64,000 bases of DNA, taken from positions 1-64,000 of the forward strand of contig NZ_JACJRS010000012.1 in NCBI RefSeq assembly GCF_014697375.1. The letters run 5' to 3'. Source of the DNA: Phormidium sp. FACHB-1136. Its GTDB lineage: Bacteria > Cyanobacteriota > Cyanobacteriia > Phormidesmidales > Phormidesmidaceae. The position numbers and the translations under genes were made by a program. Below the pieces are notes generated by a model. The model saw nothing but the letters and a program-made list of their open reading frames with translations, did not search any database and was not told where the DNA came from. This document shows, piece by piece, positions 1-64,000 of the stretch (position 1 is its first letter; the number at the start of each line of letters is the position of its first letter).

Positions 1-1
1 C

Positions 2-184
2 CTCCGCTGGCTCAAGGGTGCCGTCAACAAAGGGCGTCCGTTGCTCCAACCCATCCCCCTGCTCACCGTTGACCCTGAACCCTGCTTTGCCTCTAAAAAC
101 GCCGAAGACCAGTACTATGACCGCATCTGGTTCTCTAGGATCCAGTCCATACGATGTCAATTGCCCCCCTGGGAGGCGGCATAA
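2..184 (+). CDS. IS4-like transposase, C-terminal end (cut by window edge)
   Basis: The first 61 codons visible in the window read in one open frame to a TAA stop at 182-184 and give the C-terminal tail of a DDE transposase, including 'DPEPCFASKNAED' and 'YYDRIWFSRIQSIRC'. The reverse complement of 13048-13200 encodes nearly the same peptide: I count about 22 differences in roughly 157 bases, or about 86% identity. Tails of this kind occur in IS4-like cyanobacterial elements, but the family assignment is from memory. The rest of the gene lies left of the window, so I cannot say whether it is intact. The element end is probably near position 199-200, where the neighbouring phosphatase frame breaks off. 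Confidence 0.6.
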   Translation, partial: LRWLKGAVNKGRPLLQPIPLLTVDPEPCFASKNAEDQYYDRIWFSRIQSIRCQLPPWEAA

Positions 185-199
185 AGATGTGTCAGGCAG

Positions 200-2350
200 T
201 CAGGTCGTCGCCTGGGAGTTGATGATAAACAGACGATCTGTGGTGGGGTCAAAGGCATTAATTTCTTGAGCCCCTTCATCAAATACACCAGGGCCAAAGG
301 TCGCAATCTGGGTAAGGGTAATGGCCCTGTCAGGCGTGGGTTCATCACTATCCCCCAAGACTGTGTCGGTGCGGAAGTTGAGGTTTTGGATCCGTTCATC
401 GAGGTTACGCCCCGTATCCACTTGATCAAACGGAATGGTGGAGAAGTTGTCGAGTAGGTACTCAGCCAGGGCATCCTGCTCGGTACCATCATCCGCAAAG
501 GTGGCATCGCCAGTGCGCACGCCTTCTTGCTCCAGAGAAATCGCATTGACGCGAGCGGCAACATCTGGATCATTCAGGTTGGGGAAGGGGTAGCCATCAC
601 CACCACCGATGAAGTTGCCGTTATCGTCAAAACGGGGAGCCGCCAAAAAGCCCAGCGTCACCATGCGGAATTCTTCGCTAGCATCGCCAACCATTTCACC
701 GTCACGCACTAGTTCAGCGATGAGGTTGTCGTTCTCGTCAAAGATGCCTGCACTGGTAATGCGATCACCTGCTGCAAAGTCAGGGTCGTAGGAGAACTTC
801 ACGCCAGAGATTTGGGCAAAGCCACCGGAAACGCCGGGAATTGCGCTCACACCATGCTCTAGCAGGCCAACGATTTCTTCCTTGGTTAAGGTCAGCAGAA
901 ACAAGTCGTTGTTGAACGCTAGCGCCGTCTGGATGTCGTTCTGGCTGATGCCGCCCTCGGGCTTAACAACGTTACCTGCGCTGTCCAAAAGTTCCGCATT
1001 GGGGGTCCGAACAGCTTGGGTTTCACCAGGAGGCACGAGCGTCTGGCCAATGGAGGCCCGGATGCCGCCGCCGTTCTTGAGGGAAATCACGACGGTGGGG
1101 TCAATTTCCTGAGCAATGGCCAAATTAGCATCCGCCGTCAGGTTGCCCAGGTTGGTTTCCTGCGTCCGCACACCATCGGTATCTTCAGGGGTGTCAACAC
1201 CAGAGCGGTTGCCGTTGAGGAAAACATCAGACAGGCCAAAGACATTGCTTTCATTGGCGATAATTTGAGCTTCAATGGCATCGACAATGGCTTGAATTTC
1301 CGGGTCAACCAGACCTTCAGCATTCAGGGTAGCCACGCCTTGAGCATCGGTGGCATAGGCACCGGAGACTACCGGATCATAGCTTTCGGGGATGATATTA
1401 CCGTCAGCATCAAAGTCAAGCACTAAACGACCGACGTACTTGTAGCTGCCGTCCGTGTTGACGATTGCAGTCTGCGTACCGCCAGCATTTTCAATAAATT
1501 TAGGATATTCACCCTGAACCGAGTCACCCTCGCGGGGGCGGTCGTTTTCATCAAATAGCCGGGTATTGGAGCCACCGGCCACAATGATGTCCACATTCCG
1601 CAAACGGGCCGCCAGTCCCTCTTCGATGGTGATTCGCTGCATATGTGCCAGCAGAACCACTTTGTCCATGCCGGGGTTAGCGGCCAGCAGGGCATCCACT
1701 TCAGCCTGAATTTCGGCAGCCAGGGCATCCAGTTGGGCATCGGTAGGGTTAGGGTCAAAGGGGGCAGGAGCGATGCCGACACCTCCAGGACTGGAGATGC
1801 TAGCCAGGGTCGGGGTTGTGGCACCGACCACGCCAATGGCCTCACCGTTGACATCGATCACCGTGGAGGAGGTCACCGTATTGGCTTGAGGGGCCTGACC
1901 ACCGGCCACTTCCAGGGGAGCCAAATTGCTATCGGTGGAGAAGTCCAGGTTGGTGGAAAGGTAAGGGAAGGCCGTACCCGCAAAATCCACTCCGAAGATA
2001 TCGCCAGGCGCGGAACCGCTAATCAAGCGAGCGAGTTCGGCGGTACCAAAGTCGAACTCATGGTTCCCAAAGGCAATCGCCTGAAACCCCAACTCATTCT
2101 GAATCTGGATATCGGCAATCCCTTTTGACCCAAAGGCCCCTGCCGAAGCATCGTAGAACAGCCCTGGAATCACCGCATCGCCGGAGGACAGCAAGAGGGT
2201 GTTGTCAGCCAGGCCGTCGTTGCCCAGATCTTGGTTTTGCAGGGCGTTCCAAACGGCGGAAAAGCGGGTGATGTCACTGAGCGTGGCTCCCGCGTTCAAG
2301 GGTTCTTGATCTGCCGCATGCAGTAGTTCGAGCGTAAACGTGTCAGCCAT
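200..2350 (-). CDS. Bifunctional metallophosphatase/5'-nucleotidase, C-terminally truncated
   Basis: This is a 716-residue member of the calcineurin-type metallophosphatase plus 5'-nucleotidase family, expected to cleave phosphate esters or nucleotides outside the cell. Metal-binding motifs appear in order: 'LLHAADQE' near residue 9, 'LLLSSGDA' near 52, 'AFGNHEFDFG' near 93 and 'LLAHMQ' near 233. The 5'-nucleotidase domain follows with 'NLTADANLAI' and 'SLKNGGGIRAS'. Cyanobacterial relatives continue into a choice-of-anchor I beta-propeller. Here that domain starts ('FDEGAQEINAFDPTTDRLF') and then stops after only about 30 residues, beside the transposase remnant, so the gene is probably cut by an insertion. 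No classical signal peptide is present, and family members are often exported through C-terminal signals that would be lost here. Confidence 0.8.
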   Translation of the reverse strand: MADTFTLELLHAADQEPLNAGATLSDITRFSAVWNALQNQDLGNDGLADNTLLLSSGDAVIPGLFYDASAGAFGSKGIADIQIQNELGFQAIAFGNHEFDFGTAELARLISGSAPGDIFGVDFAGTAFPYLSTNLDFSTDSNLAPLEVAGGQAPQANTVTSSTVIDVNGEAIGVVGATTPTLASISSPGGVGIAPAPFDPNPTDAQLDALAAEIQAEVDALLAANPGMDKVVLLAHMQRITIEEGLAARLRNVDIIVAGGSNTRLFDENDRPREGDSVQGEYPKFIENAGGTQTAIVNTDGSYKYVGRLVLDFDADGNIIPESYDPVVSGAYATDAQGVATLNAEGLVDPEIQAIVDAIEAQIIANESNVFGLSDVFLNGNRSGVDTPEDTDGVRTQETNLGNLTADANLAIAQEIDPTVVISLKNGGGIRASIGQTLVPPGETQAVRTPNAELLDSAGNVVKPEGGISQNDIQTALAFNNDLFLLTLTKEEIVGLLEHGVSAIPGVSGGFAQISGVKFSYDPDFAAGDRITSAGIFDENDNLIAELVRDGEMVGDASEEFRMVTLGFLAAPRFDDNGNFIGGGDGYPFPNLNDPDVAARVNAISLEQEGVRTGDATFADDGTEQDALAEYLLDNFSTIPFDQVDTGRNLDERIQNLNFRTDTVLGDSDEPTPDRAITLTQIATFGPGVFDEGAQEINAFDPTTDRLFIINSQATT

Positions 2351-2558
2351 ATCGTCTTCTCGTTGAGATTAATTTTGACAGCACAACAATGTGGGCTCAG
2401 CACATTCACTGAGGCCGCACCAAACACTATTCAAAGAACTCCATTTAGCTAACAGCCGTAGCCACCCCTGCCCTAGAGCAGGGGTCATACTGCCGCGAAT
2501 TTGTTCACTACCAACTTTCCCAGAGCAAATTAAAGCAACGGTAAAGTCAACCTTAAGT

Positions 2559-2599
2559 CTTCGGGAAAATACGGATGATTTACTTCGGGAAAATACGGA
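2559..2599. repeat. Two 17-bp direct repeats, 24-bp period
   Basis: The 17-mer CTTCGGGAAAATACGGA occurs at 2559-2575 and again at 2583-2599. The intervening bases (TGATTTA) resemble the bases after the second copy (GAATTTA), so the true unit is about 24 bp. It sits about 210 bp upstream of the metallophosphatase start and could be a tandem operator or a small duplication. Confidence 0.7.
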
Positions 2600-2661
2600 G
2601 AATTTATCCTGGCTTTATGACCTGTAGCGGCACTTCACGTTTTCTTTACAGGAACCTCGCC

Positions 2662-2755
2662 ATAGCGGTTCTCGTTGGCATAAGGTACGTACAGAGACCT
2701 ACAACCCTTGCCTGGAAAGGATCCTGCTGTACTTCATTCGTTCAGGAACCGCTAT
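2662..2755. repeat. 10-bp inverted repeat with 74-bp spacer
   Basis: ATAGCGGTTC at 2662-2671 is matched by its exact reverse complement GAACCGCTAT at 2746-2755. The long spacer makes a simple hairpin unlikely, and the ends could be those of a miniature element. A chance pairing is also possible. Confidence 0.35.
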
Positions 2756-2964
2756 ATTTTGAAAAGAAAAGCTGAAAACCTATGAAATTTCTATGAAGTA
2801 CAACCGCTAAAGCTTAAGTCCCAGGCTAGCCTTTACCCAAAATCCATGGCTCAGCCCAGTGACTGACTATACTTACATGCCACCATTGTCAAGGTTAATT
2901 TGAGGCCAATAAGGCCCTGAGAAATGGCCAAGCCGACAATCTGTTACCCGACGACCCCATCTAA

Positions 2965-2999
2965 AACGAACTTGCCCTAAGCTAACGAACTTGCCCTAA
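2965..2999. repeat. Two 16-bp direct repeats, 19-bp period
   Basis: AACGAACTTGCCCTAA occurs at 2965-2980 and 2984-2999, separated by three bases. The second copy ends immediately before the ATG of the short fragment at 3001. Such direct repeats can mark an old deletion or insertion junction. Confidence 0.65.
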
Positions 3000-3000
3000 A

Positions 3001-3093
3001 ATGCTCGGCGTGCGGGGAATGCCCGAAGAACTCCAAGCCGCCTCCCGCCAGGTGAACGGCCACGGCATGGCCCTGCGCCTGCTGGGCACCTAA
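3001..3093 (+). pseudogene. Possible NACHT/NB-ARC-type ATPase fragment
   Basis: This open stretch of 30 codons plus TAA encodes a peptide containing 'GMPEELQAASRQVNGHGMAL' followed by 'RLLGT'. The 'H.(L/M)AL.LLG' pattern resembles the helical segment of NB-ARC/NACHT STAND ATPases, where a conserved 'HPLAL' motif occurs. No other part of such a protein is visible nearby, so if the resemblance is real this is a leftover of a deleted gene. The call is tentative because the peptide is so short. Confidence 0.3.
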
Positions 3094-3197
3094 CAAACCA
3101 CCTAATTGAATACGGCCTCTTATCTTCCGACTGCCAGACCAGCAACAACCAAGCCTCCCCCTTGTTGGAGCAGCGGTTGGGGTGAGATGAACCCTGG

Positions 3198-4046
3198 TTA
3201 ATCAAACAACCTGCCCAACTGCTCACAGGTGCGCTCAATGCTGGCGATGCTGCCGGGGTTAACGAGGCCGAAATAGTCAAAGCTGTGGACTTGCCCCTGC
3301 TGGGTGGCTTGGATCTGTCCCCAAAAGGGTTCGCTCTTGAGTTGCTCTAGCAAATTTTCCCCGGCATCCACCACCAGCAGCACATCAGGATTCGCCGCCA
3401 GCACCTTCTCCTCCGGCAGGGTGATGTAACCATCGAAGGGGCTTTCTCCTTGTAGGTCGGCGGCCACATTATTCACCTTAAACTGAGCCAGAAAATCTCC
3501 AGCCCAGCTTGTTTTGTTAGGGCTAAGCAACGGCTGACGACTGACCAACACCAGCGTAGAAGGGCTGTCCGTTGGGGCCTGGGCCAAGCAGGCATCGTAG
3601 CGATCTAGCAAGGGCTGCGGGTCGGCCTCCAGGGTGGTGGCCAGGGCGGTGGTGAGATCGCGCAAGTCGGCCCAACTGTTGACCTCGGTGGTGAGGGTGG
3701 GGGTGCCCAGTTCTTCCAAGCGCTGGAGGGTACGGTCGTGAAACCCCGCTGCGCCAATCACCAGGGTCGGCTCTAGGGCCACAATTTGTTCTAAATCCGG
3801 CTCAGTGCGCCCCTCGCTAACCGTAGGCAAATTGGCAAACCGATCATCCCCCCGCAGTAGTTCATTGCCGGGAATGCCCACCAATGCCTCACTCTCCAGG
3901 GTTTGCACCAGGTCGGCAGTGAGGGAAGTGAGGGCCACGATCCGGGTTTTAGATTCATCGGCAGGCGGTTCGGCCAGGGGGGTATCTTGGCCGCTACAGG
4001 CGGCTAGAGGGAGCAGGAGAAGGGGAAGGAAGAGGGAGCGTTTCAT
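3198..4046 (-). CDS. ABC transporter substrate-binding lipoprotein (iron/heme/cobalamin type)
   Basis: This is the 282-residue periplasmic binding component of a FecB/BtuF-type (class III) ABC importer, which hands ferric siderophore, heme or cobalamin to the permease. I start it at the ATG that gives a clean lipoprotein signal, 'LLLLPLAAC', with Cys17 as the lipidation site; the frame stays open further upstream, but that extension overlaps a dispersed repeat. The two-lobed fold shows as 'TRIVALTSLTADLVQTL' and 'EKVLAANPDVLLVVDAG'. It is the last gene of the minus-strand import cluster, 118 bp after the TonB-dependent receptor. The ligand cannot be told from sequence. Confidence 0.85.
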   Translation of the reverse strand: MKRSLFLPLLLLPLAACSGQDTPLAEPPADESKTRIVALTSLTADLVQTLESEALVGIPGNELLRGDDRFANLPTVSEGRTEPDLEQIVALEPTLVIGAAGFHDRTLQRLEELGTPTLTTEVNSWADLRDLTTALATTLEADPQPLLDRYDACLAQAPTDSPSTLVLVSRQPLLSPNKTSWAGDFLAQFKVNNVAADLQGESPFDGYITLPEEKVLAANPDVLLVVDAGENLLEQLKSEPFWGQIQATQQGQVHSFDYFGLVNPGSIASIERTCEQLGRLFD

Positions 4047-4075
4047 GGGTGGATGGGTTGTAGGGTAGACGAGTC

Positions 4076-4128
4076 GTAGGGTGCATAACGCCAAGGCGAG
4101 GCTAGGGCCAGCGCGAAGCAATGCACCA
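4076..4128 (+). repeat. Dispersed ~50-bp repeat, copy 1
   Basis: The sequence begins GTAGGGTGCATAACGCCAAG and ends GCGAAGCAATGCACC, so its ends are inverted (GGTGCAT/ATGCACC). An inverted copy lies at 6820-6871. The two copies bracket the TonB-dependent receptor gene. Related copies occur at 29436-29463 and 31307-31358. Confidence 0.8.
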
Positions 4129-4164
4129 CATTCAGAAGCAGAAAAAGCCCAATAAACACAATTC

Positions 4165-6768
4165 TTAAAACCGATAGCTCACCCCCAAACGTACATTTCT
4201 TCCGGCTTGACTAAATTGGGAAATTGCCTCATTGTTGGGACGATCTCGCACCTCGGAATATAGGAAATATTCTGTATCCAACAGGTTGTAAATCCCTAGG
4301 CTAATGCCCAGGTTAGGGGTGATGTTATAGGCTCCGATGGCATCCACCAGGGCGTAGGCATCGGGCACAAAGTTGGTGTTGTCTGCGGCTACACGGGCGC
4401 GGCCTGCAAAGGTGCCAATCAGTTCGGCCCGCCACTGGTTTTCGGGGGCTTGATAGCGCAGACCCGCCACGGCACTAAAGGGATCCACGGTATTGAGGGG
4501 TCGGTTGGTGGTGGTGTCATCCCCCTGGGCGAAGGCCAGACTGGCTAGCAGGCTAAAGCCATCGGTGCCGGGGCTAAAGCGATATTCACCACCCAATTCC
4601 ACCCCATAGATACGGGCGCTACCAATATTGATGGATTGAAACTGGCTGACCCGCTGGGTGGGCGGACAAACGGGGGCAGGAATTAAACAGCGGGTGCCCA
4701 CTAATTGTTCGGCGGCGATGAAATTGTTGTAGGTGTTGTAGAACCCGGTGAGGCGCAGATCAAACTGAGGAAAGTTGCCCCGAACGCCAATTTCAAAGCT
4801 GTTGCTCGATTCGGGCTGGAGGTCTGGATTAGACAGGGTTTCGTATTTGAAAAATGCTCCCGCTAGGTTAGTAAATCCGCTGGTAATTTCGCTGTAGAGG
4901 GGTGCCCGAAAACCACGGGCATATTGGCCATAGAAGGAGATTTCTGGGGTGGCTTCATAGAGCACCGCCAGCCGGGGAGATAGGGCTGAGGTGGTTAAAT
5001 CGACGGTTTCGCCGCGAAAGATGCCGTCGTCAATGGTTTGTAGATCGTAGTGATCAAAACGTAGGCCAGCAATCACACTCAGCGGCCCCATTTCCATTTC
5101 ATCCTGCACATAGAAACCCAGGCGCAGGGTGTTGGCATCGGCAAAGTCTTTGATGGGAAAGACAGAATCAGCCCCGGTACCAAAGACGTTGGTGGTGGCT
5201 CCGGTGCGTAGGTTGGTTTGGGTGCGATCTCGCGGACGGGAGTTAAAGGTTTGGGACACATCTACTCCGTAGGTGAGGCGGTGATCAATATTGCCCGTCG
5301 TGAAATCGCTACGCAGTTGAATATCGCCACCATAGATATTGCTGATGAACTGGTTGTTGCTGTCGCGCCGCACCCTAGAACCCGCAAATCCTGGGCCGAC
5401 GCCTGTGGGGCGAATTTCTTGGACAATTTCGGTGGTGTTGGCGGTTTGGTAATACAGTTGGCCCCTGGCAAATTGCAGGAAGGAGTCGCTGTCGGGGTCG
5501 TCAAACTCGTAGGTGAGGCTAAGGCGGGTGCGGTCGATGCGGTTTTCGCCATTGGTGCTGAGGGCGAGGGGATCGACGTTGCCCGGAGCGAGGACGTAGT
5601 TGGTGCGGCGGTTGATGTCTTCCAAAATGAGGCTGAGGCTGCTGACCTGATCGGGAACGTAGACGATGTTGCCATAGAGGTTGGTGTCGCCGATGTCGAT
5701 GCTGTCGGTGAATTCTGGTGGGGCAAAGTTGCTGCGTTCGCGGGCATCGCGACGGCTGACCACAAACACGCTTTCTAGGTCGTCATTGCGGAAGGCTAAC
5801 CTTGCCGCCGAATCAAACCCACCCACAGCGCTGGTGTAGAGGCTGCCCACATCTCCGGCAAAGGTATCCTCTGGCCCTAACAAATCGCTGGGCTGCAAGG
5901 AACGGAAGGAAATCACCCCACCCAGGGCATCGCTGCCGTAGAGGGTGGAGGCTGGGCCACGCAACACTTCCACCGCTTGCAGGGTGGAGAAATCTACATA
6001 GTCGCCCCGGCCCACCCGAAACCCACGCGGCGGTGCCCCCCCAAAGGAAAACTGGTCGGGCAGGCGAATGCCATCGACCTGAAACAGGATGCGGTTGCCC
6101 TCAATGCCGCGAATGTTGACGCTCTGGGTGCCGTAGCGCTGGAGTGCGCCACCCGCCGATACCCCCGGCTCGTAGCGCAGCAGGTCGCCAAGGCCTTCAA
6201 TTTGGTAGAACTCCAGATCCTCCAAATCAAACACGGTGACGGTGGCGGGCAGGTCGTCCACCTTACGGGGGGTGCGGGTGCCCGTGACGGTGATGCGTAG
6301 GGTGTCGCCGGGGGTAAATTCCACATCGATGGACTCATCGCCAGTTGCTTCCCCAGAGTCAGCATCAGTCCCGTTTTCTGCTCCCTCTCCCGATGAGTCC
6401 CCAGATTGGGAGAGGGCAGGGGCATCAGGGACACCCCCAGGGACAGAAGGCATCAGGGCTTGGCTGGTGGTTTCGGCGGGTTCTAGTTCTGTCAACAAGG
6501 GGGACGGCTGAGATTCGTCTGATTGGGTGGACTCTGCTGAGGTCGGGGGCACTTCGGCCTCGGTAGGGGCTGGGGTTGGGGTTGGGGGAACTAGTAATTG
6601 CAATTCAGAATTATTAAGGCTTGAAGATACTGTATTGACCTCTTCAGAAGACCCCGCCTCGGAAGAGCTTTCATGCGCTATATCCCAGATCAGGATTAGC
6701 AAGAATGGAGAGGCACAAACAAGAAAAATTCTCAATAAAAAACGCTGAAACATCTCTATACTCCTCAC
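4165..6768 (-). CDS. TonB-dependent outer membrane receptor, heme/hemoglobin-receptor-like
   Basis: This 867-residue protein is an outer membrane gated beta-barrel importer energised by TonB-ExbB-ExbD. It has an N-terminal signal or anchor segment ('FLLRIFLVCASPFLLILI'), an acidic Ser/Pro-rich stretch to about residue 145, a possible TonB-box region ('LRITVTGTRTPRKVDDLP'), the plug domain ('VNIRGIEGNRILFQVDGIRL', 'VEVLRGPASTLYGSDALGG') and a 22-strand-type barrel ending in 'NVRLGVSYRF' with terminal Phe. The barrel contains 'FRAP' near residue 617 and 'NPDL' about 30 residues later, a pair typical of heme receptors. No His lies between them, although classical heme receptors have one there, so a siderophore ligand is equally possible. 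It is transcribed with the ABC importer genes. Confidence 0.85.
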   Translation of the reverse strand: MRSIEMFQRFLLRIFLVCASPFLLILIWDIAHESSSEAGSSEEVNTVSSSLNNSELQLLVPPTPTPAPTEAEVPPTSAESTQSDESQPSPLLTELEPAETTSQALMPSVPGGVPDAPALSQSGDSSGEGAENGTDADSGEATGDESIDVEFTPGDTLRITVTGTRTPRKVDDLPATVTVFDLEDLEFYQIEGLGDLLRYEPGVSAGGALQRYGTQSVNIRGIEGNRILFQVDGIRLPDQFSFGGAPPRGFRVGRGDYVDFSTLQAVEVLRGPASTLYGSDALGGVISFRSLQPSDLLGPEDTFAGDVGSLYTSAVGGFDSAARLAFRNDDLESVFVVSRRDARERSNFAPPEFTDSIDIGDTNLYGNIVYVPDQVSSLSLILEDINRRTNYVLAPGNVDPLALSTNGENRIDRTRLSLTYEFDDPDSDSFLQFARGQLYYQTANTTEIVQEIRPTGVGPGFAGSRVRRDSNNQFISNIYGGDIQLRSDFTTGNIDHRLTYGVDVSQTFNSRPRDRTQTNLRTGATTNVFGTGADSVFPIKDFADANTLRLGFYVQDEMEMGPLSVIAGLRFDHYDLQTIDDGIFRGETVDLTTSALSPRLAVLYEATPEISFYGQYARGFRAPLYSEITSGFTNLAGAFFKYETLSNPDLQPESSNSFEIGVRGNFPQFDLRLTGFYNTYNNFIAAEQLVGTRCLIPAPVCPPTQRVSQFQSINIGSARIYGVELGGEYRFSPGTDGFSLLASLAFAQGDDTTTNRPLNTVDPFSAVAGLRYQAPENQWRAELIGTFAGRARVAADNTNFVPDAYALVDAIGAYNITPNLGISLGIYNLLDTEYFLYSEVRDRPNNEAISQFSQAGRNVRLGVSYRF

Positions 6769-6819
6769 GAGAAATCAAGGGTTATGGGTTGAAAGGGAAA
6801 GTTGGGGGTTTAGATCGGA

Positions 6820-6871
6820 GGTGCATTGCTTTGCGTGGGCGCTAGCCTCGCCTTGGCGTTATGCACCCTAC
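6820..6871 (-). repeat. Dispersed ~50-bp repeat, copy 2 (inverted)
   Basis: GGTGCATTGCTTTGCGTGGG through ATGCACCCTAC is the reverse complement of the 4076-4128 copy with a few substitutions. It lies between the ATPase and receptor genes on the minus strand and forms an inverted pair with copy 1 around the receptor gene. Confidence 0.8.
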
Positions 6872-6897
6872 GGGTCTTGTCCAGAATCACGGGTTGA

Positions 6898-7734
6898 TTA
6901 GCGTTCGCCCGCTGCTTCTAGCTCCGCCTTGGTTAGGCGCTCGGTTTCTGGACTGGCGATGCTGGCGGCGAGGGGGAAGACCTGTTGGCCGAAGGGGGTG
7001 GTGAAAATTTCGACTTCCACCTGAAAGACGGCTCGCAGGTTGTCGGGGGTGAGCACCTCCGTAGGGGGGCCAACGGCCCAAAGGCGACCCTGGCGCAGCA
7101 TGGCCATGCGATCCCCGTAGCGGGCGGCTAGGTTGATGTCGTGCAGCACGGTGATGATCGAGAGGGACTGGTCGCGGTTCAGCCGTTTCAGCAGTTCTAA
7201 AAGCTGGAGTTGGTAGTGGATGTCTAAAAAGGTGGTGGGTTCATCCAGCAGCAGCACCTGGGGATTTTGGGCTAGGGCCAGGGCCAAAAATGCCCGCTGA
7301 CGTTCGCCACCGGAGAGATCCGCCACGGGTCGATCTCGGTAGTGGGCAATTTCCGTCCAGGTGAGGGCTTGGTCTACTTGGTGCTGGCTCTCGCGGTCTA
7401 AATCCCACTGCCACCAGGGTTGATGGGGAGATCGGCCTAGGCTGACGAGTTGGTGGACGGTGAGGCCGTCGGGTAGGGTTTGCTGCTGGGGCAACAGGGC
7501 CAACCGCTGGGCAATGGCGGTGGGGGAAAGCTCGTGAATATCGCGTCCACAGAGCAGAACGCTGCCGCCCTGGGGTTTCAAAATGCGGCTGAGCAACCGC
7601 AGCAGGGTGGATTTGCCAGAGCCGTTGGCCCCCACTAGGCAGAGCCACTCTCCGGGTTCCACCGCCAAATTAACGTGGTGGACGATGGGCGACTGATCGT
7701 AGCCGCCGGACAAATTTCGCGATTCTAGGGGCAT
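6898..7734 (-). CDS. ABC transporter ATP-binding protein, FecE/HmuV type
   Basis: This 278-residue ATPase powers the FecCD-type permease encoded just before it. Walker A is 'GANGSGKST' near residue 35, the signature is 'LSGGERQR', Walker B is 'VLLLDEPT', and the switch His lies in 'TVLHDINLAARYGDR'. The frame stays open 20 codons upstream into the permease gene, but I start at the ATG 2 bases after the permease stop because 'MPLESRNLSGGY' is the usual family start. This near-zero spacing implies translational coupling. The helical-domain motif 'LVSLGRSPH' is typical of iron-complex importers. Confidence 0.9.
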   Translation of the reverse strand: MPLESRNLSGGYDQSPIVHHVNLAVEPGEWLCLVGANGSGKSTLLRLLSRILKPQGGSVLLCGRDIHELSPTAIAQRLALLPQQQTLPDGLTVHQLVSLGRSPHQPWWQWDLDRESQHQVDQALTWTEIAHYRDRPVADLSGGERQRAFLALALAQNPQVLLLDEPTTFLDIHYQLQLLELLKRLNRDQSLSIITVLHDINLAARYGDRMAMLRQGRLWAVGPPTEVLTPDNLRAVFQVEVEIFTTPFGQQVFPLAASIASPETERLTKAELEAAGER

Positions 7735-7735
7735 C

Positions 7736-8779
7736 TCAATGTCCTCCTTGGCTTCCACGGCGGCGATACAGCAGCCAAATAAACACGGGCGCACCCAAGA
7801 AGGCGGTGACTACGCCGACGGGCAATTCCACAGGGCCAGATCGAGCCGCCAAATCCGCCGCCGACAGCACCAGGGCACCCCCCAGGGCCGAAAAGGGCAG
7901 CACTAGGCGATAGTCTGTGCCCACCAGCAGGCGCACCCCGTGGGGCACAATCAACCCCACAAAGCCCACCAGTCCGGCAATGCTGGCGGCTCCGGCGGCG
8001 AGGAAGGTGGCGGCGGCCCCAATCAACAGGCGAGATCGCACCAGGGAGGTGCCCAACCCCACCGCCAGGTCATCGCCCAGGTTCAGTAGATTCACCTGCC
8101 GCGCCAGTAGGCAGGCCATCACCAAGGCCAGGATCATCGCTGGCCCCACTAGGCGCACCTCCGCCCAGCCGCGCCCGTTAAAGCTGCCGATCAGCCAGTT
8201 CAGAGCTGCCTGAATCCGGCCATCCCGCGCCATCAGCAGCATCAGGGACTGGATCGCGCCAAAGAAGGAACTGAAGGCCACCCCGCCCAAAATCAGCCGC
8301 TCTACGGAGAGCCGCCCCCGCTGGTAGGCCAACAGGTAGACTAGGGCCGTCGTCAAAATCGCCCCTAGCCACGCCCCCAGCGGCACCCACATCTGCCAAA
8401 GGCCCAGGGTGACCACCAGCACCACCACCAGCCCCGCCCCGGAGGAAATCCCCAGCAAAAAGGGACTGGCCAAGCCGTTGCGCAACATGCCCTGGAGCAA
8501 CGCCCCCGACACCCCCAACGCCGCCCCCACCAGCAATGCCGCCACTAGCCGAGGCAGCCGCAGATCCCACAGAATCACCTGGTGGGTGGCCTCGCCCTGG
8601 CGCAGCAGAGCGGCCCACAGTTCTGGCCCTGTCATGGCCACGGAACCCTGGGTGAGGGATAGCCCCACCACCAGGGCCAAGCCCAGCAGCAACAGCGCCA
8701 GGGCCATGAGGGTACGAGAACTCTGGCGTTTCAGGGGTCTAGGTGGACAATCAAGTTGGGGTCGTATCAGGGTCGCCAT
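7736..8779 (-). CDS. FecCD-family ABC transporter permease
   Basis: This 347-residue inner membrane permease belongs to the BtuC/FecCD/FhuB fold and should have ten membrane helices. Family motifs are visible: 'LRLPRLVAALLVGAALGVSG', 'GLASPFLLGISSGAG', 'GLVGFVGLIVPHGVRLLVG' (the ATPase-coupling loop) and 'ELPVGVVTAFLGAPVFIWLL' near the C terminus. It is followed directly by its ATPase and preceded by exbD, 110 bp upstream. That spacer contains short repeats of TTCAGGGGGTG but no obvious terminator. An IS1-type insertion in exbD could reduce its transcription if the cluster is read from the exbB promoter. Confidence 0.9.
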   Translation of the reverse strand: MATLIRPQLDCPPRPLKRQSSRTLMALALLLLGLALVVGLSLTQGSVAMTGPELWAALLRQGEATHQVILWDLRLPRLVAALLVGAALGVSGALLQGMLRNGLASPFLLGISSGAGLVVVLVVTLGLWQMWVPLGAWLGAILTTALVYLLAYQRGRLSVERLILGGVAFSSFFGAIQSLMLLMARDGRIQAALNWLIGSFNGRGWAEVRLVGPAMILALVMACLLARQVNLLNLGDDLAVGLGTSLVRSRLLIGAAATFLAAGAASIAGLVGFVGLIVPHGVRLLVGTDYRLVLPFSALGGALVLSAADLAARSGPVELPVGVVTAFLGAPVFIWLLYRRRGSQGGH

Positions 8780-9207
8780 TGGGTATCGTCTCTCTGCATC
8801 ATGGGGTTCAGGGGGTGTTCAGGGGCTGATCTGGCGAGGTTCAGGGGGTGATGATGGGGCTCATCTATGGGGCCATGGGTTAGGGATGGCTAGTCTCGCC
8901 GGGTGGCAATGCCGAGGGTGGCCCCCTCAATGGCCCGCAGCTCATCCATAACCGCCACGACCTGCCCATGGCTGACCGCTTCATCGGCGTTGATCACCAC
9001 CACGGTTTCCGGGGTGCCGTCCATCAAGTCGCGCACCCCGGCTTGCAGGTTTTCCAGGGAAATGGCCTCCCGATTCAGGGCAATCTCACCAGAATCCTCA
9101 ACGGTGACGGTAATGCGAGTGCGCTGCTGTAGCTCGGCACTGGCGGCCTGAGGCAGGTTCACAGGCAGCGCTTCCGACCGGGTGAGAAACAGGCTGGAAA
9201 TAATGAA

Positions 9208-10060
9208 GGTAGTGCTTTTTAGTAAAGGACGGAGAAAAAGTCGACCTCTCCCCGTTCTGCCAGGTTCTCCCTGACGTGGCGATTGTAGTCATGGATGAAC
9301 AGCCAGATCGCACCGATGTGATTCTCTAGCTTCTTGGAAAAGGACAGTGTCTTCCTCACCAACCGAGCAATCCGCTGCCTCAGGGTGTTGTTCAGGCGTT
9401 CGATGTAGTTTGTCAAACCGCTCTCTTTGCCTACTGCCGCATGTCGTTTGCTCGGAATCACGGTGACGTAGGCCTCCCAGTAATCGGTATAGACCTTGGC
9501 ACACTGTCGATAGACTGCTGGAATGGACTGCCATAGGGCAATTGCCGATTCCCTGGAGCGATCACCGATGTGACAGCCGATGATCTCTCGGGTATCGGCA
9601 TCGATGGCCACCCAGACCCACTGCTTGTTGCCTTTATGGTCGACAAAAGACCAGAGTTCATCCATCTGCACCTTGAGCTTGCCTTGGGCCTTGGGGGTGA
9701 CCTCGGCCACTTTGGGCACGGCTTCATAACAGGCGTTGACGTAGGTCTGGAGCCAGCTATCCGAGACACCCGTAGCCCTGGCGATACCGGCTAACGGAAT
9801 TTTCTCCAGCAGCAGTAGATCGACGAAAGCCCGAGTGTCTTTGCCCTTCGGCTTCCATTGGGGATCCTCGACGAATTGGCGGTTGCAGTCTCGACACTTG
9901 TAGTTTTGCTTACCGCGCCGGGTGGTACCGTTCTTGGAGATGTCGTGAGACCCACAGGTTGGACAGGTCATCTCGATGCACATGAAAACTACTCCCCCAA
10001 AATCTACAAATGCGACAGCGTGACCTTATTTCTCTCTATCCTTTACGTTAATCCACTACC
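9208..10060 (-). mobile_element. IS1-family insertion sequence, 853 bp
   Basis: Terminal inverted repeats begin GGTAGTG at 9208 and end CACTACC at 10060; over the outer 27 bases the two ends match at 20 positions and share an inner GTAAAGGA. The element is flanked by the direct repeat ATAATGAA at 9200-9207 and 10061-10068, an 8-bp target duplication typical of IS1. It carries a single transposase frame reading toward the left end. The intact frame, well-matched ends and perfect duplication indicate a recent insertion. Confidence 0.93.
9219..9983 (-). CDS. IS1-family transposase (single-frame type)
   Basis: This 254-residue transposase starts with a zinc-finger/HTH region ('CPTCGS' near residue 8 and 'YKCRDCNRQF' near 29). 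The catalytic DDE core follows: Asp in 'VQMDELWSFV', Asp in 'VYTDYWEAY' and Glu in 'TNYIERLNNTLRQR'. Unlike IS1 itself, which needs a frameshift between insA and insB, everything lies in one continuous frame. ATG codons at 9983 and 9971 are both possible starts. The stop is 11 bp from the left terminal repeat. It appears intact. Confidence 0.92.
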   Translation of the reverse strand: MCIEMTCPTCGSHDISKNGTTRRGKQNYKCRDCNRQFVEDPQWKPKGKDTRAFVDLLLLEKIPLAGIARATGVSDSWLQTYVNACYEAVPKVAEVTPKAQGKLKVQMDELWSFVDHKGNKQWVWVAIDADTREIIGCHIGDRSRESAIALWQSIPAVYRQCAKVYTDYWEAYVTVIPSKRHAAVGKESGLTNYIERLNNTLRQRIARLVRKTLSFSKKLENHIGAIWLFIHDYNRHVRENLAERGEVDFFSVLY

Positions 10061-10174
10061 ATAATGAAAAAGGTCAAAATCGCAAAGATGACATCGATCA
10101 TCGGCACAATATTTAGTTCAAAATCCGCTTCGGGTTCTTCAGGTAGATAGGGCATGGGGGGATGGATGGATACG

Positions 10175-10222
10175 GGGATGGGGAGAGGCGGGGATAGGGA
10201 GAGGCGGGGATAGGGAGATGCA
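10175..10222. repeat. Three 16-bp tandem repeats
   Basis: Three near-identical units of GGGATAGGGAGAGGCG occur at 10175-10190, 10191-10206 and 10207-10222, with one or two substitutions in the first and third, and a partial fourth follows. They lie between exbB and the exbD start. Confidence 0.7.
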
Positions 10223-10247
10223 GGGATGCGGCAATGATCGAAAGACC

Positions 10248-10270
10248 GTAGGGGCGAGGTCTCCTCGCCC
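10248..10270. repeat. Palindromic dispersed repeat
   Basis: GGGGCGAGGTCTCCTCGCCC at 10251-10270 is a palindrome with GGGCGAG/CTCGCCC arms, preceded by GTA. A related palindrome built on AGGTCTC lies at 44145-44161. Repeats of this type are scattered in many cyanobacterial genomes. It sits just downstream of exbB and could form a hairpin in the exbB-exbD transcript. Confidence 0.6.
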
Positions 10271-10298
10271 GTGCCCATGTCCGTGCCTGACTGGGTGC

Positions 10299-10946
10299 CT
10301 ATCGCATGAGTGAGGCTTCCTGGAGTGAGTGCTGGCGCTCGTAGTGGGTTTCGTACAAAATCTCTAGCTGACCGCCGTACTCTTGAATCAACGCCACCTG
10401 ACGTTTGTAGAGGCCGCGAAAGAGGTTGGCAAAGATCAGGGTGCCGATGGCCACCACTAACCCGGCGGCGGTAGATACCAGGGCTTCGCTGATGCCTCCG
10501 GTGACGGCCCCGGTGTTGGTACTGAGGTCGCCCAGTTGCAGGGCCGCAAAGGATTGAATCAGCCCCAGGATGGTGCCCAGCAGGCCGAGTAGGGGAGCCA
10601 CGCTGATGATGGTGGCAAACACCGTGCTAAAGCGGCGCAGGTGGGGCAGTTCGGCCTGCATGGCGCTGGCCAAGGCCAGGTGAAACTGCTTGGGACTGGC
10701 CCCTTCAATGTCCAGGGCTTCTAGGAAAATGCGGGCGGTTGGAAGATTCACGTTCTGACGCAGCTTGGGGTAAACGTCCACGGGTGCTTGCCGATAGGTG
10801 CGCAGAATATCCTGCATCACCGGACGCTGACGGCGGTTGATGCGAAACCAGAAAAGCGAGCGCTCCACAATCAGCGCAATGGCCAAAATCGAAAACCCCA
10901 GCAGCGGCCACATCACAATGCCGCCTGCCGCAAAAATGGTACCCAT
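10299..10946 (-). CDS. exbB: ExbB/TolQ/MotA family proton channel protein
   Basis: This 215-residue inner membrane protein is the multimeric proton-channel subunit of the TonB energising complex. It has three predicted membrane helices: 'GIVMWPLLGFSILAIALIVE' near the N terminus, 'IISVAPLLGLLGTILGLIQS' and 'ALVSTAAGLVVAIGTLIFAN'. The last two carry the family signature (APLLGLLGT, STAAGL). It opens the minus-strand cluster and is divergent from tonB, so the two probably share the control region at 10947-11327. exbD follows after 143 bp but is interrupted, so ExbB lacks an intact locally encoded partner. Confidence 0.93.
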   Translation of the reverse strand: MGTIFAAGGIVMWPLLGFSILAIALIVERSLFWFRINRRQRPVMQDILRTYRQAPVDVYPKLRQNVNLPTARIFLEALDIEGASPKQFHLALASAMQAELPHLRRFSTVFATIISVAPLLGLLGTILGLIQSFAALQLGDLSTNTGAVTGGISEALVSTAAGLVVAIGTLIFANLFRGLYKRQVALIQEYGGQLEILYETHYERQHSLQEASLMR

Positions 10947-11327
10947 AGGTGCTTATTGAGAAATGCTGTCAAAAGACATTGACTCTTAATTAGGACTCAT
11001 TGTCAAGGTTTTGATTTTTTTAAGATCGCCGATAGCCACAAATCAGTCTTTGAACCGGTCGGCAGAATCTTGTATAGGGTGCGTCAGGCTTAGTCAGGAC
11101 ACCTAAAAGCCTTGATGAGCATGGGTTGTGCTAACACTTCTAGCCTGACCATGCCAACGCTACCCCCTCCTACAGCGGGGTTTACCTTTAATTCCTCCCC
11201 CTACTCCCCCTGATTTGGAGGAGGTCTTGCTGGCGATAGGGGAGACTTTTTCCGTAGACTTAATGAAACCAGTTGCCAATTGTGTAAGATGTCTGGGTAA
11301 ATCCTTGCCGTTGTTTTGGGTCGCCCC
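10947..11327. promoter_or_regulatory. Divergent exbB-tonB control region
   Basis: This 381-bp gap separates the two divergent genes and must hold both promoters. The A+T-rich stretch 10965-11025 is the best candidate. It contains TTGAC at 10979-10983 and GTCAA at 11002-11006 in inverted arrangement around TAATTA. This could be an operator, but I do not see a clear Fur-type 19-bp box. No cobalamin riboswitch core is visible. Confidence 0.4.
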
Positions 11328-13040
11328 ATGAGTCTCTCTGACCTCTGTAGCCAACAGTACCAGCGCGATCAGCAGGCCCTCCGCCGGATTTTGCTATGGG
11401 GTTTGCTGGGGTCGGTGGGCCTCCATACGGTGGGCCTTAGCCTCAGTCAGTTCAGGTTTTGGCAAGCCACCGCCGAAGACATCGCACCCATTGAACTGCT
11501 CATCACCGAAGCCCCACCCGATGAGGTCGATCTGCCGCCCGACCCGACCCCACCCGCCGCCCTGAGTAGCCAAGCCAACGACCCCGCCCCCGCTGCGGCT
11601 AGTGCGCCCCCCCGCCCTGCGTGGGCAGCCCCCCCTGTACTAGCGCCCCCGGTGGCGTCCCTGGCCCTGGCCCCACCCAAGCCAGCGGTGACCGAGCCTG
11701 AACCTCGACCGGAAACCCAATCCAATCCCCACACCGAACCCGACACCCAGACAGAATCGGCCCTAGACGCACCTGAGGCGGTGGACTCGGAGGAGGACTT
11801 GGCTGAGGACTTAGAGGACGAATCCCCCGACGTAGCGGAGGAACCCCCTGAGGCCGAAGCCCCCCCAGAGGAACCCATTGCAGAGGAAGTTCCAGAGGAA
11901 ATCGAAGCAACCCCAGCAGAAACCCCAGCAGAAACCATAGCCACCGAGCCTGCCGAATCCGCCGCTGCCCCCCAGGCTGAAAACCTGCGCGATCTGTTGC
12001 AACGCCTGCGTGAGGCCCACGAGGCTCAAAATCATACAAACCCAGCCATCGCCGCCGAAAGGTCTGGGTCGGTCACCACCCCATCGGCCACCACCCCATC
12101 GACTACCGCAGGCACGGGCAACGCCCCATCGGCCACCCCTGGCGACGAAACCGGAGTCGCCGTAGCACCTACCCCTAGGGCTCCTTCCCCCACTGGCGGC
12201 GGCGGACAAGGGTCGGGGTCGAGAACCGTGACCTGCGAAAGCTGTGTCCGGCCTAGCTATCCCAGCAGCGCCCTAGATGACGGGGTCGAAGGGCAACCCA
12301 TGGTCAACGTTGACATCAACCCCGACGGAACAGTCCGCCGCGTGACGCTCACTCGCTCCAGCGGAAATGCCGCCATCGACCAAGCCGCCATCGAAGCCGC
12401 CCAGCGATCTCGCTTTCAACCCGTTACAGGCGGGGCCAGCGTTCCCATCGAATATGACCTCACCATTGAGGGATCGCGCCGCCATCGAGACGCCCGCCGC
12501 CGAGGAGAAAGACGGTCGGTGGAAGTCCCCACCCCACTCGCTCCCACCGCCAACGAGTCGGCCCCTGCCCCCGCCGCATCACGCACGGATACCCTCACTC
12601 CACCTGCCGAAGAACCCAGGACTGAAGAACCCAGGACTGTTGAGGAACCTAGGGCTGCTGAGGAAGCTAGGGATGAGGAATCCAGTGCCGTTGAAGAACC
12701 CAGAGTTGAGAAACCTAGGGCTGTTGAAGCGCCTAGGACTGAGGAACCCAGGACGGAAGCGGCTCCCGCAACACCCGCTCCAGCGGTTGAACCCTCTGGG
12801 GCAATGGCTTCGCCCCCTGCCCCTGTCCCCCCCGTTCCAACGCCACCAAGCCCTGAGAGTGCAGAGTCGCCCCCTGCCCCTGCCCCTGCCCCTCCTGCCC
12901 CTCCTGCCCCTCCTGCCCCTCCTGCCCCTCCTGCTCCTGTGACTCCTGCCCCCGTCCCCGCCGCTCCGGCTCCAGCCCCTCCTGCTCCTGTCTCGCCGCC
13001 TGTGGCCCCCGTGGCTCCGGTGGTTGAAGACGAGGGCTGA
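11328..13040 (+). CDS. tonB: TonB family protein with C-terminal Pro-rich extension
   Basis: This 570-residue energy-transducing protein spans the periplasm from ExbB-ExbD to outer membrane receptors. I start at ATG 11328; the frame opens at TTG 11316. There is one N-terminal membrane helix ('RILLWGLLGSVGLHTVGLSL'), a long Pro/Glu-rich spacer (about residues 60-290), then a TonB C-terminal domain (about 300-385) with 'CVRPSYPSSALDDGVEGQPM', 'VDINPDGTVRRVTLTRSSGN' and 'AIEAAQRSRFQPV'. Unusually, about 190 further residues follow: EEPR-like repeats, then Pro/Ala repeats. TonB domains normally end the protein. The gene's 3' end abuts a transposase remnant, which may be connected with the extra tail. 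Confidence 0.85.
   Translation: MSLSDLCSQQYQRDQQALRRILLWGLLGSVGLHTVGLSLSQFRFWQATAEDIAPIELLITEAPPDEVDLPPDPTPPAALSSQANDPAPAAASAPPRPAWAAPPVLAPPVASLALAPPKPAVTEPEPRPETQSNPHTEPDTQTESALDAPEAVDSEEDLAEDLEDESPDVAEEPPEAEAPPEEPIAEEVPEEIEATPAETPAETIATEPAESAAAPQAENLRDLLQRLREAHEAQNHTNPAIAAERSGSVTTPSATTPSTTAGTGNAPSATPGDETGVAVAPTPRAPSPTGGGGQGSGSRTVTCESCVRPSYPSSALDDGVEGQPMVNVDINPDGTVRRVTLTRSSGNAAIDQAAIEAAQRSRFQPVTGGASVPIEYDLTIEGSRRHRDARRRGERRSVEVPTPLAPTANESAPAPAASRTDTLTPPAEEPRTEEPRTVEEPRAAEEARDEESSAVEEPRVEKPRAVEAPRTEEPRTEAAPATPAPAVEPSGAMASPPAPVPPVPTPPSPESAESPPAPAPAPPAPPAPPAPPAPPAPVTPAPVPAAPAPAPPAPVSPPVAPVAPVVEDEG
12891..12935 (+). repeat. 9-bp coding minisatellite (CCTCCTGCC)n
   Basis: Four perfect copies and one near copy of CCTCCTGCC encode Pro-Pro-Ala repeats in the TonB C-terminal tail. 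Such in-frame tandem units easily vary in number by replication slippage. Confidence 0.8.
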
Positions 13041-13047
13041 TGCTCAG

Positions 13048-13440
13048 ACACCGCACGGACTGGATCCTAGAGAACCAGATGTGGTCATAATCCTGGGCTT
13101 CCGCTTTTTTAGAGGCAAAACAGGGTTCAGGGTCAACGGTCAATAGGGGGATGGGTTGGAGCAGCAGAAGCTCTGTATTGACCGCCCCCTTGAGTCAGCG
13201 GAGGCCGATTTTGAGAGGGCGGATACCCCTCGTCCAATGGGGGGCAACCTGAGTGCGGAGACTGTACCACAGGGCATATTGCCACAGGGTATTGAGAGAC
13301 GGCGGTTCATCGGTGATGACGGCCCAGGGTTTCTTGACGCCTTTGACGTTCGCCAGCACCAGGTTGCCGCGCCAGCGGCCATCCGTCCAGAGGCCAACCA
13401 AGCCAATGAGCTGACTGCCCGACACAACGTTGAAAAGCCT
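13048..13440 (-). pseudogene. IS4-like transposase remnant
   Basis: Read on the minus strand, this encodes transposase motifs 'LIGLVGLWTDGRWRGNLVLA', 'VKGVKKPWAVITDEPPSL' and, after a gap, 'APHWTRGIRPLKIGLR', then an in-frame TGA at 13195-13197 where the 2-184 copy has TGG (Trp). The frame continues with 'LKGAVN' and 'DPEPCFASKKAEAQDYD'. The N-terminal part is missing. The segment between 'TLWQYALW' and 'YSLRTQVAPHW' looks too short for such a transposase, suggesting an internal deletion. Homology to the left-edge copy ends near 13048, just after the tonB stop. The copy is dead and lies in inverted orientation to the other. Confidence 0.8.
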
Positions 13441-13569
13441 TAGAATCCAGCCACTAGATAGAGGACTGATTCGGTAGACTGTGGGCTAAATAAAAAAGCA
13501 CACGTCGGCAGGGGAGAGACGGCCAGCCTAGGTCTTTTTCCCTTGTTGGTCTATCAACATGGTTGGTCA

Positions 13570-14814
13570 ATGGCCGTAGCATCGGTGTCGGAGCCTTTTT
13601 ACATTCTGGCGGTGGACGATTCGCCGGATAACCTGTTTTTGATCGAAACCATTCTGGATGATCCCGCCTACTGCATTCGGTTGGCGAATGGAGGACAGGC
13701 GGCCTTGGAACAGGTGCGGCAGCAGTCCCCAGATTTAATTTTGCTGGATGTGATGATGCCCGACCTGGACGGCTATGCCGTGACGCGGCGTATTCGGCAA
13801 AACCCAGCGCTGCCTTACATCCCCATTTTGTTGATTACCGCCCACGACCAATCTAGCCTGGTGCAGGGCTTGGATGCGGGGGCGGATGATTTTATTCGCA
13901 AACCCGTGGACGTGAACGAACTGCGGGCACGGGTGCGGTCTCTGCTGCGGCTGAAGCGAAGCATGGACACCCAAACCCACATGATGCGCCAGCGGGATGA
14001 CTTCGTGGCCCGCCTCACCCACGACTTGCGGACGCCCCTGGTGGCCGCCAACCGGATGCTGAAGCTCTGCCGCAACGATGCCTTTGGCCCCCTGCCCGAC
14101 GAAGCCCACGAAGCCATGGCCAGCATCATCGACAGCAACGACCACCTGCTGAATATGGTGAACACCCTGTTGGAGGTGTATCGCCACGAAGCTGGCCAGA
14201 AAACCCTGGCCCAAGTGCCCGTCCGTTTGCCGGAACTGGTGACGACCGTAACCCAAGCGCTCTCTCCTCTGGCGGAAGCGAAGGGGTTGACCTGTCAGGT
14301 CATGGCTGAGTCAGCCCCGCCCCCCGTGGCCCATGGCCAACAAAGTTCAGCCATCAAGGCTGGCAGCTTCCCTGTGGTGATTGGCGACACCCTAGAGCTG
14401 CGGCGGATTCTGACCAACCTAGTGGGCAACGCCATCAAATTCACTGACCAAGGCGGGGTTGAGATTACCCTAGGGCAAAGATCAGTCCCTCCAGAGCCGC
14501 TACGGCCTAGTGCTAAACATTCTGGCCCCTGGGCCTCTGTGCAGGTTCAGGATACGGGCATTGGCATGACCCCAGCGGAACAGCAGGCCGTCTTCCAGTG
14601 GTTCCGCCAGGGAGATCATCGTCGAGCTGGTCACGGCTTGGGGCTACATCTGGCCCAGCGATTAGCCACCCTCCACGGGGGGGTGATCACGGTGCAATCA
14701 ACTCCCGGCCAAGGCAGTTGCTTTATCCTGTGGCTTCCGGCCCAGGCGACTCCGTCAATCGTGGGCGTAGTACCTACCGACGACGCCAGTACCTCTCTAC
14801 TGAGGCCGCGCTAG
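13570..14814 (+). CDS. REC-histidine kinase hybrid (two-component)
   Basis: This 414-residue protein has an N-terminal receiver domain ('ILAVDDSPDNLFLIETIL', phospho-acceptor Asp in 'LILLDVMMPDLDGY', Lys in 'FIRKPVDV') followed by a HisKA domain with 'RLTHDLRTPLVAANRM' (His phospho-site) and a HATPase_c domain with 'LVGNAIKFTDQGG', 'DTGIGMTPAE' and 'GHGLGLHLAQRLA'. No membrane segment is present, so it is a soluble signalling protein. The REC-first layout is common in cyanobacterial Hik proteins that receive phosphate from another kinase. The start at ATG 13570 is preferred to an upstream TTG. The genes beside it do not reveal the pathway. Confidence 0.9.
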   Translation: MAVASVSEPFYILAVDDSPDNLFLIETILDDPAYCIRLANGGQAALEQVRQQSPDLILLDVMMPDLDGYAVTRRIRQNPALPYIPILLITAHDQSSLVQGLDAGADDFIRKPVDVNELRARVRSLLRLKRSMDTQTHMMRQRDDFVARLTHDLRTPLVAANRMLKLCRNDAFGPLPDEAHEAMASIIDSNDHLLNMVNTLLEVYRHEAGQKTLAQVPVRLPELVTTVTQALSPLAEAKGLTCQVMAESAPPPVAHGQQSSAIKAGSFPVVIGDTLELRRILTNLVGNAIKFTDQGGVEITLGQRSVPPEPLRPSAKHSGPWASVQVQDTGIGMTPAEQQAVFQWFRQGDHRRAGHGLGLHLAQRLATLHGGVITVQSTPGQGSCFILWLPAQATPSIVGVVPTDDASTSLLRPR

Positions 14815-14921
14815 CCCGCAAAACTATAGTGGGTCACAACATCCCCCTAGTCCCCTTGATAGGATGGACCTATCCAGCGACGCCGAAAGCTTCCCTAGCC
14901 CAACCATGGCAAAGGCCAACC

Positions 14922-15509
14922 ATGACCTACACCACCGAACAACTGCTGGCGTTTTTGGATCAGGAATTGCGGGCCACCTGGAAGGGCGAACGGGTGGTGC
15001 TGTCCTCCGATGAACGGTTGGATAACCCGGTGATTGCCAAGGCATTGGGGGCCAATCAGCTCAGTAAAGTCTTCGCCATTCAGGATTTTCGGGCGCAGAT
15101 CCACGACTATCAGCGGCAGCATGGGGTATCGGGTTTGGTGTGGCACACCTGCCGTTTCCATGGCCAAAGTCTGCGGGTGCCGGAGTTGCATCCCCAACTG
15201 ATTGCCATTCCCGACGATAAACTGGCCCTCACCGCCGCCAAACCCGCCATCATTCAGTTTTGGCGAGCGGCGATTCCCAATTTAACGCTCTGGCTAGCGG
15301 GACGACCCGCCCAACCCACCACCCTCGACCATGTCAACACCTTGATTGAAGCCTGTGAATGGGCGGAACTGTCGGCGGCTCGTACCGAAATTTACCTCAC
15401 CCTCTGCTGGGGCGACCCCAAGGACTGCCACTACGACTGGGCCAAGCCCGAATCCGGCTGTGACCGTATCATCGCCGCCCCCGGAGAACCCAGTGGTATT
15501 AAGGTCTAG
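14922..15509 (+). CDS. Uncharacterised 195-aa protein
   Basis: I do not recognise this protein. The start ATG at 14922 ('MTYTTEQLLAFLDQELRATW') is chosen because the open frame upstream overlaps the kinase gene and has unrelated composition. It is soluble, with no signal peptide or membrane helix, and is rich in Trp and His with scattered Cys ('WHTCRFHGQS', 'LTLCWGDPKDCHYDWAKPES'). It ends 50 bp before a CcmK-like shell protein gene on the same strand, so a link to carboxysomes is possible but unsupported. Codon usage matches the neighbours. Confidence 0.75.
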   Translation: MTYTTEQLLAFLDQELRATWKGERVVLSSDERLDNPVIAKALGANQLSKVFAIQDFRAQIHDYQRQHGVSGLVWHTCRFHGQSLRVPELHPQLIAIPDDKLALTAAKPAIIQFWRAAIPNLTLWLAGRPAQPTTLDHVNTLIEACEWAELSAARTEIYLTLCWGDPKDCHYDWAKPESGCDRIIAAPGEPSGIKV

Positions 15510-15559
15510 CCCTCAGGGTATAGTGGGTGTAGCATTTTTGAACCCCAAGGATACCCCTG

Positions 15560-15871
15560 ATGACCATTGCGGTTGGCGTGATTGAAACCCAAACTTTTCC
15601 GGCTGTGTTGGCCGCCGCCGATGCCATGGTCAAGGCCGGACGGGTGACGTTGACCAAGTACGACCGCTCGGAAAGTGGGCGGCAGTTTGTGGCGGTGCGT
15701 GGCCCCATCGGTGAAGTGAATCGAGCTGTGGCCGCCGGATTAGAAGCGGCCAATGCCTGTCCGGGCTATGCCGAAGTCACCACCCACGTCATCATCCCCA
15801 ACCCCCAGGAAAACGTAGAAGCGGTGCTACCCATCGAATTTACCCCCCAATCCGAGCCGTTCCGAGTGTAG
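15560..15871 (+). CDS. ccmK: CcmK-like carboxysome shell protein (single BMC domain)
   Basis: This 103-residue single BMC-domain protein would form hexamers tiling the beta-carboxysome shell. The fold shows from 'AVGVIETQTFPAVLAAADAM' and 'VKAGRVTLTKYD' to 'TTHVIIPNPQENVEAVLPIE'. The pore-loop region reads 'SESGRQF', which differs from the 'KIGSGR' of CcmK1/K2, and the C-terminal 'EFTPQSEPFRV' resembles CcmK3/K4-type paralogues. It stands alone: no ccmL, ccmM, ccmN or second ccmK is in the window. Satellite ccmK genes away from the main operon are known in cyanobacteria and are thought to adjust shell permeability. Which paralogue this is needs a tree. Confidence 0.88.
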   Translation: MTIAVGVIETQTFPAVLAAADAMVKAGRVTLTKYDRSESGRQFVAVRGPIGEVNRAVAAGLEAANACPGYAEVTTHVIIPNPQENVEAVLPIEFTPQSEPFRV

Positions 15872-16026
15872 GGTTGCGGTGACTGCTCAGGATTCCGAAT
15901 AAAAGTAGAGGATCCTGGTGGTTTGAGAAAAAAGCTGGCTTAATACGGGTAGATCACAATCGCCCTAAAACCTGGGGTCATGGCTTCGCAAAACGCTATG
16001 ACCGAGGTCAGGCGTAGGAGACAACG

Positions 16027-16218
16027 ATGGACAACGAGGCAGTGGTGCAGCTATCGGCCATGGCGGGCTGGATTATTGGCGTCAGCCACTCGAAGGATCA
16101 GGGCTACCAATGCTGGCTGGTAAACCCCATGTTGGATGTCCTCAGTGATGGCACCTTCTACACCACCAGCAGCGCCGCCATGTCTGCCGGACGTGCCTTT
16201 GTGGAACGCTACCACTAA
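16027..16218 (+). CDS. Small uncharacterised protein, 63 aa
   Basis: A 63-residue peptide with a good ribosome-binding site (GGAG six bases before ATG). The sequence includes 'AMAGWIIGVSHSKDQGYQCW' and 'SDGTFYTTSSAAMSAGRAF'. It is soluble and lacks a signal peptide. I do not recognise a family, but the composition and start context look like a genuine small cyanobacterial gene rather than a chance frame. Its stop overlaps by four bases the stop of the convergent SRPBCC gene. Confidence 0.6.
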   Translation: MDNEAVVQLSAMAGWIIGVSHSKDQGYQCWLVNPMLDVLSDGTFYTTSSAAMSAGRAFVERYH

Positions 16219-16811
16219 CCCACACCATAGCCCTGACACAATACCTGCCGCATTTGTCTCATGTTACCGGGCAAATCGATCTTCATGCCCTGCTCGATCA
16301 GAAACGTGGGCACGGGGATGGTGGGAGCGGCCTGGACGCGGTAGGTGAGGAGGGTGCCTTCGCCCATATCTTGCAAATGCAGATCGGCATCGAAATAGGA
16401 GAAGGTGCCCCGTTCTAAGCGAAATTGAATGTGTTCGCAGGCGGTTTCAAACACCTGGAGGTAGATTTCCACCTGGGCCGTCATCATCATGAACCCCTTG
16501 CGCCCCACCTGGTACAGGCGGCGATAGCGATAGGTTGCCGTTTTCACCGATTCCAGCACTTCGCTGTGGGTGATGTTGGGGAAAAACTGCGTCCAGCGGC
16601 GATAGCTGGTGACCTGGGGCCAAATGTGGGAACGATCCAGGGGCACATACATGTGGGCCATCACCGCTGCGGGTTCATGGGGCTGGGATTGGGGCACAAT
16701 CAACACATCCCCCCGGATTAACGCGATCTGATCACGGGCTAAAAACCGGGCGGGATCCACCACCCCCTGGGGACTGGAAGGGGCTACCTCTCCGTCAATG
16801 CTGACAACCAT
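16215..16811 (-). CDS. SRPBCC (START-like) family protein
   Basis: This 198-residue protein matches cyanobacterial SRPBCC/polyketide-cyclase-like proteins, whose helix-grip fold binds a hydrophobic ligand. The pattern 'VPLDRSHIWPQVTSYRRWTQ' followed by 'FFPNITHSEVLE' is the typical 'coupling, wait, then mismatch' start of the fold. The C-terminal helix region 'FLIEQGMKIDLPGNMRQMRQ' closes it. There is no signal peptide. It stands between two forward clusters and is convergent with the 63-aa gene. Ligand and role are unknown. Confidence 0.7.
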   Translation of the reverse strand: MVVSIDGEVAPSSPQGVVDPARFLARDQIALIRGDVLIVPQSQPHEPAAVMAHMYVPLDRSHIWPQVTSYRRWTQFFPNITHSEVLESVKTATYRYRRLYQVGRKGFMMMTAQVEIYLQVFETACEHIQFRLERGTFSYFDADLHLQDMGEGTLLTYRVQAAPTIPVPTFLIEQGMKIDLPGNMRQMRQVLCQGYGVG

Positions 16812-17108
16812 ACGTCACTCCTGACCCTTGCTGTTGATGGGCTACCCTCCGGCGTTGGCCCCTAGGATGTCCCTAACCGTGATGGCCTTCGTCGTTCAAG
16901 GATAGCGGGTATATCTTTGGTGTACCCGAATCCCTGTGCCATCTAACCCTTTAGACACAATTCTTGCGGTGCCTTTACGCACATTCCCCCAGGGGGCGGG
17001 TCAAGCTTCATGGAGGGGAGATTCTGAAACCGGATGGCTCGGTTGTGTAAATTCCTCGTAAAATTCGTGGAGTTGTAAAGTTTAGACGGTAGAACGCTGG
17101 GTTAGCCT

Positions 17109-17906
17109 ATGACGCGCATCATTGTAATGACCTCTGGCAAGGGCGGGGTAGGCAAAACCACCTGCACCACCAACCTGGGCATGGCCCTAGCGCAGCGGGA
17201 TCAAAAGGTCGTGGTCATTGATGCCGACTTTGGTCTGCGTAACCTCGACCTGCTGCTGGGCCTAGAAAATCGCATTGTCTACACCGCCCTGGATGTGTTG
17301 GCGGGGGATTGCACCATTGAAAAAGCCCTAGTGAAAGACAAGCGCCAGCCCAACCTGGCCCTGCTGGCGGCGGCCCAAAACCGCAATAAAGAGGCCATCA
17401 CCCCCGACCAAATGAAGGAACTGGTGGCGGGGCTAAAGGGGCAGTACGACTTTGTGATTATCGACTGTCCGGCGGGGATTGAACTGGGCTTTCAAAACGC
17501 CATTGCCCCAGCCAATGAGGCCATTGTGGTGACCACGCCGGAGGTTTCCGCCGTGCGCGACGCCGACCGAGTGGTGGGTCTGCTGGAGGCCAGCGACGTG
17601 AAATACACCAAACTGTTGGTCAACCGCCTCAAGCCCGCCATGGTGCAGGAAGACCAAATGATGTCCGTTCGCGATGTTTTAGATATCCTAGCGGTGCCGC
17701 TGCTGGGCGTGATCCCCGACGACGAGCGGGTGATTGTGTCCTCCAACCGGGGCGAACCCCTGGTGCTAGATGAAAAGCTCTCCATGGCGGGGATGGCCTT
17801 CCAAAACATTGCTCGGCGGCTGCTGGGAGAAGAGGTGCCCCTGCTCGACCTCACCGCCACCCACGACGATATCTTTAGCCGCATTCGTCGTTTTCTGCGG
17901 GGGTAA
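17109..17906 (+). CDS. minD: Septum site-determining protein MinD
   Basis: This 265-residue ParA/MinD ATPase positions the division site by membrane cycling with MinE. The deviant Walker A is 'GKGGVGKTT' near residue 10, switch I includes 'VIDADFGLRNLDLLLGLENR', Walker B is 'DFVIIDCPAGIE', and the C terminus ends in a short amphipathic helix ('IFSRIRRFLRG') for membrane binding. minE follows after 121 bp. minC, which often precedes minD in cyanobacteria, is not in the window; the upstream gene is an opposite-strand SRPBCC protein. Confidence 0.97.
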   Translation: MTRIIVMTSGKGGVGKTTCTTNLGMALAQRDQKVVVIDADFGLRNLDLLLGLENRIVYTALDVLAGDCTIEKALVKDKRQPNLALLAAAQNRNKEAITPDQMKELVAGLKGQYDFVIIDCPAGIELGFQNAIAPANEAIVVTTPEVSAVRDADRVVGLLEASDVKYTKLLVNRLKPAMVQEDQMMSVRDVLDILAVPLLGVIPDDERVIVSSNRGEPLVLDEKLSMAGMAFQNIARRLLGEEVPLLDLTATHDDIFSRIRRFLRG

Positions 17907-18027
17907 ATGGCTGGGAATCGTCCCTGGCTTGGAGGTCCTACCTTGGAGTTCCCAACCCTAGGACTTTCCTCTGAAATTCCCCCGCCCCGCCCCCGGTGTC
18001 CGATGTCATCCACATCCCCCCGTCCCC

Positions 18028-18555
18028 ATGCTCAGCGAACTGCTCGATAAACTCTTTAACCGCAACCGCACCCCCACCAGCCGGGAGTCGGCGAAGCAAC
18101 GTCTTCAGTTTGTTCTCGCCCACGACCGCACCGACCTCAGCCCCGACCTGGTGGAAAAAATGCGCCAGGAGATTTTAGAGGTGGTGTCGCGCTACGTGGA
18201 GCTTGACCAAGAACACCTAGAATTTAATTTGGAAAGCGATCAGCGCATGACCGCCCTGATTGCCAACCTGCCCATCCGCCGAGTGCGGCCCACCTCTCCT
18301 GTGGTGCCCGAAAATCTCGATACCGCTCCCAAGGCCGACGCTCCCCAAACGTCCACCACCGAGGACCCCAGCCCCGCCGCCGAGTCCACGGAGGCTCCTG
18401 AGGCCACCTCTGGTTTCACCGTTGAAGTCGCCCCTGTCGAGGAAACTTCACCCGATACCGAGTCTTCCAATACCGTCGATGCCGTTGAGTCCACCACCAC
18501 CATCGACCCCACCCCAACGCCGACTTCGCCCGAAGATTCCCCTCGCCATGACTAA
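18028..18555 (+). CDS. minE: Cell division topological specificity factor MinE, extended
   Basis: Residues 1-90 are a normal MinE: an N-terminal MinD-binding segment ('[20 protein letters not shown]', '[18 protein letters not shown]') and the dimerising domain ('[20 protein letters not shown]', '[13 protein letters not shown]'). About 85 further residues form an acidic Ser/Thr/Pro/Glu-rich tail that looks disordered, making the protein 175 aa against the usual 88-105. The tail is in frame and its stop overlaps the next gene's start by 8 bp, so it seems genuine. The overlap suggests coupled translation with the downstream [2Fe-2S] protein. Confidence 0.93.
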
Positions 18556-18967
18556 TTCTCCAACCTCAGCATCCCAAACGCCCGAAACGGCCCTCCAACA
18601 GAGTGTTAACGCTCTGGCCCTGACCAGCATTCAGCGCCATGTGTTTATCTGCGCCGACCAGTCCATTCCCAAATGCTGCGACAAGGCCGCCAGCATCGAA
18701 GCCTGGGACTATCTCAAGGATCGTCTCAAGGAGTTGAAGCTAGACATCCCCACCGCCGAGCGGCCCACCAGCATTTTTCGCACCAAGGTTCACTGCCTGC
18801 GGGTGTGCCACCAGGGGCCAATTTTGCTGGTTTATCCCGATGGCGTTTGGTATCACAGCGCTACCCCAGCGGTGATCGAGCGCATCATCCAAGAACACCT
18901 CATCGGTGGCCAAGTGGTCGAGGAATACGCCTTTCTCACCCATCCCCTGCCCAACCTCGAACCCTAG
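18548..18967 (+). CDS. Thioredoxin-like (2Fe-2S) ferredoxin family protein
   Basis: This 139-residue protein has the cysteine pattern of thioredoxin-fold [2Fe-2S] ferredoxins: '[14 protein letters not shown]' near residue 31 and '[19 protein letters not shown]' near 80. The C-terminal helix '[20 protein letters not shown]' is typical of cyanobacterial members. It is expected to carry electrons, but the partner is unknown. The ATG lies inside the last codons of minE (8-bp overlap). gun4 follows after about 67 bp. Confidence 0.85.
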
Positions 18968-19034
18968 ACCCTGCCCCAGAAACCGCCGAAATTGCCATAT
19001 CATGGGGAAGGGCAGTTTCGCAGCGCGCAGCAAG

Positions 19035-19745
19035 ATGGTTATGGTTTCGGAAAGCGGCACATTGGAGGACTTGCGACAACAGCTTCAGGGCGATTCCCTC
19101 AAGCGGCAGCTCTCGGCGGTTCACGAACTGGTGGCCCTGGGAACCGAGGGGCTAGACACCCTCAAAGCCGTGCTACTAGAACGCAAGGATGCACCGCCTA
19201 CCATTTTGGATGGCCGCATGGTGCAGGTGCTCTACGCTACCCAGCAGGACGAGATTCAAGACTTTTTGCTAGAAACCTGGCCCGAAGGTCGGGTACCCAT
19301 GCCCTCCGCCGCCGAGATTGACTATTCCCCCATTCAAGACTGCCTGGTGGCACAAGATTTTCAGGAAGCCGACCGCCTCACCTTGGTCAAACTGTGCGAA
19401 CTGGCTGGCCCCACGGCGGTAAAGCGCAAATGGGTCTACTTCACAGAAGTCGAGATGTTCCCCAGCCTGGATTTGCAAACCCTTGATCGGCTTTGGCAAA
19501 TCTACTCTGAAGGCAAGTTTGGTTTTTCCGTGCAGCGGCGTATTTGGCTGGGCGTGGGCCAAAACTGGGACAAACTCTGGCCCCGCCTCGCCTGGAAAGA
19601 CGACAACATCTGGACACGCTATCCGGGCGGCTTCATGTGGGATCTCAGCGCCCCCGATGGCCACCTGCCCCTCTCCAATCAGTTGCGCGGCGTGCGAATG
19701 ATGGCCTCCCTGCTGTCTCACCCCGCCTGGAACGAAAACGACTAA
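19035..19745 (+). CDS. gun4: GUN4 domain protein, Mg-chelatase activator
   Basis: GUN4 binds protoporphyrin IX and Mg-protoporphyrin and stimulates magnesium chelatase in chlorophyll synthesis. From ATG 19035 the protein has 236 residues: an N-terminal helical bundle ('TLEDLRQQLQGDSLKRQLSA') and the GUN4 core from about residue 90 ('YSPIQDCLVAQDFQEADRLT', 'KFGFSVQRRIWLGVGQNWDK', 'WTRYPGGFMWDLSAPDGHLP'). The start is uncertain: ATGs at 19002, 19035 and 19041 are all in frame, and I prefer the middle one from typical family length. It is within a forward cluster with the [2Fe-2S] protein and a DUF2256 peptide. Confidence 0.9.
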   Translation: MVMVSESGTLEDLRQQLQGDSLKRQLSAVHELVALGTEGLDTLKAVLLERKDAPPTILDGRMVQVLYATQQDEIQDFLLETWPEGRVPMPSAAEIDYSPIQDCLVAQDFQEADRLTLVKLCELAGPTAVKRKWVYFTEVEMFPSLDLQTLDRLWQIYSEGKFGFSVQRRIWLGVGQNWDKLWPRLAWKDDNIWTRYPGGFMWDLSAPDGHLPLSNQLRGVRMMASLLSHPAWNEND

Positions 19746-19748
19746 TCC

Positions 19749-19889
19749 ATGGCCAAACAGCGCTCCAAGGCGGATCTGCCGACTAAGATGTGCCCTGTGT
19801 GTCAGCGATCCTTTACCTGGCGCAAAAAGTGGGCCGATTGTTGGGACGAGGTGAAATACTGCTCCGAACGCTGCCGCCGTCGTCGTTAG
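19749..19889 (+). CDS. DUF2256 zinc-ribbon peptide, 46 aa
   Basis: A very short gene starting three bases after the gun4 stop. It encodes 46 residues with the DUF2256 pattern: 'MCPVCQRSFTWRKKW' then 'VKYCSERCRRRR', in which four Cys (CPxC and CxxxC) would bind zinc. The Arg-rich end suggests nucleic acid contact, but family function is unknown. The tight spacing implies co-translation with gun4. Confidence 0.88.
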   Translation: MAKQRSKADLPTKMCPVCQRSFTWRKKWADCWDEVKYCSERCRRRR

Positions 19890-19967
19890 GGGTACCTTGC
19901 GCTTTACAACGGACGGGGCATTGAGTACCGTGGGGAGTAGCTTTGATAACGTTTTGTGAAGATCCCT

Positions 19968-21149
19968 ATGCAGTACCGTCGATTTGGTCGCACCAATCTG
20001 CAAATACCCGTATTTTCCTGCGGCGGTATGCGGTATCAGCATTCCTGGAAGGATGTGCCCCTGGCAGAGATTCCGGCCAAAAACCAGGCTAACCTGGAGG
20101 CCACCATCCGCCGCGCTCTAGAGGCGGGCATTAACCACATCGAAACCGCCCGTGGCTACGGCACCTCGGAAATTCAACTGGGCGAAATTTTGCCGACCCT
20201 GCCCCGTGATGGCCTAATTGTGCAAACCAAGGTTTCCCCCACGGAAAACCCAGAGGACTTTCGCCGCACCCTCAGCCAATCCCTCGACAACTTGAAGCTA
20301 GAAACGGTCGATTTGCTGGGCATCCACGGCATCAACACCGCCGAACTGCTGGACTGGACGCTACGACCGGGCGGTTGTTTGGAGGTAGCCCAGGAGTTCC
20401 AACGGCAGGGTCGGGTGCGGTTCATTGGCTTCTCCACCCATGCCCCCACGGCGGTGATTCTGCGGGCGATTGAGTCTGACCAGTTCGACTATGTCAACCT
20501 GCACTGGTACTACATTCATCAGGAGAACTGGCCCGCCATCGAAGCCGCCCAGCGCCACGATATGGGGGTGTTCATCATCAGCCCTGCCGACAAGGGGGGC
20601 CACCTTTATCATCCGTCCCAAACCTTGGCGGATCTCTGTGCTCCCCTCAGCCCGATGGTGTTCAATAATCTGTTTTGCCTCCGCCGTTCCCAGGTACACA
20701 CCCTCAGCATTGGCGCGGCCCGCCCCAGCGATTTTGACGAGCACCTGAAAACCCTGCCCCTGCTAGCGGAGGCCGACGTTCACCTAGCGCCCGTGCTAGA
20801 ACGGCTAGAGCAACAGGCCCAAGCCGTCCTGGGGGAAGATTGGCTAAACCACTGGCGAGAAGGGCTTCCCACCCCCGAAGACACCCCCGGACAGGTGAAC
20901 ATCCCGGTGATTCTGTGGCTGCGAAATCTCCTGCTGGCCTACGATATGGAAGAATTCGCCAAGGCCCGCTACAACCTGCTGGGCAACGGGGGCCACTGGT
21001 TCCCTGGCCAAAAGGCAGAAGCCATGGATGATCTAGATTTTTCCGATTGCCTGCGCCACAGTCCCTACGCCAGCAAAATTCCGGCGATGTTGGCCGACAC
21101 CCACCAGCGCCTAGGGGGCGAAGCCGTGGCCCGATTGTCCAACGCCTAA
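19968..21149 (+). CDS. Aldo/keto reductase
   Basis: This 393-residue NADPH-dependent oxidoreductase of the aldo/keto reductase fold starts with 'MQYRRFGRTNLQIPVFSCGG'; a GTG four codons upstream (19956) is an alternative start. Catalytic-site equivalents are visible as 'ETARGYGTSEIQLGEIL' (Tyr), 'IVQTKVSP' (Lys) and 'LLGIHGIN' (His). The C-terminal 100 residues match the domain that carries a 4Fe-4S motif in many relatives, but here the Cys cluster is absent and only a lone Cys remains in 'DFSDCLRHSP'. It ends the forward cluster that began at minD. The substrate is unknown. Confidence 0.88.
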   Translation: MQYRRFGRTNLQIPVFSCGGMRYQHSWKDVPLAEIPAKNQANLEATIRRALEAGINHIETARGYGTSEIQLGEILPTLPRDGLIVQTKVSPTENPEDFRRTLSQSLDNLKLETVDLLGIHGINTAELLDWTLRPGGCLEVAQEFQRQGRVRFIGFSTHAPTAVILRAIESDQFDYVNLHWYYIHQENWPAIEAAQRHDMGVFIISPADKGGHLYHPSQTLADLCAPLSPMVFNNLFCLRRSQVHTLSIGAARPSDFDEHLKTLPLLAEADVHLAPVLERLEQQAQAVLGEDWLNHWREGLPTPEDTPGQVNIPVILWLRNLLLAYDMEEFAKARYNLLGNGGHWFPGQKAEAMDDLDFSDCLRHSPYASKIPAMLADTHQRLGGEAVARLSNA

Positions 21150-21315
21150 GCGGTCTTAAGGACATTGAACAATCCGCTGTTGCCCCCTCTTAGGACAACC
21201 TCGGATACCCCTAGGGTGAGAATTTATCCTCAATCTGGCTTGTTTGCTCCCGGTATCAGCGGGCGGGGTTTCCTCAACCCTATGGTTGGCTGGGCTGGGA
21301 ATCGGGGTGATCCAG

Positions 21316-21972
21316 TTAGGATTTGGGATCAGGTGGTGATCGGAGCCAATCCCTCAAGGTTCGCTCTGCCGCTACCTCGTCCTGTTGAGCCTGGGCCAAA
21401 AAATCGTAGAGCTTTTCCTTCGGGATTTGGGGGAACGTAGGGCTTCGGTCTACGTCCTGATACGCCCCATTCTGAAGCTGATAAATTCGCCAGATTTCGC
21501 CGTTATAGCGCCAAAACTCAGCCACACCTAGGGCGGCATAGAGTGCCAATTTGTCAATATCGGTGTGGGTAATATCCACCTCCACGACGAGATCGGGCGG
21601 CGGGTCGGTGGACAGATCCACGGTGCGCCCTGCCACCAAGGGCTGGTTTTGAATATAGTAGGCATTGTCCGGCTCAGCACCCCGATCTAGGTCTTCCCGG
21701 TCGAGGGTCGTAGACCCCAGGGTTTTGATGGCTAACCCTAGCTCGGCCACCAGAATTCTGATAAATAGGCCAATCAATTCTCGGGCAAATTCATGGAGTT
21801 CTGAGGGCATCACAATTTCAAGGGTACCGCGATCATAGACCAGCCGCGCCGCCCGACTCTGGGGCAACGCCTGGAGAATTTGCTGGTAGCCCTGCCAAGT
21901 CATGGCATGGAAGGCAATCCGGGTTTCAGCAATGACCTTGGGGGGGGCTGTAGAAATAACCATGGGTGACAC
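21316..21972 (-). CDS. Uma2 family (DUF820) putative endonuclease
   Basis: This 218-residue protein belongs to the Uma2 family of PD-(D/E)XK-fold proteins, which is greatly expanded in cyanobacteria. Typical segments are 'RLVYDRGTLEIVMPSELHEF' (with the conserved E.M.P pattern), 'AEPDNAYYIQNQP', 'PPPDLVVEVDITHTDIDKLA' (active-site D...E.D) and 'YAALGVAEFWRYNGE'. The catalytic set therefore looks complete, but the biological role of the family is not established. ATG at 21972 or 21963 may be used. It stands alone between divergent and convergent neighbours. Confidence 0.85.
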   Translation of the reverse strand: MSPMVISTAPPKVIAETRIAFHAMTWQGYQQILQALPQSRAARLVYDRGTLEIVMPSELHEFARELIGLFIRILVAELGLAIKTLGSTTLDREDLDRGAEPDNAYYIQNQPLVAGRTVDLSTDPPPDLVVEVDITHTDIDKLALYAALGVAEFWRYNGEIWRIYQLQNGAYQDVDRSPTFPQIPKEKLYDFLAQAQQDEVAAERTLRDWLRSPPDPKS

Positions 21973-22137
21973 CAGATCACAACAAGAACACTAGACGGCT
22001 AACGTAGGACACTGGTTAAACGCTGGGGCCAATTCAAGGTTGAAGTGCAACACCTGCTAGTGCAACTTAAAGGTAATTGTGGGCATGACCCACCTGACTG
22101 ACGCCGTGGTTACTCTCGGGTGGCAAGGAATAAACGG

Positions 22138-23019
22138 TTAGAACGTTTGGGATTGCACGGCCCAGCGACGAAACCCAATGGCTAGGCCCAGCAGCAGGGC
22201 AATGCCCAATACTCCGGCTAGGGGGTTGCCATCCAGGCCTGTGACCCAAGCCGGAACTCGCCCCGTTGGCTGGAGCAGATGCCCCACGTTTAGCACGTAA
22301 TACATCCACACTAGCCCCCCGTGCAGGCCCACCGCTGGCCCCAGGCTAGTTTCGCGAGGATCGGGCCGCAGGGCCACCCGTCGCGCCCCCACCAGAACTA
22401 TGCCGAGCAGAAGCAGGCCCAAAAACTGGGGCAGCATTTGCAGCATCACGGCCAGAGGCTTGATGAAGTGGGCCACTGCAAAAATCAGACTGTTGGTCAT
22501 CAGCGCCACCCCAGGGGAAAGCCCCCGTTCTAGTTCTCCCAACAGCCAGCCGCGAAACAACACTTCCTCCGACCAGCCCACAGCTAGGGCGGTGAGTGCG
22601 CCGCCTAAAATAATCGTGCCCCAGGGTTCGTTGGCGATGGCTTCGGCATTGGGCACCGCCCACCCCATCCCCAACTGGATGCCCCCCAGGGCAACAAGGC
22701 TCAAAACGCCAATCCCTAGCCCTAGCCCAAACCCCCGCCCCAGACGATGGAATCCGGTGAAGCCAATGGCCTGCCAGGGTTGCCGCAAACCATGCACCCG
22801 CCGCTGCCACTGGGGCAACAGGGCCAAAAACACGAGGTAGAGCATGGCCGTGGGAATTAGATCGCCACCGGGAAGCTTGTCTTGGCTAGACAGCCGATAG
22901 AAGGGCCAAGCCACGGGAAACCAAAGGGCTACCGCGATGCCTAAAAAAACGAAAACCCTGATCAGGGCGGGCCACTGGGCCAATTTCCCTTTTGTAATCC
23001 AGTTTGTGATCCAGCTCAT
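22138..23019 (-). CDS. CPBP family intramembrane glutamic endopeptidase
   Basis: This 293-residue polytopic membrane protein has about eight helices and the three CPBP (Abi/CAAX-protease-like) motifs: 'WSEEVLFRGWLLGELE' (EExxxR), 'LIFAVAHF' (FxxxH) and 'VGLHGGLVWMYY' (HxxxN/B-like). It begins 5 bp after the clpS stop on the same strand, so the two are almost certainly one transcript. Substrates of cyanobacterial CPBP proteases are unknown. The pairing with an N-recognin adaptor hints at a proteolytic role. Confidence 0.87.
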   Translation of the reverse strand: MSWITNWITKGKLAQWPALIRVFVFLGIAVALWFPVAWPFYRLSSQDKLPGGDLIPTAMLYLVFLALLPQWQRRVHGLRQPWQAIGFTGFHRLGRGFGLGLGIGVLSLVALGGIQLGMGWAVPNAEAIANEPWGTIILGGALTALAVGWSEEVLFRGWLLGELERGLSPGVALMTNSLIFAVAHFIKPLAVMLQMLPQFLGLLLLGIVLVGARRVALRPDPRETSLGPAVGLHGGLVWMYYVLNVGHLLQPTGRVPAWVTGLDGNPLAGVLGIALLLGLAIGFRRWAVQSQTF

Positions 23020-23024
23020 TCGGC

Positions 23025-23312
23025 CTACTCATCTGGCTCGATGGTGCTGCTCAACCCCAGGTTGCACAACCCTTCGCTGTAAAATTCTGCGTGTTCTAGG
23101 GCACAGGTAATCACTAGCGCCACCCCTGCCGTGTGGGCCTGCATCATAATGTCCACCGCTTGGGGCATGGTGAGACTGGGCACCACCTTCAGCAACGACT
23201 CCACCACATATTCCATGGAGTTAAAGTCGTCATTGTGAAGCAGAACCCGGTAGCGGGGAGCTGGCTTACGAATGGTTGAGGTTGACTTCTTTTCAATCGT
23301 TTCAACCGACAC
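23025..23312 (-). CDS. clpS: ATP-dependent Clp protease adaptor ClpS
   Basis: This 95-residue adaptor delivers N-degron substrates to ClpC/ClpP. The disordered N-terminal segment is followed by the core: 'YRVLLHNDDFNSMEYVVESL' (the NDDF-x-x-M/F-E-Y substrate pocket), 'QAHTAGVALVITCALEHAEF' and 'YSEGLCNLGL'. Residues lining the N-degron pocket (Asn, Asp, Asp) are intact. Cyanobacteria often encode two ClpS paralogues, and this looks like the conventional ClpS1 type. It is co-transcribed with the CPBP protease. Confidence 0.95.
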   Translation of the reverse strand: MSVETIEKKSTSTIRKPAPRYRVLLHNDDFNSMEYVVESLLKVVPSLTMPQAVDIMMQAHTAGVALVITCALEHAEFYSEGLCNLGLSSTIEPDE

Positions 23313-23596
23313 AGCAACACCTCATGGTTCCCAGAATTAGCATGGATCAAGGGGATCTGACCGCAGGACTCAACCCAGCACGGCGACGGTTCTATGACCA
23401 TCCGGAACAACGTCTTTGCCTGCGCCTTAGGTTGTTTCCCTGAGCCTTCACCCTCATCATAAAACGTTACGCTAGGTTTGGCATTTCTGCCCCATCTAGA
23501 CCAGCATGTCTTAGGTTTGCCGCCCAGGCTGAGCCTATCGCCCCCCTGTTCATTCTGAAGTATCGCTTAGGGCCACCCGCGTCCACCCCTGTTCCC

Positions 23597-24022
23597 ATGA
23601 TCAAAGACCTGCAACCGCCGTCCTTTCAGCCCCATCAAATTGTTTATCTGACCTGCGATCAGAGTCGGCTTTACACTGAGGTGATTGAAATTTTGGTGGA
23701 TCGGCAACTGGCCTGGGTGAGGCCGCTGGTGTTGGTGACGCCGACAGAAACCCTGCCCCTCGCGGCCTCTTCGGTGCTAGGGCTGCCCGATCCTCAAGGC
23801 TGGCCGGACCGACCAACCACCCCAGATCTACTCTGGCCCCTCGATCAGTTTTGCCCTGCCCTCGATACCGACTTTGTGACCCTGTTGGCAACCCTAGCCG
23901 ACCGACCGGATCAATGGCTATCGGCATCCCACAGCGTTAGGGTGTCGCAGTTCACCCGTCGCCTGTGGGAAAAGGTTGCAGGGGCTTCCCAGCCTAACCA
24001 GGCCTCAACCGACCGCATTTAA
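23597..24022 (+). CDS. Uncharacterised protein, 141 aa
   Basis: A 141-residue soluble protein with no signal peptide or recognised domain. The N-terminal half is well structured ('HQIVYLTCDQSRLYTEVIEI', 'LVDRQLAWVRPLVLVTP'). The C-terminal half is rich in Asp, Pro and Leu. It reads like one of the conserved hypothetical proteins of cyanobacteria, but I cannot name a family. It is preceded by a 284-bp gap and is followed by a long non-coding stretch, so it appears monocistronic. Confidence 0.65.
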   Translation: MIKDLQPPSFQPHQIVYLTCDQSRLYTEVIEILVDRQLAWVRPLVLVTPTETLPLAASSVLGLPDPQGWPDRPTTPDLLWPLDQFCPALDTDFVTLLATLADRPDQWLSASHSVRVSQFTRRLWEKVAGASQPNQASTDRI

Positions 24023-24639
24023 ACGGATACAGAGGCTACACTCCTCCGTATTTTTACGATCAAGGGATTTTTGTGAACTTTCTGCAAACAATCGCAATCT
24101 TGCGTAAGAGATTCCACGGATCTGATTAACAATAGGCCATCACCTTGGTGCAAAGCCTATAGATCGTTGGGTTGTCCCCCAGGATCTAGCCTGACCGCCA
24201 AGGTGGTAAAACAGAGCCACCCTCCCTAGGGGCACGCCTGAGGAGATCGCGGGTCACTTCTGTCAGAAAGGTCTTCACAGCAACCTGACCAAGTCAGGCA
24301 TGTATGTTTAGATACCTTGACTTGCAGAGATTTCGTGGTTGACTTAAATGCAACGAGGTCTCTGTATTTCTGATCTGGAGGGTGAGGTGGCCGTTCTGAA
24401 GGTAGGATCAAAAACCTAAGATGGAGTGACTTAAGTCACAAACATTTTGATTTTCTTGAGCTATATTCGGTGAATTCACGGAAAAGCTCCGTTGAGATTC
24501 TCCCTAAATACATCAAGATATGGCTAACTCTAGCGTCCAGGGTTGCCACGCTCTACGAAGGACGCGTACCTTCGTAGATGTCGGAACCACGCTTTACACT
24601 CGTTAAAATCACGTAGGACACACCAGGAGTATATCGGGT
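24023..24639. promoter_or_regulatory. 617-bp non-coding leader upstream of the STAS gene
   Basis: No gene-like frame with good composition is present. The stretch is A+T-richer than the rest of the window, especially 24050-24130 and 24420-24520, which could hold promoters. A perfect 9-bp-stem hairpin is at 24553-24577, 63 bp upstream of the STAS gene start. The length suggests a long 5' untranslated region, an unlisted small RNA, or both. Confidence 0.45.
24553..24577 (+). promoter_or_regulatory. Perfect hairpin in the STAS gene leader
   Basis: CTACGAAGG (24553-24561) and CCTTCGTAG (24569-24577) are exact reverse complements with a 7-base loop. No T-run follows, so it is not a standard terminator. 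It could be an operator or an RNA stem regulating the gene starting at 24640. Confidence 0.55.
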
Positions 24640-24969
24640 ATGCAGACTATGACTAATGCTATGGCTGTTGTGCAAGCCCACGGTTCTCTCAATGCCGCCA
24701 ATGCTCAAGATTTTCATCTCAGCTTGGTGGAGCGCATCCAGTGTGACAAATCCGCTGGTCTGGTGGTAGATATGAGCCGTGTTGAGTCTCTAGACAGTGC
24801 TGGATTAATTTCCCTCGTCTCGGCCCTCAAGCAGGCTCGCCAGAGCAGCAAGCGCTTCTGCCTCTGTGCGGTGCCCCCCACCATTCGTATCATCTTTGAA
24901 CTCACCCAGCTAGACCGCGTCTTTGAGATGATTGAAGATATCTCCCATGCCACCCTGGCCACGGCTTAG
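24640..24969 (+). CDS. STAS domain anti-sigma factor antagonist
   Basis: This 109-residue single STAS-domain protein resembles SpoIIAA/RsbV-type antagonists, which are switched by phosphorylation of a Ser. The site is visible in 'SRVESLDSAGLISLVSALKQ' (DSAG). The N-terminal strands 'VVQAHGSLNAANAQDFHLSL' and the C-terminal 'TIRIIFELTQLDRVFEMIED' complete the fold. No partner kinase (RsbW type) or phosphatase is next to it. The long leader with a hairpin implies control at expression level. Confidence 0.88.
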   Translation: MQTMTNAMAVVQAHGSLNAANAQDFHLSLVERIQCDKSAGLVVDMSRVESLDSAGLISLVSALKQARQSSKRFCLCAVPPTIRIIFELTQLDRVFEMIEDISHATLATA

Positions 24970-25199
24970 GCCAAAGCCGTTGGGGTCGCGCTGGGCCAGC
25001 GCAATCCAGTCCACTCCATTCCCCAAGGGCTCATCCCTGAAGGGATGGATGGGCATATAAATCGCTGAATCAATAGGTTGTTTATCTCCCTGAGCCTTCA
25101 CCGTGGCAGAGCCCACCGTGGAGGTTTTTGCTGGGGGATCGGTTCCTTCAGGGGGCACCAAAGAACGGGAATCCCCCGTTATAGTAGGAAAGTCTTTCC

Positions 25200-27920
25200 G
25201 TGCTGCGATCTGGAGTGCCTGCCGTGCCCGTTGCCGTCGATACCCTGCTAACCCCAGACATTAATAAGCCCGCCCGCTACCTGGGCAACGAACTGGGGGC
25301 GGTGCATAAACCCTGGGAACAGGCGGCGGTGCGTTGGGTGCTCACCTATCCCGAAATTTATGAAGTCGGTGCGTCCAACCTGGGGCACATCATTCTCTAC
25401 AGCATTCTCAATACCCAGCCCCGGCAGCTTTGTGATCGCGCCTATCTGCCCGCCGCCGACCTAGCCACCAAATTAAAGGAGACCCAAACGCCCCTGTTTG
25501 CGGTGGAATCTCAGCGGAATCTAACGGATTTCGACATCCTCGGCTTCAGCCTTAGCTACGAACTGGGGGCCACGAACATTCTAGAAATGCTGACCCTGGC
25601 GGGGGTTCCCCTTACCTGGCAAGAGCGAGACAGTGCCGGAGCGTTCAACCCTGAGGACGGATCTTGGCCGCTGATTTTTGCCGGGGGGCAAACGGCGACC
25701 TCCAACCCCGAACCCTACGCCGATTTCTTTGATTTTGTGGCCCTGGGCGATGGCGAAGAATTGCTGCCGGAAATTGGCCTTGTGATTGAAGAGGGCAAGG
25801 CAGCGGGCCTCAGCCGGGAAGAATTATTGCTGGATTTGGCCCAGGTGCCCGGTGTCTACGTGCCCCGCTTCTACGACATGGCCGAGGATGGCTCGGTGCA
25901 TCCCAATCGGCCTGACGTACCGAAGCGGATTCTGCGGCGGGTGGCGACGCCGATCCCGGCCTACGCGATGGGGTTGGTGCCCTACGTGGAGACCGTCCAC
26001 GACCGCCTTACCGTGGAAATTCGGCGGGGCTGTACGCGGGGTTGCCGCTTCTGCCAACCGGGGATGCTCACCCGTCCGGCGCGGGATGTGGAACCGGAGG
26101 CGGTGATCGACGCCATCGAAACCGGGATGCGCAAGACGGGCTACAACGAGTTTTCCCTGCTGTCCTTGAGCTGCTCGGACTACCTGGCCCTACCAGCGGT
26201 GGGGGTGGAGGTAAAGAACCGCCTCAAGGACGAGAACATTTCCCTGTCTTTGCCCAGCCAGCGGGTAGATCGCTTTGACGAAAACATCGCCAACATCATC
26301 GGCGGCACGCGGTTGACCGGGCTGACCTTTGCCCCAGAGGCAGGCACCCAGCGGATGCGGGACATCATTAATAAGGGGCTGACCAACGAAGAACTGCTCC
26401 AGGGGGTGAAAACCGCCCACGAACAGGGCTGGGACAAGGTGAAGCTCTACTTTATGATCGGCCTGCCGGGGGAAACCGACGCCGACGTAATTGGCATTGC
26501 CGAAACCGTGCGCTGGCTGCGACAAACCTGCTACATCAAGGGTCGCAAGCCGCTGTCCTTTAATATCACCATTTCCAACTTCACTCCCAAGCCCCATACG
26601 CCCTTTCAGTGGCATACGGTCTCTACCGAGGAGTTTAAGCGCAAGCAGAGCCTCCTGCGGGCCGAGTTCAACACCATGCGCTGGGCCAAGGTGAACTTCA
26701 CCGACGTGCGAATTTCCGCCATGGAAGACTTTGTGGGCCGGGGGGATCGATCCCTCTCCGCCGTGGTGCGCCGTGCCTGGGAACTGGGGGCCGGAATGGA
26801 TTCCTGGTGGGAAAGCCTCGATAACGCCTTCAACGCCTGGGCGCAGGCTATCGATGAAGCGGGCCTAACCTGGAAATATCGCCAAATTGCCCAGGGCGAG
26901 TGGAACGTAATGACCACGGACGGGGACAATCCCCACGCCAATTTGGACGCCGCCCTGCCCTGGGATCACCTGGATACCGGGATTGATAAGGAATGGCTGA
27001 AGCAAGATTTGATTCGCGCCCTGGAAGCCGCCACCGTGCCCGATTGCTCCTTTGAGGGCTGCTCCCACTGTGGGGTCTGTGGGCCAGACTTTGGTCATAA
27101 CGTCGTCGTGCCGCCGCCGCCAATCCCCGCCTTTGTGGGCCACGGCAAACCCGATTCTGACCGGGTGCAGCGGTTACGAGTCACCCTCGGCAAACTGGGC
27201 ACCATGGCGCTGATTGGCCATTTAGACCTGGTGCGTCTGTTTGACCGAGCGCTGCGACGGGCCAGTTTGCCGATTTCCTTTACCGGAGGCTTTCACCCAG
27301 GGCCAAGGCTCTCCCCCGCCAACGCCCTGCCCCTAGGGGCCACCAGCAGCGGCGAAGTGGTGGACTTTGAGCTAAAAGCCCCCATGGATCCCCAGGAATT
27401 TTTGCAGCGCCTCGCGGAGGAACTGCCGCCCGAAGTTCCCCTCTACAGCGTCGAAGAAGTGCCCATCGACAGCCCTGCGGCTACGAAATTGCTGGAACGG
27501 GCGGAATACTATCTGCGGGTTAGTCTAGAAAATCCCACGCCGACGACACCCGACTGGGAAGCCTGGATTGCCGATATCCTCAGCCGCCCTGAAATCCTTT
27601 GGGAGAAAACCACCAAATCCGGCAAGGTGCAGATGGTCAACCTCCGGGAACAGCTCTACGAACTCGACTACATTGCCCCGAATACCATTGACCCGAACTG
27701 CGCTACCGATGACGGATCCCTAGCCCCAATGCCAGAATTGAAGGTGACAGACCTGAAAGTGGAACCCGGTGAGGCACTGATCCGCGTGGTGGGCAGTTGC
27801 CGCAACGATGGGAACTTACTGCGTCCTGAGCAAGTCGTCTGGATAGTGGAACAGGCCGCTGGGCAATCCTTGCAGCTTCGCCACAAGCACCGTTCTCGCC
27901 TGTACCTTGCTGATCTGTAG
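25200..27920 (+). CDS. TIGR03960 family B12-binding radical SAM protein fused to DUF2344
   Basis: This 906-residue protein combines an N-terminal cobalamin-binding-like region ('YLGNELGAVHKPW', 'FDILGFSLSYELGATNILEM', 'IFAGGQTATSNPEPYADFFD'), a radical SAM core with 'RRGCTRGCRFCQPGM' (CxxxCxxC cluster) near residue 278, and a C-terminal DUF2344 domain from about residue 655 ('RLRVTLGKLGTMALIGHLDL'). A Cys-rich segment, 'CSFEGCSHCGVCGPDF', links the two. In many cyanobacteria this gene lies near rne, but no RNase E gene follows here. The GTG start at 25200 has a purine-rich site upstream; a GTG a few codons later is possible. The reaction is unknown. Confidence 0.9.
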   Translation: MLRSGVPAVPVAVDTLLTPDINKPARYLGNELGAVHKPWEQAAVRWVLTYPEIYEVGASNLGHIILYSILNTQPRQLCDRAYLPAADLATKLKETQTPLFAVESQRNLTDFDILGFSLSYELGATNILEMLTLAGVPLTWQERDSAGAFNPEDGSWPLIFAGGQTATSNPEPYADFFDFVALGDGEELLPEIGLVIEEGKAAGLSREELLLDLAQVPGVYVPRFYDMAEDGSVHPNRPDVPKRILRRVATPIPAYAMGLVPYVETVHDRLTVEIRRGCTRGCRFCQPGMLTRPARDVEPEAVIDAIETGMRKTGYNEFSLLSLSCSDYLALPAVGVEVKNRLKDENISLSLPSQRVDRFDENIANIIGGTRLTGLTFAPEAGTQRMRDIINKGLTNEELLQGVKTAHEQGWDKVKLYFMIGLPGETDADVIGIAETVRWLRQTCYIKGRKPLSFNITISNFTPKPHTPFQWHTVSTEEFKRKQSLLRAEFNTMRWAKVNFTDVRISAMEDFVGRGDRSLSAVVRRAWELGAGMDSWWESLDNAFNAWAQAIDEAGLTWKYRQIAQGEWNVMTTDGDNPHANLDAALPWDHLDTGIDKEWLKQDLIRALEAATVPDCSFEGCSHCGVCGPDFGHNVVVPPPPIPAFVGHGKPDSDRVQRLRVTLGKLGTMALIGHLDLVRLFDRALRRASLPISFTGGFHPGPRLSPANALPLGATSSGEVVDFELKAPMDPQEFLQRLAEELPPEVPLYSVEEVPIDSPAATKLLERAEYYLRVSLENPTPTTPDWEAWIADILSRPEILWEKTTKSGKVQMVNLREQLYELDYIAPNTIDPNCATDDGSLAPMPELKVTDLKVEPGEALIRVVGSCRNDGNLLRPEQVVWIVEQAAGQSLQLRHKHRSRLYLADL

Positions 27921-27939
27921 CCCCCTAGGGCAAGAGGCC

Positions 27940-28785
27940 ATGATGATTACCGCTAGTCCAGTTGGTTCAGTGTCATCCTCGACAGCCGCTAACTCGGTGA
28001 GGAGGAAAGCCTTGGGTTGGCAACTGAGCCTTGGTACGGCTTTGATGGGGCTGGGTTTGGCCCTTGGCCCCTGGGCGACGTCAACGGCTCTAGCCAATGA
28101 ACACTGTGGGGCGGACGCTGTGCTGTGTTGCCAGGGACAGGCGGTACGGGGGATGATGCCGAACCTGTCGGACAGCTTTGCCCAAGAGGTCTGTAAAGTC
28201 CTGACCATGCCTACCAATAGCCGCTCCGAAGGTGAAGACTTTGTTCGGCACATCGAGTTTGGCTCCCTAATTACCCAGGACTCGGCTTCCGCTGAGTCTA
28301 TGACCCTGCCGAGTATGTGGTGGACGCGGGACGCCATCCCATCCCGACTAGGGCGGCACCGTTTGGTCAATTCCTGGTTGTCCTACCGGATGCGTGACTC
28401 CGAGGTGCAGGTGGTAGATGTCATGATCAACAGCCAGTTTTGGCGAGCGCTGACCATGCCCCAGCGCTATGGCGTGCTCACCCAGTTTGGCACCTCCGCC
28501 CAGGAGTTTGGCTATCACCTGCGGTTTTTCCAGAGCAATGGCTACTCGGCACGGATGATCGGCATTTTTTCCTGTGAAGCCACTACGGACACCGCCACCA
28601 CCTTCTCGGCGGCTCCCACGGCCCACTGCCTAGTCACGGTAGATTCCCCACGCATTAACCAACTTCAGCAAGCCCTACAGCCCCAACCTGCGATTCAAAC
28701 CGCCACTGCCGCCGATCCGACATCCTCTACAGATATCGCTGTGACCTTAAGCGCTGCCGAAAATGCGGCCACGCCTCAGCCCTAG
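27940..28785 (+). CDS. Secreted uncharacterised protein, 281 aa
   Basis: From the ATG at 27940 (tandem ATG at 27943) the protein carries a signal peptide after a short basic stretch: 'RRKALGWQLSLGTALMGLGL' and a cleavage-like 'STALA'. The mature part has an early Cys group ('HCGADAVLCCQGQAVRG') and a compact domain with 'WWTRDAIPSRLGRHRLVNSW' and 'GYHLRFFQSNGYSARMIGIF'. The C-terminal 60 residues are Thr/Ala/Gln-rich and probably disordered. I do not recognise the family. It starts 19 bp after the radical SAM gene and may be co-transcribed with it. Confidence 0.7.
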   Translation: MMITASPVGSVSSSTAANSVRRKALGWQLSLGTALMGLGLALGPWATSTALANEHCGADAVLCCQGQAVRGMMPNLSDSFAQEVCKVLTMPTNSRSEGEDFVRHIEFGSLITQDSASAESMTLPSMWWTRDAIPSRLGRHRLVNSWLSYRMRDSEVQVVDVMINSQFWRALTMPQRYGVLTQFGTSAQEFGYHLRFFQSNGYSARMIGIFSCEATTDTATTFSAAPTAHCLVTVDSPRINQLQQALQPQPAIQTATAADPTSSTDIAVTLSAAENAATPQP

Positions 28786-28813
28786 GCCGCACCCATCAGT
28801 GGATTGATAGAGC

Positions 28814-29410
28814 TTAAAACAGCGTCAACACATAGATCAGAGTGAACAGCACAATCCACACCACATCCACAAAGTGCCAGTAGATTTCCGCCATTTCTGG
28901 CCCGGTGTGGGTGAGGTCGCTGTAATGGCCTGCCCGACGAGAACGCCACAGGACGCCCAAGATCAGCAACAGGCCAATGAAAACGTGCAATCCGTGGAAG
29001 CCCGTCATCAGGTAAAAGCAGTTGCTAAACAGGTTGGTTTTAAGGCCGTAGCCTAGGGTCAAATATTCGTAGATTTGCCCCACCAAAAAGACGGCCCCCA
29101 TGGCGGCGGTGATGCCAAACCAAAGCCGCATTTTGGCCAGGTCATTGTTCTTAATGGCCTTGGTACCCAGGTTAATCACCAAACTGCTGGAGACCAGAAT
29201 AAAAGTGTTCACCGCAGGCAGCAAAAGCTCCACCTCGGTTTCTTTGGGGGGCCATTCGGCAATGGAACTACGGAACACCAGAAACACGGCAAAGAATCCG
29301 GCGAACATCAAAAATTCCGAGGCCAAAAATGTAAGCAACCCCAGAACCCGAAGATCCTGATGTTCCTCATGGGCGACAGTGGGCGTGGCCGAGTCGATAG
29401 TGCCTTGCAT
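28814..29410 (-). CDS. ctaE: Cytochrome c oxidase subunit III
   Basis: This 198-residue subunit of the aa3-type terminal oxidase has five predicted membrane helices. Recognisable segments are 'FLASEFLMFAGFFAVFLVFR', 'FYLMTGFHGLHVFIGLLLIL' (the HGLH motif) and 'EIYWHFVDVVWIVLFTLIYV' (WHFVDVVW). I start at the ATG giving 'MQGTIDSATPTVAHEEH'; 12 extra codons upstream overlap the dispersed repeat. It is last in the minus-strand ctaC-ctaD-ctaE cluster, 112 bp after ctaD, and ends 28 bp from the convergent secreted-protein gene. Confidence 0.95.
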   Translation of the reverse strand: MQGTIDSATPTVAHEEHQDLRVLGLLTFLASEFLMFAGFFAVFLVFRSSIAEWPPKETEVELLLPAVNTFILVSSSLVINLGTKAIKNNDLAKMRLWFGITAAMGAVFLVGQIYEYLTLGYGLKTNLFSNCFYLMTGFHGLHVFIGLLLILGVLWRSRRAGHYSDLTHTGPEMAEIYWHFVDVVWIVLFTLIYVLTLF

Positions 29411-29435
29411 AGGGTTAAGAAGTAGGGGATAGGGC

Positions 29436-29463
29436 GTAGGGTGCATTCGCGAAGCAATGCACC
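29436..29463 (+). repeat. Dispersed repeat, short form (copy 3)
   Basis: GTAGGGTGCATTCGCGAAGCAATGCACC at 29436-29463 is a shortened copy of the 4076-4128 repeat lacking the central GCC AAGGCGAGG part, so only its inverted ends remain. A further half copy (GCGCATTGCTTC) follows at about 29480. It lies between ctaD and ctaE. Confidence 0.75.
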
Positions 29464-29522
29464 ATTATCTTCAGCGTGGCGCATTGCTTCTAGGGCAAAG
29501 AGGGACATTGCCCATTCTACAG

Positions 29523-31166
29523 TTAGGACACCGTTTCTAATTCCTCCTCTGGGTCATGGCCGTACTCATAGGGGCCGTGGGTGACAACGGGCAGCACTTC
29601 CCAATTTTCGATGATTGGGGGAGAGGCGGTTGTCCATTCCAAAGTGAGCGCATTCCAGGGATTATCGCCTGCCTTGGGGCCTTTGCTCCAACTCCACAGC
29701 ACGTTGATGTAGAAGGGAATCACCGAAACCGCCAGGATGTAGGCACCTACCGTTACCAACTGATTGAGGTCAGTGAATTGGGGGTCGTACATGGCGACGC
29801 GGCGGGGCATTCCCTGCATCCCTAGGGCGTGCATGGGGGTGAAGGTGAGGATGGTGCCAATAAAGGTGAGGACAAAGTGAACTTGGCCCAGTTTTTCATT
29901 CAACATTCGTCCGGTAATTTTGGGGAACCAGTGGTAGACCGCTGCATAAATTCCAAACACCGAACCGCCAAAGAGGACGTAGTGGAAATGGCCGACCACG
30001 TAGTAGGTATCGTGGACATGGATATCAAACGGTGCAGTGCCCAGGGTAACGCCACTGAGGCCACCGAACACGAACATGGACAGCAGCCCCACCGCAAATA
30101 GCATGGCCGTGGTGTAACGAATTTTGCCGCCCCAGAGGGTAGCCACCCAGCTAAAGATTTTGATCCCCGTGGGTACTGCCACAATGAGGGTAGAAATGGT
30201 GAAGAAAATCCGCATCCAGGGAGGCGTACCGCTGGTAAACATATGGTGAACCCACACAAACAGGCCCACAAAACAGATAGTCAGTGAGGAATAGGCGATG
30301 GCCTTATAACCAAAAATCGGCTTACGGGCATGGACGGGAATCACCTCCGACATGATGCCGAAGATGGGCAGAATCATCAAATACACCGCCGGGTGGGAAT
30401 AGAACCAAAACAGGTGCTGATACACCACTACATTGCCGCCCGCATCGGGCTTGAAAAACGAGGTGCCAAAATTGATATCAAACAGCAGCAGAATCAGTCC
30501 AGCGGCGAGGACGGGGGTGGAAAACAGCGCCAGGATGGAGGTCGCCACCATGGCCCAACAGAATAGGGGAATTTGATCCCACTTCATGCTGGGAACCCGC
30601 ATCTTCCAGATCGTGATCAGGAAGTTGACGGAACCCAAAATAGAGGAGGTTCCCACCAGCACAATGGCCAAAATCCACATTGTCTGAGCAGCATTGGCGG
30701 TAATTTCGCTCAGGGGCGGATAGGATGTCCAGCCCGCTTGGGCACCGCCAAAGTAAAAGCTGCCTAATAACAAAGCCCCAGCGGGAGGATTAAGCCAAAA
30801 GGCAATGGCATTGAGCTTTGGGAAAGCCATATCCCTAGCCCCAATCATGAGGGGAATTAGGTAATTGCCAAATCCCCCAATAGCGGCGGGCACAATCCAC
30901 AGAAAGATCATGATCGTGCCGTGGTTGGTCAAAAAGGCGTTGTAGAGTTCAGGACTGAGGAAATCAGAATCCGGCGTAGCCAGTTCCGTCCGCAGCATCA
31001 CCGCCATGAAGCCGCCGACCAAGTAAAACAAAAACGAAGTGACGAGATACTGAATTCCAATCACCTTGTGATCCACATTAAAGGTGAAGTAGTCGTACCA
31101 CTTCCACTTATCGGGGTGTCCGTGGGGGGCCACGGGACTGTTGAGGGAAATATCTGCTTGAGCCAT
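29523..31166 (-). CDS. ctaD: Cytochrome c oxidase subunit I
   Basis: This 547-residue catalytic subunit has twelve predicted helices and all heme-copper ligands visible: 'NAFLTNHGTIMIFLW' (low-spin heme His), 'FWFYSHPAVYLMILPIFG' (CuB His-Tyr crosslink pair), 'FVWVHHMFTSG' (CuB His-His) and 'YYVVGHFHYVLFGGSVFG' (heme a and a3 His). The 'HPAVY' and 'SEVIPVHARKPIFGYK' segments mark the A-type proton-pumping family. The gene is 188 bp downstream of ctaC and is bracketed by inverted copies of the dispersed repeat. The enzyme works in respiratory electron transfer in thylakoid or cytoplasmic membranes. Confidence 0.97.
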   Translation of the reverse strand: MAQADISLNSPVAPHGHPDKWKWYDYFTFNVDHKVIGIQYLVTSFLFYLVGGFMAVMLRTELATPDSDFLSPELYNAFLTNHGTIMIFLWIVPAAIGGFGNYLIPLMIGARDMAFPKLNAIAFWLNPPAGALLLGSFYFGGAQAGWTSYPPLSEITANAAQTMWILAIVLVGTSSILGSVNFLITIWKMRVPSMKWDQIPLFCWAMVATSILALFSTPVLAAGLILLLFDINFGTSFFKPDAGGNVVVYQHLFWFYSHPAVYLMILPIFGIMSEVIPVHARKPIFGYKAIAYSSLTICFVGLFVWVHHMFTSGTPPWMRIFFTISTLIVAVPTGIKIFSWVATLWGGKIRYTTAMLFAVGLLSMFVFGGLSGVTLGTAPFDIHVHDTYYVVGHFHYVLFGGSVFGIYAAVYHWFPKITGRMLNEKLGQVHFVLTFIGTILTFTPMHALGMQGMPRRVAMYDPQFTDLNQLVTVGAYILAVSVIPFYINVLWSWSKGPKAGDNPWNALTLEWTTASPPIIENWEVLPVVTHGPYEYGHDPEEELETVS

Positions 31167-31306
31167 AAAGGGGTTTGATTAAAAACGGCTGGATACGGAA
31201 CTGGTTATTGGACGTAGGTTGGGTAAAGCGCTAACGACACCCAACACAAGGGATTCTTGCCATCAAGTTTTTTGCCGTTGGGGTAGGTCGTTGATAACGG
31301 CTAGGC

Positions 31307-31358
31307 GGTGCATTGCTTCGCGTTGGCGGTAGCCTCGCCTTGGCGTTATGCAGCCTAC
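31307..31358 (-). repeat. Dispersed ~50-bp repeat, copy 4 (inverted)
   Basis: GGTGCATTGCTTCGCGTTGG through ATGCAGCCTAC matches the reverse complement of the 4076 copy. It overlaps the end of ctaC: the TAG stop of ctaC (31355-31357 on the minus strand) is part of the repeat's GTAG end. It forms an inverted pair with the 29436 copy around ctaD. Confidence 0.8.
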
Positions 31359-32353
31359 GGGTTGGGGGTTCGGGCTAGTTGGGCGATTTGGGCGGCTTCA
31401 ATGGGGATATCTTGGGCGATTTGAGCGAGATACTCGGCATCGGTCAGGGTGGTGGGATTCAGCGCAACGGTTTCAGAGGCACCGGGTAGTTCGGCGACGC
31501 GACTGGCTTCCCAGGCCGCGTAGTCTTCCAGAGAATGGACGATCACCTGGGTTCTCATGCCGCCGTGGTAGGCTCCGCAGAGTTCGGCACAGACGACGGG
31601 ATAGGTGCCTTCTTTAGTGGCCACAAAGCGCAGTTCGGCGGGTTGTCCCGGCAGGGCGTCTTGCTTGAGCCGGAATTGGGGCACCCAGAAGGAATGGATC
31701 ACATCCTGGGCTTCAATCAAGAGCTGCACATCCTGACCGATGGGCACATGGAGTTCACCGTCCACAATGCCCGTGTCGGGGTAGCGGAAAATCCAGGCGT
31801 ACTGCATCCCGGTAACGTTCACCGTTAGGTCAGGCTGATTGCCCTCCACCATGGGCGATGCCCCAAAGCCGTAGACCTGGCGTTCTTTATTACCATCTCC
31901 GGCCTGGGCCATCATGGGAGAACCCACATCGACCATGGTTTTCTGGGGGGCTTGGGCCATCATCATGCCGCCACCATGGTGGTGACCACCGGGGGCAAAG
32001 CCGCCCATGTCTTGGAACACCACGACGCTATAGAGGCCCAACCCGACCACAATAATGGCGGGGATGGCTGTCCAAAACGCCTCTAGGGGCAGATTGCCCT
32101 CGATGGGGAGGCCATCGGTGTCGTCCCCTTTGCGGCGGCGAAACCGAATGAGCGAATAGATAATGGCACCCTGCACCACAATGAACAGGGCCGTGCCAAT
32201 GGTGACCATGACATTAAAAAAGTCATCCACCAGGGGCGCTTGTTCCGAGGCTTGAACAGGCAGAAGGTTGTTATTTTGCCCATACCAAAGGCTGATCAGA
32301 GTCACAATAACCCCGATGATCAGAGTCCAGAAAGGGGCCGGAATTTTTTGCAT
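31355..32353 (-). CDS. ctaC: Cytochrome c oxidase subunit II
   Basis: This 332-residue subunit accepts electrons at the binuclear CuA centre. It has two N-terminal helices ('FWTLIIGVIVTLISLWY', 'FNVMVTIGTALFIVVQGAII'), then a periplasmic/lumenal cupredoxin domain with 'VTGMQYAWIFRYPD', 'DVIHSFWVPQFRLKQDALPG' and the CuA motif 'CAELCGAYHGGMRTQV'. All CuA ligands (Cys, Cys, His, Met, Glu carbonyl) are present. A His/Met-rich insert, 'GGHHHGGGMMMAQ', follows the second helix region and is unusual. I start at the second ATG (32353), five codons after the first possible. The stop lies in a dispersed repeat. Confidence 0.95.
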   Translation of the reverse strand: MQKIPAPFWTLIIGVIVTLISLWYGQNNNLLPVQASEQAPLVDDFFNVMVTIGTALFIVVQGAIIYSLIRFRRRKGDDTDGLPIEGNLPLEAFWTAIPAIIVVGLGLYSVVVFQDMGGFAPGGHHHGGGMMMAQAPQKTMVDVGSPMMAQAGDGNKERQVYGFGASPMVEGNQPDLTVNVTGMQYAWIFRYPDTGIVDGELHVPIGQDVQLLIEAQDVIHSFWVPQFRLKQDALPGQPAELRFVATKEGTYPVVCAELCGAYHGGMRTQVIVHSLEDYAAWEASRVAELPGASETVALNPTTLTDAEYLAQIAQDIPIEAAQIAQLARTPNP

Positions 32354-32657
32354 AGCCGATCTCCACAAGGGAGGCGCGAGGGTAAGAGTGGCAAAGGCGG
32401 AATTTAACGCGACTACTAAAAAATAGGGGCGTTGCTCTATGGCATCCTAAGACCCCAGCCTTGCGGTGTCGGCAAAACTTTGGATTTGTTTTAGACTGTC
32501 TGCGCTAAAGTCGTAGCAAAAATCTACAAACCAGCCCCGGTCTGCCTGGGGTCTTCCTGGGATAGCGGGTGCCTCAGGGGCGCTGGGGCGTTAGGATGGG
32601 AAACCGAGCCTCTCCTGTCTGTCTAAATTACCTGTATTCCCCCGTTCATCCCTACCC
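32354..32657. promoter_or_regulatory. Divergent promoter region of ctaC and the kinase-fusion gene
   Basis: This 304-bp gap separates two divergent genes. An A+T-rich part at 32400-32530 could carry the ctaC promoter. I see no repeat, hairpin or clear operator. Confidence 0.35.
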
Positions 32658-34193
32658 ATGACCGACACCGCCCTGCCCGCCCTAATTCAGCAGATGTGCC
32701 AGCCCAGTTTCTACCCCCATCCGGTGGTGGAGCCGATTCGGCTGATGCAAACCCATGTCTCCTACGTGCTGCTAACGGGGGACTATGCCTATAAGGTGAA
32801 AAAGCCTGTGAATTTCGGTTTTTTGGACTATTCCACCCTAGAGCAGCGGCAGCATTTTTGCGGGGAAGAACTGCGGCTGAACCAGCGCACGGCATCGGAA
32901 CTGTATCTAGACGTGGTGCCCATTGGTCAGGAGGGCGAGACTTACCGCTTAGGGGTCGATCCGGCGGTGGAATATGCCGTCAAGATGGTGCAGTTCCCCC
33001 AAGACACCCTGCTCAGTGCTCTGTATGAACGGGGCGACCTGACGGAGGAGTTGATCCGCACCCTGGCCGAACAGGTGGCGGCCTTTCACCTCGCGGCGGA
33101 AACCAACGACCACATCCGCACCTTTGGCAGCGTGGCCCAAATTCGCCAAGCCTTCGACGAAAACTACGAACAAACCCAGGGCTATGTGGGCGGGCCGCAA
33201 ACCCAGGCCCAGCTAGAGGAAACCCAAGCGGCAACGGATGGTATTTTTGCGACTCAGGCGGATCTGTTTCAGCGGCGGGTCGATCAAAACTGGATTCGGG
33301 TCTGCCATGGCGATCTGCACCTGAATAACCTCTGCTACTGGCAAAACCAGCTTTACCTGTTCGACTGCATTGAGTTCAACGAGCCCTTCCGCTACGTCGA
33401 TGTGATGTACGACGTGGGCTTTGTGGTGATGGATTTGCTGGCCAAGGATTGCCGCCCCCTGGCCACCGCCTTTTTGAATCACTACGTGGAGCAAACCGGA
33501 GACTGGGAAGGGCTGCCACTGTTGCCCCTCTACATCAGCCGCCAAGCCTACGTGCGGGCCAAGGTAACCTCCTTCTTGCTGGACGACCCCGCCATTGACG
33601 AAGCCGCCAAGGCCAAAGCCAGCGACACCGCCGCCCACTATTACCGCCTCGCCTGGGAGGTGGTACAACCCCAAACGAGCCGACTGTACCTGATGGCGGG
33701 CTTATCCGGTGCGGGCAAATCCACCACCGCCCGCGAACTCGCCCGCCAAACCGGGGCCATCCACCTGCGCTCCGATGCTGTGCGTAAACACCTGGCTGGA
33801 GTGCCGCTGATGGAACGGGGTGATCAGAGTATTTACAGCCCGGAGATGACCCAAAAAACCTACAGCCGCCTGTTGGAACTGGGGCTCACCCTAGCCAAGG
33901 CTGGGTTTACGGTGGTGCTCGATGCCAAGTACGACCGCCAAGCCCTGCGCCAGCCCGCCCTAGACCAGGCTCAGACGGCGGGGATTTCAGCCCAAATTCT
34001 GCACTGCACCGCACCGCCGGAAATCCTGGAAGACCGAGTACAGAAACGCTCTGGGGATATTGCCGACGCCAATGTCGCCGTCCTCCAACAACAGGTGATG
34101 GAACCCTTCACCGAGGCCGAACAGCCCTGGGTGAAAACCCTGGATACAACGGGTGATGTGTCGGCCCAGATCGCCGCTATAGTTGGGTCATAA
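32658..34193 (+). CDS. APH-like phosphotransferase fused to P-loop kinase
   Basis: This 511-residue two-domain protein has an N-terminal aminoglycoside-phosphotransferase-like fold (about residues 30-335). Its Lys lies in 'YAYKVKKPVNFGFLDYST', the catalytic loop is 'WIRVCHGDLHLNNLCYWQNQ' and the metal Asp is in 'YLFDCIEFNEPFRYVDVMYD'. The C-terminal AAA_33/zeta-toxin-like P-loop kinase has Walker A 'LMAGLSGAGKSTTARELA' near residue 352 and an Asp in 'GFTVVLDAKYDRQALR'. This fused layout is widespread in bacteria and its substrate is unknown. It is divergent from ctaC and is followed by a small membrane protein gene 21 bp later. Confidence 0.88.
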   Translation: MTDTALPALIQQMCQPSFYPHPVVEPIRLMQTHVSYVLLTGDYAYKVKKPVNFGFLDYSTLEQRQHFCGEELRLNQRTASELYLDVVPIGQEGETYRLGVDPAVEYAVKMVQFPQDTLLSALYERGDLTEELIRTLAEQVAAFHLAAETNDHIRTFGSVAQIRQAFDENYEQTQGYVGGPQTQAQLEETQAATDGIFATQADLFQRRVDQNWIRVCHGDLHLNNLCYWQNQLYLFDCIEFNEPFRYVDVMYDVGFVVMDLLAKDCRPLATAFLNHYVEQTGDWEGLPLLPLYISRQAYVRAKVTSFLLDDPAIDEAAKAKASDTAAHYYRLAWEVVQPQTSRLYLMAGLSGAGKSTTARELARQTGAIHLRSDAVRKHLAGVPLMERGDQSIYSPEMTQKTYSRLLELGLTLAKAGFTVVLDAKYDRQALRQPALDQAQTAGISAQILHCTAPPEILEDRVQKRSGDIADANVAVLQQQVMEPFTEAEQPWVKTLDTTGDVSAQIAAIVGS

Positions 34194-34214
34194 TCCGCCG
34201 CGAGGATCTGCGCC

Positions 34215-34508
34215 ATGGGCAACGAAATGGGGCCACCTACCCTCAAAATCTGGCTGCTGTTCTTGCTGTTGTTTTTAATCCTAGGCTATGGCCCTATCCC
34301 CAGCGTGGTGTTTGGGGCCGTTGCGGGGATGGCCGGGGGCATTGTGGCCACCTGGTGGGTTTCCCCCGGTGGCGAACCGAAGGAGGTGGAACTACCCGCC
34401 CCGATTCGGCAATTTAGCCGCCAACTGCGCGAAACCCCCAGCCGTCTGCCCTTTCGCGGTTTCTTTCGCCGTACTGAAAGCCGCTACCCCGGCCCTCGCC
34501 GTCGCTAG
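34215..34508 (+). CDS. Small membrane protein, 97 aa
   Basis: This 97-residue protein has two hydrophobic helices ('IWLLFLLLFLILGYGPIP' and 'VVFGAVAGMAGGIVATWWV') followed by a basic cytoplasmic tail rich in Arg and Pro. ATG at 34215 or 34227 may be the start. I do not recognise a family. It lies 21 bp after the kinase fusion gene and probably shares its transcript. Confidence 0.65.
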   Translation: MGNEMGPPTLKIWLLFLLLFLILGYGPIPSVVFGAVAGMAGGIVATWWVSPGGEPKEVELPAPIRQFSRQLRETPSRLPFRGFFRRTESRYPGPRRR

Positions 34509-34592
34509 GGCAAGCCATCCCTAGTTGACCGCCCTTTGCGATGCCGAGGACGGGGCACTTGCAGGGAGCAGCGATCCAATCGCTTGAGCTAA

Positions 34593-35681
<1,089 letters not shown>

Positions 35682-35894
35682 GTTTGCCCGTGGGATCGTC
35701 CCCTGAAGCTATGCCCCCACGGGTGATCCCGTCGCTGTGCTGTTTTTAGGTGTGCATCGGGGCGCATATCGGGGCGCACGTCGTTGCTTATTGGTGATGG
35801 TCTGGGGTTCCCTTTGCGGCTCTCTGTGGTCTACCTGTTGCCCATCTGTGGCCTAATAGAAAGGAACAGAACGCACAGTAAGGAGAACGTGGGC

Positions 35895-36539
35895 GTGAGT
35901 AAGCAGTGGCTCGGTGGCCAAGAGATCGGTGGAATGGCGATAGTTTGGCCAAGAATCGAGGCGGGATGCAGGGCTTGGAGACAGCAACTTTGGCGGGGAA
36001 TCCTGACGATGGGCCTCGTGGCGCTGCTGTGGCTAGGGCTGGGTGGGCAACCTAGCGCCCAGGCGGGCCTCATGGATGATAACTATGATGGCAACATCTT
36101 CGCCCTCTATGCGGGCAACGGTTCCCTGGTGCCGCCCAAGGTTACCCTAGAGCAGTCCTTGAAATACAACAAGCCCGCCATTGCCGTGATCTATGTGGAC
36201 GACAGCAGCGACTGCAAATTGTTTTCCTCCACCATTTCCCAACTGCAAGCGCCCTATGGTCGGGTGGCTAACTTCATCCCGGTCATGGCCGATGCCATCC
36301 CGGTTAAGGCCGAATACAGCCCCAACGAACCGGGCTATTACTTCAAGAACGCTGTCCCCCAAACTTTAGTGTTCGATGCTGAGGGCAACCTCCGCTTCAA
36401 CGAAATCGGCAACGTTAGCTACGAAGCCATCGACGACGTGCTGCGTGAGGTGTTTGATCTGCTGCCCCGCACCGAATCCGTAGAACTGCGCCGCCGCCCT
36501 GTGAATGAAGTCAACGTGGAACTGGTGCCTGTGAATTAA
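35895..36539 (+). CDS. Thylakoid membrane photosystem I accumulation factor
   Basis: This thioredoxin-like-fold protein of about 214 residues matches the cyanobacterial family annotated as a photosystem I accumulation factor. Markers are 'AGLMDDNYDGNIFALYAGNG', 'SLVPPKVTLEQSLKYNKPAI', 'YVDDSSDCKLFSSTISQLQ', 'NAVPQTLVFDAEGNL' and 'LPRTESVELRRRPVNE'. One hydrophobic segment ('ILTMGLVALLWLGLGG') ahead of 'AQAGL' looks like a signal peptide or anchor. The family lacks a thioredoxin CxxC. I chose GTG 35895 because AAGGAG lies nine bases upstream; GTG 35889 and ATG 35934 remain possible. Confidence 0.75.
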   Translation: MSKQWLGGQEIGGMAIVWPRIEAGCRAWRQQLWRGILTMGLVALLWLGLGGQPSAQAGLMDDNYDGNIFALYAGNGSLVPPKVTLEQSLKYNKPAIAVIYVDDSSDCKLFSSTISQLQAPYGRVANFIPVMADAIPVKAEYSPNEPGYYFKNAVPQTLVFDAEGNLRFNEIGNVSYEAIDDVLREVFDLLPRTESVELRRRPVNEVNVELVPVN

Positions 36540-37040
36540 ACGTCCCATGCCGTCGCCACCGGGTATGGAGTCCGGCCTCATGACGCCTTCACCGGGCTCC
36601 ATCTCACGGGGGGCTAGGTGAAGGCGTCACGTTGTTTTGCGGAGGGAATCGCCCACGGCATCGGTGGACTTTGCGGAATCCGCAACCGGGAGGATGGGCA
36701 AATTTTCGGTCACCATGAACCTTGCATCTCTTTATAGTAATTCAAGAAAAATCACGGCATACCGGGGAAAGACTTATGATCGGTTATGGGGGGTAGGGGC
36801 TGTCTAGGTTGGCCACCCTCGCCCCATCCTGAACCGAGGCCGGAGTGAAATCCGTGCACCACCTCGCCTAGGGCACCATCCCGCCCAAACGGGTTGGGGA
36901 ACCTACAGAACATCCCCCTTGGCAACTCACTCGTGATCCTGACAAGGTTTCCTTGATCTATTCACGGTCATCTGCGCTATGCCTGCCTGCTGTATTCTCT
37001 ACCATTAGACCCATGGCACGGGTTTTGGCCCTTTTGTCCT
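36540..37040. promoter_or_regulatory. 501-bp intergenic region with terminator-like hairpin and palindrome
   Basis: The first 90 bases hold a strong hairpin listed separately. A palindrome TTGCGGAATCCGCAA at 36671-36685 could be an operator for the large kinase gene. The part around 36730-36790 is A+T-rich and may contain its promoter. No gene is seen. Confidence 0.5.
36581..36629 (+). terminator. 13-bp perfect-stem hairpin downstream of the PSI factor gene
   Basis: TGACGCCTTCACC (36581-36593) and GGTGAAGGCGTCA (36617-36629) are exact complements with a 23-base loop, 42 bp after the stop. GTTGTTTTGC follows, so the T-run is weak. A terminator or RNA-stabilising structure is likely. Confidence 0.55.
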
Positions 37041-40000
37041 ATGGCCCCCACCTTCTTTACCGATCCAATGAACCTTGAACTGGCGGTTGTCCGAAATCCG
37101 TTGATGGTGCCGCCCGAAATGCCCCTGGTGGAGGCCATTGCCACCATGACCCAGGCGCGTCAGTCCTGTGTGTTAGAAGCCATCGAGGATAGCCCCTTGG
37201 CCCTGGCACAAGAAACGGGTTGTATTCTCCTGGTAGCCAAGGATCGTCTAGTAGGCATTATCACGGAGCGAGACTTGGTTCGTCTCAGTGCAGCGGGGAC
37301 GGCCTTGGCGGACAAAACCGTGGCGGAAGTGATGATTGCTCCGGTGATCACCCTCGAAGAGCGCGAGTTTACCGATGTATTCATGGCGGCCAACCTACTG
37401 AGGCAGCACCACATTCGCCACCTGCCCTTGGTGGACGAAGCCGGAAGGGTGACAGGGCTGATTACCCACGAAAGCCTTCAGCAGTTGTTGCGGCCCGTGG
37501 ATTTGCTGCGGCTGCGGTTGGTGTCGGAGGTGATGACTGGCCCGGTGGTGTGTGCCCCCGCCCAAGCCACGGTGCAGGAACTGGCTGAATGCATGGCCCG
37601 CCAGCGCATTAGTTCGGTGATCATTGTGGGGGATGGCCCGGTTCCGGTTCCGGTAGGGCTGGTGACGGAGCGGGACGTGGTGCAGATCTATGCCCTGGGA
37701 CTGGCCTTCAACCAAGTGCAAGCCCGGACGGTGATGGGCAAAACCCCGGTGACGGTGCCCCCGGAGGAAAACCTCTGGGCGGTGAACACCCTCATGAGGC
37801 AGCATCAGGTGAGTCGGGTGGTGGCGGTGGACGCCACGGGGCAGGCGGTGGGCATTGTCACCCAAACCACGCTGCTGGAAACCCTCAATCCTATGGAAAT
37901 CTATCGCCTAGTGGAAACCCTGGAGGCGCGGGTGAGCCACCTGGAGGCCGAAAAGGTAGCCATGCTGGAAGGCCGCAGTCAGGATCTAGAACAACAGGTA
38001 CAGCAACGCACCCAGGAACTCGAAGCCCAGGCCAGCCGCGAACACCTCGTCCGAGACATTGCCACCCGGATTCGATCCTCCCTAGAACTGGAGGCCACCC
38101 TGGAGGCCATCGTTGAGGAGGTGCGAGATTTTCTGGCCTGTGACCGCACGGTGGTGTACCGCTTCGATGACGACTGGGACGGTGCCGTCATTGCTGAATC
38201 GGTGGATCCAGCATGGCCCCCGATTCAGGGTCGCACCGTGGAAGATCCCTGCTTTAAGGATCGGGCGGTGGATCTATATCAGCAGGGTTTGAAGCGGGCG
38301 GTAGACGATATTTTCCATGCGGGCTATCCCGATTGCTACATCGACACCCTGACGCTTTACCATGTGCGGGCCAATTTGGTGGTGCCGATTTTGGTACAGG
38401 GCTATTTGTGGGGGCTGTTGGTGAGCCACCAGTGCAGTGGCCCCCGCCATTGGCATCCGGCGGATCTAAACTTGCTGGATGACATTGCCGTCCAGATTGC
38501 CCTAGCGATTCAGCAGGCGGAACTCTATGAACAGGCCCAGTCTGCCATGGAGGCACTACAAGACCTCAACCATGATCTAGAGACTCGCATTGAACGGGCC
38601 ACCATCGAACTGCGCAATAGCGAGGCCCGACTGCGCCGCCTGTTTGACCAAAACCCCGTAGGCATTGCCGTCTCTAATCTCCAGGGGCAAATCACGCGGG
38701 TAAACGCCAGTCTGCGGGCGATGCTGGGCTGTAAGGAGGCGGAGATTCTGGGGCAATCCATCTACGACCTCCAGGCAGGGCCACAGCGGATCAGCGAACC
38801 CTGGATCGATGACTTGCAGGAATCTACCCTATCTATGGTGACGCGGGAGGTAACCCTACAATCCAATAAGCCTCGGCAGGTGTGGGCCACCCTCACCAGC
38901 GCCTTGATTTTGGACGCCTTTGGTCACCCCTCGGAGGTGATCCACCTGATCGAAGACATTACCCGACGCAAACAAGCGGAGGCGGAACTCACCCGCTATG
39001 CCCAGGAGGTGGAAGACCTCTACAACAACGCCCCCTGCGGCTACCATTCCCTCGATGCCGAGGGGCGGTTTGTGCGCATTAACGACACCGAATTGACCTG
39101 GTTGGGTTACGCCCGCCACGAGGTGATTGGTCGATCTATCAGCGACTTCCTCACCCCCAAATCCCAACAGTTATTTGCCAACTCCTATCACCGCTTTCAG
39201 CAAACGGGCTGGGTGAAGGATCTGGAATTTGAACTCGTGACCAAGGACGGCACGGTGTTTCCGGTGTTGCTCAGTTCGATGGCCGTGCGGGATGATCAAG
39301 GGCAGTACCTCTACAGCCGCACCACCACCTTCGACATGCGGGATCGCAAGCAGGTGGAACTGGCCCTTCAGGAAAGCGAGGAGAAATTCCGGCAACTGGC
39401 CGAAAACATTGCTGGGGTATTTTGGATGCGAGACTTGGCCGGAAATTTGCTCTACGTCAGCCCCGCCTACGAAACCCTGTGGCAGCAATCCCTCGATAGC
39501 CTGAGGGAACGGCCCATTTCCTGGCTAGAATCCATCTATCCCGAAGATTTGGCTCGAATGCGCCGCAATGTCAAGGAAAACCTGGCCTTTGATGAGGAAT
39601 ACCGAGTCAAATTACCCGACGGCACCCTGCGCTGGATCCACGACCGGGGCTTTGAGGTACGCGATGCTGAGGGCAACGTCTACCGTCTAGCGGGCATTGC
39701 CGAAGACGTGACTGAACAAAAGCAAGCGGCCCAAAAACTACAGGCCACCAACGAACAACTCATCCTCTCCAACGCCGAACTGGCCCGCGCCACCCGCCTC
39801 AAGGACGAATTTCTGGCCAACATGAGCCACGAACTCCGCACCCCCCTCAACGCCATCCTGGGCATGACCGAAGGGTTCCAGGAGCAGGTGTTTGGCCCCA
39901 TGACCCCAGAACAGAGCCGATCCATCGCCACCATCGAGCGCAGTGGCCGACACCTGTTGGCCCTGATTAACGACATCCTCGATCTGGCTAAGATCGAATC

Positions 40001-41324
40001 GGGCAAGCTCACCCTACAACGGGCGGCGGTGTCCATCTCCTACCTGTGTGACTCTAGCCTTACCTTTGTGCGTCAACAGGCCACCCAAAAGGAAATCCGC
40101 CTCTCCACCCACATTCCCCCCAACCTGTCGGATTTGGTGGTGGATGAACTGCGGATTCGCCAGGTGTTGATTAACCTGCTAAACAACGCCGTGAAATTTA
40201 CCCCCCACGGTGGCCAGGTGTCGCTGACGGTTTCCACCGACTACGATCAAGGCCAACCTTGGATCCACTTTGCCATCCAAGATAACGGTATTGGTATGGC
40301 CCCCGACGCCATCGGCCAGTTGTTCAAACCCTTCATGCAGATCGACAGCGCCCTCAATCGTCAATATACGGGCACAGGACTGGGGCTGGCCCTGGTGAAG
40401 CAACTAGTGGATCTTCACGGGGGTGAGGTGTCCGTTACCAGTACCCTAGGGCAGGGCAGTTGTTTCACGGTGCATTTACCCTATGCCGCCATGGCCCACA
40501 CCGAGGATCCCCCAGATCCGGCGATGCCCACGATTCCCACTGGGGCCACGGTGCTAGTGGTGGAAGACCGTCCCACGGCGGCGGCCCAGATCAGCCGTTA
40601 CCTGGAGGAGTTTGGTCTGCGACCTCACACCTGTGCCCTAGGGGCAGAAGCCCTCACCCAGGCCCAGGCCCAACCGCCCGCCCTGATTATCTTGGACTTG
40701 ATGCTGCCCGATCTCCCCGGCACCGAGGTGCTGAGCCAGCTTAAGGCCAATCCCCTAACCCAGGCCATTCCGGTGCTGATTACCTCGGTGCTAGACGAGC
40801 GCTCCCAAAGTTTGGCCCTAGGAGCCTTTGACTATCTGGTGAAGCCCGTCAGTCGTTCCACCCTGCACCAGTCCCTCGCTCGGTTAGGGAACTTCCCCGC
40901 CCCTAAGGACGCCTCGTTATCCCCCGTTGCCGCTCCGCCCCCCTCCAGCCCCCGTATTCTCCTGGCCGAAGACAACCCAGCCAACGTGGCGACCCTGTCG
41001 GGCTACCTGGGCCATCGGGGCTTTCAATTGGTGGTGGCCAGCAACGGCCAAGAAGCCCTCGACCTCTGTGCCCACCAAACCTTTGACCTGATTTTGATGG
41101 ATGTGCAGATGCCGATTTTGGATGGCCTCAGCGCCATTCGCCAACTGCGGGCCATCCCCGCCACCGCCACGGTGCCCATCATTGCCCTCACGGCGTTAGC
41201 CATGGCCAAGGATCGGGAAAACTGTATTGAGGCAGGGGCAAACGACTACCTCACCAAGCCTGTTAGGCTGAAGTCCTTGGTGGAGGCCATGCAACGACTT
41301 TTAGCGGAGGTTCCCCATGCTTGA
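37041..41324 (+). CDS. CBS-GAF-PAS hybrid sensor histidine kinase with two receivers
   Basis: This 1427-residue soluble kinase has, in order: four CBS domains (about residues 15-290; 'GIITERDLVRL', 'GLITHESLQQLL', 'GLVTERDVVQIY', 'GIVTQTTLLETL'), a coiled coil (295-340), a phytochrome-type GAF (about 345-505), three PAS domains (about 525-905), HisKA with 'NMSHELRTPLNAILG' (His near 929), HATPase ('NLLNNAVKFTPHGG', 'GTGLGLALVKQL') and two receivers (Asp near 1218 in 'LIILDLMLPD' and near 1352 in 'LILMDVQMPI'). The GAF has Cys404 in a DPCF motif and Cys432 in 'DCYIDTL', the positions used for bilin attachment in DXCF cyanobacteriochromes, but Tyr replaces the usual His after Cys432. Its stop overlaps the next kinase gene by 8 bp. 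Confidence 0.9.
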   Translation: MAPTFFTDPMNLELAVVRNPLMVPPEMPLVEAIATMTQARQSCVLEAIEDSPLALAQETGCILLVAKDRLVGIITERDLVRLSAAGTALADKTVAEVMIAPVITLEEREFTDVFMAANLLRQHHIRHLPLVDEAGRVTGLITHESLQQLLRPVDLLRLRLVSEVMTGPVVCAPAQATVQELAECMARQRISSVIIVGDGPVPVPVGLVTERDVVQIYALGLAFNQVQARTVMGKTPVTVPPEENLWAVNTLMRQHQVSRVVAVDATGQAVGIVTQTTLLETLNPMEIYRLVETLEARVSHLEAEKVAMLEGRSQDLEQQVQQRTQELEAQASREHLVRDIATRIRSSLELEATLEAIVEEVRDFLACDRTVVYRFDDDWDGAVIAESVDPAWPPIQGRTVEDPCFKDRAVDLYQQGLKRAVDDIFHAGYPDCYIDTLTLYHVRANLVVPILVQGYLWGLLVSHQCSGPRHWHPADLNLLDDIAVQIALAIQQAELYEQAQSAMEALQDLNHDLETRIERATIELRNSEARLRRLFDQNPVGIAVSNLQGQITRVNASLRAMLGCKEAEILGQSIYDLQAGPQRISEPWIDDLQESTLSMVTREVTLQSNKPRQVWATLTSALILDAFGHPSEVIHLIEDITRRKQAEAELTRYAQEVEDLYNNAPCGYHSLDAEGRFVRINDTELTWLGYARHEVIGRSISDFLTPKSQQLFANSYHRFQQTGWVKDLEFELVTKDGTVFPVLLSSMAVRDDQGQYLYSRTTTFDMRDRKQVELALQESEEKFRQLAENIAGVFWMRDLAGNLLYVSPAYETLWQQSLDSLRERPISWLESIYPEDLARMRRNVKENLAFDEEYRVKLPDGTLRWIHDRGFEVRDAEGNVYRLAGIAEDVTEQKQAAQKLQATNEQLILSNAELARATRLKDEFLANMSHELRTPLNAILGMTEGFQEQVFGPMTPEQSRSIATIERSGRHLLALINDILDLAKIESGKLTLQRAAVSISYLCDSSLTFVRQQATQKEIRLSTHIPPNLSDLVVDELRIRQVLINLLNNAVKFTPHGGQVSLTVSTDYDQGQPWIHFAIQDNGIGMAPDAIGQLFKPFMQIDSALNRQYTGTGLGLALVKQLVDLHGGEVSVTSTLGQGSCFTVHLPYAAMAHTEDPPDPAMPTIPTGATVLVVEDRPTAAAQISRYLEEFGLRPHTCALGAEALTQAQAQPPALIILDLMLPDLPGTEVLSQLKANPLTQAIPVLITSVLDERSQSLALGAFDYLVKPVSRSTLHQSLARLGNFPAPKDASLSPVAAPPPSSPRILLAEDNPANVATLSGYLGHRGFQLVVASNGQEALDLCAHQTFDLILMDVQMPILDGLSAIRQLRAIPATATVPIIALTALAMAKDRENCIEAGANDYLTKPVRLKSLVEAMQRLLAEVPHA

Positions 41325-42447
41325 TCAATCCCCCTCCATCCTCTGGGAGGAAACCCTGCCGTCGATTCTGGTGATCGATGACGAAATCGATAACTTTGAT
41401 GTCATCGATACCCTGCTGTGCCAGGAAAATTACCAGTTGCACTATGCCTCTGGGGGCCAAGAGGCGCTGGACTTGATAGGCACCTTCAAGCCCGATGTAA
41501 TCTTGTTGGACGTGATGATGCCCAACATGAGCGGCCTAGAGCTGTGCCGCATCCTCAAGCAGGATAGCCACTGGCGCAACCTACCCATCATCATGGTCAC
41601 CTCCCTCAGTTCCAAGCAGGACTTAGCCCGCTGCCTCGATGCCGGGGCCGATGACTTCATTGCCAAGCCCGTCAACAGTGCCGAACTGCGGGCCAGACTC
41701 AAATCCATGCTGAGGATAAAACAGCAGTACGACAACCTTCAGGCGCTCTTGCAACTGCGGGAGGACATGGTGAAAATGATCATCCATGACCTGCGTAACC
41801 CCCTCTCTAGCGTGATCCTGGCGGCGGAAATTATGCGCTATCCCAACCTGCCGCCAGAAAAGCAGGAGCGCAAACTGGAGCAAATTCTGGCCTGTAGCTA
41901 CGAACTGAAGGCGTTGATCGACGACCTACTGCTGATGTCCAAACTGGAACTGGGCAAGCTTACCCTTCAGAAGCAACCCGTGGATCTGGTGGAATTTTGC
42001 CAAGCCGCCCTAGTCGGCATGAACGATGTCGCCGCCCAGAAACGCTTGGGCCTGCTCTCCCAATTTCCGCCCCCGGGGCAGTACCCTGTCCAGGTGGATC
42101 CCACCCTCTTTCGGCGAGTGCTGGATAACTTGCTCTCCAATGCCATCAAGTTTTCCCCAGACGGATCCAAAATCACCCTCTCCGCCACCTACCAAGCGGG
42201 TGGCGGACTTAAGATTGCCATTGCCGATCTTGGCCCCGGCATTGCCCTGGAGCTACGCCAAAAAATCTTTGAAAAGTACGAGATCGGATCCTTGATCACC
42301 GGGGTCAACCAAATGGGATTGGGCCTAGCCTTCTGCAAAATTGCCGTAGAAGCCCACAGCGGCACCATCTCCGTTACTGACAACCAGCCCAGGGGTAGCA
42401 TCTTCACCGTCGAAATTCCCCCCCAGGATCCAGCGGCCCAAGGGTAG
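41317..42447 (+). CDS. REC-histidine kinase hybrid
   Basis: This 376-residue protein has an N-terminal receiver ('SILVIDDEIDNFDVIDTLL', Asp in 'VILLDVMMPNMSG', Lys in 'FIAKPVNS'), a HisKA domain with 'KMIIHDLRNPLSSVILAAEI' and a HATPase_c domain with 'NLLSNAIKFSPDGSK' and 'MGLGLAFCKIAVEAHSG'. Its ATG lies inside the last codons of the large hybrid kinase (8-bp overlap), so the two are co-translated and probably form one phosphorelay in which this receiver accepts phosphate from the first kinase. The output is unknown: there is no DNA-binding regulator nearby. Confidence 0.92.
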   Translation: MLDQSPSILWEETLPSILVIDDEIDNFDVIDTLLCQENYQLHYASGGQEALDLIGTFKPDVILLDVMMPNMSGLELCRILKQDSHWRNLPIIMVTSLSSKQDLARCLDAGADDFIAKPVNSAELRARLKSMLRIKQQYDNLQALLQLREDMVKMIIHDLRNPLSSVILAAEIMRYPNLPPEKQERKLEQILACSYELKALIDDLLLMSKLELGKLTLQKQPVDLVEFCQAALVGMNDVAAQKRLGLLSQFPPPGQYPVQVDPTLFRRVLDNLLSNAIKFSPDGSKITLSATYQAGGGLKIAIADLGPGIALELRQKIFEKYEIGSLITGVNQMGLGLAFCKIAVEAHSGTISVTDNQPRGSIFTVEIPPQDPAAQG

Positions 42448-42597
42448 CCAAAGATTATAAGTTGTTAACGCCATCGGTTCTGGGCTAATTATGAAGCTAC
42501 ATTAAGGGGCAGGGTGTAGTTCCCTCAAAAACGGGAACTTTAATATTAAGGGAACGCCTTGATTCCCAGTCGTAGTGCAGCCATCACCAAGAGACCT

Positions 42598-42840
42598 ATG
42601 CTTCAGGATGCCAAAGCGGTTCGTTACTATCAGCGGATAACCGATGCCTTTGTAGACCACTGGCACCGAGGGTATCGTACCAGCGACCTCCGCCTCTTTC
42701 TGGAAGGCTATCTGGCCGCCCTGCGCCACGCCGATGCCCTAGAACCCTACCTGATCCACCGCCTAGAGGAGGACACCCTTCGCTATCTCAACGACCCCTC
42801 TAACTTCGCCGTACCCCAGGCCGAACCCGAGATTTACTAA
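42598..42840 (+). CDS. DUF6761-like small cyanobacterial protein, 80 aa
   Basis: This 80-residue helical protein starts 'MLQDAKAVRYYQRITDAFVD' and includes 'GYRTSDLRLFLEGYLAALRH' and 'EPYLIHRLEEDTLRYLNDPS'. I recall this pattern from a conserved cyanobacterial family annotated DUF6761, of unknown function. The ATG at 42598 is preferred to an upstream TTG in the same frame. It stands alone between the kinase pair and the next gene. Confidence 0.75.
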   Translation: MLQDAKAVRYYQRITDAFVDHWHRGYRTSDLRLFLEGYLAALRHADALEPYLIHRLEEDTLRYLNDPSNFAVPQAEPEIY

Positions 42841-42928
42841 CCCCTGAAATCCCGGTCGGGTGAGATGAAGACGCCCTAGGCCATAATAGAGCGTAGGATC
42901 ACAAACCGACCTGCTGAGTAACTTTTCC

Positions 42929-44029
42929 ATGCGGCCTAAGCAATCTGCCAAACCCAAACTGGGACGGCTCGAAAAAATCAACCCCGCCGACTATTGGCAG
43001 AACGCCGCCGATTTTCAGCACTGGCTGGCCGAGGCCGAAAACCTGGAATTGCTCAGCGATGCCCTGGGCCTTGCTCTGGCTCCCTTGACGGAGGGTGACG
43101 CCGCTGAAGCCGATACTGAGACCACCCCAGAGTACGGTTTGTTTCAGGATGCTGAGACCGATCAGATCGTCCTCGTCGCCGTCTATCCGGGTGCCACCGA
43201 AACCCATCACATCGGGCACTTGATTACTGGAGCAGCCCTAGCGGAGGCGGAAACCGTGGTGTGGGTTGCCGCCGAGTTCACCGCTGAGCACCAGCAAACC
43301 CTCGACTGGCTGAATCAGTTGGGCCAAGATCAGGTCAACTTTTTGGGCGTGGAGGTGGAGCTATGGTGCATCGGCAAAAACGCCATGGCCGTGAATTTCA
43401 CCCCCCTTCAGGACAACCTGGGCGAGTCTGACGATGGGGCCGATGATCGGGATTCCCCAAATCAGACGAATGTTGCGGCAGAACCAGAGCCAGAGCCAGA
43501 GCCGGAACCCTTGACCGACGCCCAGCAGGCCAATTTAGACTTCTGGACGGGCCTGTGCGAGCAGATGGATCGCCTAGGCAGCTTGGTGAAGCCAGGAAAC
43601 CCTACCCCAGAGACGACAATGGGCTTTGCCATTGCTAGGGCAGGTTTTCGGCTCAACGCCATTCTCGATTTAGACCACCGCAGCCTCTATACCGAACTGC
43701 TGCTCTCCGGCATCGATGCCCACGCCCACTTTTATCTGCTGGCCCACGAGGGAGAACTGATCGCCGACGACATTGGCCTACCCCTGATTTGGGACGACAG
43801 CGGCGATCAAACCTGCGTGATTGCCTGTGTGCTGGAGAACGTGGATTTTGACCATCGCGACCATTGGCCCCACTACCAAGCCTGGTTCTGCGATTGTCTA
43901 GAGCGCTTCTATGAGGCATTCTTCGAGCGCATCAAACAGCTCGATGCCAACGGCTACCATGCCACGCCACGCCAACGGGTTGCCCCCCTCACCGATGCCC
44001 TCATTTTGCCCGCCAGCCAACGGAATTAA
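42929..44029 (+). CDS. DUF4268/NucS-like protein without the usual catalytic motif
   Basis: The N-terminal 160 residues resemble the endonuclease NucS-like module found with DUF4268: 'DFQHWLAEAENLELLSDALG', 'HHIGHLITGAALAEAETVVW' and 'WVAAEFTAEHQQTLDWLNQL'. A Glu-rich linker ('EPEPEPEPEP', residues 186-195) leads to a DUF4268-like half ('FWTGLCEQMDRL', 'RSLYTELLLSGIDAHAHFYL'). In relatives the strand before the 'H-G' helix has an E-N-Q-L-E type active site; here it reads 'VLVAVYPGATETHHIGHL', so catalysis is probably lost. The protein has 366 residues and no signal peptide. The family call is from memory and moderately certain. Confidence 0.6.
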   Translation: MRPKQSAKPKLGRLEKINPADYWQNAADFQHWLAEAENLELLSDALGLALAPLTEGDAAEADTETTPEYGLFQDAETDQIVLVAVYPGATETHHIGHLITGAALAEAETVVWVAAEFTAEHQQTLDWLNQLGQDQVNFLGVEVELWCIGKNAMAVNFTPLQDNLGESDDGADDRDSPNQTNVAAEPEPEPEPEPLTDAQQANLDFWTGLCEQMDRLGSLVKPGNPTPETTMGFAIARAGFRLNAILDLDHRSLYTELLLSGIDAHAHFYLLAHEGELIADDIGLPLIWDDSGDQTCVIACVLENVDFDHRDHWPHYQAWFCDCLERFYEAFFERIKQLDANGYHATPRQRVAPLTDALILPASQRN

Positions 44030-44144
44030 GCAGGGCTCTTCCCAGTCCCCGTATCCCCGTGGTAGACGGACTCCGGTTAAAAAAGGGTCTAAGAGTGTTC
44101 CATATCCGAATTGGAAAACTCCGATTCTTGGCCTAACAAACGGT

Positions 44145-44161
44145 AGGTCTCGAGGAGACCT
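44145..44161. repeat. AGGTCTC palindrome
   Basis: AGGTCTCGAGGAGACCT is a near-perfect palindrome sharing the AGGTCTC core with the repeat at 10248-10270. It lies in the gap between two convergent genes and could help terminate transcription. Confidence 0.5.
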
Positions 44162-44233
44162 CGCCTGCTGATGATACCGGAGGTAAATGAGCCGGATTTA
44201 GGATGAGATCTACATCGAGTTGAAACCATAAAC

Positions 44234-44755
44234 TCAACCATCGACCTCAGCAAGTTCGATAATCTGTTCTTCGTAGTCCTTAACCAGAAAGTTAAGCGGA
44301 GTTTCGGTGCGAATTTTGTGCTGAATGCCCGTGAGTTGTACCCGCATGAGGATGTATTCCAAACATTTGCGGTCGAAACAAACGTGGCGCTGGCGATTGC
44401 GCTGCCCGAGGCTGGCCCCAGAAATAATGTGCAGTTGGGTGTTTTTGCGAAGTTGATACCACAGCCCATCCGGCCCGCCCGCTGGCCCCGCCCCTGCTAG
44501 GCTGGAGGTGCCACCCATGTAAAAGGGGTCTAGCCCGCCCGTGCCGAGGGTTTGCTCGTAGTTGTAGTAGTAGTGCAGGGGCACTTCCGCCGCTGGCAGG
44601 TTCAGCATTCCTTCGTAGAAGCGGCGGGCCACCTCCAGGTCAGAGACCATGATGGTGTAGACCTTGGGGGCACTTTTCAGGAACATCCACATGGCCCCGG
44701 CATAGGCCACCAGCAGCATCACCATAATGCCCTGGGTGGAGAGGATGCTGTCCAT
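44234..44755 (-). CDS. Glyoxalase/VOC-like membrane-anchored protein
   Basis: This protein has one N-terminal membrane helix ('GIMVMLLVAYAGAMWMF') followed by a VOC-like domain: 'KVYTIMVSDLEVARRFYEGM' with 'LNLPAAEVPLHYYYNYEQTL'. The C-terminal half contains 'LHIISGASLGQRNRQRHVCF' and 'YILMRVQLTGIQHKI'. I start at 'MDSILSTQGIMV' (173 residues) because the longer version adds a Pro/Leu-rich stretch with poor similarity; ATG at 44821 is the alternative. Its usual metal-binding residues are not obvious. It is conserved in cyanobacteria, role unknown. Confidence 0.65.
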   Translation of the reverse strand: MDSILSTQGIMVMLLVAYAGAMWMFLKSAPKVYTIMVSDLEVARRFYEGMLNLPAAEVPLHYYYNYEQTLGTGGLDPFYMGGTSSLAGAGPAGGPDGLWYQLRKNTQLHIISGASLGQRNRQRHVCFDRKCLEYILMRVQLTGIQHKIRTETPLNFLVKDYEEQIIELAEVDG

Positions 44756-45143
44756 CCCCAACAGGGCTAAGGTGGGGGGCACAACGGGGGACGGCAGAGG
44801 CAAGACGGTTAGCATCATCAAGCGCGTGAAGACAACGGCAGGGGTTAGTGTGGCTGAGTCAGCGGGAGACTGCTTTCCAGTGTACCAAGTTCTTCCTAGC
44901 CCTTCAGGACAGCCTAATCCGTCCCAGCAATTCTTATTTTGGCAAATTGGCCATTCGCCCTGAGCCTGTCGAAGGGTGAAAAGGCTTCGACAGGCTCAGC
45001 CTGAGCGGTATTTTATTCGCCAGCCTAGTCATACTGAGAATTGCTGAATCCGTCCCAACACAGAACCCCGGTTTCTCGATTCCCTAGCGACATCCTCGGA
45101 GTAAACACAAGAAGAAACCGGGATTCTATCCCCAACGCGCCAA
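44756..45143. other. 388-bp gap with a dispersed hairpin
   Basis: Between the VOC-like gene and cphA there is no supported gene. It contains the strong inverted repeat at 44960-44999, and the remainder is unremarkable. Confidence 0.5.
44960..44999. repeat. 15-bp-stem dispersed inverted repeat
   Basis: CTGAGCCTGTCGAAG (44960-44974) and CTTCGACAGGCTCAG (44985-44999) pair exactly around a 10-base loop. This CTGAGCCTGTCGAAG type repeat is scattered in many bacterial genomes. It lies downstream of cphA on the minus strand and could act as its terminator, although no T-run is seen. Confidence 0.8.
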
Positions 45144-47834
45144 CTAGCTGTGAATTTCAGCGTATTGATCAGAGGTGGGAACAACGGGTTCGGAGGTTTC
45201 CGTCGTTGATGGGACTGCGTTGGGAAGGGGATTCCGGGCTTGGATCAGGCCAATGGCGCGGCTGACGCTTTCGGGCAGGATCACCACTAAGCTATCGTCG
45301 GGGGCGGCGTCTAGGGCGGTGTTGACGGCCTCGGTTTCGTTCAGAATCGTGCGGTAGCTGGCGGCGGTGGGCACTTCCTCTAGGCCGTGGACAATCCACT
45401 TGGCGGCATCGCCACGGGGACGACCACGGGTGTCGTCGTCTTCCTTAACGATCACCTCATCAAAGATTTGCCCCGCCAGTTTGCCGAGGGCGATAAAGTC
45501 TTCATCGCGGCGATCCCCAGGGCCACCCACCACGCCAATGCAGCGACCGGGCCAGTTCTTCACAAAGCCGCCTAGGGCTTCGTAGCTCGCGGGGTTGTGG
45601 GCATAATCTACCAGGGCATGGAAGCGGCCTAGGTTAAACAGGTTCATCCGGCCTGGGGTTTGCTGGGCACCGGATTGGAAGCTGTGCAGGGCTTGGCGAA
45701 TGTGCTCGATGCTGACCCCCTGGGCAAAGGCGGCGAGGCTGGCGGCGAGGGCGTTGGCAATTTGGAAGGGGGCCAACCCGCCCATGGTAAGGGGTACTTT
45801 TTCGGCCTGCTCAATCCGCAGCAGCCAGTCGCCCTTGAGGATGGACAGATAGCCATGCTCGTAGATGGCGGCAAGGCCCCCCTGCTGGGTGTGTTTCCGC
45901 AGCAGTTCGTTGTGGGGATCCATGGAGAAGTAGGCCACTTGCCCCTTCACCCGCTGGGCCATGGCCGACACCAGGGGATCGTCGGCATTCAGCACCGCAT
46001 AGCCGCTGGGCCGGGTGGTTTCCGCCACGATGCTCTTCAGATGGGCCAGGTCTTCCACGGTTTCGATGTCGCCAATGCCCAGGTGGTCGGCGGCGACGTT
46101 CAGCACCACGCCCACATCGCAGGCTTTGAAGGCCAGACCCGAACGCAGCATTCCACCCCGTGCCGTTTCCAGAATCGCCACCTCCACGGTGGGATCCTGC
46201 AAAATCACCTGGGCGCTTTGGGGACCCGTGGTGTCTCCGGCTTCCACCAGGTTTTCGCCGATGTAAATGCCGTCGGTGGTGGTGTAGCCCACCACTTGAC
46301 CCGTCTGCTTAAAGATGTGGGCGATCAGGCGGGTGGTGGTGGTTTTGCCGTTGGTGCCGGTGATGGAGACAATCGGTACCCGCGTGGGCGTGCCGGGGGG
46401 GAAGAGCATTTCCAGGATGGGTTCCGCCACGTTGCGGGCGATACCTTCGCTGGGGCAGATGTGCATCCGCAACCCCGGAGCGGCGTTCACCTCCACAATC
46501 ACCCCATCCACCTCGCGCAGGGGCTTGGAAATGTCCGTCGTCACCACGTCGATCCCGGCAATATCCAGGCCGATGGTTTTGGCGATGCGCTGGGCAATCC
46601 ACACGTTATCGGGGTGGATTTCGTCGGTGCGGTCGATGGCGATGCCCCCGGTACTGAGGTTGGCGGTGGAGCGCAGGTAGCACATTTCGCCCTTGGGCAG
46701 CACGGTTTCGAGGGTGTAGCCCTTGCGGTCTAGCAGTTGCCAGGTAGTGCGGTCTACGGTGATGCGGGTCAGCAGGTTATCGTGGCCGTCGCCCCGGCGG
46801 GGATCTTGGTTGGTGATTTCAATCAGTTGCTCGATGGTGGAATGGCCATCGCCGACCACATGGGCAGGCACCCGTTCCGCCACCGCCACCACGCGACCGT
46901 TGACCATCAGTACTCGGTGATCCCGCCCTTTGTAGAAGCGCTCGATGATCACGCCACTAGACACCTCGCGGGCCGCTTCGTAGGCTTCCTCTGCCGCTTC
47001 GTAGCTGCTGATGTCGATGGTGATGCCGCGTCCGTGGTTGCCGTCTAGGGGCTTCACCACAATGGGGAAACCGCCCACGTCGTTGATGGCTTCCTCTAGT
47101 TCGTCTTGGTAGTAAATGACGGTGCCCCGGGGAACGGGGATCCCGGCATCCCGCAGGATTTGCTTGGTGCCTTCCTTATCCGAGGCCAGTTCCACCGCCA
47201 GGATGCTGGTTTTGCTGCTGAGGGTGGCCTGGATGCGCTGCTGGTAGCGACCATAGCCCAGTTGGATCATGGCGCGGGTGGGCAGTTGCAGCCAGGGGAT
47301 ATCCTTGGTTTCGGCGGCGCGGACGATGGCCTCGGTGCTGGGGCCAAGGGCGGCATCGAGGCGGAACTCCGTTAGGTCGGCAATGTCCTGCTCTAGTTCT
47401 TCCTTGGCATAGTGGCCCGTTTCCACCAGGCTGTTGCAGAGGCGCACAGCGGCCCTGGCGGCGTAGCGTCCGGCCTGCTCGTTTTGGTATTCAAACACCA
47501 CCTGATAAACCCCAGGCTCCACGGTGCCTCGGGTGCGGCCAAAGCCCGTGGGCATTCCGGCTAGGGTTTGCAGTTCCAGGGCAACGTGCTCGACGATGTG
47601 GCCCATGTAGGTGCCCTGGCGTACTCGGCTGAGGAACCCGCCGCGATGCCCTGGGGAACAAAAATGCTCGATTAAACTGGGTAGGGTGGCTGACAGCGCT
47701 TCGTAAAACCCAGGAATTTGGTCGGAGGGGCGGTCTGCGAGATCCTCCAAATCCAACCGCATCAAAATCAGGTTGGGGTGGCGGATGCTCCAGTAGTTCG
47801 GCCCTCGGAGGGTCTGGGTTTTCAGAATTCGCAT
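45144..47834 (-). CDS. cphA: Cyanophycin synthetase
   Basis: This 896-residue enzyme polymerises Asp and Arg into the nitrogen store cyanophycin. It has an N-terminal domain starting 'MRILKTQTLRGPNYWSIRHP', an ATP-grasp domain ('GGFPIVVKPLDGNHGRGITI', 'FYKGRDHRVLMVNGR', 'VIVEVNAAPGLRMH') and a Mur-ligase-like domain from about residue 480 with P-loop 'SITGTNGKTTTTRLIAHI' and 'VDYAHNPASYEALGGFVKNW'. All main motifs are intact and the length is typical. The frame is open upstream, but this ATG is the family start. cphB (cyanophycinase), which often neighbours cphA, is not in the window. Confidence 0.97.
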   Translation of the reverse strand: MRILKTQTLRGPNYWSIRHPNLILMRLDLEDLADRPSDQIPGFYEALSATLPSLIEHFCSPGHRGGFLSRVRQGTYMGHIVEHVALELQTLAGMPTGFGRTRGTVEPGVYQVVFEYQNEQAGRYAARAAVRLCNSLVETGHYAKEELEQDIADLTEFRLDAALGPSTEAIVRAAETKDIPWLQLPTRAMIQLGYGRYQQRIQATLSSKTSILAVELASDKEGTKQILRDAGIPVPRGTVIYYQDELEEAINDVGGFPIVVKPLDGNHGRGITIDISSYEAAEEAYEAAREVSSGVIIERFYKGRDHRVLMVNGRVVAVAERVPAHVVGDGHSTIEQLIEITNQDPRRGDGHDNLLTRITVDRTTWQLLDRKGYTLETVLPKGEMCYLRSTANLSTGGIAIDRTDEIHPDNVWIAQRIAKTIGLDIAGIDVVTTDISKPLREVDGVIVEVNAAPGLRMHICPSEGIARNVAEPILEMLFPPGTPTRVPIVSITGTNGKTTTTRLIAHIFKQTGQVVGYTTTDGIYIGENLVEAGDTTGPQSAQVILQDPTVEVAILETARGGMLRSGLAFKACDVGVVLNVAADHLGIGDIETVEDLAHLKSIVAETTRPSGYAVLNADDPLVSAMAQRVKGQVAYFSMDPHNELLRKHTQQGGLAAIYEHGYLSILKGDWLLRIEQAEKVPLTMGGLAPFQIANALAASLAAFAQGVSIEHIRQALHSFQSGAQQTPGRMNLFNLGRFHALVDYAHNPASYEALGGFVKNWPGRCIGVVGGPGDRRDEDFIALGKLAGQIFDEVIVKEDDDTRGRPRGDAAKWIVHGLEEVPTAASYRTILNETEAVNTALDAAPDDSLVVILPESVSRAIGLIQARNPLPNAVPSTTETSEPVVPTSDQYAEIHS

Positions 47835-48108
47835 AGATTCAGTTACTCGCCAGTGATGAAGGTTCGTGATGGCTGACAGCCCAAAGACATCAACCTTCCT
47901 AAGCCCTAATGTCCATAATGTAGCAGCAGCGCTGGGGCACTGTGCCAGGTGACACCGCATGGGGGGACACCGGACACCATATTAGGTATCCACAGTTTAG
48001 GAGGCTTGCTCTACCGTTTTAAACCGCCAAAGGGCATTTGTCGGCAAATCCGGACATTTAGCATTTTTGGTTGTTTTGGCCCAGTGAAACCGTGCCCTAG
48101 GCTACAGG

Positions 48109-48846
48109 CTACTGACTCAGCGCCTTGAGGAAGTTTTGCAGATCCGACAAAAAACCACCCCGTCGAGGCCGTGGGGGGGCATCCGAACTGGGGGCGGCGC
48201 TGCTGTCGGTGGAAGGTTCCCCTAACAGGATCCGATCTAGGGCTTCACCGGAGGGTTTTTGGGGCAGTTCCGCCACCAGGGTATAGTTGTCCTCGCTGGT
48301 TTCCTGCCACACTTGCCAAGGCCCAGGGTAGGCCCGCAGCAGCACCGCCCCAGCCATGGGCCGCAGGTAGTAGGCAGGTTCCAGGGTGCTGAGGAAGCGT
48401 TCCCGTAATTGCCGCCCCGCATAGCCAATGCCGATGGTGGCCACGTCCTCTAGCTTGGGGTTCAGCATAATCACAAACTTGTCCCCGGCCTGGTTGCACA
48501 TTTCTTCGACTTGGGACACCTCCACCGAGGACGGCTCCACAAACAGGTAGGCTTGGTCGTCCGGCTCCATTTGGCCCTTAATTTCGCCAATGCCCCGCAC
48601 CGAAAACTCCGGGTCGCCCCAGTCCCGCCGCGCCAGGGCCGCTGCTCCGGCATCGGGGAAGTACATTTTGAAAGCCAACCCCATCTCTTGCAGCACCGGG
48701 TAGAACTGCTCCGCCACGGGCATTCCCTTCAGTTCGGAATAGACCAGTTCGACGGTCATGCGGGGCACCCCGGCCTGGAGGGCGGCGCGGGTGGCCTCAC
48801 GGGCTTGGGCAATGGCGGTTTCGAGGCTGTCGGGAATGGCAGTCAT
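48109..48846 (-). CDS. DUF1995 family protein
   Basis: This 245-residue protein belongs to the DUF1995 family of cyanobacteria and chloroplasts (plant relatives include the LPA3-type protein linked to photosystem II accumulation). Markers are 'MTAIPDSLETAIAQAREATR', 'GVPRMTVELVYSELKGMPVA', 'DKFVIMLNPKLED' and 'ERFLSTLEPAYYLRPMAGAV'. The last 45 residues are Ser/Pro-rich and end in a short amphipathic helix. I start at the second ATG (48846). It lies 72 bp after the homoserine dehydrogenase gene on the same strand, so co-transcription is likely. Confidence 0.82.
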   Translation of the reverse strand: MTAIPDSLETAIAQAREATRAALQAGVPRMTVELVYSELKGMPVAEQFYPVLQEMGLAFKMYFPDAGAAALARRDWGDPEFSVRGIGEIKGQMEPDDQAYLFVEPSSVEVSQVEEMCNQAGDKFVIMLNPKLEDVATIGIGYAGRQLRERFLSTLEPAYYLRPMAGAVLLRAYPGPWQVWQETSEDNYTLVAELPQKPSGEALDRILLGEPSTDSSAAPSSDAPPRPRRGGFLSDLQNFLKALSQ

Positions 48847-48918
48847 GGCGGTGAATCGCAAACAGGATAAAGGGATAGTCAGAGTGGGACGGATTGGGGA
48901 AGGTGGGGATCCCCAGAA

Positions 48919-50235
48919 TTACAAGACGCGGATGACGCTAGCGACGCTGGCAATTTCGGGGAAGGCGCGGATTTCGTCCAGGGCGGTTTGGAAGTTGGCT
49001 TCGGTGACCTCATGGCTAACGATGACAATTTCGGCCCCATCGTCGTGGATGCCCGTTTGCACGATGGATTCCAAGCTGACGGCATGATCCCCAAAGCACA
49101 GACCCAGTTTGCCGATAACGCCCGGTTCGTCCTTGGCCAGCAGCCGCACATAGAAACGGCTGACGATATCGGCCATGGGGCTAACTTTGCAGTAGTGCTG
49201 GTGACTACAGGCCAGCAGAGGGTTGGCGGTTTTGGGCGTTACCTCGCGGCCTTGGCCCGAAACCAGGGTGGCGGCAATGTTCACAATGTCCGACACCACG
49301 GCGCTGGCGGTTGGCCCTTCTCCGGCCCCTGGCCCAAAGAACATCACTTGGCCGATGGGTTCGCCCTCCACCACAATGGCGTTGTACACATCGTTGACCG
49401 AGGCCAGCGGGTGGCTTTCGGGAACCAGGGTGGGATGGACGCGCAGTTCGAGTTCTTCAACGCTATCTTCACCCCCAGCATGGCGGCGGGCAATGGCAAG
49501 CAGCTTAATCACAAACCCTAGACCCTTGGCGTAGGTAATATCGGCGGCGGAAACGTGACGAATCCCTTCGCTGTAGACCTCGGAGAGCTTAATGCGCCCC
49601 CCAAAGGCGAGGGAGGCCAAAATGGCGATTTTGTCGGCGGCATCTAGCCCGTCCACATCGGCGGAGGGATCGGCCTCGGCATAGCCCAGCCGTTGGGCAT
49701 CGGCCAGGATTGGTTCAAAGTCGCCGCCCTCCCGCTGCATTCGGGTGAGGATGTAGTTGGTGGTGCCGTTGATGATCCCCGTTACGGCCTGGATGCGGTT
49801 TACCCCCAGGGCTTGCTTGAGGGGCTGGATGACGGGAATGCCGCCCCCCACCGCTGCTTCGAGGAGGACGTAGACCCCAGCTTCGTTCGCTGCCGTAAAA
49901 ATTTCGTCGCCGTAGCGGGCAATCACCGCTTTGTTGGCGGTAACGACGTGTTTACCTTGGGCGATGGCCTTCAGGATCAAGCTACGAGCAGGTTCCAGCC
50001 CGCCCAGCAGTTCCACCACCACATCCACAGCGGGATCGGTGACGATGCTCTCAAGATCCATCGTCAGGCAATCAGCGGGAATCTCAACGCGGCGGGGTTT
50101 GTCGAGATTTCGTACCCCCACCTTGGCCAGGGTAATCTGGCGGAGCAGCGGATGACGGCCCTCTGGATCCAGGAGAATCTTGGCGGTGCCTGAGCCCACG
50201 GTACCCAACCCCAGCAGCCCAACGTTGATACCCAA
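48919..50235 (-). CDS. hom: Homoserine dehydrogenase
   Basis: This 438-residue NAD(P)-dependent enzyme reduces aspartate semialdehyde to homoserine for threonine, methionine and isoleucine synthesis. It has the Rossmann motif 'VGLLGLGTVGSGTAKIL', 'HVVTANKAVIARYGDEIF', 'EAAVGGGIPVIQPLKQAL', the family signature 'GTTNYILTRM' and 'EADPSADVDGLDAADKIAIL', and a C-terminal ACT domain from about residue 355 ('FYVRLLAKDEPGVIGKLGLC') that suggests feedback control by threonine. It is monofunctional, with no aspartokinase domain. Length is normal. Confidence 0.96.
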   Translation of the reverse strand: MGINVGLLGLGTVGSGTAKILLDPEGRHPLLRQITLAKVGVRNLDKPRRVEIPADCLTMDLESIVTDPAVDVVVELLGGLEPARSLILKAIAQGKHVVTANKAVIARYGDEIFTAANEAGVYVLLEAAVGGGIPVIQPLKQALGVNRIQAVTGIINGTTNYILTRMQREGGDFEPILADAQRLGYAEADPSADVDGLDAADKIAILASLAFGGRIKLSEVYSEGIRHVSAADITYAKGLGFVIKLLAIARRHAGGEDSVEELELRVHPTLVPESHPLASVNDVYNAIVVEGEPIGQVMFFGPGAGEGPTASAVVSDIVNIAATLVSGQGREVTPKTANPLLACSHQHYCKVSPMADIVSRFYVRLLAKDEPGVIGKLGLCFGDHAVSLESIVQTGIHDDGAEIVIVSHEVTEANFQTALDEIRAFPEIASVASVIRVL

Positions 50236-50292
50236 AGTTCTATACCCCTAACGACGCGCTCTGGGTCTAATTGTAAAGGGAGACGGGAGCCA

Positions 50293-50321
50293 ATAAAAAA
50301 GGAAGGCGTTTCCCCCTTCCC
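50293..50321 (-). terminator. Rho-independent terminator, minus strand
   Basis: On the minus strand GGAAGG-GGGAAACG-CCTTCC is followed by TTTTTTATT. It lies about 150 bp beyond the petH stop and upstream of hom, so it should end petH transcription and separate it from hom. Confidence 0.75.
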
Positions 50322-50379
50322 TTAGCGAATTCAATCGGCAGTACGTTTTCTGGTTGACCGTTCGCCCTCACCATAAATC

Positions 50380-50447
50380 CCTCTCCCAATCTGGGAGAGG
50401 GACTTTGAAGGAATCTCTAGATCCCCTCTCCCTGTGGGAGAGGGGAT
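50380..50447. repeat. Two adjacent CTCTCCC/GGGAGAG hairpins
   Basis: CCTCTCCCAATCTGGGAGAGG (50380-50400) and the longer palindrome from ATCCCCTCTCCC (50421-50432) to GGGAGAGGGGAT (50436-50447) are related stems. Such GGGAGAGG palindromes are common dispersed elements in cyanobacterial intergenic regions. They lie just after the petH stop. Confidence 0.7.
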
Positions 50448-50470
50448 GGGGGTGAGGGCCGTCTGCGAAC

Positions 50471-51715
<1,245 letters not shown>

Positions 51716-51830
51716 TTAACCCTACTAGTGGCAACAGGCGCACAGAGCACAACCTGTCACATCAAGCGTGGCCTAACCAAGGAAACCCCCGGCCAACCCC
51801 AACGCCTTTATCTTTTTATTAGAGTATCAC

Positions 51831-51846
51831 TGTAGGTCGGCCTACA
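51831..51846. promoter_or_regulatory. Candidate NtcA-binding palindrome upstream of petH
   Basis: TGTAGGTCGGCCTACA has 6-bp perfect arms and fits GTA-N8-TAC (51832-51845). It lies 135 bp before the petH start and 107 bp before the divergent serine hydrolase start. NtcA control of petH is known in Synechocystis. A TAN3T -10 box at the usual 22-bp spacing is not evident, so the site may act in another way or be fortuitous. Confidence 0.45.
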
Positions 51847-51952
51847 GGGCAGAGCGCACAAGTTGTCGGTTCCCATCGCCAAGTAACCGAGGTGATTGGC
51901 ATCGCCAAATTGTGGATACTCTAGTAAATTCTTCGTTAAAAGACTGTGTTCT

Positions 51953-53128
51953 ATGCAGCATCTTGGGCTCAAAGCCGGGGCAGGAGTTGGGATCGTTGTC
52001 CTGGGCATCCTGGGGATCCTGGCTAACCGCGTAGATTGGCGACTGTGGACGCGATCCCTCAGCTATCCAGATCGGCCCATTACCTCAGCAGATTGGTATC
52101 GGCCCCGCTATCCGGTACCAGGGAACCCCACGCCGCCGCCCTGGACGGTAGCTGAGCCACGGGATGTACCAGGAGAACTCTCCCCAGCGGTACTCGAAGA
52201 GGTGGCGGCCTTTGCGGAGGCCCAAAACTCCATGGCGCTGCTGGTACTGCATCGAGATCGCCTCATTTTCGAGCGCTACTGGCAGGGCTACGGCCCAGAT
52301 AGCCCGGTCAATGGCATGTCCATGACCAAAAATCTGCTGGGTCTGCTGATCGGTGTGGCCATGGCGGAGGGGCATATCAACGCCCTATCGGATCGGGTGG
52401 GGGACTATTTACCAGAGTGGGCCAACGATCCCCGTGGGGACATCACCCTGGAGGATTTGCTTTATATGAAGTCGGGTCTGCGGAATGACGACCGCACCGC
52501 TTCCCTGAGTTCCGACCTGGTGAAGCTCTACGGTGGATCGAACCTGCGCCGCTTGGCCCTGTCGATTCCCCAAGCCCAGCCTCCGGGAGAGGTTTATGAG
52601 TACAACAACGTCAATTCTCAACTGCTGGCCTTTGTGCTAGAAGCGGCCACGGGCGAATCCTTTGGCCAATACCTCTCTAGCCGCCTGTGGCAACCTATCG
52701 GGGCCGAGGACACGTTTTTGTGGATGGATCGACCGGGGGGCAGTGCCAAGGCGTTTTGCTGCTTCTTTGCCACCGCCCCGGATTGGCTGCGGGTGGGGCA
52801 TATGCTGTTGCACCAGGGCAAGGTGAGCGACAATCCAGTGATTCCGGCGGACTGGATCGACCAAATGCGCCAAGAGTCTCCCTTAGAACCCACCTACGGG
52901 ATGCACCTGTGGATTAAGGCCCGCACCCCCGACTATCCCAACGTCAACTCGGCCTCCTCGGCCCCCTTTCTCGATCCCAAGGCGTTTTACCTGGATGGTC
53001 GCCACCATCAGAAGGTGTACGTTTTGCCCTCCTATGACCTGGTGATTGTGCGCTTGGGGGAGGAACCGCCCGCCTGGGATGATGCGGTGATTCCAAATAC
53101 CTTAATTGAAGCGCTGAAGCCTGAGTAA
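51953..53128 (+). CDS. Serine hydrolase, beta-lactamase/class C type
   Basis: This 391-residue enzyme of the penicillin-binding/class C beta-lactamase fold has an N-terminal membrane anchor ('AGVGIVVLGILGILANRVDW') and then the catalytic motifs 'MSMTKNLLGLLIGVAMAEG' (SxxK) near residue 140, 'YEYNNVNSQLLAFVLE' (YxN) and a C-terminal 'DGRHHQKVYVLPSYDLVIVR' (where KTG is replaced by an H-Q type box). It may act on peptidoglycan or small esters. The start is set at ATG 51953 because the earlier TTG start adds an unrelated stretch. It is divergent from petH and shares its control region. Confidence 0.82.
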   Translation: MQHLGLKAGAGVGIVVLGILGILANRVDWRLWTRSLSYPDRPITSADWYRPRYPVPGNPTPPPWTVAEPRDVPGELSPAVLEEVAAFAEAQNSMALLVLHRDRLIFERYWQGYGPDSPVNGMSMTKNLLGLLIGVAMAEGHINALSDRVGDYLPEWANDPRGDITLEDLLYMKSGLRNDDRTASLSSDLVKLYGGSNLRRLALSIPQAQPPGEVYEYNNVNSQLLAFVLEAATGESFGQYLSSRLWQPIGAEDTFLWMDRPGGSAKAFCCFFATAPDWLRVGHMLLHQGKVSDNPVIPADWIDQMRQESPLEPTYGMHLWIKARTPDYPNVNSASSAPFLDPKAFYLDGRHHQKVYVLPSYDLVIVRLGEEPPAWDDAVIPNTLIEALKPE

Positions 53129-53254
53129 TGGGTCTTAACCTGGCTGGAGACGCGACATCGTACGGCTATTTAGCGACGCTTGACAACGGCCTAAGAGTAT
53201 TCCATGGAAATAACTATCCATTTGCCCTGGCCCTTCGCCCTCACCCCTGCCCCT

Positions 53255-53359
53255 CTAACGCTTTGGCCCCACCGCTAACCAGGCAATGATGACCAAAAAC
53301 GAGACATAACCGCCTACGAACAGCCATTCTTGCCAACGGCTAGACTCCAGTTCGATCAT
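53255..53359 (-). CDS. Predicted single-span membrane miniprotein, 34 aa
   Basis: A short frame from ATG 53359 encodes 34 residues: a polar start ('MIELESSRWQEWL'), one hydrophobic helix ('FVGGYVSFLVIIAWLAV') and a basic end ('GPKR'). A purine-rich stretch, GGGGGTGAGG, directly precedes the ATG. The shape is like that of the tiny subunits of photosynthetic or NDH complexes, but it matches none that I know. It is 37 bp beyond the end of the hydrolase gene on the same strand, so it could be co-transcribed. Expression is unproven. Confidence 0.45.
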   Translation of the reverse strand: MIELESSRWQEWLFVGGYVSFLVIIAWLAVGPKR

Positions 53360-53396
53360 CCTCACCCCCGTTAAAAAACAGCTTGATTGTATCCGA

Positions 53397-53822
53397 CTAG
53401 GTTGCACCCCAAGTTTGAAGCCACTGCACCATCTCCACGGGCAGCGGATGGCGGCGGCGGGGCTGGGTTTCGATGCACACATGACGGGTGAGGGCGGCGG
53501 CTAGGGGGCGGTCGGCCCCGGTCTCGGTCTCACGATAGAGGTGGTAGGCGACCTCAAAACTGGCCTCCTCCAACCGCATAGGGCGGAGGGTGATGGTGAC
53601 GATATCTCCGCAACAGAGGGGGCGGTGGTAGTCCATGCTGGCGTGAACAATCGGGTAGGCCAAGGAAGCCGTGGGGCTAAAAAAGGTTCTGACATCCACC
53701 CCAGCGGCCTGAAGGGAGTCTTCGTAGGCGGCATGGCAAATGGTAAGGCCACGGGCAAAATAAACCACCCCCGCTGCATCGGTATCCTGAAACCGAATTG
53801 GGTAGCTGCGGGTGAAGGCCAT
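53397..53822 (-). CDS. 1,4-dihydroxy-2-naphthoyl-CoA hydrolase-like thioesterase
   Basis: This hotdog-fold thioesterase of about 141 residues has 'YPIRFQDTDAAGVVYFARGL' with the catalytic Asp, and 'AYPIVHASMDYHRPLCCGDI' and 'LTRHVCIETQPRRRHPLP'. These features match the cyanobacterial DHNA-CoA hydrolase of the phylloquinone (vitamin K1) pathway, as in slr0204 of Synechocystis. Other hotdog thioesterases cannot be excluded. I start at the second ATG (53822), since the ten preceding residues look extraneous. A tiny membrane-protein frame follows downstream. Confidence 0.78.
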   Translation of the reverse strand: MAFTRSYPIRFQDTDAAGVVYFARGLTICHAAYEDSLQAAGVDVRTFFSPTASLAYPIVHASMDYHRPLCCGDIVTITLRPMRLEEASFEVAYHLYRETETGADRPLAAALTRHVCIETQPRRRHPLPVEMVQWLQTWGAT

Positions 53823-53873
53823 GGGCCGCCTCAAGGTTTCCAAGTCATCCAATTAAGCCGTATCTCAGATCCA

Positions 53874-55061
53874 TTAGCTGGCGTTAGGCTGGGCCGGACG
53901 GTAGGGGTAGTCTACCAGGGTATCTGGGGAATCGGCGGCGCTGGCTTCGGTGGGGGTAGATGTGCCTTGCCCTAGCGCTGCCATCGGGTTGTTGATGAGG
54001 TTCATCAGGTTGGCGATGCCGTACTCCAGCACTTCGCCAGGATCCATCGCTACCCAGCCATCGCCCGTCAGTTGCCGTACCTCAAAGTGCAGGTGGGGGC
54101 CAGTGGAGGTTCCGGTGCTACCCACGAGGCCAATTACCTCACCCTGCTCAATCCATTCTCCAGAGCGCACCGCAATTTGAGCCAGGTGGGCGTAGCGGGA
54201 CTCTAGGTTGCCGTCACCGTGGCGCAAAATCACCGTCAACCCGTAGCCCCCCAGGGATCCTGCCACCGCCACCCGTCCGGCCTGGGTGGCCAGCACTGGG
54301 GTACCCATGGGAGCAGCTAGGTCAGTACCGGAGTGGAAGCGCCAGGTTTGGTGGATGGGGTGCATTCGCCAACCAAACACGGAAGAAATCGGTGCTGGAA
54401 TCGAGAGGGGAAAGACAAATTCTTCGTTACCCCGACGCAGAATATTGAGGGGGCGAATTCGATCATTCAGGGCGGCACGACTGACCACCATGGTGCTGTT
54501 GAGGCTCATGCCACGGGGGCTAACGGTCACTGGCCCGGAAGGCAACCGCGATCCTCCCACCAGGTCACCCGTCGCGGTTAGGGCACCGTTGGAGGTAGCG
54601 GCAATGCCAGAACCAGGGATGGTGGCAGAGGCGGTGCCACAGCTTGAGGCGGTTTGTCCACCAGCCACCGTGATTTGACAGCCCGTTGCCCGATCAGAAA
54701 ACACCACACTCGGCGTCGCCGGAGCTTCGGTGGCTCCAACGTTGTAGCCCGTGGGGTCGATGAACACGCTGTTGTAACCTGCGGGCACCGATTCATCGGC
54801 GGCAACTTGCCCAGGAACAACCAGATCGGCGGCACGGGGAATAGCGGGGCTGGGGGCAGCAGGACTGGGGGCAGCAGGGGCCATCCTAGGGCCGGGGCTG
54901 ACCGCCGGACTGGGGCTCAGTTCTGGGCTCGCTTCAGGGGTGCCCACCGTTGCACTGGGGGCTGGGGCCGGGGTTAGCAAACTCTCGGCCATAATCGGCG
55001 CAGAGGCAGGCTCAGGAATGACGATGGCCGCTGCATTGGGGGGTGGAACCGGAGGTTGCAT
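53874..55061 (-). CDS. M23 family metallopeptidase (LytM), no visible signal peptide
   Basis: This 395-residue protein has a C-terminal zinc peptidase domain: 'SVFGWRMHPIHQTWRFHSGT' with 'HSGTDLAAPMGTPVLATQAG' (His and Asp ligands) and 'STGTSTGPHLHFEVRQL' (HxH). It should cut peptidoglycan cross-bridges, or regulate amidases. The N-terminal 215 residues are low-complexity Pro/Ala/Ser, as in many cyanobacterial envelope peptidases. Such enzymes need export, yet the protein starts 'MQPPVPPPNAAAI' with no hydrophobic signal, and an in-frame TAG lies two codons upstream of the ATG. The 5' end may be truncated. Confidence 0.85.
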   Translation of the reverse strand: MQPPVPPPNAAAIVIPEPASAPIMAESLLTPAPAPSATVGTPEASPELSPSPAVSPGPRMAPAAPSPAAPSPAIPRAADLVVPGQVAADESVPAGYNSVFIDPTGYNVGATEAPATPSVVFSDRATGCQITVAGGQTASSCGTASATIPGSGIAATSNGALTATGDLVGGSRLPSGPVTVSPRGMSLNSTMVVSRAALNDRIRPLNILRRGNEEFVFPLSIPAPISSVFGWRMHPIHQTWRFHSGTDLAAPMGTPVLATQAGRVAVAGSLGGYGLTVILRHGDGNLESRYAHLAQIAVRSGEWIEQGEVIGLVGSTGTSTGPHLHFEVRQLTGDGWVAMDPGEVLEYGIANLMNLINNPMAALGQGTSTPTEASAADSPDTLVDYPYRPAQPNAS

Positions 55062-55160
55062 GGGCTAGTTTACGTGGGGGAAGAGACGACGTGGGGAAAA
55101 CGTTGGATTCAGGACAGCGGTGGGTAGAAACAGGCTTTGGAGGGTAGCACCTACCAATCG

Positions 55161-56003
55161 CTACGCATTGTAGCCTAAAGTGACTTCGCCGGGTTTAACC
55201 TCCATCTCTAGGAAGATCCCAGCCGAATCAGACGGGATCTGCACCTTCAGGTTCCCGGAGGGTGCGATCCCCGTCACCGTGCCCTGGTTTTGACCCACGA
55301 CCACCGTTCGACCTAAATGGCTCATGTGCTGCTGGTAGAGGTTTAAAAAGGCTAGATCGCCCTGGTTTTGCCACCGATGATAGCCCTGCATCAGTCCATA
55401 AAGTGCCACAGCGGCGAGGTTCTCTAGGCTGCCGAGGTGAGCAGATAGATCGGTCAGAGGCACCGCCGACTGGGGGCAGGCCAAGATCTGCTGAAGCGAA
55501 ATGCCCGTGGGGGGCACCGGGTTACTGTAGTTCAACCCTAGACCAACCACGGCGACCGGAACGCGATCCCCCTGGATCCGCGTGTCTACTAAAAGGCCCC
55601 CCAGTTTGCGACCCTCTACCACGAGATCGTTGGGCCATTTCACCTGCACCGGAATGCCTAGATGGCGGAGACTGGTTGCCAATCCCCAGGCACTCGCCAG
55701 GGTGAGGTAGGGGCTGCGCTGCACCGTCATTTCTGGGCGCAGTCCGAGGGAGAGATACAGCCCCCCCTGTTCCGACTGCCACACTCGACCCCATTGCCCC
55801 CGTCCAGATTGCTGGGTGCCTGCGATTAAGACTGATCCCGCCGCCGCCCCCGCCATCATCTGGGCCATCAAATCTTGATTGGTAGACCCAGTTTCCGCTA
55901 CCCATTGCAGGTGAAACTGGGGCCGCAGTCTCCCCCCTTCGGGCAACAGGCCAAGGGCACTGGGAGGTTGCCGTAGGGCTTGGTATAGCTGGTGCAGATC
56001 CAC
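55161..56003 (-). CDS. birA: Biotin--[acetyl-CoA-carboxylase] ligase
   Basis: This 280-residue class I biotin protein ligase attaches biotin to the carboxyl carrier protein of acetyl-CoA carboxylase. Motifs: 'AETGSTNQDLMAQMM', 'QQSGRGQWGRVWQSEQGG' (biotinyl-AMP loop, GRGxxGR), 'VKWPNDLVVEGRKLGGLLVD' and 'VVGLGLNYSNP'. It lacks an N-terminal helix-turn-helix domain, so it does not act as the bio-operon repressor. It is divergent from msrA. Confidence 0.93.
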   Translation of the reverse strand: MDLHQLYQALRQPPSALGLLPEGGRLRPQFHLQWVAETGSTNQDLMAQMMAGAAAGSVLIAGTQQSGRGQWGRVWQSEQGGLYLSLGLRPEMTVQRSPYLTLASAWGLATSLRHLGIPVQVKWPNDLVVEGRKLGGLLVDTRIQGDRVPVAVVGLGLNYSNPVPPTGISLQQILACPQSAVPLTDLSAHLGSLENLAAVALYGLMQGYHRWQNQGDLAFLNLYQQHMSHLGRTVVVGQNQGTVTGIAPSGNLKVQIPSDSAGIFLEMEVKPGEVTLGYNA

Positions 56004-56080
56004 GTTGGGTTATCGAAGCCATCCCTGGGAAACTTAGCCTATAGTAAGCGTAGACGGTAAGTAGCACTCCAGAAAGATCT

Positions 56081-56740
56081 ATGGTTTTCTTTGGCTTAGG
56101 TAAAGGCAAAAAGACGGAAATGCCCTCTCCCCAAGACGCTCTGCCGGGGCGCACCACCCCCATGTCGGTACCGAGTCAACACTATGTCAATCGCCATGCC
56201 CTTCAGCCCCCGTTCCCGGATGGAATGGAAACGGCGATGTTTGGCCTCGGTTGCTTTTGGGGAGCCGAGCGCAAATTTTGGCAGCAAGCGGGCGTCTACA
56301 CCACGGCGGTGGGCTATGCGGCGGGCTATACCCCCAACCCCACCTACCAAGAGGTGTGCTCTAGCCTGACGGGCCACAACGAGGTGGTTTTGGTGGTGTT
56401 CGATCCCCAGGTGGTGAGCTACGAGCAACTGCTGAAGGTGTTCTGGGAAAGCCACAACCCCACCCAGGGAATGCGCCAGGGCAACGATGTGGGCACCCAG
56501 TACCGCTCTGGCATCTACACCTACTCGCCAGACCAAAAGCGGTTGGCGGAATCCTCCCAGCAGGTCTACCAACAGGCGCTCTCGGCGGCGGGCTACGGCA
56601 CCATCACCACCGAAATTTTGGATGCCCCAGCGTTCTACTATGCCGAAGCCTATCATCAGCAATATTTGGCCAAAAACCCCGGTGGCTACTGTGGCCTTGG
56701 CGGCACCAATGTCGCCTGTCCGGTGGGTCTGGCCGTTTAG
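56081..56740 (+). CDS. msrA: Peptide methionine sulfoxide reductase MsrA
   Basis: This 219-residue enzyme repairs methionine-S-sulfoxide. The catalytic Cys is in '[18 protein letters not shown]' (GCFWG) near residue 58. Further family signatures are '[19 protein letters not shown]', '[13 protein letters not shown]', '[20 protein letters not shown]' and resolving Cys near the end ('[15 protein letters not shown]'). An N-terminal extension of about 45 residues precedes the domain. It is the first of two forward genes (with the Nif3 gene 47 bp downstream). Confidence 0.95.
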
Positions 56741-56787
56741 AACTGGCCCGTTGCTAACGTTTCTGCGATTTTCTCTGCGGTTTTACC

Positions 56788-57633
56788 ATGGGCACCCCGA
56801 TTACCGTTGCCGACCTTATCCAGCGTCTAGAAGCCTGGGCACCCCCCCAATGGCAAGAAAGCTGGGATAACTGCGGCTGGCAGGTGGAATCAGGGGTGCG
56901 CGATCATCCGGCCCGCGTCCTAATTTGCCTCACCCCCACCCTGGCCGTTATGGAGGAAGCCTTGGCCCTCCGGCAGCAGGGCATAGCGGTGAACCTGATC
57001 TTGGCCCACCATCCGCTGATTTTTAGCCCGCTGAAATCGATTACCCAGGGCGACCCAGTGGGGCAGATGGTCTACCAGGCCATCACCCACGGCATCGGCC
57101 TCTATAGCGCCCACACCAACTTCGACCAGGTGGCGGGGGGGACAGCGGATACCCTGGCCCAAATGCTCCATCTGCACAACCCGGAACCCGTGGTGCCCAC
57201 CCAGCCAGGGGTAGGCTATGGCCGTGTGGGAGACCTCACCCCGGCCCCGGATCTGCAAGCCCTGTTGGCCAAAATTCAGCACATCCTCGCCCCGCCCCGG
57301 TTAATCTATTCCCCGGCGATTGATCGCCAACAACCGATCCAGCGCCTTGCCGTGTTGGGCGGATCGGGGGCCAGCTTTTTGGGGGCTGTCGCCAAAACCG
57401 GAGCCCAGGCTTACCTAACGGCAGACTGCAAATTCCACCAGTTCCAGGAGGCCCGTGATCGCGGGATTATCCTGATTGACGCCGGACACTATGCTACCGA
57501 GCGCCCCGCCTGTGCTGCCTGGGTCAACTGGGCCAAGGATCAGGGGGGGGCCTGGGCCAAGCTCAGCCAGCGGGATGAGGATTTCCGTCAGTTTTTAGCC
57601 TCGGAGGTTGCGGGTGCTGTGGGTGAAGCCTGA
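56788..57633 (+). CDS. Nif3-like dinuclear metal-centre hexameric protein
   Basis: This 281-residue NIF3/YbgI-family protein forms a toroidal hexamer with a dimetal site. Ligand motifs are 'ESWDNCGWQVESG', 'LILAHHPLIFSPLKSIT' (His-His), 'GIGLYSAHTNFDQVAGG' (His and Asp) and 'IILIDAGHYATERPACAAW' (His and Glu). The function is debated (GTP cyclohydrolase I-like or metal handling). The last 46 bp overlap the end of a convergent gene. Confidence 0.9.
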   Translation: MGTPITVADLIQRLEAWAPPQWQESWDNCGWQVESGVRDHPARVLICLTPTLAVMEEALALRQQGIAVNLILAHHPLIFSPLKSITQGDPVGQMVYQAITHGIGLYSAHTNFDQVAGGTADTLAQMLHLHNPEPVVPTQPGVGYGRVGDLTPAPDLQALLAKIQHILAPPRLIYSPAIDRQQPIQRLAVLGGSGASFLGAVAKTGAQAYLTADCKFHQFQEARDRGIILIDAGHYATERPACAAWVNWAKDQGGAWAKLSQRDEDFRQFLASEVAGAVGEA

Positions 57634-58007
57634 CCTCCTTGGGCACAGACATAGTCCAGGGTTTGGGCATTGAGGGGATCGCCCTCGACCGAACGCCAGG
57701 TTAAATCGCCCGGTTTGCCGTTGTAGTCCACGTCCCGAAACTGCCGTTCCTGGCAGCGATATTCCGTGGTGTAGGTGGTGCGCTGGGTGGGCTGCTGTCG
57801 TTGATTTTGGTAGAGGCTGCGCACCTGTATCGTCCCTTCCGGCAGGGTTTGGATAGAGGCGGCATCAATGAACTGCTGCTCTAGGCCGGGAGGGGTGACG
57901 GGTAACCAATCGCTGGCTAGGGCCGGAGCCCCCCAGGTGAAGCCGATGATGAACAGGGCCAGCCCCCAACGGACTAGGGCAAATCCCCCAGATATGAACC
58001 GAGCCAT
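57588..58007 (-). CDS. Secreted uncharacterised protein, 139 aa
   Basis: The protein begins with a signal peptide ('FALVRWGLALFIIGFTWGAP' and 'ALAS') and has a mature domain of about 105 residues with 'DWLPVTPPGLEQQFIDAASI', 'TYTTEYRCQERQFRDVDYNG' and 'AQTLDYVCAQG'. Two Cys could form a disulfide. It resembles the 'surface-adhesin E'-like small secreted proteins, but this is a weak call. ATG 58007 is used, with an alternative 18 bp upstream. Its 3' end overlaps the Nif3-like gene tail-to-tail by 46 bp, so both stop codons lie within the partner's coding region. Confidence 0.65.
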   Translation of the reverse strand: MARFISGGFALVRWGLALFIIGFTWGAPALASDWLPVTPPGLEQQFIDAASIQTLPEGTIQVRSLYQNQRQQPTQRTTYTTEYRCQERQFRDVDYNGKPGDLTWRSVEGDPLNAQTLDYVCAQGGQASPTAPATSEAKN

Positions 58008-58093
58008 CGTACGATCCGGCATCACCCCCCCCAGCCTTCAATCATCCTGCAACCGTTCCATTCTGCAATAGTTCCATTCAACTATTGGCCACA

Positions 58094-58122
58094 GCAAAAA
58101 AGGCTCTGCATCGCAGAGCCTT
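58094..58122 (-). terminator. Rho-independent terminator of the RRM gene
   Basis: On the minus strand AAGGCTCTGC-GAT-GCAGAGCCTT is followed by TTTTG. A perfect 10-bp stem, a tight loop and a T-run make it a textbook terminator, about 70 bp after the rbp stop. A second hairpin, CCCTTCGGCT/AGCTGAAGGG, at 58148-58169 lies between the gene and this terminator. Confidence 0.88.
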
Positions 58123-58190
58123 GAGTTTGGTCGCTAAAGGAGATCACCCTTCGGCTAAAGCTGAAGGGAAAATCGACCCATAGCTGAGGT

Positions 58191-58502
58191 CTAGAAACTG
58201 GTGCGACGATATTGGCCGCCGCCACCACCGGAGCGGCTACCGCTAGCGTCACGGTTGTCATCGCGGGGGCGAGCTTTGTTCACCCGCATTTCCCGACCCA
58301 TCCATTCAGCGCCATCCAAGGCTTCGATGACGGTGTCTTCTTGGGTTTCGGCGGTCATATCCACAAAAGCAAAGCCACGAGGCTTCCCGGTTTCCCGATC
58401 AATGGGCAGGCTAACGCGGCTGACAGCACCGTATTCGTTGAAGACGCGCTCTAGGTCTTCACGGGTGACATCGTAGGACAAGTTACCAACATAAATAGAC
58501 AT
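58191..58502 (-). CDS. RNA-binding protein, RRM type with Gly-rich tail
   Basis: This 103-residue protein has one RRM with RNP2 'MSIYVGNLSYDV' and RNP1 'KPRGFAFVDM'. A short tail rich in Arg, Asp and Gly ends 'GGGGGQYRRTSF'. Cyanobacterial Rbp proteins of this type bind RNA and are often cold-induced; in some species they also deliver mRNA to thylakoids. The 5' leader (58503-58722) is about 200 bp long and A+T-rich, consistent with leader-mediated control. The gene has its own terminator. Confidence 0.92.
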   Translation of the reverse strand: MSIYVGNLSYDVTREDLERVFNEYGAVSRVSLPIDRETGKPRGFAFVDMTAETQEDTVIEALDGAEWMGREMRVNKARPRDDNRDASGSRSGGGGGQYRRTSF

Positions 58503-58722
58503 TAGGATTCTCTCCAGAATTGACGAATGTATCGAGTAAACGGAGAAGAACCTGTGTCGGAAATCGAAATGAAATGAAACAAGCGTAATCTACCGAAAAC
58601 TGACTATAGGCATGGTAGCACTCTCCCGACGGGGTTGGGGTGGGTGGGCCAAACTTCCTGGCAGGTGGGGGTGGGGCGACGAATGAGCAGGCATGGCCCT
58701 CACCGCCCTGGAGCATGGCCCC

Positions 58723-61700
58723 CTAGGCAATTTGTGGATTGTATTGCGTCAAAAAAGCCTGGACTTGGTGGCTGGTGAGGGGTTGGGCAAAAAAATAGCC
58801 CTGGCCGCTGTGGCATTGATGGGCTTGGAGGTACTGCATTTGCCCATGGGTTTCGATGCCTTCGGCCACCACTTTTAGGTTTAGGCTGTTGGCCAGATTG
58901 AGGATGGCCCGAACGATGGTGCCATTGTCGTCAGAGTTGTCCGGGGAGGAAGGGTAAACGGGTGAGGCAGGATGACCTTGCAGGGAATCGATGAAGGATT
59001 TGTCGATTTTGAGGATGTCGATGGGGAAGCGGTGCAAATAGCTGAGGGAGGAGTAGCCTGTCCCGAAGTCGTCCACGCAGATTTGGATGTGGCGCTGTCG
59101 CAGTTGGCGCAAGAGTTCGATGGCGGCCTGGGCGTTTTGGATGAGAACGGTCTCGGTGATCTCAATTTTGAGGTACCGACCGCTGATCTCGTTGGCCACG
59201 AGGGCGCGATCAATTTGGGGAATCAGATCGGGGCGCATGAACTGTTTGCCCGATAGATTCACGTTGATAGAGAGGGGGATGTGGGGGTATTGCAGTTGCC
59301 ACTGGCGCAGTTGTTGGCAGGCTTGGTTGAGCGCCCACAGGTCAAGGCTGGCGATCAGGCCCGTACTCTCGGCGACGGGGATGAAGTCGTTGGGGGGCAC
59401 AAGGCCAGCGGTGGGATGGTGCCACCGCATCAGCGCCTCAAACCCCTCCACCTGGAAGGTTTTGAGATTGATCACAGGTTGGTAATACAGGACAAATTCC
59501 TGGCGGTCGATGGCCCGCTGAAGGTCGCCTTCCACCTGCATTTGCCGAACGGCACGGGCGTGCATGGGGGCATCAAAAATGGCGTATTCTCGACCGCTTT
59601 TTTTGGCCTGGTACATGGCAATGTCGGCATCGCGCAGGACGTGGTTGGGGTCGGTGTAGGCGAGGGAACCGAGGGCAATGCCGATGCTGGCCCGCACAAA
59701 GACCTCGTAGCCCTCTAGGATCATGGGGGTTTCTAGGACGGCATGGATGCGGCGAGCCAGGTTCACGGCGACCTGGCTATCGGCAAGGTGGGTGAGCAGC
59801 ACCACAAATTCATCTCCACCGAGGCGGGCGGCGGTGTCGGTGGGGCGCAGGCAGCTTAGCAGACGCTGGGCAACGGCACAGAGAAGTTGGTCACCAATGC
59901 TGTGGCCCAAGCTGTCGTTGACCACTTTAAAGCGATCTAGATCCAGGAACAGCACCGCAAACTGATGGCCAACGGGCACCCGCAGGTCGCCATCGTAGGC
60001 ATCGGTGTTGGCGTTGGGCGGGGGGCAGGCGGCTGGATTGGGGCTAACCTGGCGCAGGTGGGTCATAGCCTGGGAGAGCCGCTCCAAAAATAACACTCGG
60101 TTGGGTAGGGCGGTGAGCTTGTCGTGGAGCGCCTCATGGCGCAGTTTGGCTTCTAGGCGCTTGCGTTCCGCCAGTTCGGCCTGGGCCTGCTGATAGAGTT
60201 CCGCCTGCTGGATGGCAATCGCGAGGTGATCCGCCACCCGTTTGATGAGTTGTTGCTCCTCGGTGCTCCAACGGCGAGGATGGTGGCATTGGTGAAGGCT
60301 CAGCACCCCCTTGACTTGGCCCCGATAGCGAATCGACACCGCCAGCATGGCCCCAATAGCGTAGGTGTGGGCGGTGGATCGCAGCGGATCCATGATGGGA
60401 TCTTGGTTGACATCATCTACCGCAACGGGGAATTCCTGGGCCAAAATGGCCTGGGCGTGGGGGTTGCCCTCAATGGGAATAGTGATGCCCTTGAGCCCTT
60501 CAAGGCCTGGAGCGGCGGCGGCGGTGGTGTGGGTCATGGTCGGATCGGTGGGCTGACAGAGGATGACCAGACTACGACTCACCTGGAACACCTGAAGCAT
60601 TTGATCCGCCGCCCGCTGGAGCAGATCCTCCAGTTCTAGGCTGTCGCTGATGGCCGTGACAATGGTGTTGAGCAGCTTTTCCTGCTGGGCCAGCAGAGCC
60701 GTTTGGGCTAAAAGCTCCCCCTGGTAGAGGGCGATGGCTAGTTGATCGGCCAGTTGCTTTACTAGATCGATTTCCTTGGCCAGCCAAGACCGGGGGGCGC
60801 GGCAGTGGTGTACGCACAGCAACCCCCAGAGGGTATCTCCATAATTAATGGGAATCACCAGATTGGCCTGCACCTGGAAGCCCTCGAGCAGCCGACGATG
60901 GCAGGGATTCATCTCCGCCAGGGCCACATCGGCAATCTGGCTGATCTCGCCCTGGCGATAGCGATCCACCATTTCCGGGTGGGTCATAAAGCAGGTATCT
61001 TCTACGGTGGTGCCCAGGGTTGGCAACCACGGGGGCTGCACCGACTCCACGGCCACGATGCCACTCCAGTTTGGGGTGAACTGGTAGACCAAAACTCGAT
61101 CCGTCTGGAGCAATTGCCGCACATCATCGACACTGGTTTGCAAGATTTCAGCCACATCCAAAGACTGGTGAATGTGCTGGGTGAGGGTACGTAAAAGGCG
61201 CTCTTCCTCCGCCTGCCGATGGCTGATCTGCTGGGCCTCCACCAGGGCGGTAATGTCGGTGGCAATGGAGCCAATCGCCCCGGTGCCGTCCTCGGCCTGG
61301 GTCATGATGGGGAAAATGACGGTGCTAAAAACCTTTTTCCCAGTGGTTAGGGTCATCCGATCCTCCACCGTCATGGGGGTTTGGCTGGTAATCACCCGCT
61401 GAATCCGCTCCATAAATAGCGGAACCAGATCCGGCGAGATAAACCTTGAGATGGGTTGCCCTACCATCTCCTTGGCCTGAAGGTGGAACTGATCCGCTGC
61501 GGCTTGGTTCACATTGAGGTAGATGCCGTTACCATCAATAAACGTGACCAAGGCGGGGGTATTGGCAATGAAGGATTCTAGCTGGGCGGTGGTTTGGGAG
61601 AGGGCCAGTTCCGCCCGCTTGCGATCACTATAGTCAAAAATGATCGTGTCCCAGGCGGTGTCGCCATTGTCGAGGCGTTCAGGCCGACCAACCCCGTGAA

Positions 61701-62943
61701 TCCACTTTTGCTGCCCCTTTGGGGTATTGATGCGCCAGTCATGTCCCCAGGTTGTTAGGTCGCGGGCCGATTCCTGCACCGACTCCCACATGGCCGCACG
61801 ATCATCGGGGTGTACGGTGCTCCACAGGGCTTGGGCATTCTCTAGGATCTGATCCGCCTCCACCTCCCAAACCTCCACACAACCCTGATTCATGTAACTA
61901 ATGGAGTCGCTGCCATCGGCGTGGAGCACGTAACGAAAGATCGCCCCCGGCAGGTTGCTGGAGATATTGCGGAAACGTCGCTCGCTTTCCTGGAGCCGTT
62001 CCTCCGCTTCCTTGCGGTCGGTGATATCCACATCCACGCCGCGCATCACAAGGGGGTGGCCCTGGTCATCGTATTCCACCGTGCCCTGCCCCAAGGCCCA
62101 CCGCACGGAACCATCGACCCGCAAAAAGCGGAACTCAATGGTGTAGTTTTCTGTCTTGGCGATAGCCCGCTGGATCGCCTGTGCCACCCGATCCCGATCC
62201 TCCGGGTGAATCATGGCTTTGACGCTGTCAATGGATCCATCGAAACCGCCGGGAACTAGACCCATCAGTTTTTCTAGGCTGGCAGACCAAATGACTCGAC
62301 CGCTGGGCAGATGCCATTCCCAGGTACCCATGTGGGCCGCTTCTAGGGCCGTGCGTAGGTGCTTTTCCTGAACTCGCAACTGCTGCTCCGACACCTGCAA
62401 AGACGCAACCGCCTGTCGCAACTCGGTGATATCCCGCTGCACCCCACAGCAACCGATGACGCGCCCCTGGGCATCGTAGAGGCACATCGCATCGGTTGCG
62501 GCCACCAACACCGACCCATCAAAACGCCGCTCCTCTGTCTCCAAGGTCACCCGACCACTGGTGAGCAATTGCTTCAGGGCAAACCGTCCGACGGCTGGAT
62601 TGTGGGCAAAGAAATCGGCCCAAGCCCACCCCAGGAGATCGCTGGGCTGGGCCAGATACTGATCGCAAAAGGCGCGGTTAACCTTGGTAATTTGCAGATG
62701 GGGCAATATATCGTCAAGTCCCCCGTCTGGATCGGTGGCGGGGGGCCAAACGACGGGTTGCTCTAGCCGCATCAGAAAGAAGCCGTCTAGGTTCTGATCA
62801 AACAGGAAACGGAGGAGGTGATCGTCCTCCGCGTGAAAGCCTCCATCAGCTAACTTCGTCCCACAATCCACCATCCCTGGGGCAATGGCTTCGGCCCAGG
62901 GGAATGAGTCAATCCCGTTATCCCACCGTGGGGCATCAACCAT
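58723..62943 (-). CDS. PAS-GAF-GGDEF-EAL protein (cyclic di-GMP turnover)
   Basis: This 1406-residue soluble protein has four PAS domains (about residues 45-580), two GAF domains (about 590-760 and 780-920), GGDEF ('RLGGDEFVVLL' near 1041) and EAL ('GFEALMRWHHPTAGLVPPND' near 1170). The GGDEF site is intact and 'RPTD' five residues ahead is an inhibitory I-site (RxxD). The EAL side has 'INVNLSGKQF', 'EITETV', 'VDDFGTGYSSLSYLH' and 'LKIDKSFI', all intact. So both synthesis and hydrolysis of c-di-GMP are possible. GAF1 has Cys651 in an 'EDTCF' (DXCF) motif and Cys681 in 'NPCHRRLL', a bilin-binding pattern of DXCF-type cyanobacteriochromes, so it may be light-controlled. It is monocistronic. Confidence 0.92.
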   Translation of the reverse strand: MVDAPRWDNGIDSFPWAEAIAPGMVDCGTKLADGGFHAEDDHLLRFLFDQNLDGFFLMRLEQPVVWPPATDPDGGLDDILPHLQITKVNRAFCDQYLAQPSDLLGWAWADFFAHNPAVGRFALKQLLTSGRVTLETEERRFDGSVLVAATDAMCLYDAQGRVIGCCGVQRDITELRQAVASLQVSEQQLRVQEKHLRTALEAAHMGTWEWHLPSGRVIWSASLEKLMGLVPGGFDGSIDSVKAMIHPEDRDRVAQAIQRAIAKTENYTIEFRFLRVDGSVRWALGQGTVEYDDQGHPLVMRGVDVDITDRKEAEERLQESERRFRNISSNLPGAIFRYVLHADGSDSISYMNQGCVEVWEVEADQILENAQALWSTVHPDDRAAMWESVQESARDLTTWGHDWRINTPKGQQKWIHGVGRPERLDNGDTAWDTIIFDYSDRKRAELALSQTTAQLESFIANTPALVTFIDGNGIYLNVNQAAADQFHLQAKEMVGQPISRFISPDLVPLFMERIQRVITSQTPMTVEDRMTLTTGKKVFSTVIFPIMTQAEDGTGAIGSIATDITALVEAQQISHRQAEEERLLRTLTQHIHQSLDVAEILQTSVDDVRQLLQTDRVLVYQFTPNWSGIVAVESVQPPWLPTLGTTVEDTCFMTHPEMVDRYRQGEISQIADVALAEMNPCHRRLLEGFQVQANLVIPINYGDTLWGLLCVHHCRAPRSWLAKEIDLVKQLADQLAIALYQGELLAQTALLAQQEKLLNTIVTAISDSLELEDLLQRAADQMLQVFQVSRSLVILCQPTDPTMTHTTAAAAPGLEGLKGITIPIEGNPHAQAILAQEFPVAVDDVNQDPIMDPLRSTAHTYAIGAMLAVSIRYRGQVKGVLSLHQCHHPRRWSTEEQQLIKRVADHLAIAIQQAELYQQAQAELAERKRLEAKLRHEALHDKLTALPNRVLFLERLSQAMTHLRQVSPNPAACPPPNANTDAYDGDLRVPVGHQFAVLFLDLDRFKVVNDSLGHSIGDQLLCAVAQRLLSCLRPTDTAARLGGDEFVVLLTHLADSQVAVNLARRIHAVLETPMILEGYEVFVRASIGIALGSLAYTDPNHVLRDADIAMYQAKKSGREYAIFDAPMHARAVRQMQVEGDLQRAIDRQEFVLYYQPVINLKTFQVEGFEALMRWHHPTAGLVPPNDFIPVAESTGLIASLDLWALNQACQQLRQWQLQYPHIPLSINVNLSGKQFMRPDLIPQIDRALVANEISGRYLKIEITETVLIQNAQAAIELLRQLRQRHIQICVDDFGTGYSSLSYLHRFPIDILKIDKSFIDSLQGHPASPVYPSSPDNSDDNGTIVRAILNLANSLNLKVVAEGIETHGQMQYLQAHQCHSGQGYFFAQPLTSHQVQAFLTQYNPQIA

Positions 62944-63273
62944 GATGGATGGCCCAATGAATGCAAAACGACGAATGCGAAAGATCTAACGTCACACCGT
63001 GAATGCGAGACGAGTACAGCAAGATATAAACAAACCTAACCTAATTTTTCCCGCAAGTTTGCCCAAGCCTGCCATGGCTGGGGAAAATGCTTCACGCTTC
63101 TTAAGGCATTGGGAGAATCTTAAACACAGTAGCGATAGAAACCGTAACGTTTCTTCGCCCCAGCCGATTGAACCGAGATTCCCCAACCATGGATATGCCC
63201 TAGGCAAGGGGCTGAAGCCTCTTGTTGATAGGGAGTTTGTAGGAATGAATTGGCGGATGGTCGTAGGGTGAAC
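62944..63273. other. 330-bp gap, nothing recognised
   Basis: Between the PAS-GAF-GGDEF-EAL gene and the DUF1499 gene I see no supported gene, repeat or hairpin. The A+T-rich part near 62960-63050 could hold the promoter of the GGDEF-EAL gene. Confidence 0.4.
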
Positions 63274-63798
63274 TTAGGCGGCAAAGGCGGATCGAATGGC
63301 TTCAATACGCTTGCGGTTCACGCCCAAATCCGACTCGCCTAGGCGGGAGGCGGATCGAACATGGATAACCGACTGGGCGGGGTCAACAGAGAATTCCACA
63401 TCATCCACATAGCCCATCAGTGGGCTGGTGAATTCGGCGTAGAGATAGGTGTCGGTTTTCTCGATGATGGCGGTGCGGGGCATCCCAGTAATCACAGCCT
63501 CTAACTGGGCCAAGGCACTGGAAGCGTCGCCGCTGTAAGCCAGGGGGGCAATGGCGTGTTCGGCGTCGGGGTTACCCTGGCTCACCACGCAATTGGGCGA
63601 ACCGGGGCAGGGGGAAAGCTGGCCGTTTTTGACGCCCAGATTACTGGGGCGTTGGCCCGCCAAGATCGAACCGAAGAAGGGTAGGGCAGCCATGGGCAGG
63701 GGGGGTGTGGGGGCAGCAAGGACAGGGGGAACAGCGGCAAAGACGAGTCCCAGGGATAGAACCAGGGCGCTGAATCGTCGTAGAAGGATTATTGGCAT
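63274..63798 (-). CDS. DUF1499 family protein
   Basis: This 174-residue exported protein has a signal peptide ('LRRFSALVLSLGLVFAAVPP', 'VLAAP'). The DUF1499 core contains 'QLSPCPGSPNCVVSQGNPDA' with two Cys, and 'TAIIEKTDTYLYAEFTSPLM' and 'DVEFSVDPAQSVIHVRSASR'. ATG at 63798 is preferred because it places the signal peptide at the N terminus; the frame is open for 20 further codons upstream. The family occurs widely in cyanobacteria and plastids, role unknown. Confidence 0.85.
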   Translation of the reverse strand: MPIILLRRFSALVLSLGLVFAAVPPVLAAPTPPLPMAALPFFGSILAGQRPSNLGVKNGQLSPCPGSPNCVVSQGNPDAEHAIAPLAYSGDASSALAQLEAVITGMPRTAIIEKTDTYLYAEFTSPLMGYVDDVEFSVDPAQSVIHVRSASRLGESDLGVNRKRIEAIRSAFAA

Positions 63799-63964
63799 AG
63801 GAGGCAAGGGGCAGTAGCCAAGTAATGAATAGTCGTGAACCGTACAGAGGTGGCCCAACGGTAGAGGGGCGGCAACGAAGATAGCGTCGGCGAGAAAACG
63901 TCACTCTTTGTAAGATAACAAAGGTTGACCGCTCACCTTGCTGTACCCAAAGTTCCAGGACACT

Positions 63965-64000
63965 ATGACCACTACCCTAGTCGCCCCCTCCGCCATAGCT
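63965..64000 (+). CDS. Start of a forward gene, cut by the window edge
   Basis: The last 12 codons read ATG ACC ACT ACC CTA..., giving 'MTTTLVAPSAIA'. Upstream is a plausible promoter region with TTGACC at 63925. The peptide is too short to identify. Confidence 0.4.
   Translation, partial: MTTTLVAPSAIA

Follow-up and report, generated by a model that had tools for sequence, protein, structure and literature searches.

The inactivation of accessory genes by insertion sequences is routine, and cyanobacteria are no exception. The enterobacterial element IS1 is organised as an insA-insB' frameshift pair, and members of the IS1 family with a single ORF are also known. Among cyanobacterial uptake systems, HutA1 and HutA2 of Anabaena sp. 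PCC 7120 (PMC10792254) are heme-type TonB-dependent receptors, a type shared by the receptor of the locus described here. The titles and abstracts found for insertion sequences in exbD and for cyanobacterial single-ORF IS1 elements contained no directly comparable case. Here, we analysed a window of 64,000 nucleotides (the whole stretch of DNA under study) from Phormidium sp. FACHB-1136, in which an exbD gene within a tonB and ABC importer locus is split by an IS1-family element (Table 1). The reading that we favour, with a probability of roughly 0.93, combines an IS1 insertion in a Nodosilinea exbD, loss of the ExbD encoded there, a probable loss or reduction of uptake and a late date for the event. 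The event is an ordinary insertional inactivation of exbD.

Table 1. Features of the interrupted exbD locus (window coordinates) and the ExbD paralogues encoded elsewhere in the genome.
Feature	Coordinates	Strand	Details
Periplasmic binding protein, iron/heme-type	3198..4121	-	PF01497
TonB-dependent receptor, heme/hemoglobin subfamily	4165..6768	-	867 aa, plug and barrel complete
ABC transporter ATPase, FecE/heme type	6898..7794	-	
FecCD-type permease	7736..8779	-	347 aa, PF01032 304 bits
exbD 3' part	8890..9207	-	periplasmic domain
Target-site duplication ATAATGAA	9200..9207	not applicable	exact 8 bp
IS1-family insertion sequence	9208..10060	-	853 bp, single ORF
Terminal inverted repeat GGTAGTGCTTTTTAGTAAAGGA	9208..9229	+	
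IS1-family transposase	9219..9983	-	254 aa, N-terminal zinc ribbon and DDE domain
Terminal inverted repeat GGTAGTGGATTAACGTAAAGGA	10039..10060	-	
Target-site duplication ATAATGAA	10061..10068	not applicable	exact 8 bp
exbD 5' part	10061..10155	-	start codon to inside single transmembrane helix
exbB	10299..10946	-	215 aa, intact, 78-91% identity to genus ExbB
tonB, divergent	11316..13040	+	574 aa, TonB_C at residues 312-384
ExbD paralogue C204			alone; 145 aa, nearest, 52% identical to split ExbD
ExbD paralogue C113			with exbB, behind lpxB
ExbD paralogue C68			alone
ExbD paralogue C39			with exbB

The transposase was scored against the curated cut-offs of NCBIfam and Pfam models, and it exceeds those of the IS1 family model NF033558 (194 bits; cut-off 100), the Pfam IS1 DDE domain PF03400 (72 bits; cut-off 24) and NF050000 (56 bits). 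Its 254-codon ORF is uninterrupted, with no internal stops, and its reading direction (minus strand) matches that of the exbB-exbD operon. The two ends of the element form imperfect terminal inverted repeats which agree at 17 of 22 positions. The flanking 8-mer occurs twice on the plus strand of the window, on both occasions next to the element, and the chance that two given 8-mers are identical is ~2e-5 at this base composition. The likeness to the IS1 family (NF033558, PF03400) extends across the transposase fold with its zinc ribbon and DDE domain, the short length, the ~22-bp imperfect ends and the 8-bp target duplication. The element differs from enterobacterial IS1 in that the two-ORF programmed frameshift is absent, its place being taken by the single ORF; since single-ORF members exist, it stays within the IS1 family but outside the enterobacterial frameshift subgroup. 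The original prediction of an 853-bp IS1-family element with matching ends and an intact transposase was correct to the base in its coordinates, and the 8-bp direct repeat that it described is present as an exact copy at both flanks.

The nearest relatives of the element are single-ORF elements within the genus (89% DNA identity), together with copies on plasmids of Kovacikia, Leptolyngbya and Pseudanabaena (68-71% protein identity); across the genus, related copies are dispersed at 73-89% DNA identity. Three copies of the subtype outside the window's genome are bounded by exact 8-bp duplications of their own (AAAACGAC, GAAGATCT and TAGAGAGT), and the single ORF recurs in two related copies of the subtype, of which the element is a typical member. 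Copies in the window's own genome were counted by sequence search, which returned one full-length copy and, as the next long match, a sequence only 76% identical. The insertion is for this reason not the product of a recent multiplication of this very element within the assembly, although collapsed repeats at contig ends could hide copies. A scan for promoters and terminators around the element gave fewer matches than shuffled sequence and is uninformative as to polarity.

The insertion point lies inside the one transmembrane helix of ExbD. The 5' piece retains the conserved membrane Asp (MIDV motif), but its reading frame runs into the element and ends after 35 codons, and the first in-frame start that the 3' piece could use, the GTG at 9162, lies beyond the transmembrane segment. 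Because the product of the 5' frame would be so short and any restart would lie beyond the helix, a working ExbD would not be expected from the split gene. At 861 bp, the insert is divisible by three and so leaves the host frame unshifted, but it contains stops. The flanks were joined with one copy of the repeat solely to display the empty site, which comprises 405 nt (134 aa and a stop) in frame via 'LTFFI-ISSLFLTRS', with no stops in the joined halves. Both halves match the ExbD/TolR domain PF02472 above its cut-off. Assignment to the ExbD of a TonB system is based on this domain across the joined halves, the membrane Asp, the adjacent exbB and the divergent tonB. The ends, repeat, transposase and in-frame empty site all agree with an exbD split by an IS1-family insertion, as had been proposed, and translation uncovered no frame shift in the 134-codon joined gene.

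It had also been suggested that excision would restore the gene. As sequence arithmetic this holds, since the 134-aa frame returns when the element and one repeat are removed, but it is not an observed process. A reversible switch, in which the element leaves precisely by its 8-bp duplication and so toggles TonB energisation, would build on the same intact frame. Almost any insertion sequence that makes a target duplication leaves an in-frame gene after precise loss, however, and the frame argument is therefore not special and gives no evidence for a switch. As a rule, IS1-type elements seldom excise precisely, and titles and abstracts on the subject yielded no directly comparable case. The element was found at this exbD site in no other member of the genus examined, nor is there any sign of repeated insertion, and we consider such a switch extremely improbable. 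A mixed state, with an uninterrupted exbD in part of the population or in the real chromosome, has slightly more in its favour, given an assembly of 260 contigs with 3% estimated contamination, but it is still very improbable. The element lies inside an 80-kb contig, its sequence has no other full-length copy, the exact target duplication is not something that a misjoin would produce, and this exbD came up only once in the ExbD search of the genome.

Simple insertion into a previously intact gene also agrees with the state of exbD elsewhere in the genus. This type of exbD is uninterrupted in 15 of 24 other same-genus genomes (76-86% protein identity), and the intact orthologues are ~134-139 aa long with nearly invariant residues near the junction (LTFFI/ISSLFLTRS). 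By the named loci that carry it, the window is placed in Nodosilinea or its close allies, and the MAG CSSed165cm_216 (L119) has exbB, exbD, the FecCD permease and the ATPase in the order seen in the window. In genome G017, a second exbD copy on contig C236 (L199:1-125) starts at the same codons as the window's insertion (TCATTATC, residue 30-31), and the ~100 bases before it resemble, when read on the opposite strand, the C-terminal end of a different gene (DNELVFIGRNLEEMRLEESFREC). This copy was considered as a second interruption at the same codon and set aside as a probable contig-end chimera. A contig of the MAG SM2_5_2 (L121:8883) ends at exbD residue 28-29, near the insertion point, with no IS sequence visible there.

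Comparison with these relatives also bears on the age of the insertion. The dN/dS of the joined exbD against ten relatives is 0.08-0.12 and that of intact sisters against one another is 0.08-0.13, a coarse test in which synonymous sites are near saturation (dS ~1 or more). At columns that are invariant in the other sequences, the joined gene has three residues of its own, no more than most sisters have. A gene released from selection for much of the time since the species split would show a higher dN/dS and more private residues; relative to the divergence from the sequenced sister species, the insertion is therefore probably a late event. For dating, the genome offered no sibling copy above 76% identity over most of the element length, and a search for a closely related strain with an empty site found none. 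The earlier description of the insertion as recent is thus favoured only indirectly, by the exact duplication, the intact transposase, the stop-free halves and the sister-like dN/dS.

The rest of the locus is complete. The receptor exceeds the cut-offs of TIGR01786 (372 bits; cut-off 324) and TIGR01785 (349 bits; cut-off 317) and also matches PF00593 and PF07715, and the predicted role of the locus is heme- or iron-chelate uptake. ExbB, TonB, the receptor and the importer, including its FecCD permease, ATPase and binding protein, are intact as originally claimed. In TonB, the TonB_C domain lies mid-protein, ahead of a Pro-, Glu- and Ala-rich stretch of ~190 residues, its usual place being the very C-terminus.

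A genome-wide search returned one TonB_C protein and one TonB-dependent receptor barrel, both at this locus, such that the insertion affects the sole TonB-linked uptake system detected in the genome. Across the genus, 15 genomes combine a strong TonB with this type of exbD, one incomplete genome has the exbD alone and nine have neither (Fisher p 5e-6, uncorrected for phylogeny). This co-occurrence, together with the lone TonB and lone receptor, speaks for the local ExbBD being the dedicated motor of this uptake system, so that its loss should have consequences. In sum, a single-ORF IS1-family element transposed into exbD of a tonB / exbB-exbD-fecCD-ATPase-receptor-binding protein locus, duplicating 8 bp and cutting ExbD within its sole transmembrane helix. 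The gene would then yield no working ExbD, and uptake through the single detected receptor would therefore probably be lost or reduced, unless one of the four ExbD paralogues substitutes.

These paralogues came from the genome search for another exbD that had been put forward as a check, and all are full-length and above the Pfam cut-off; three other ExbB proteins are also encoded. The claim that the TonB complex is broken is consequently overstated: the local ExbD product is not expected to work and the only TonB and receptor are here, but with four other complete ExbD proteins present, loss of TonB energisation in the strain is graded as likely and no higher. The insertion could instead be physiologically silent, if another ExbD, most probably C204, were to pair with the local ExbB and energise TonB. 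The C204 type is present in nearly all members of the genus, and the TonB-ExbB-ExbD and TolA-TolQ-TolR systems of E. coli cross-complement (Braun and Herrmann 1993, as listed in PMC8597729, reference 80). Two members of the genus, G007 and G024, lack this exbD type yet have several receptor barrels: G007 has seven receptor matches and no TonB_C match, while G024 has six and a weak TonB_C match. The C204 type is also found, however, in six receptor-free genomes (G004, G005, G009, G010, G018 and G020), and its normal task is on this basis probably something other than TonB energisation. Two of the paralogues have ExbB partners of their own, and one of the two pairs lies in an lpx cluster. We regard a silent insertion as possible but doubtful, and inactivation with uptake probably lost or reduced as the better account.

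In the window's genome (G000), the C113 exbB-exbD pair (L202:1044-5187) is directly downstream of lpxB in an apparent lipid A gene cluster, a position which suggests an envelope role unrelated to TonB.

It seems unlikely that a non-dedicated ExbD paralogue has kept the sole TonB and sole receptor of the genome working since the dedicated ExbD was lost, but if so the strain would be a natural experiment in cyanobacterial cross-energisation. In any case it has modest value as a naturally occurring exbD mutant, with the single detected TonB and receptor adjoining and four ExbD paralogues as candidate substitutes.

The closest counterpart is the locus of Nodosilinea sp. P-1105 (L125), which has the window's gene order (exbB, exbD, FecCD permease, ATPase, receptor, binding protein) and whose ExbB and ExbD proteins are 85-91% identical to those of the window, but in which exbD is uninterrupted. 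Compared with HutA1 and HutA2 of Anabaena (PMC10792254), the window differs in uniting receptor, TonB, ExbBD and ABC importer in one locus, whose substrate is a prediction.
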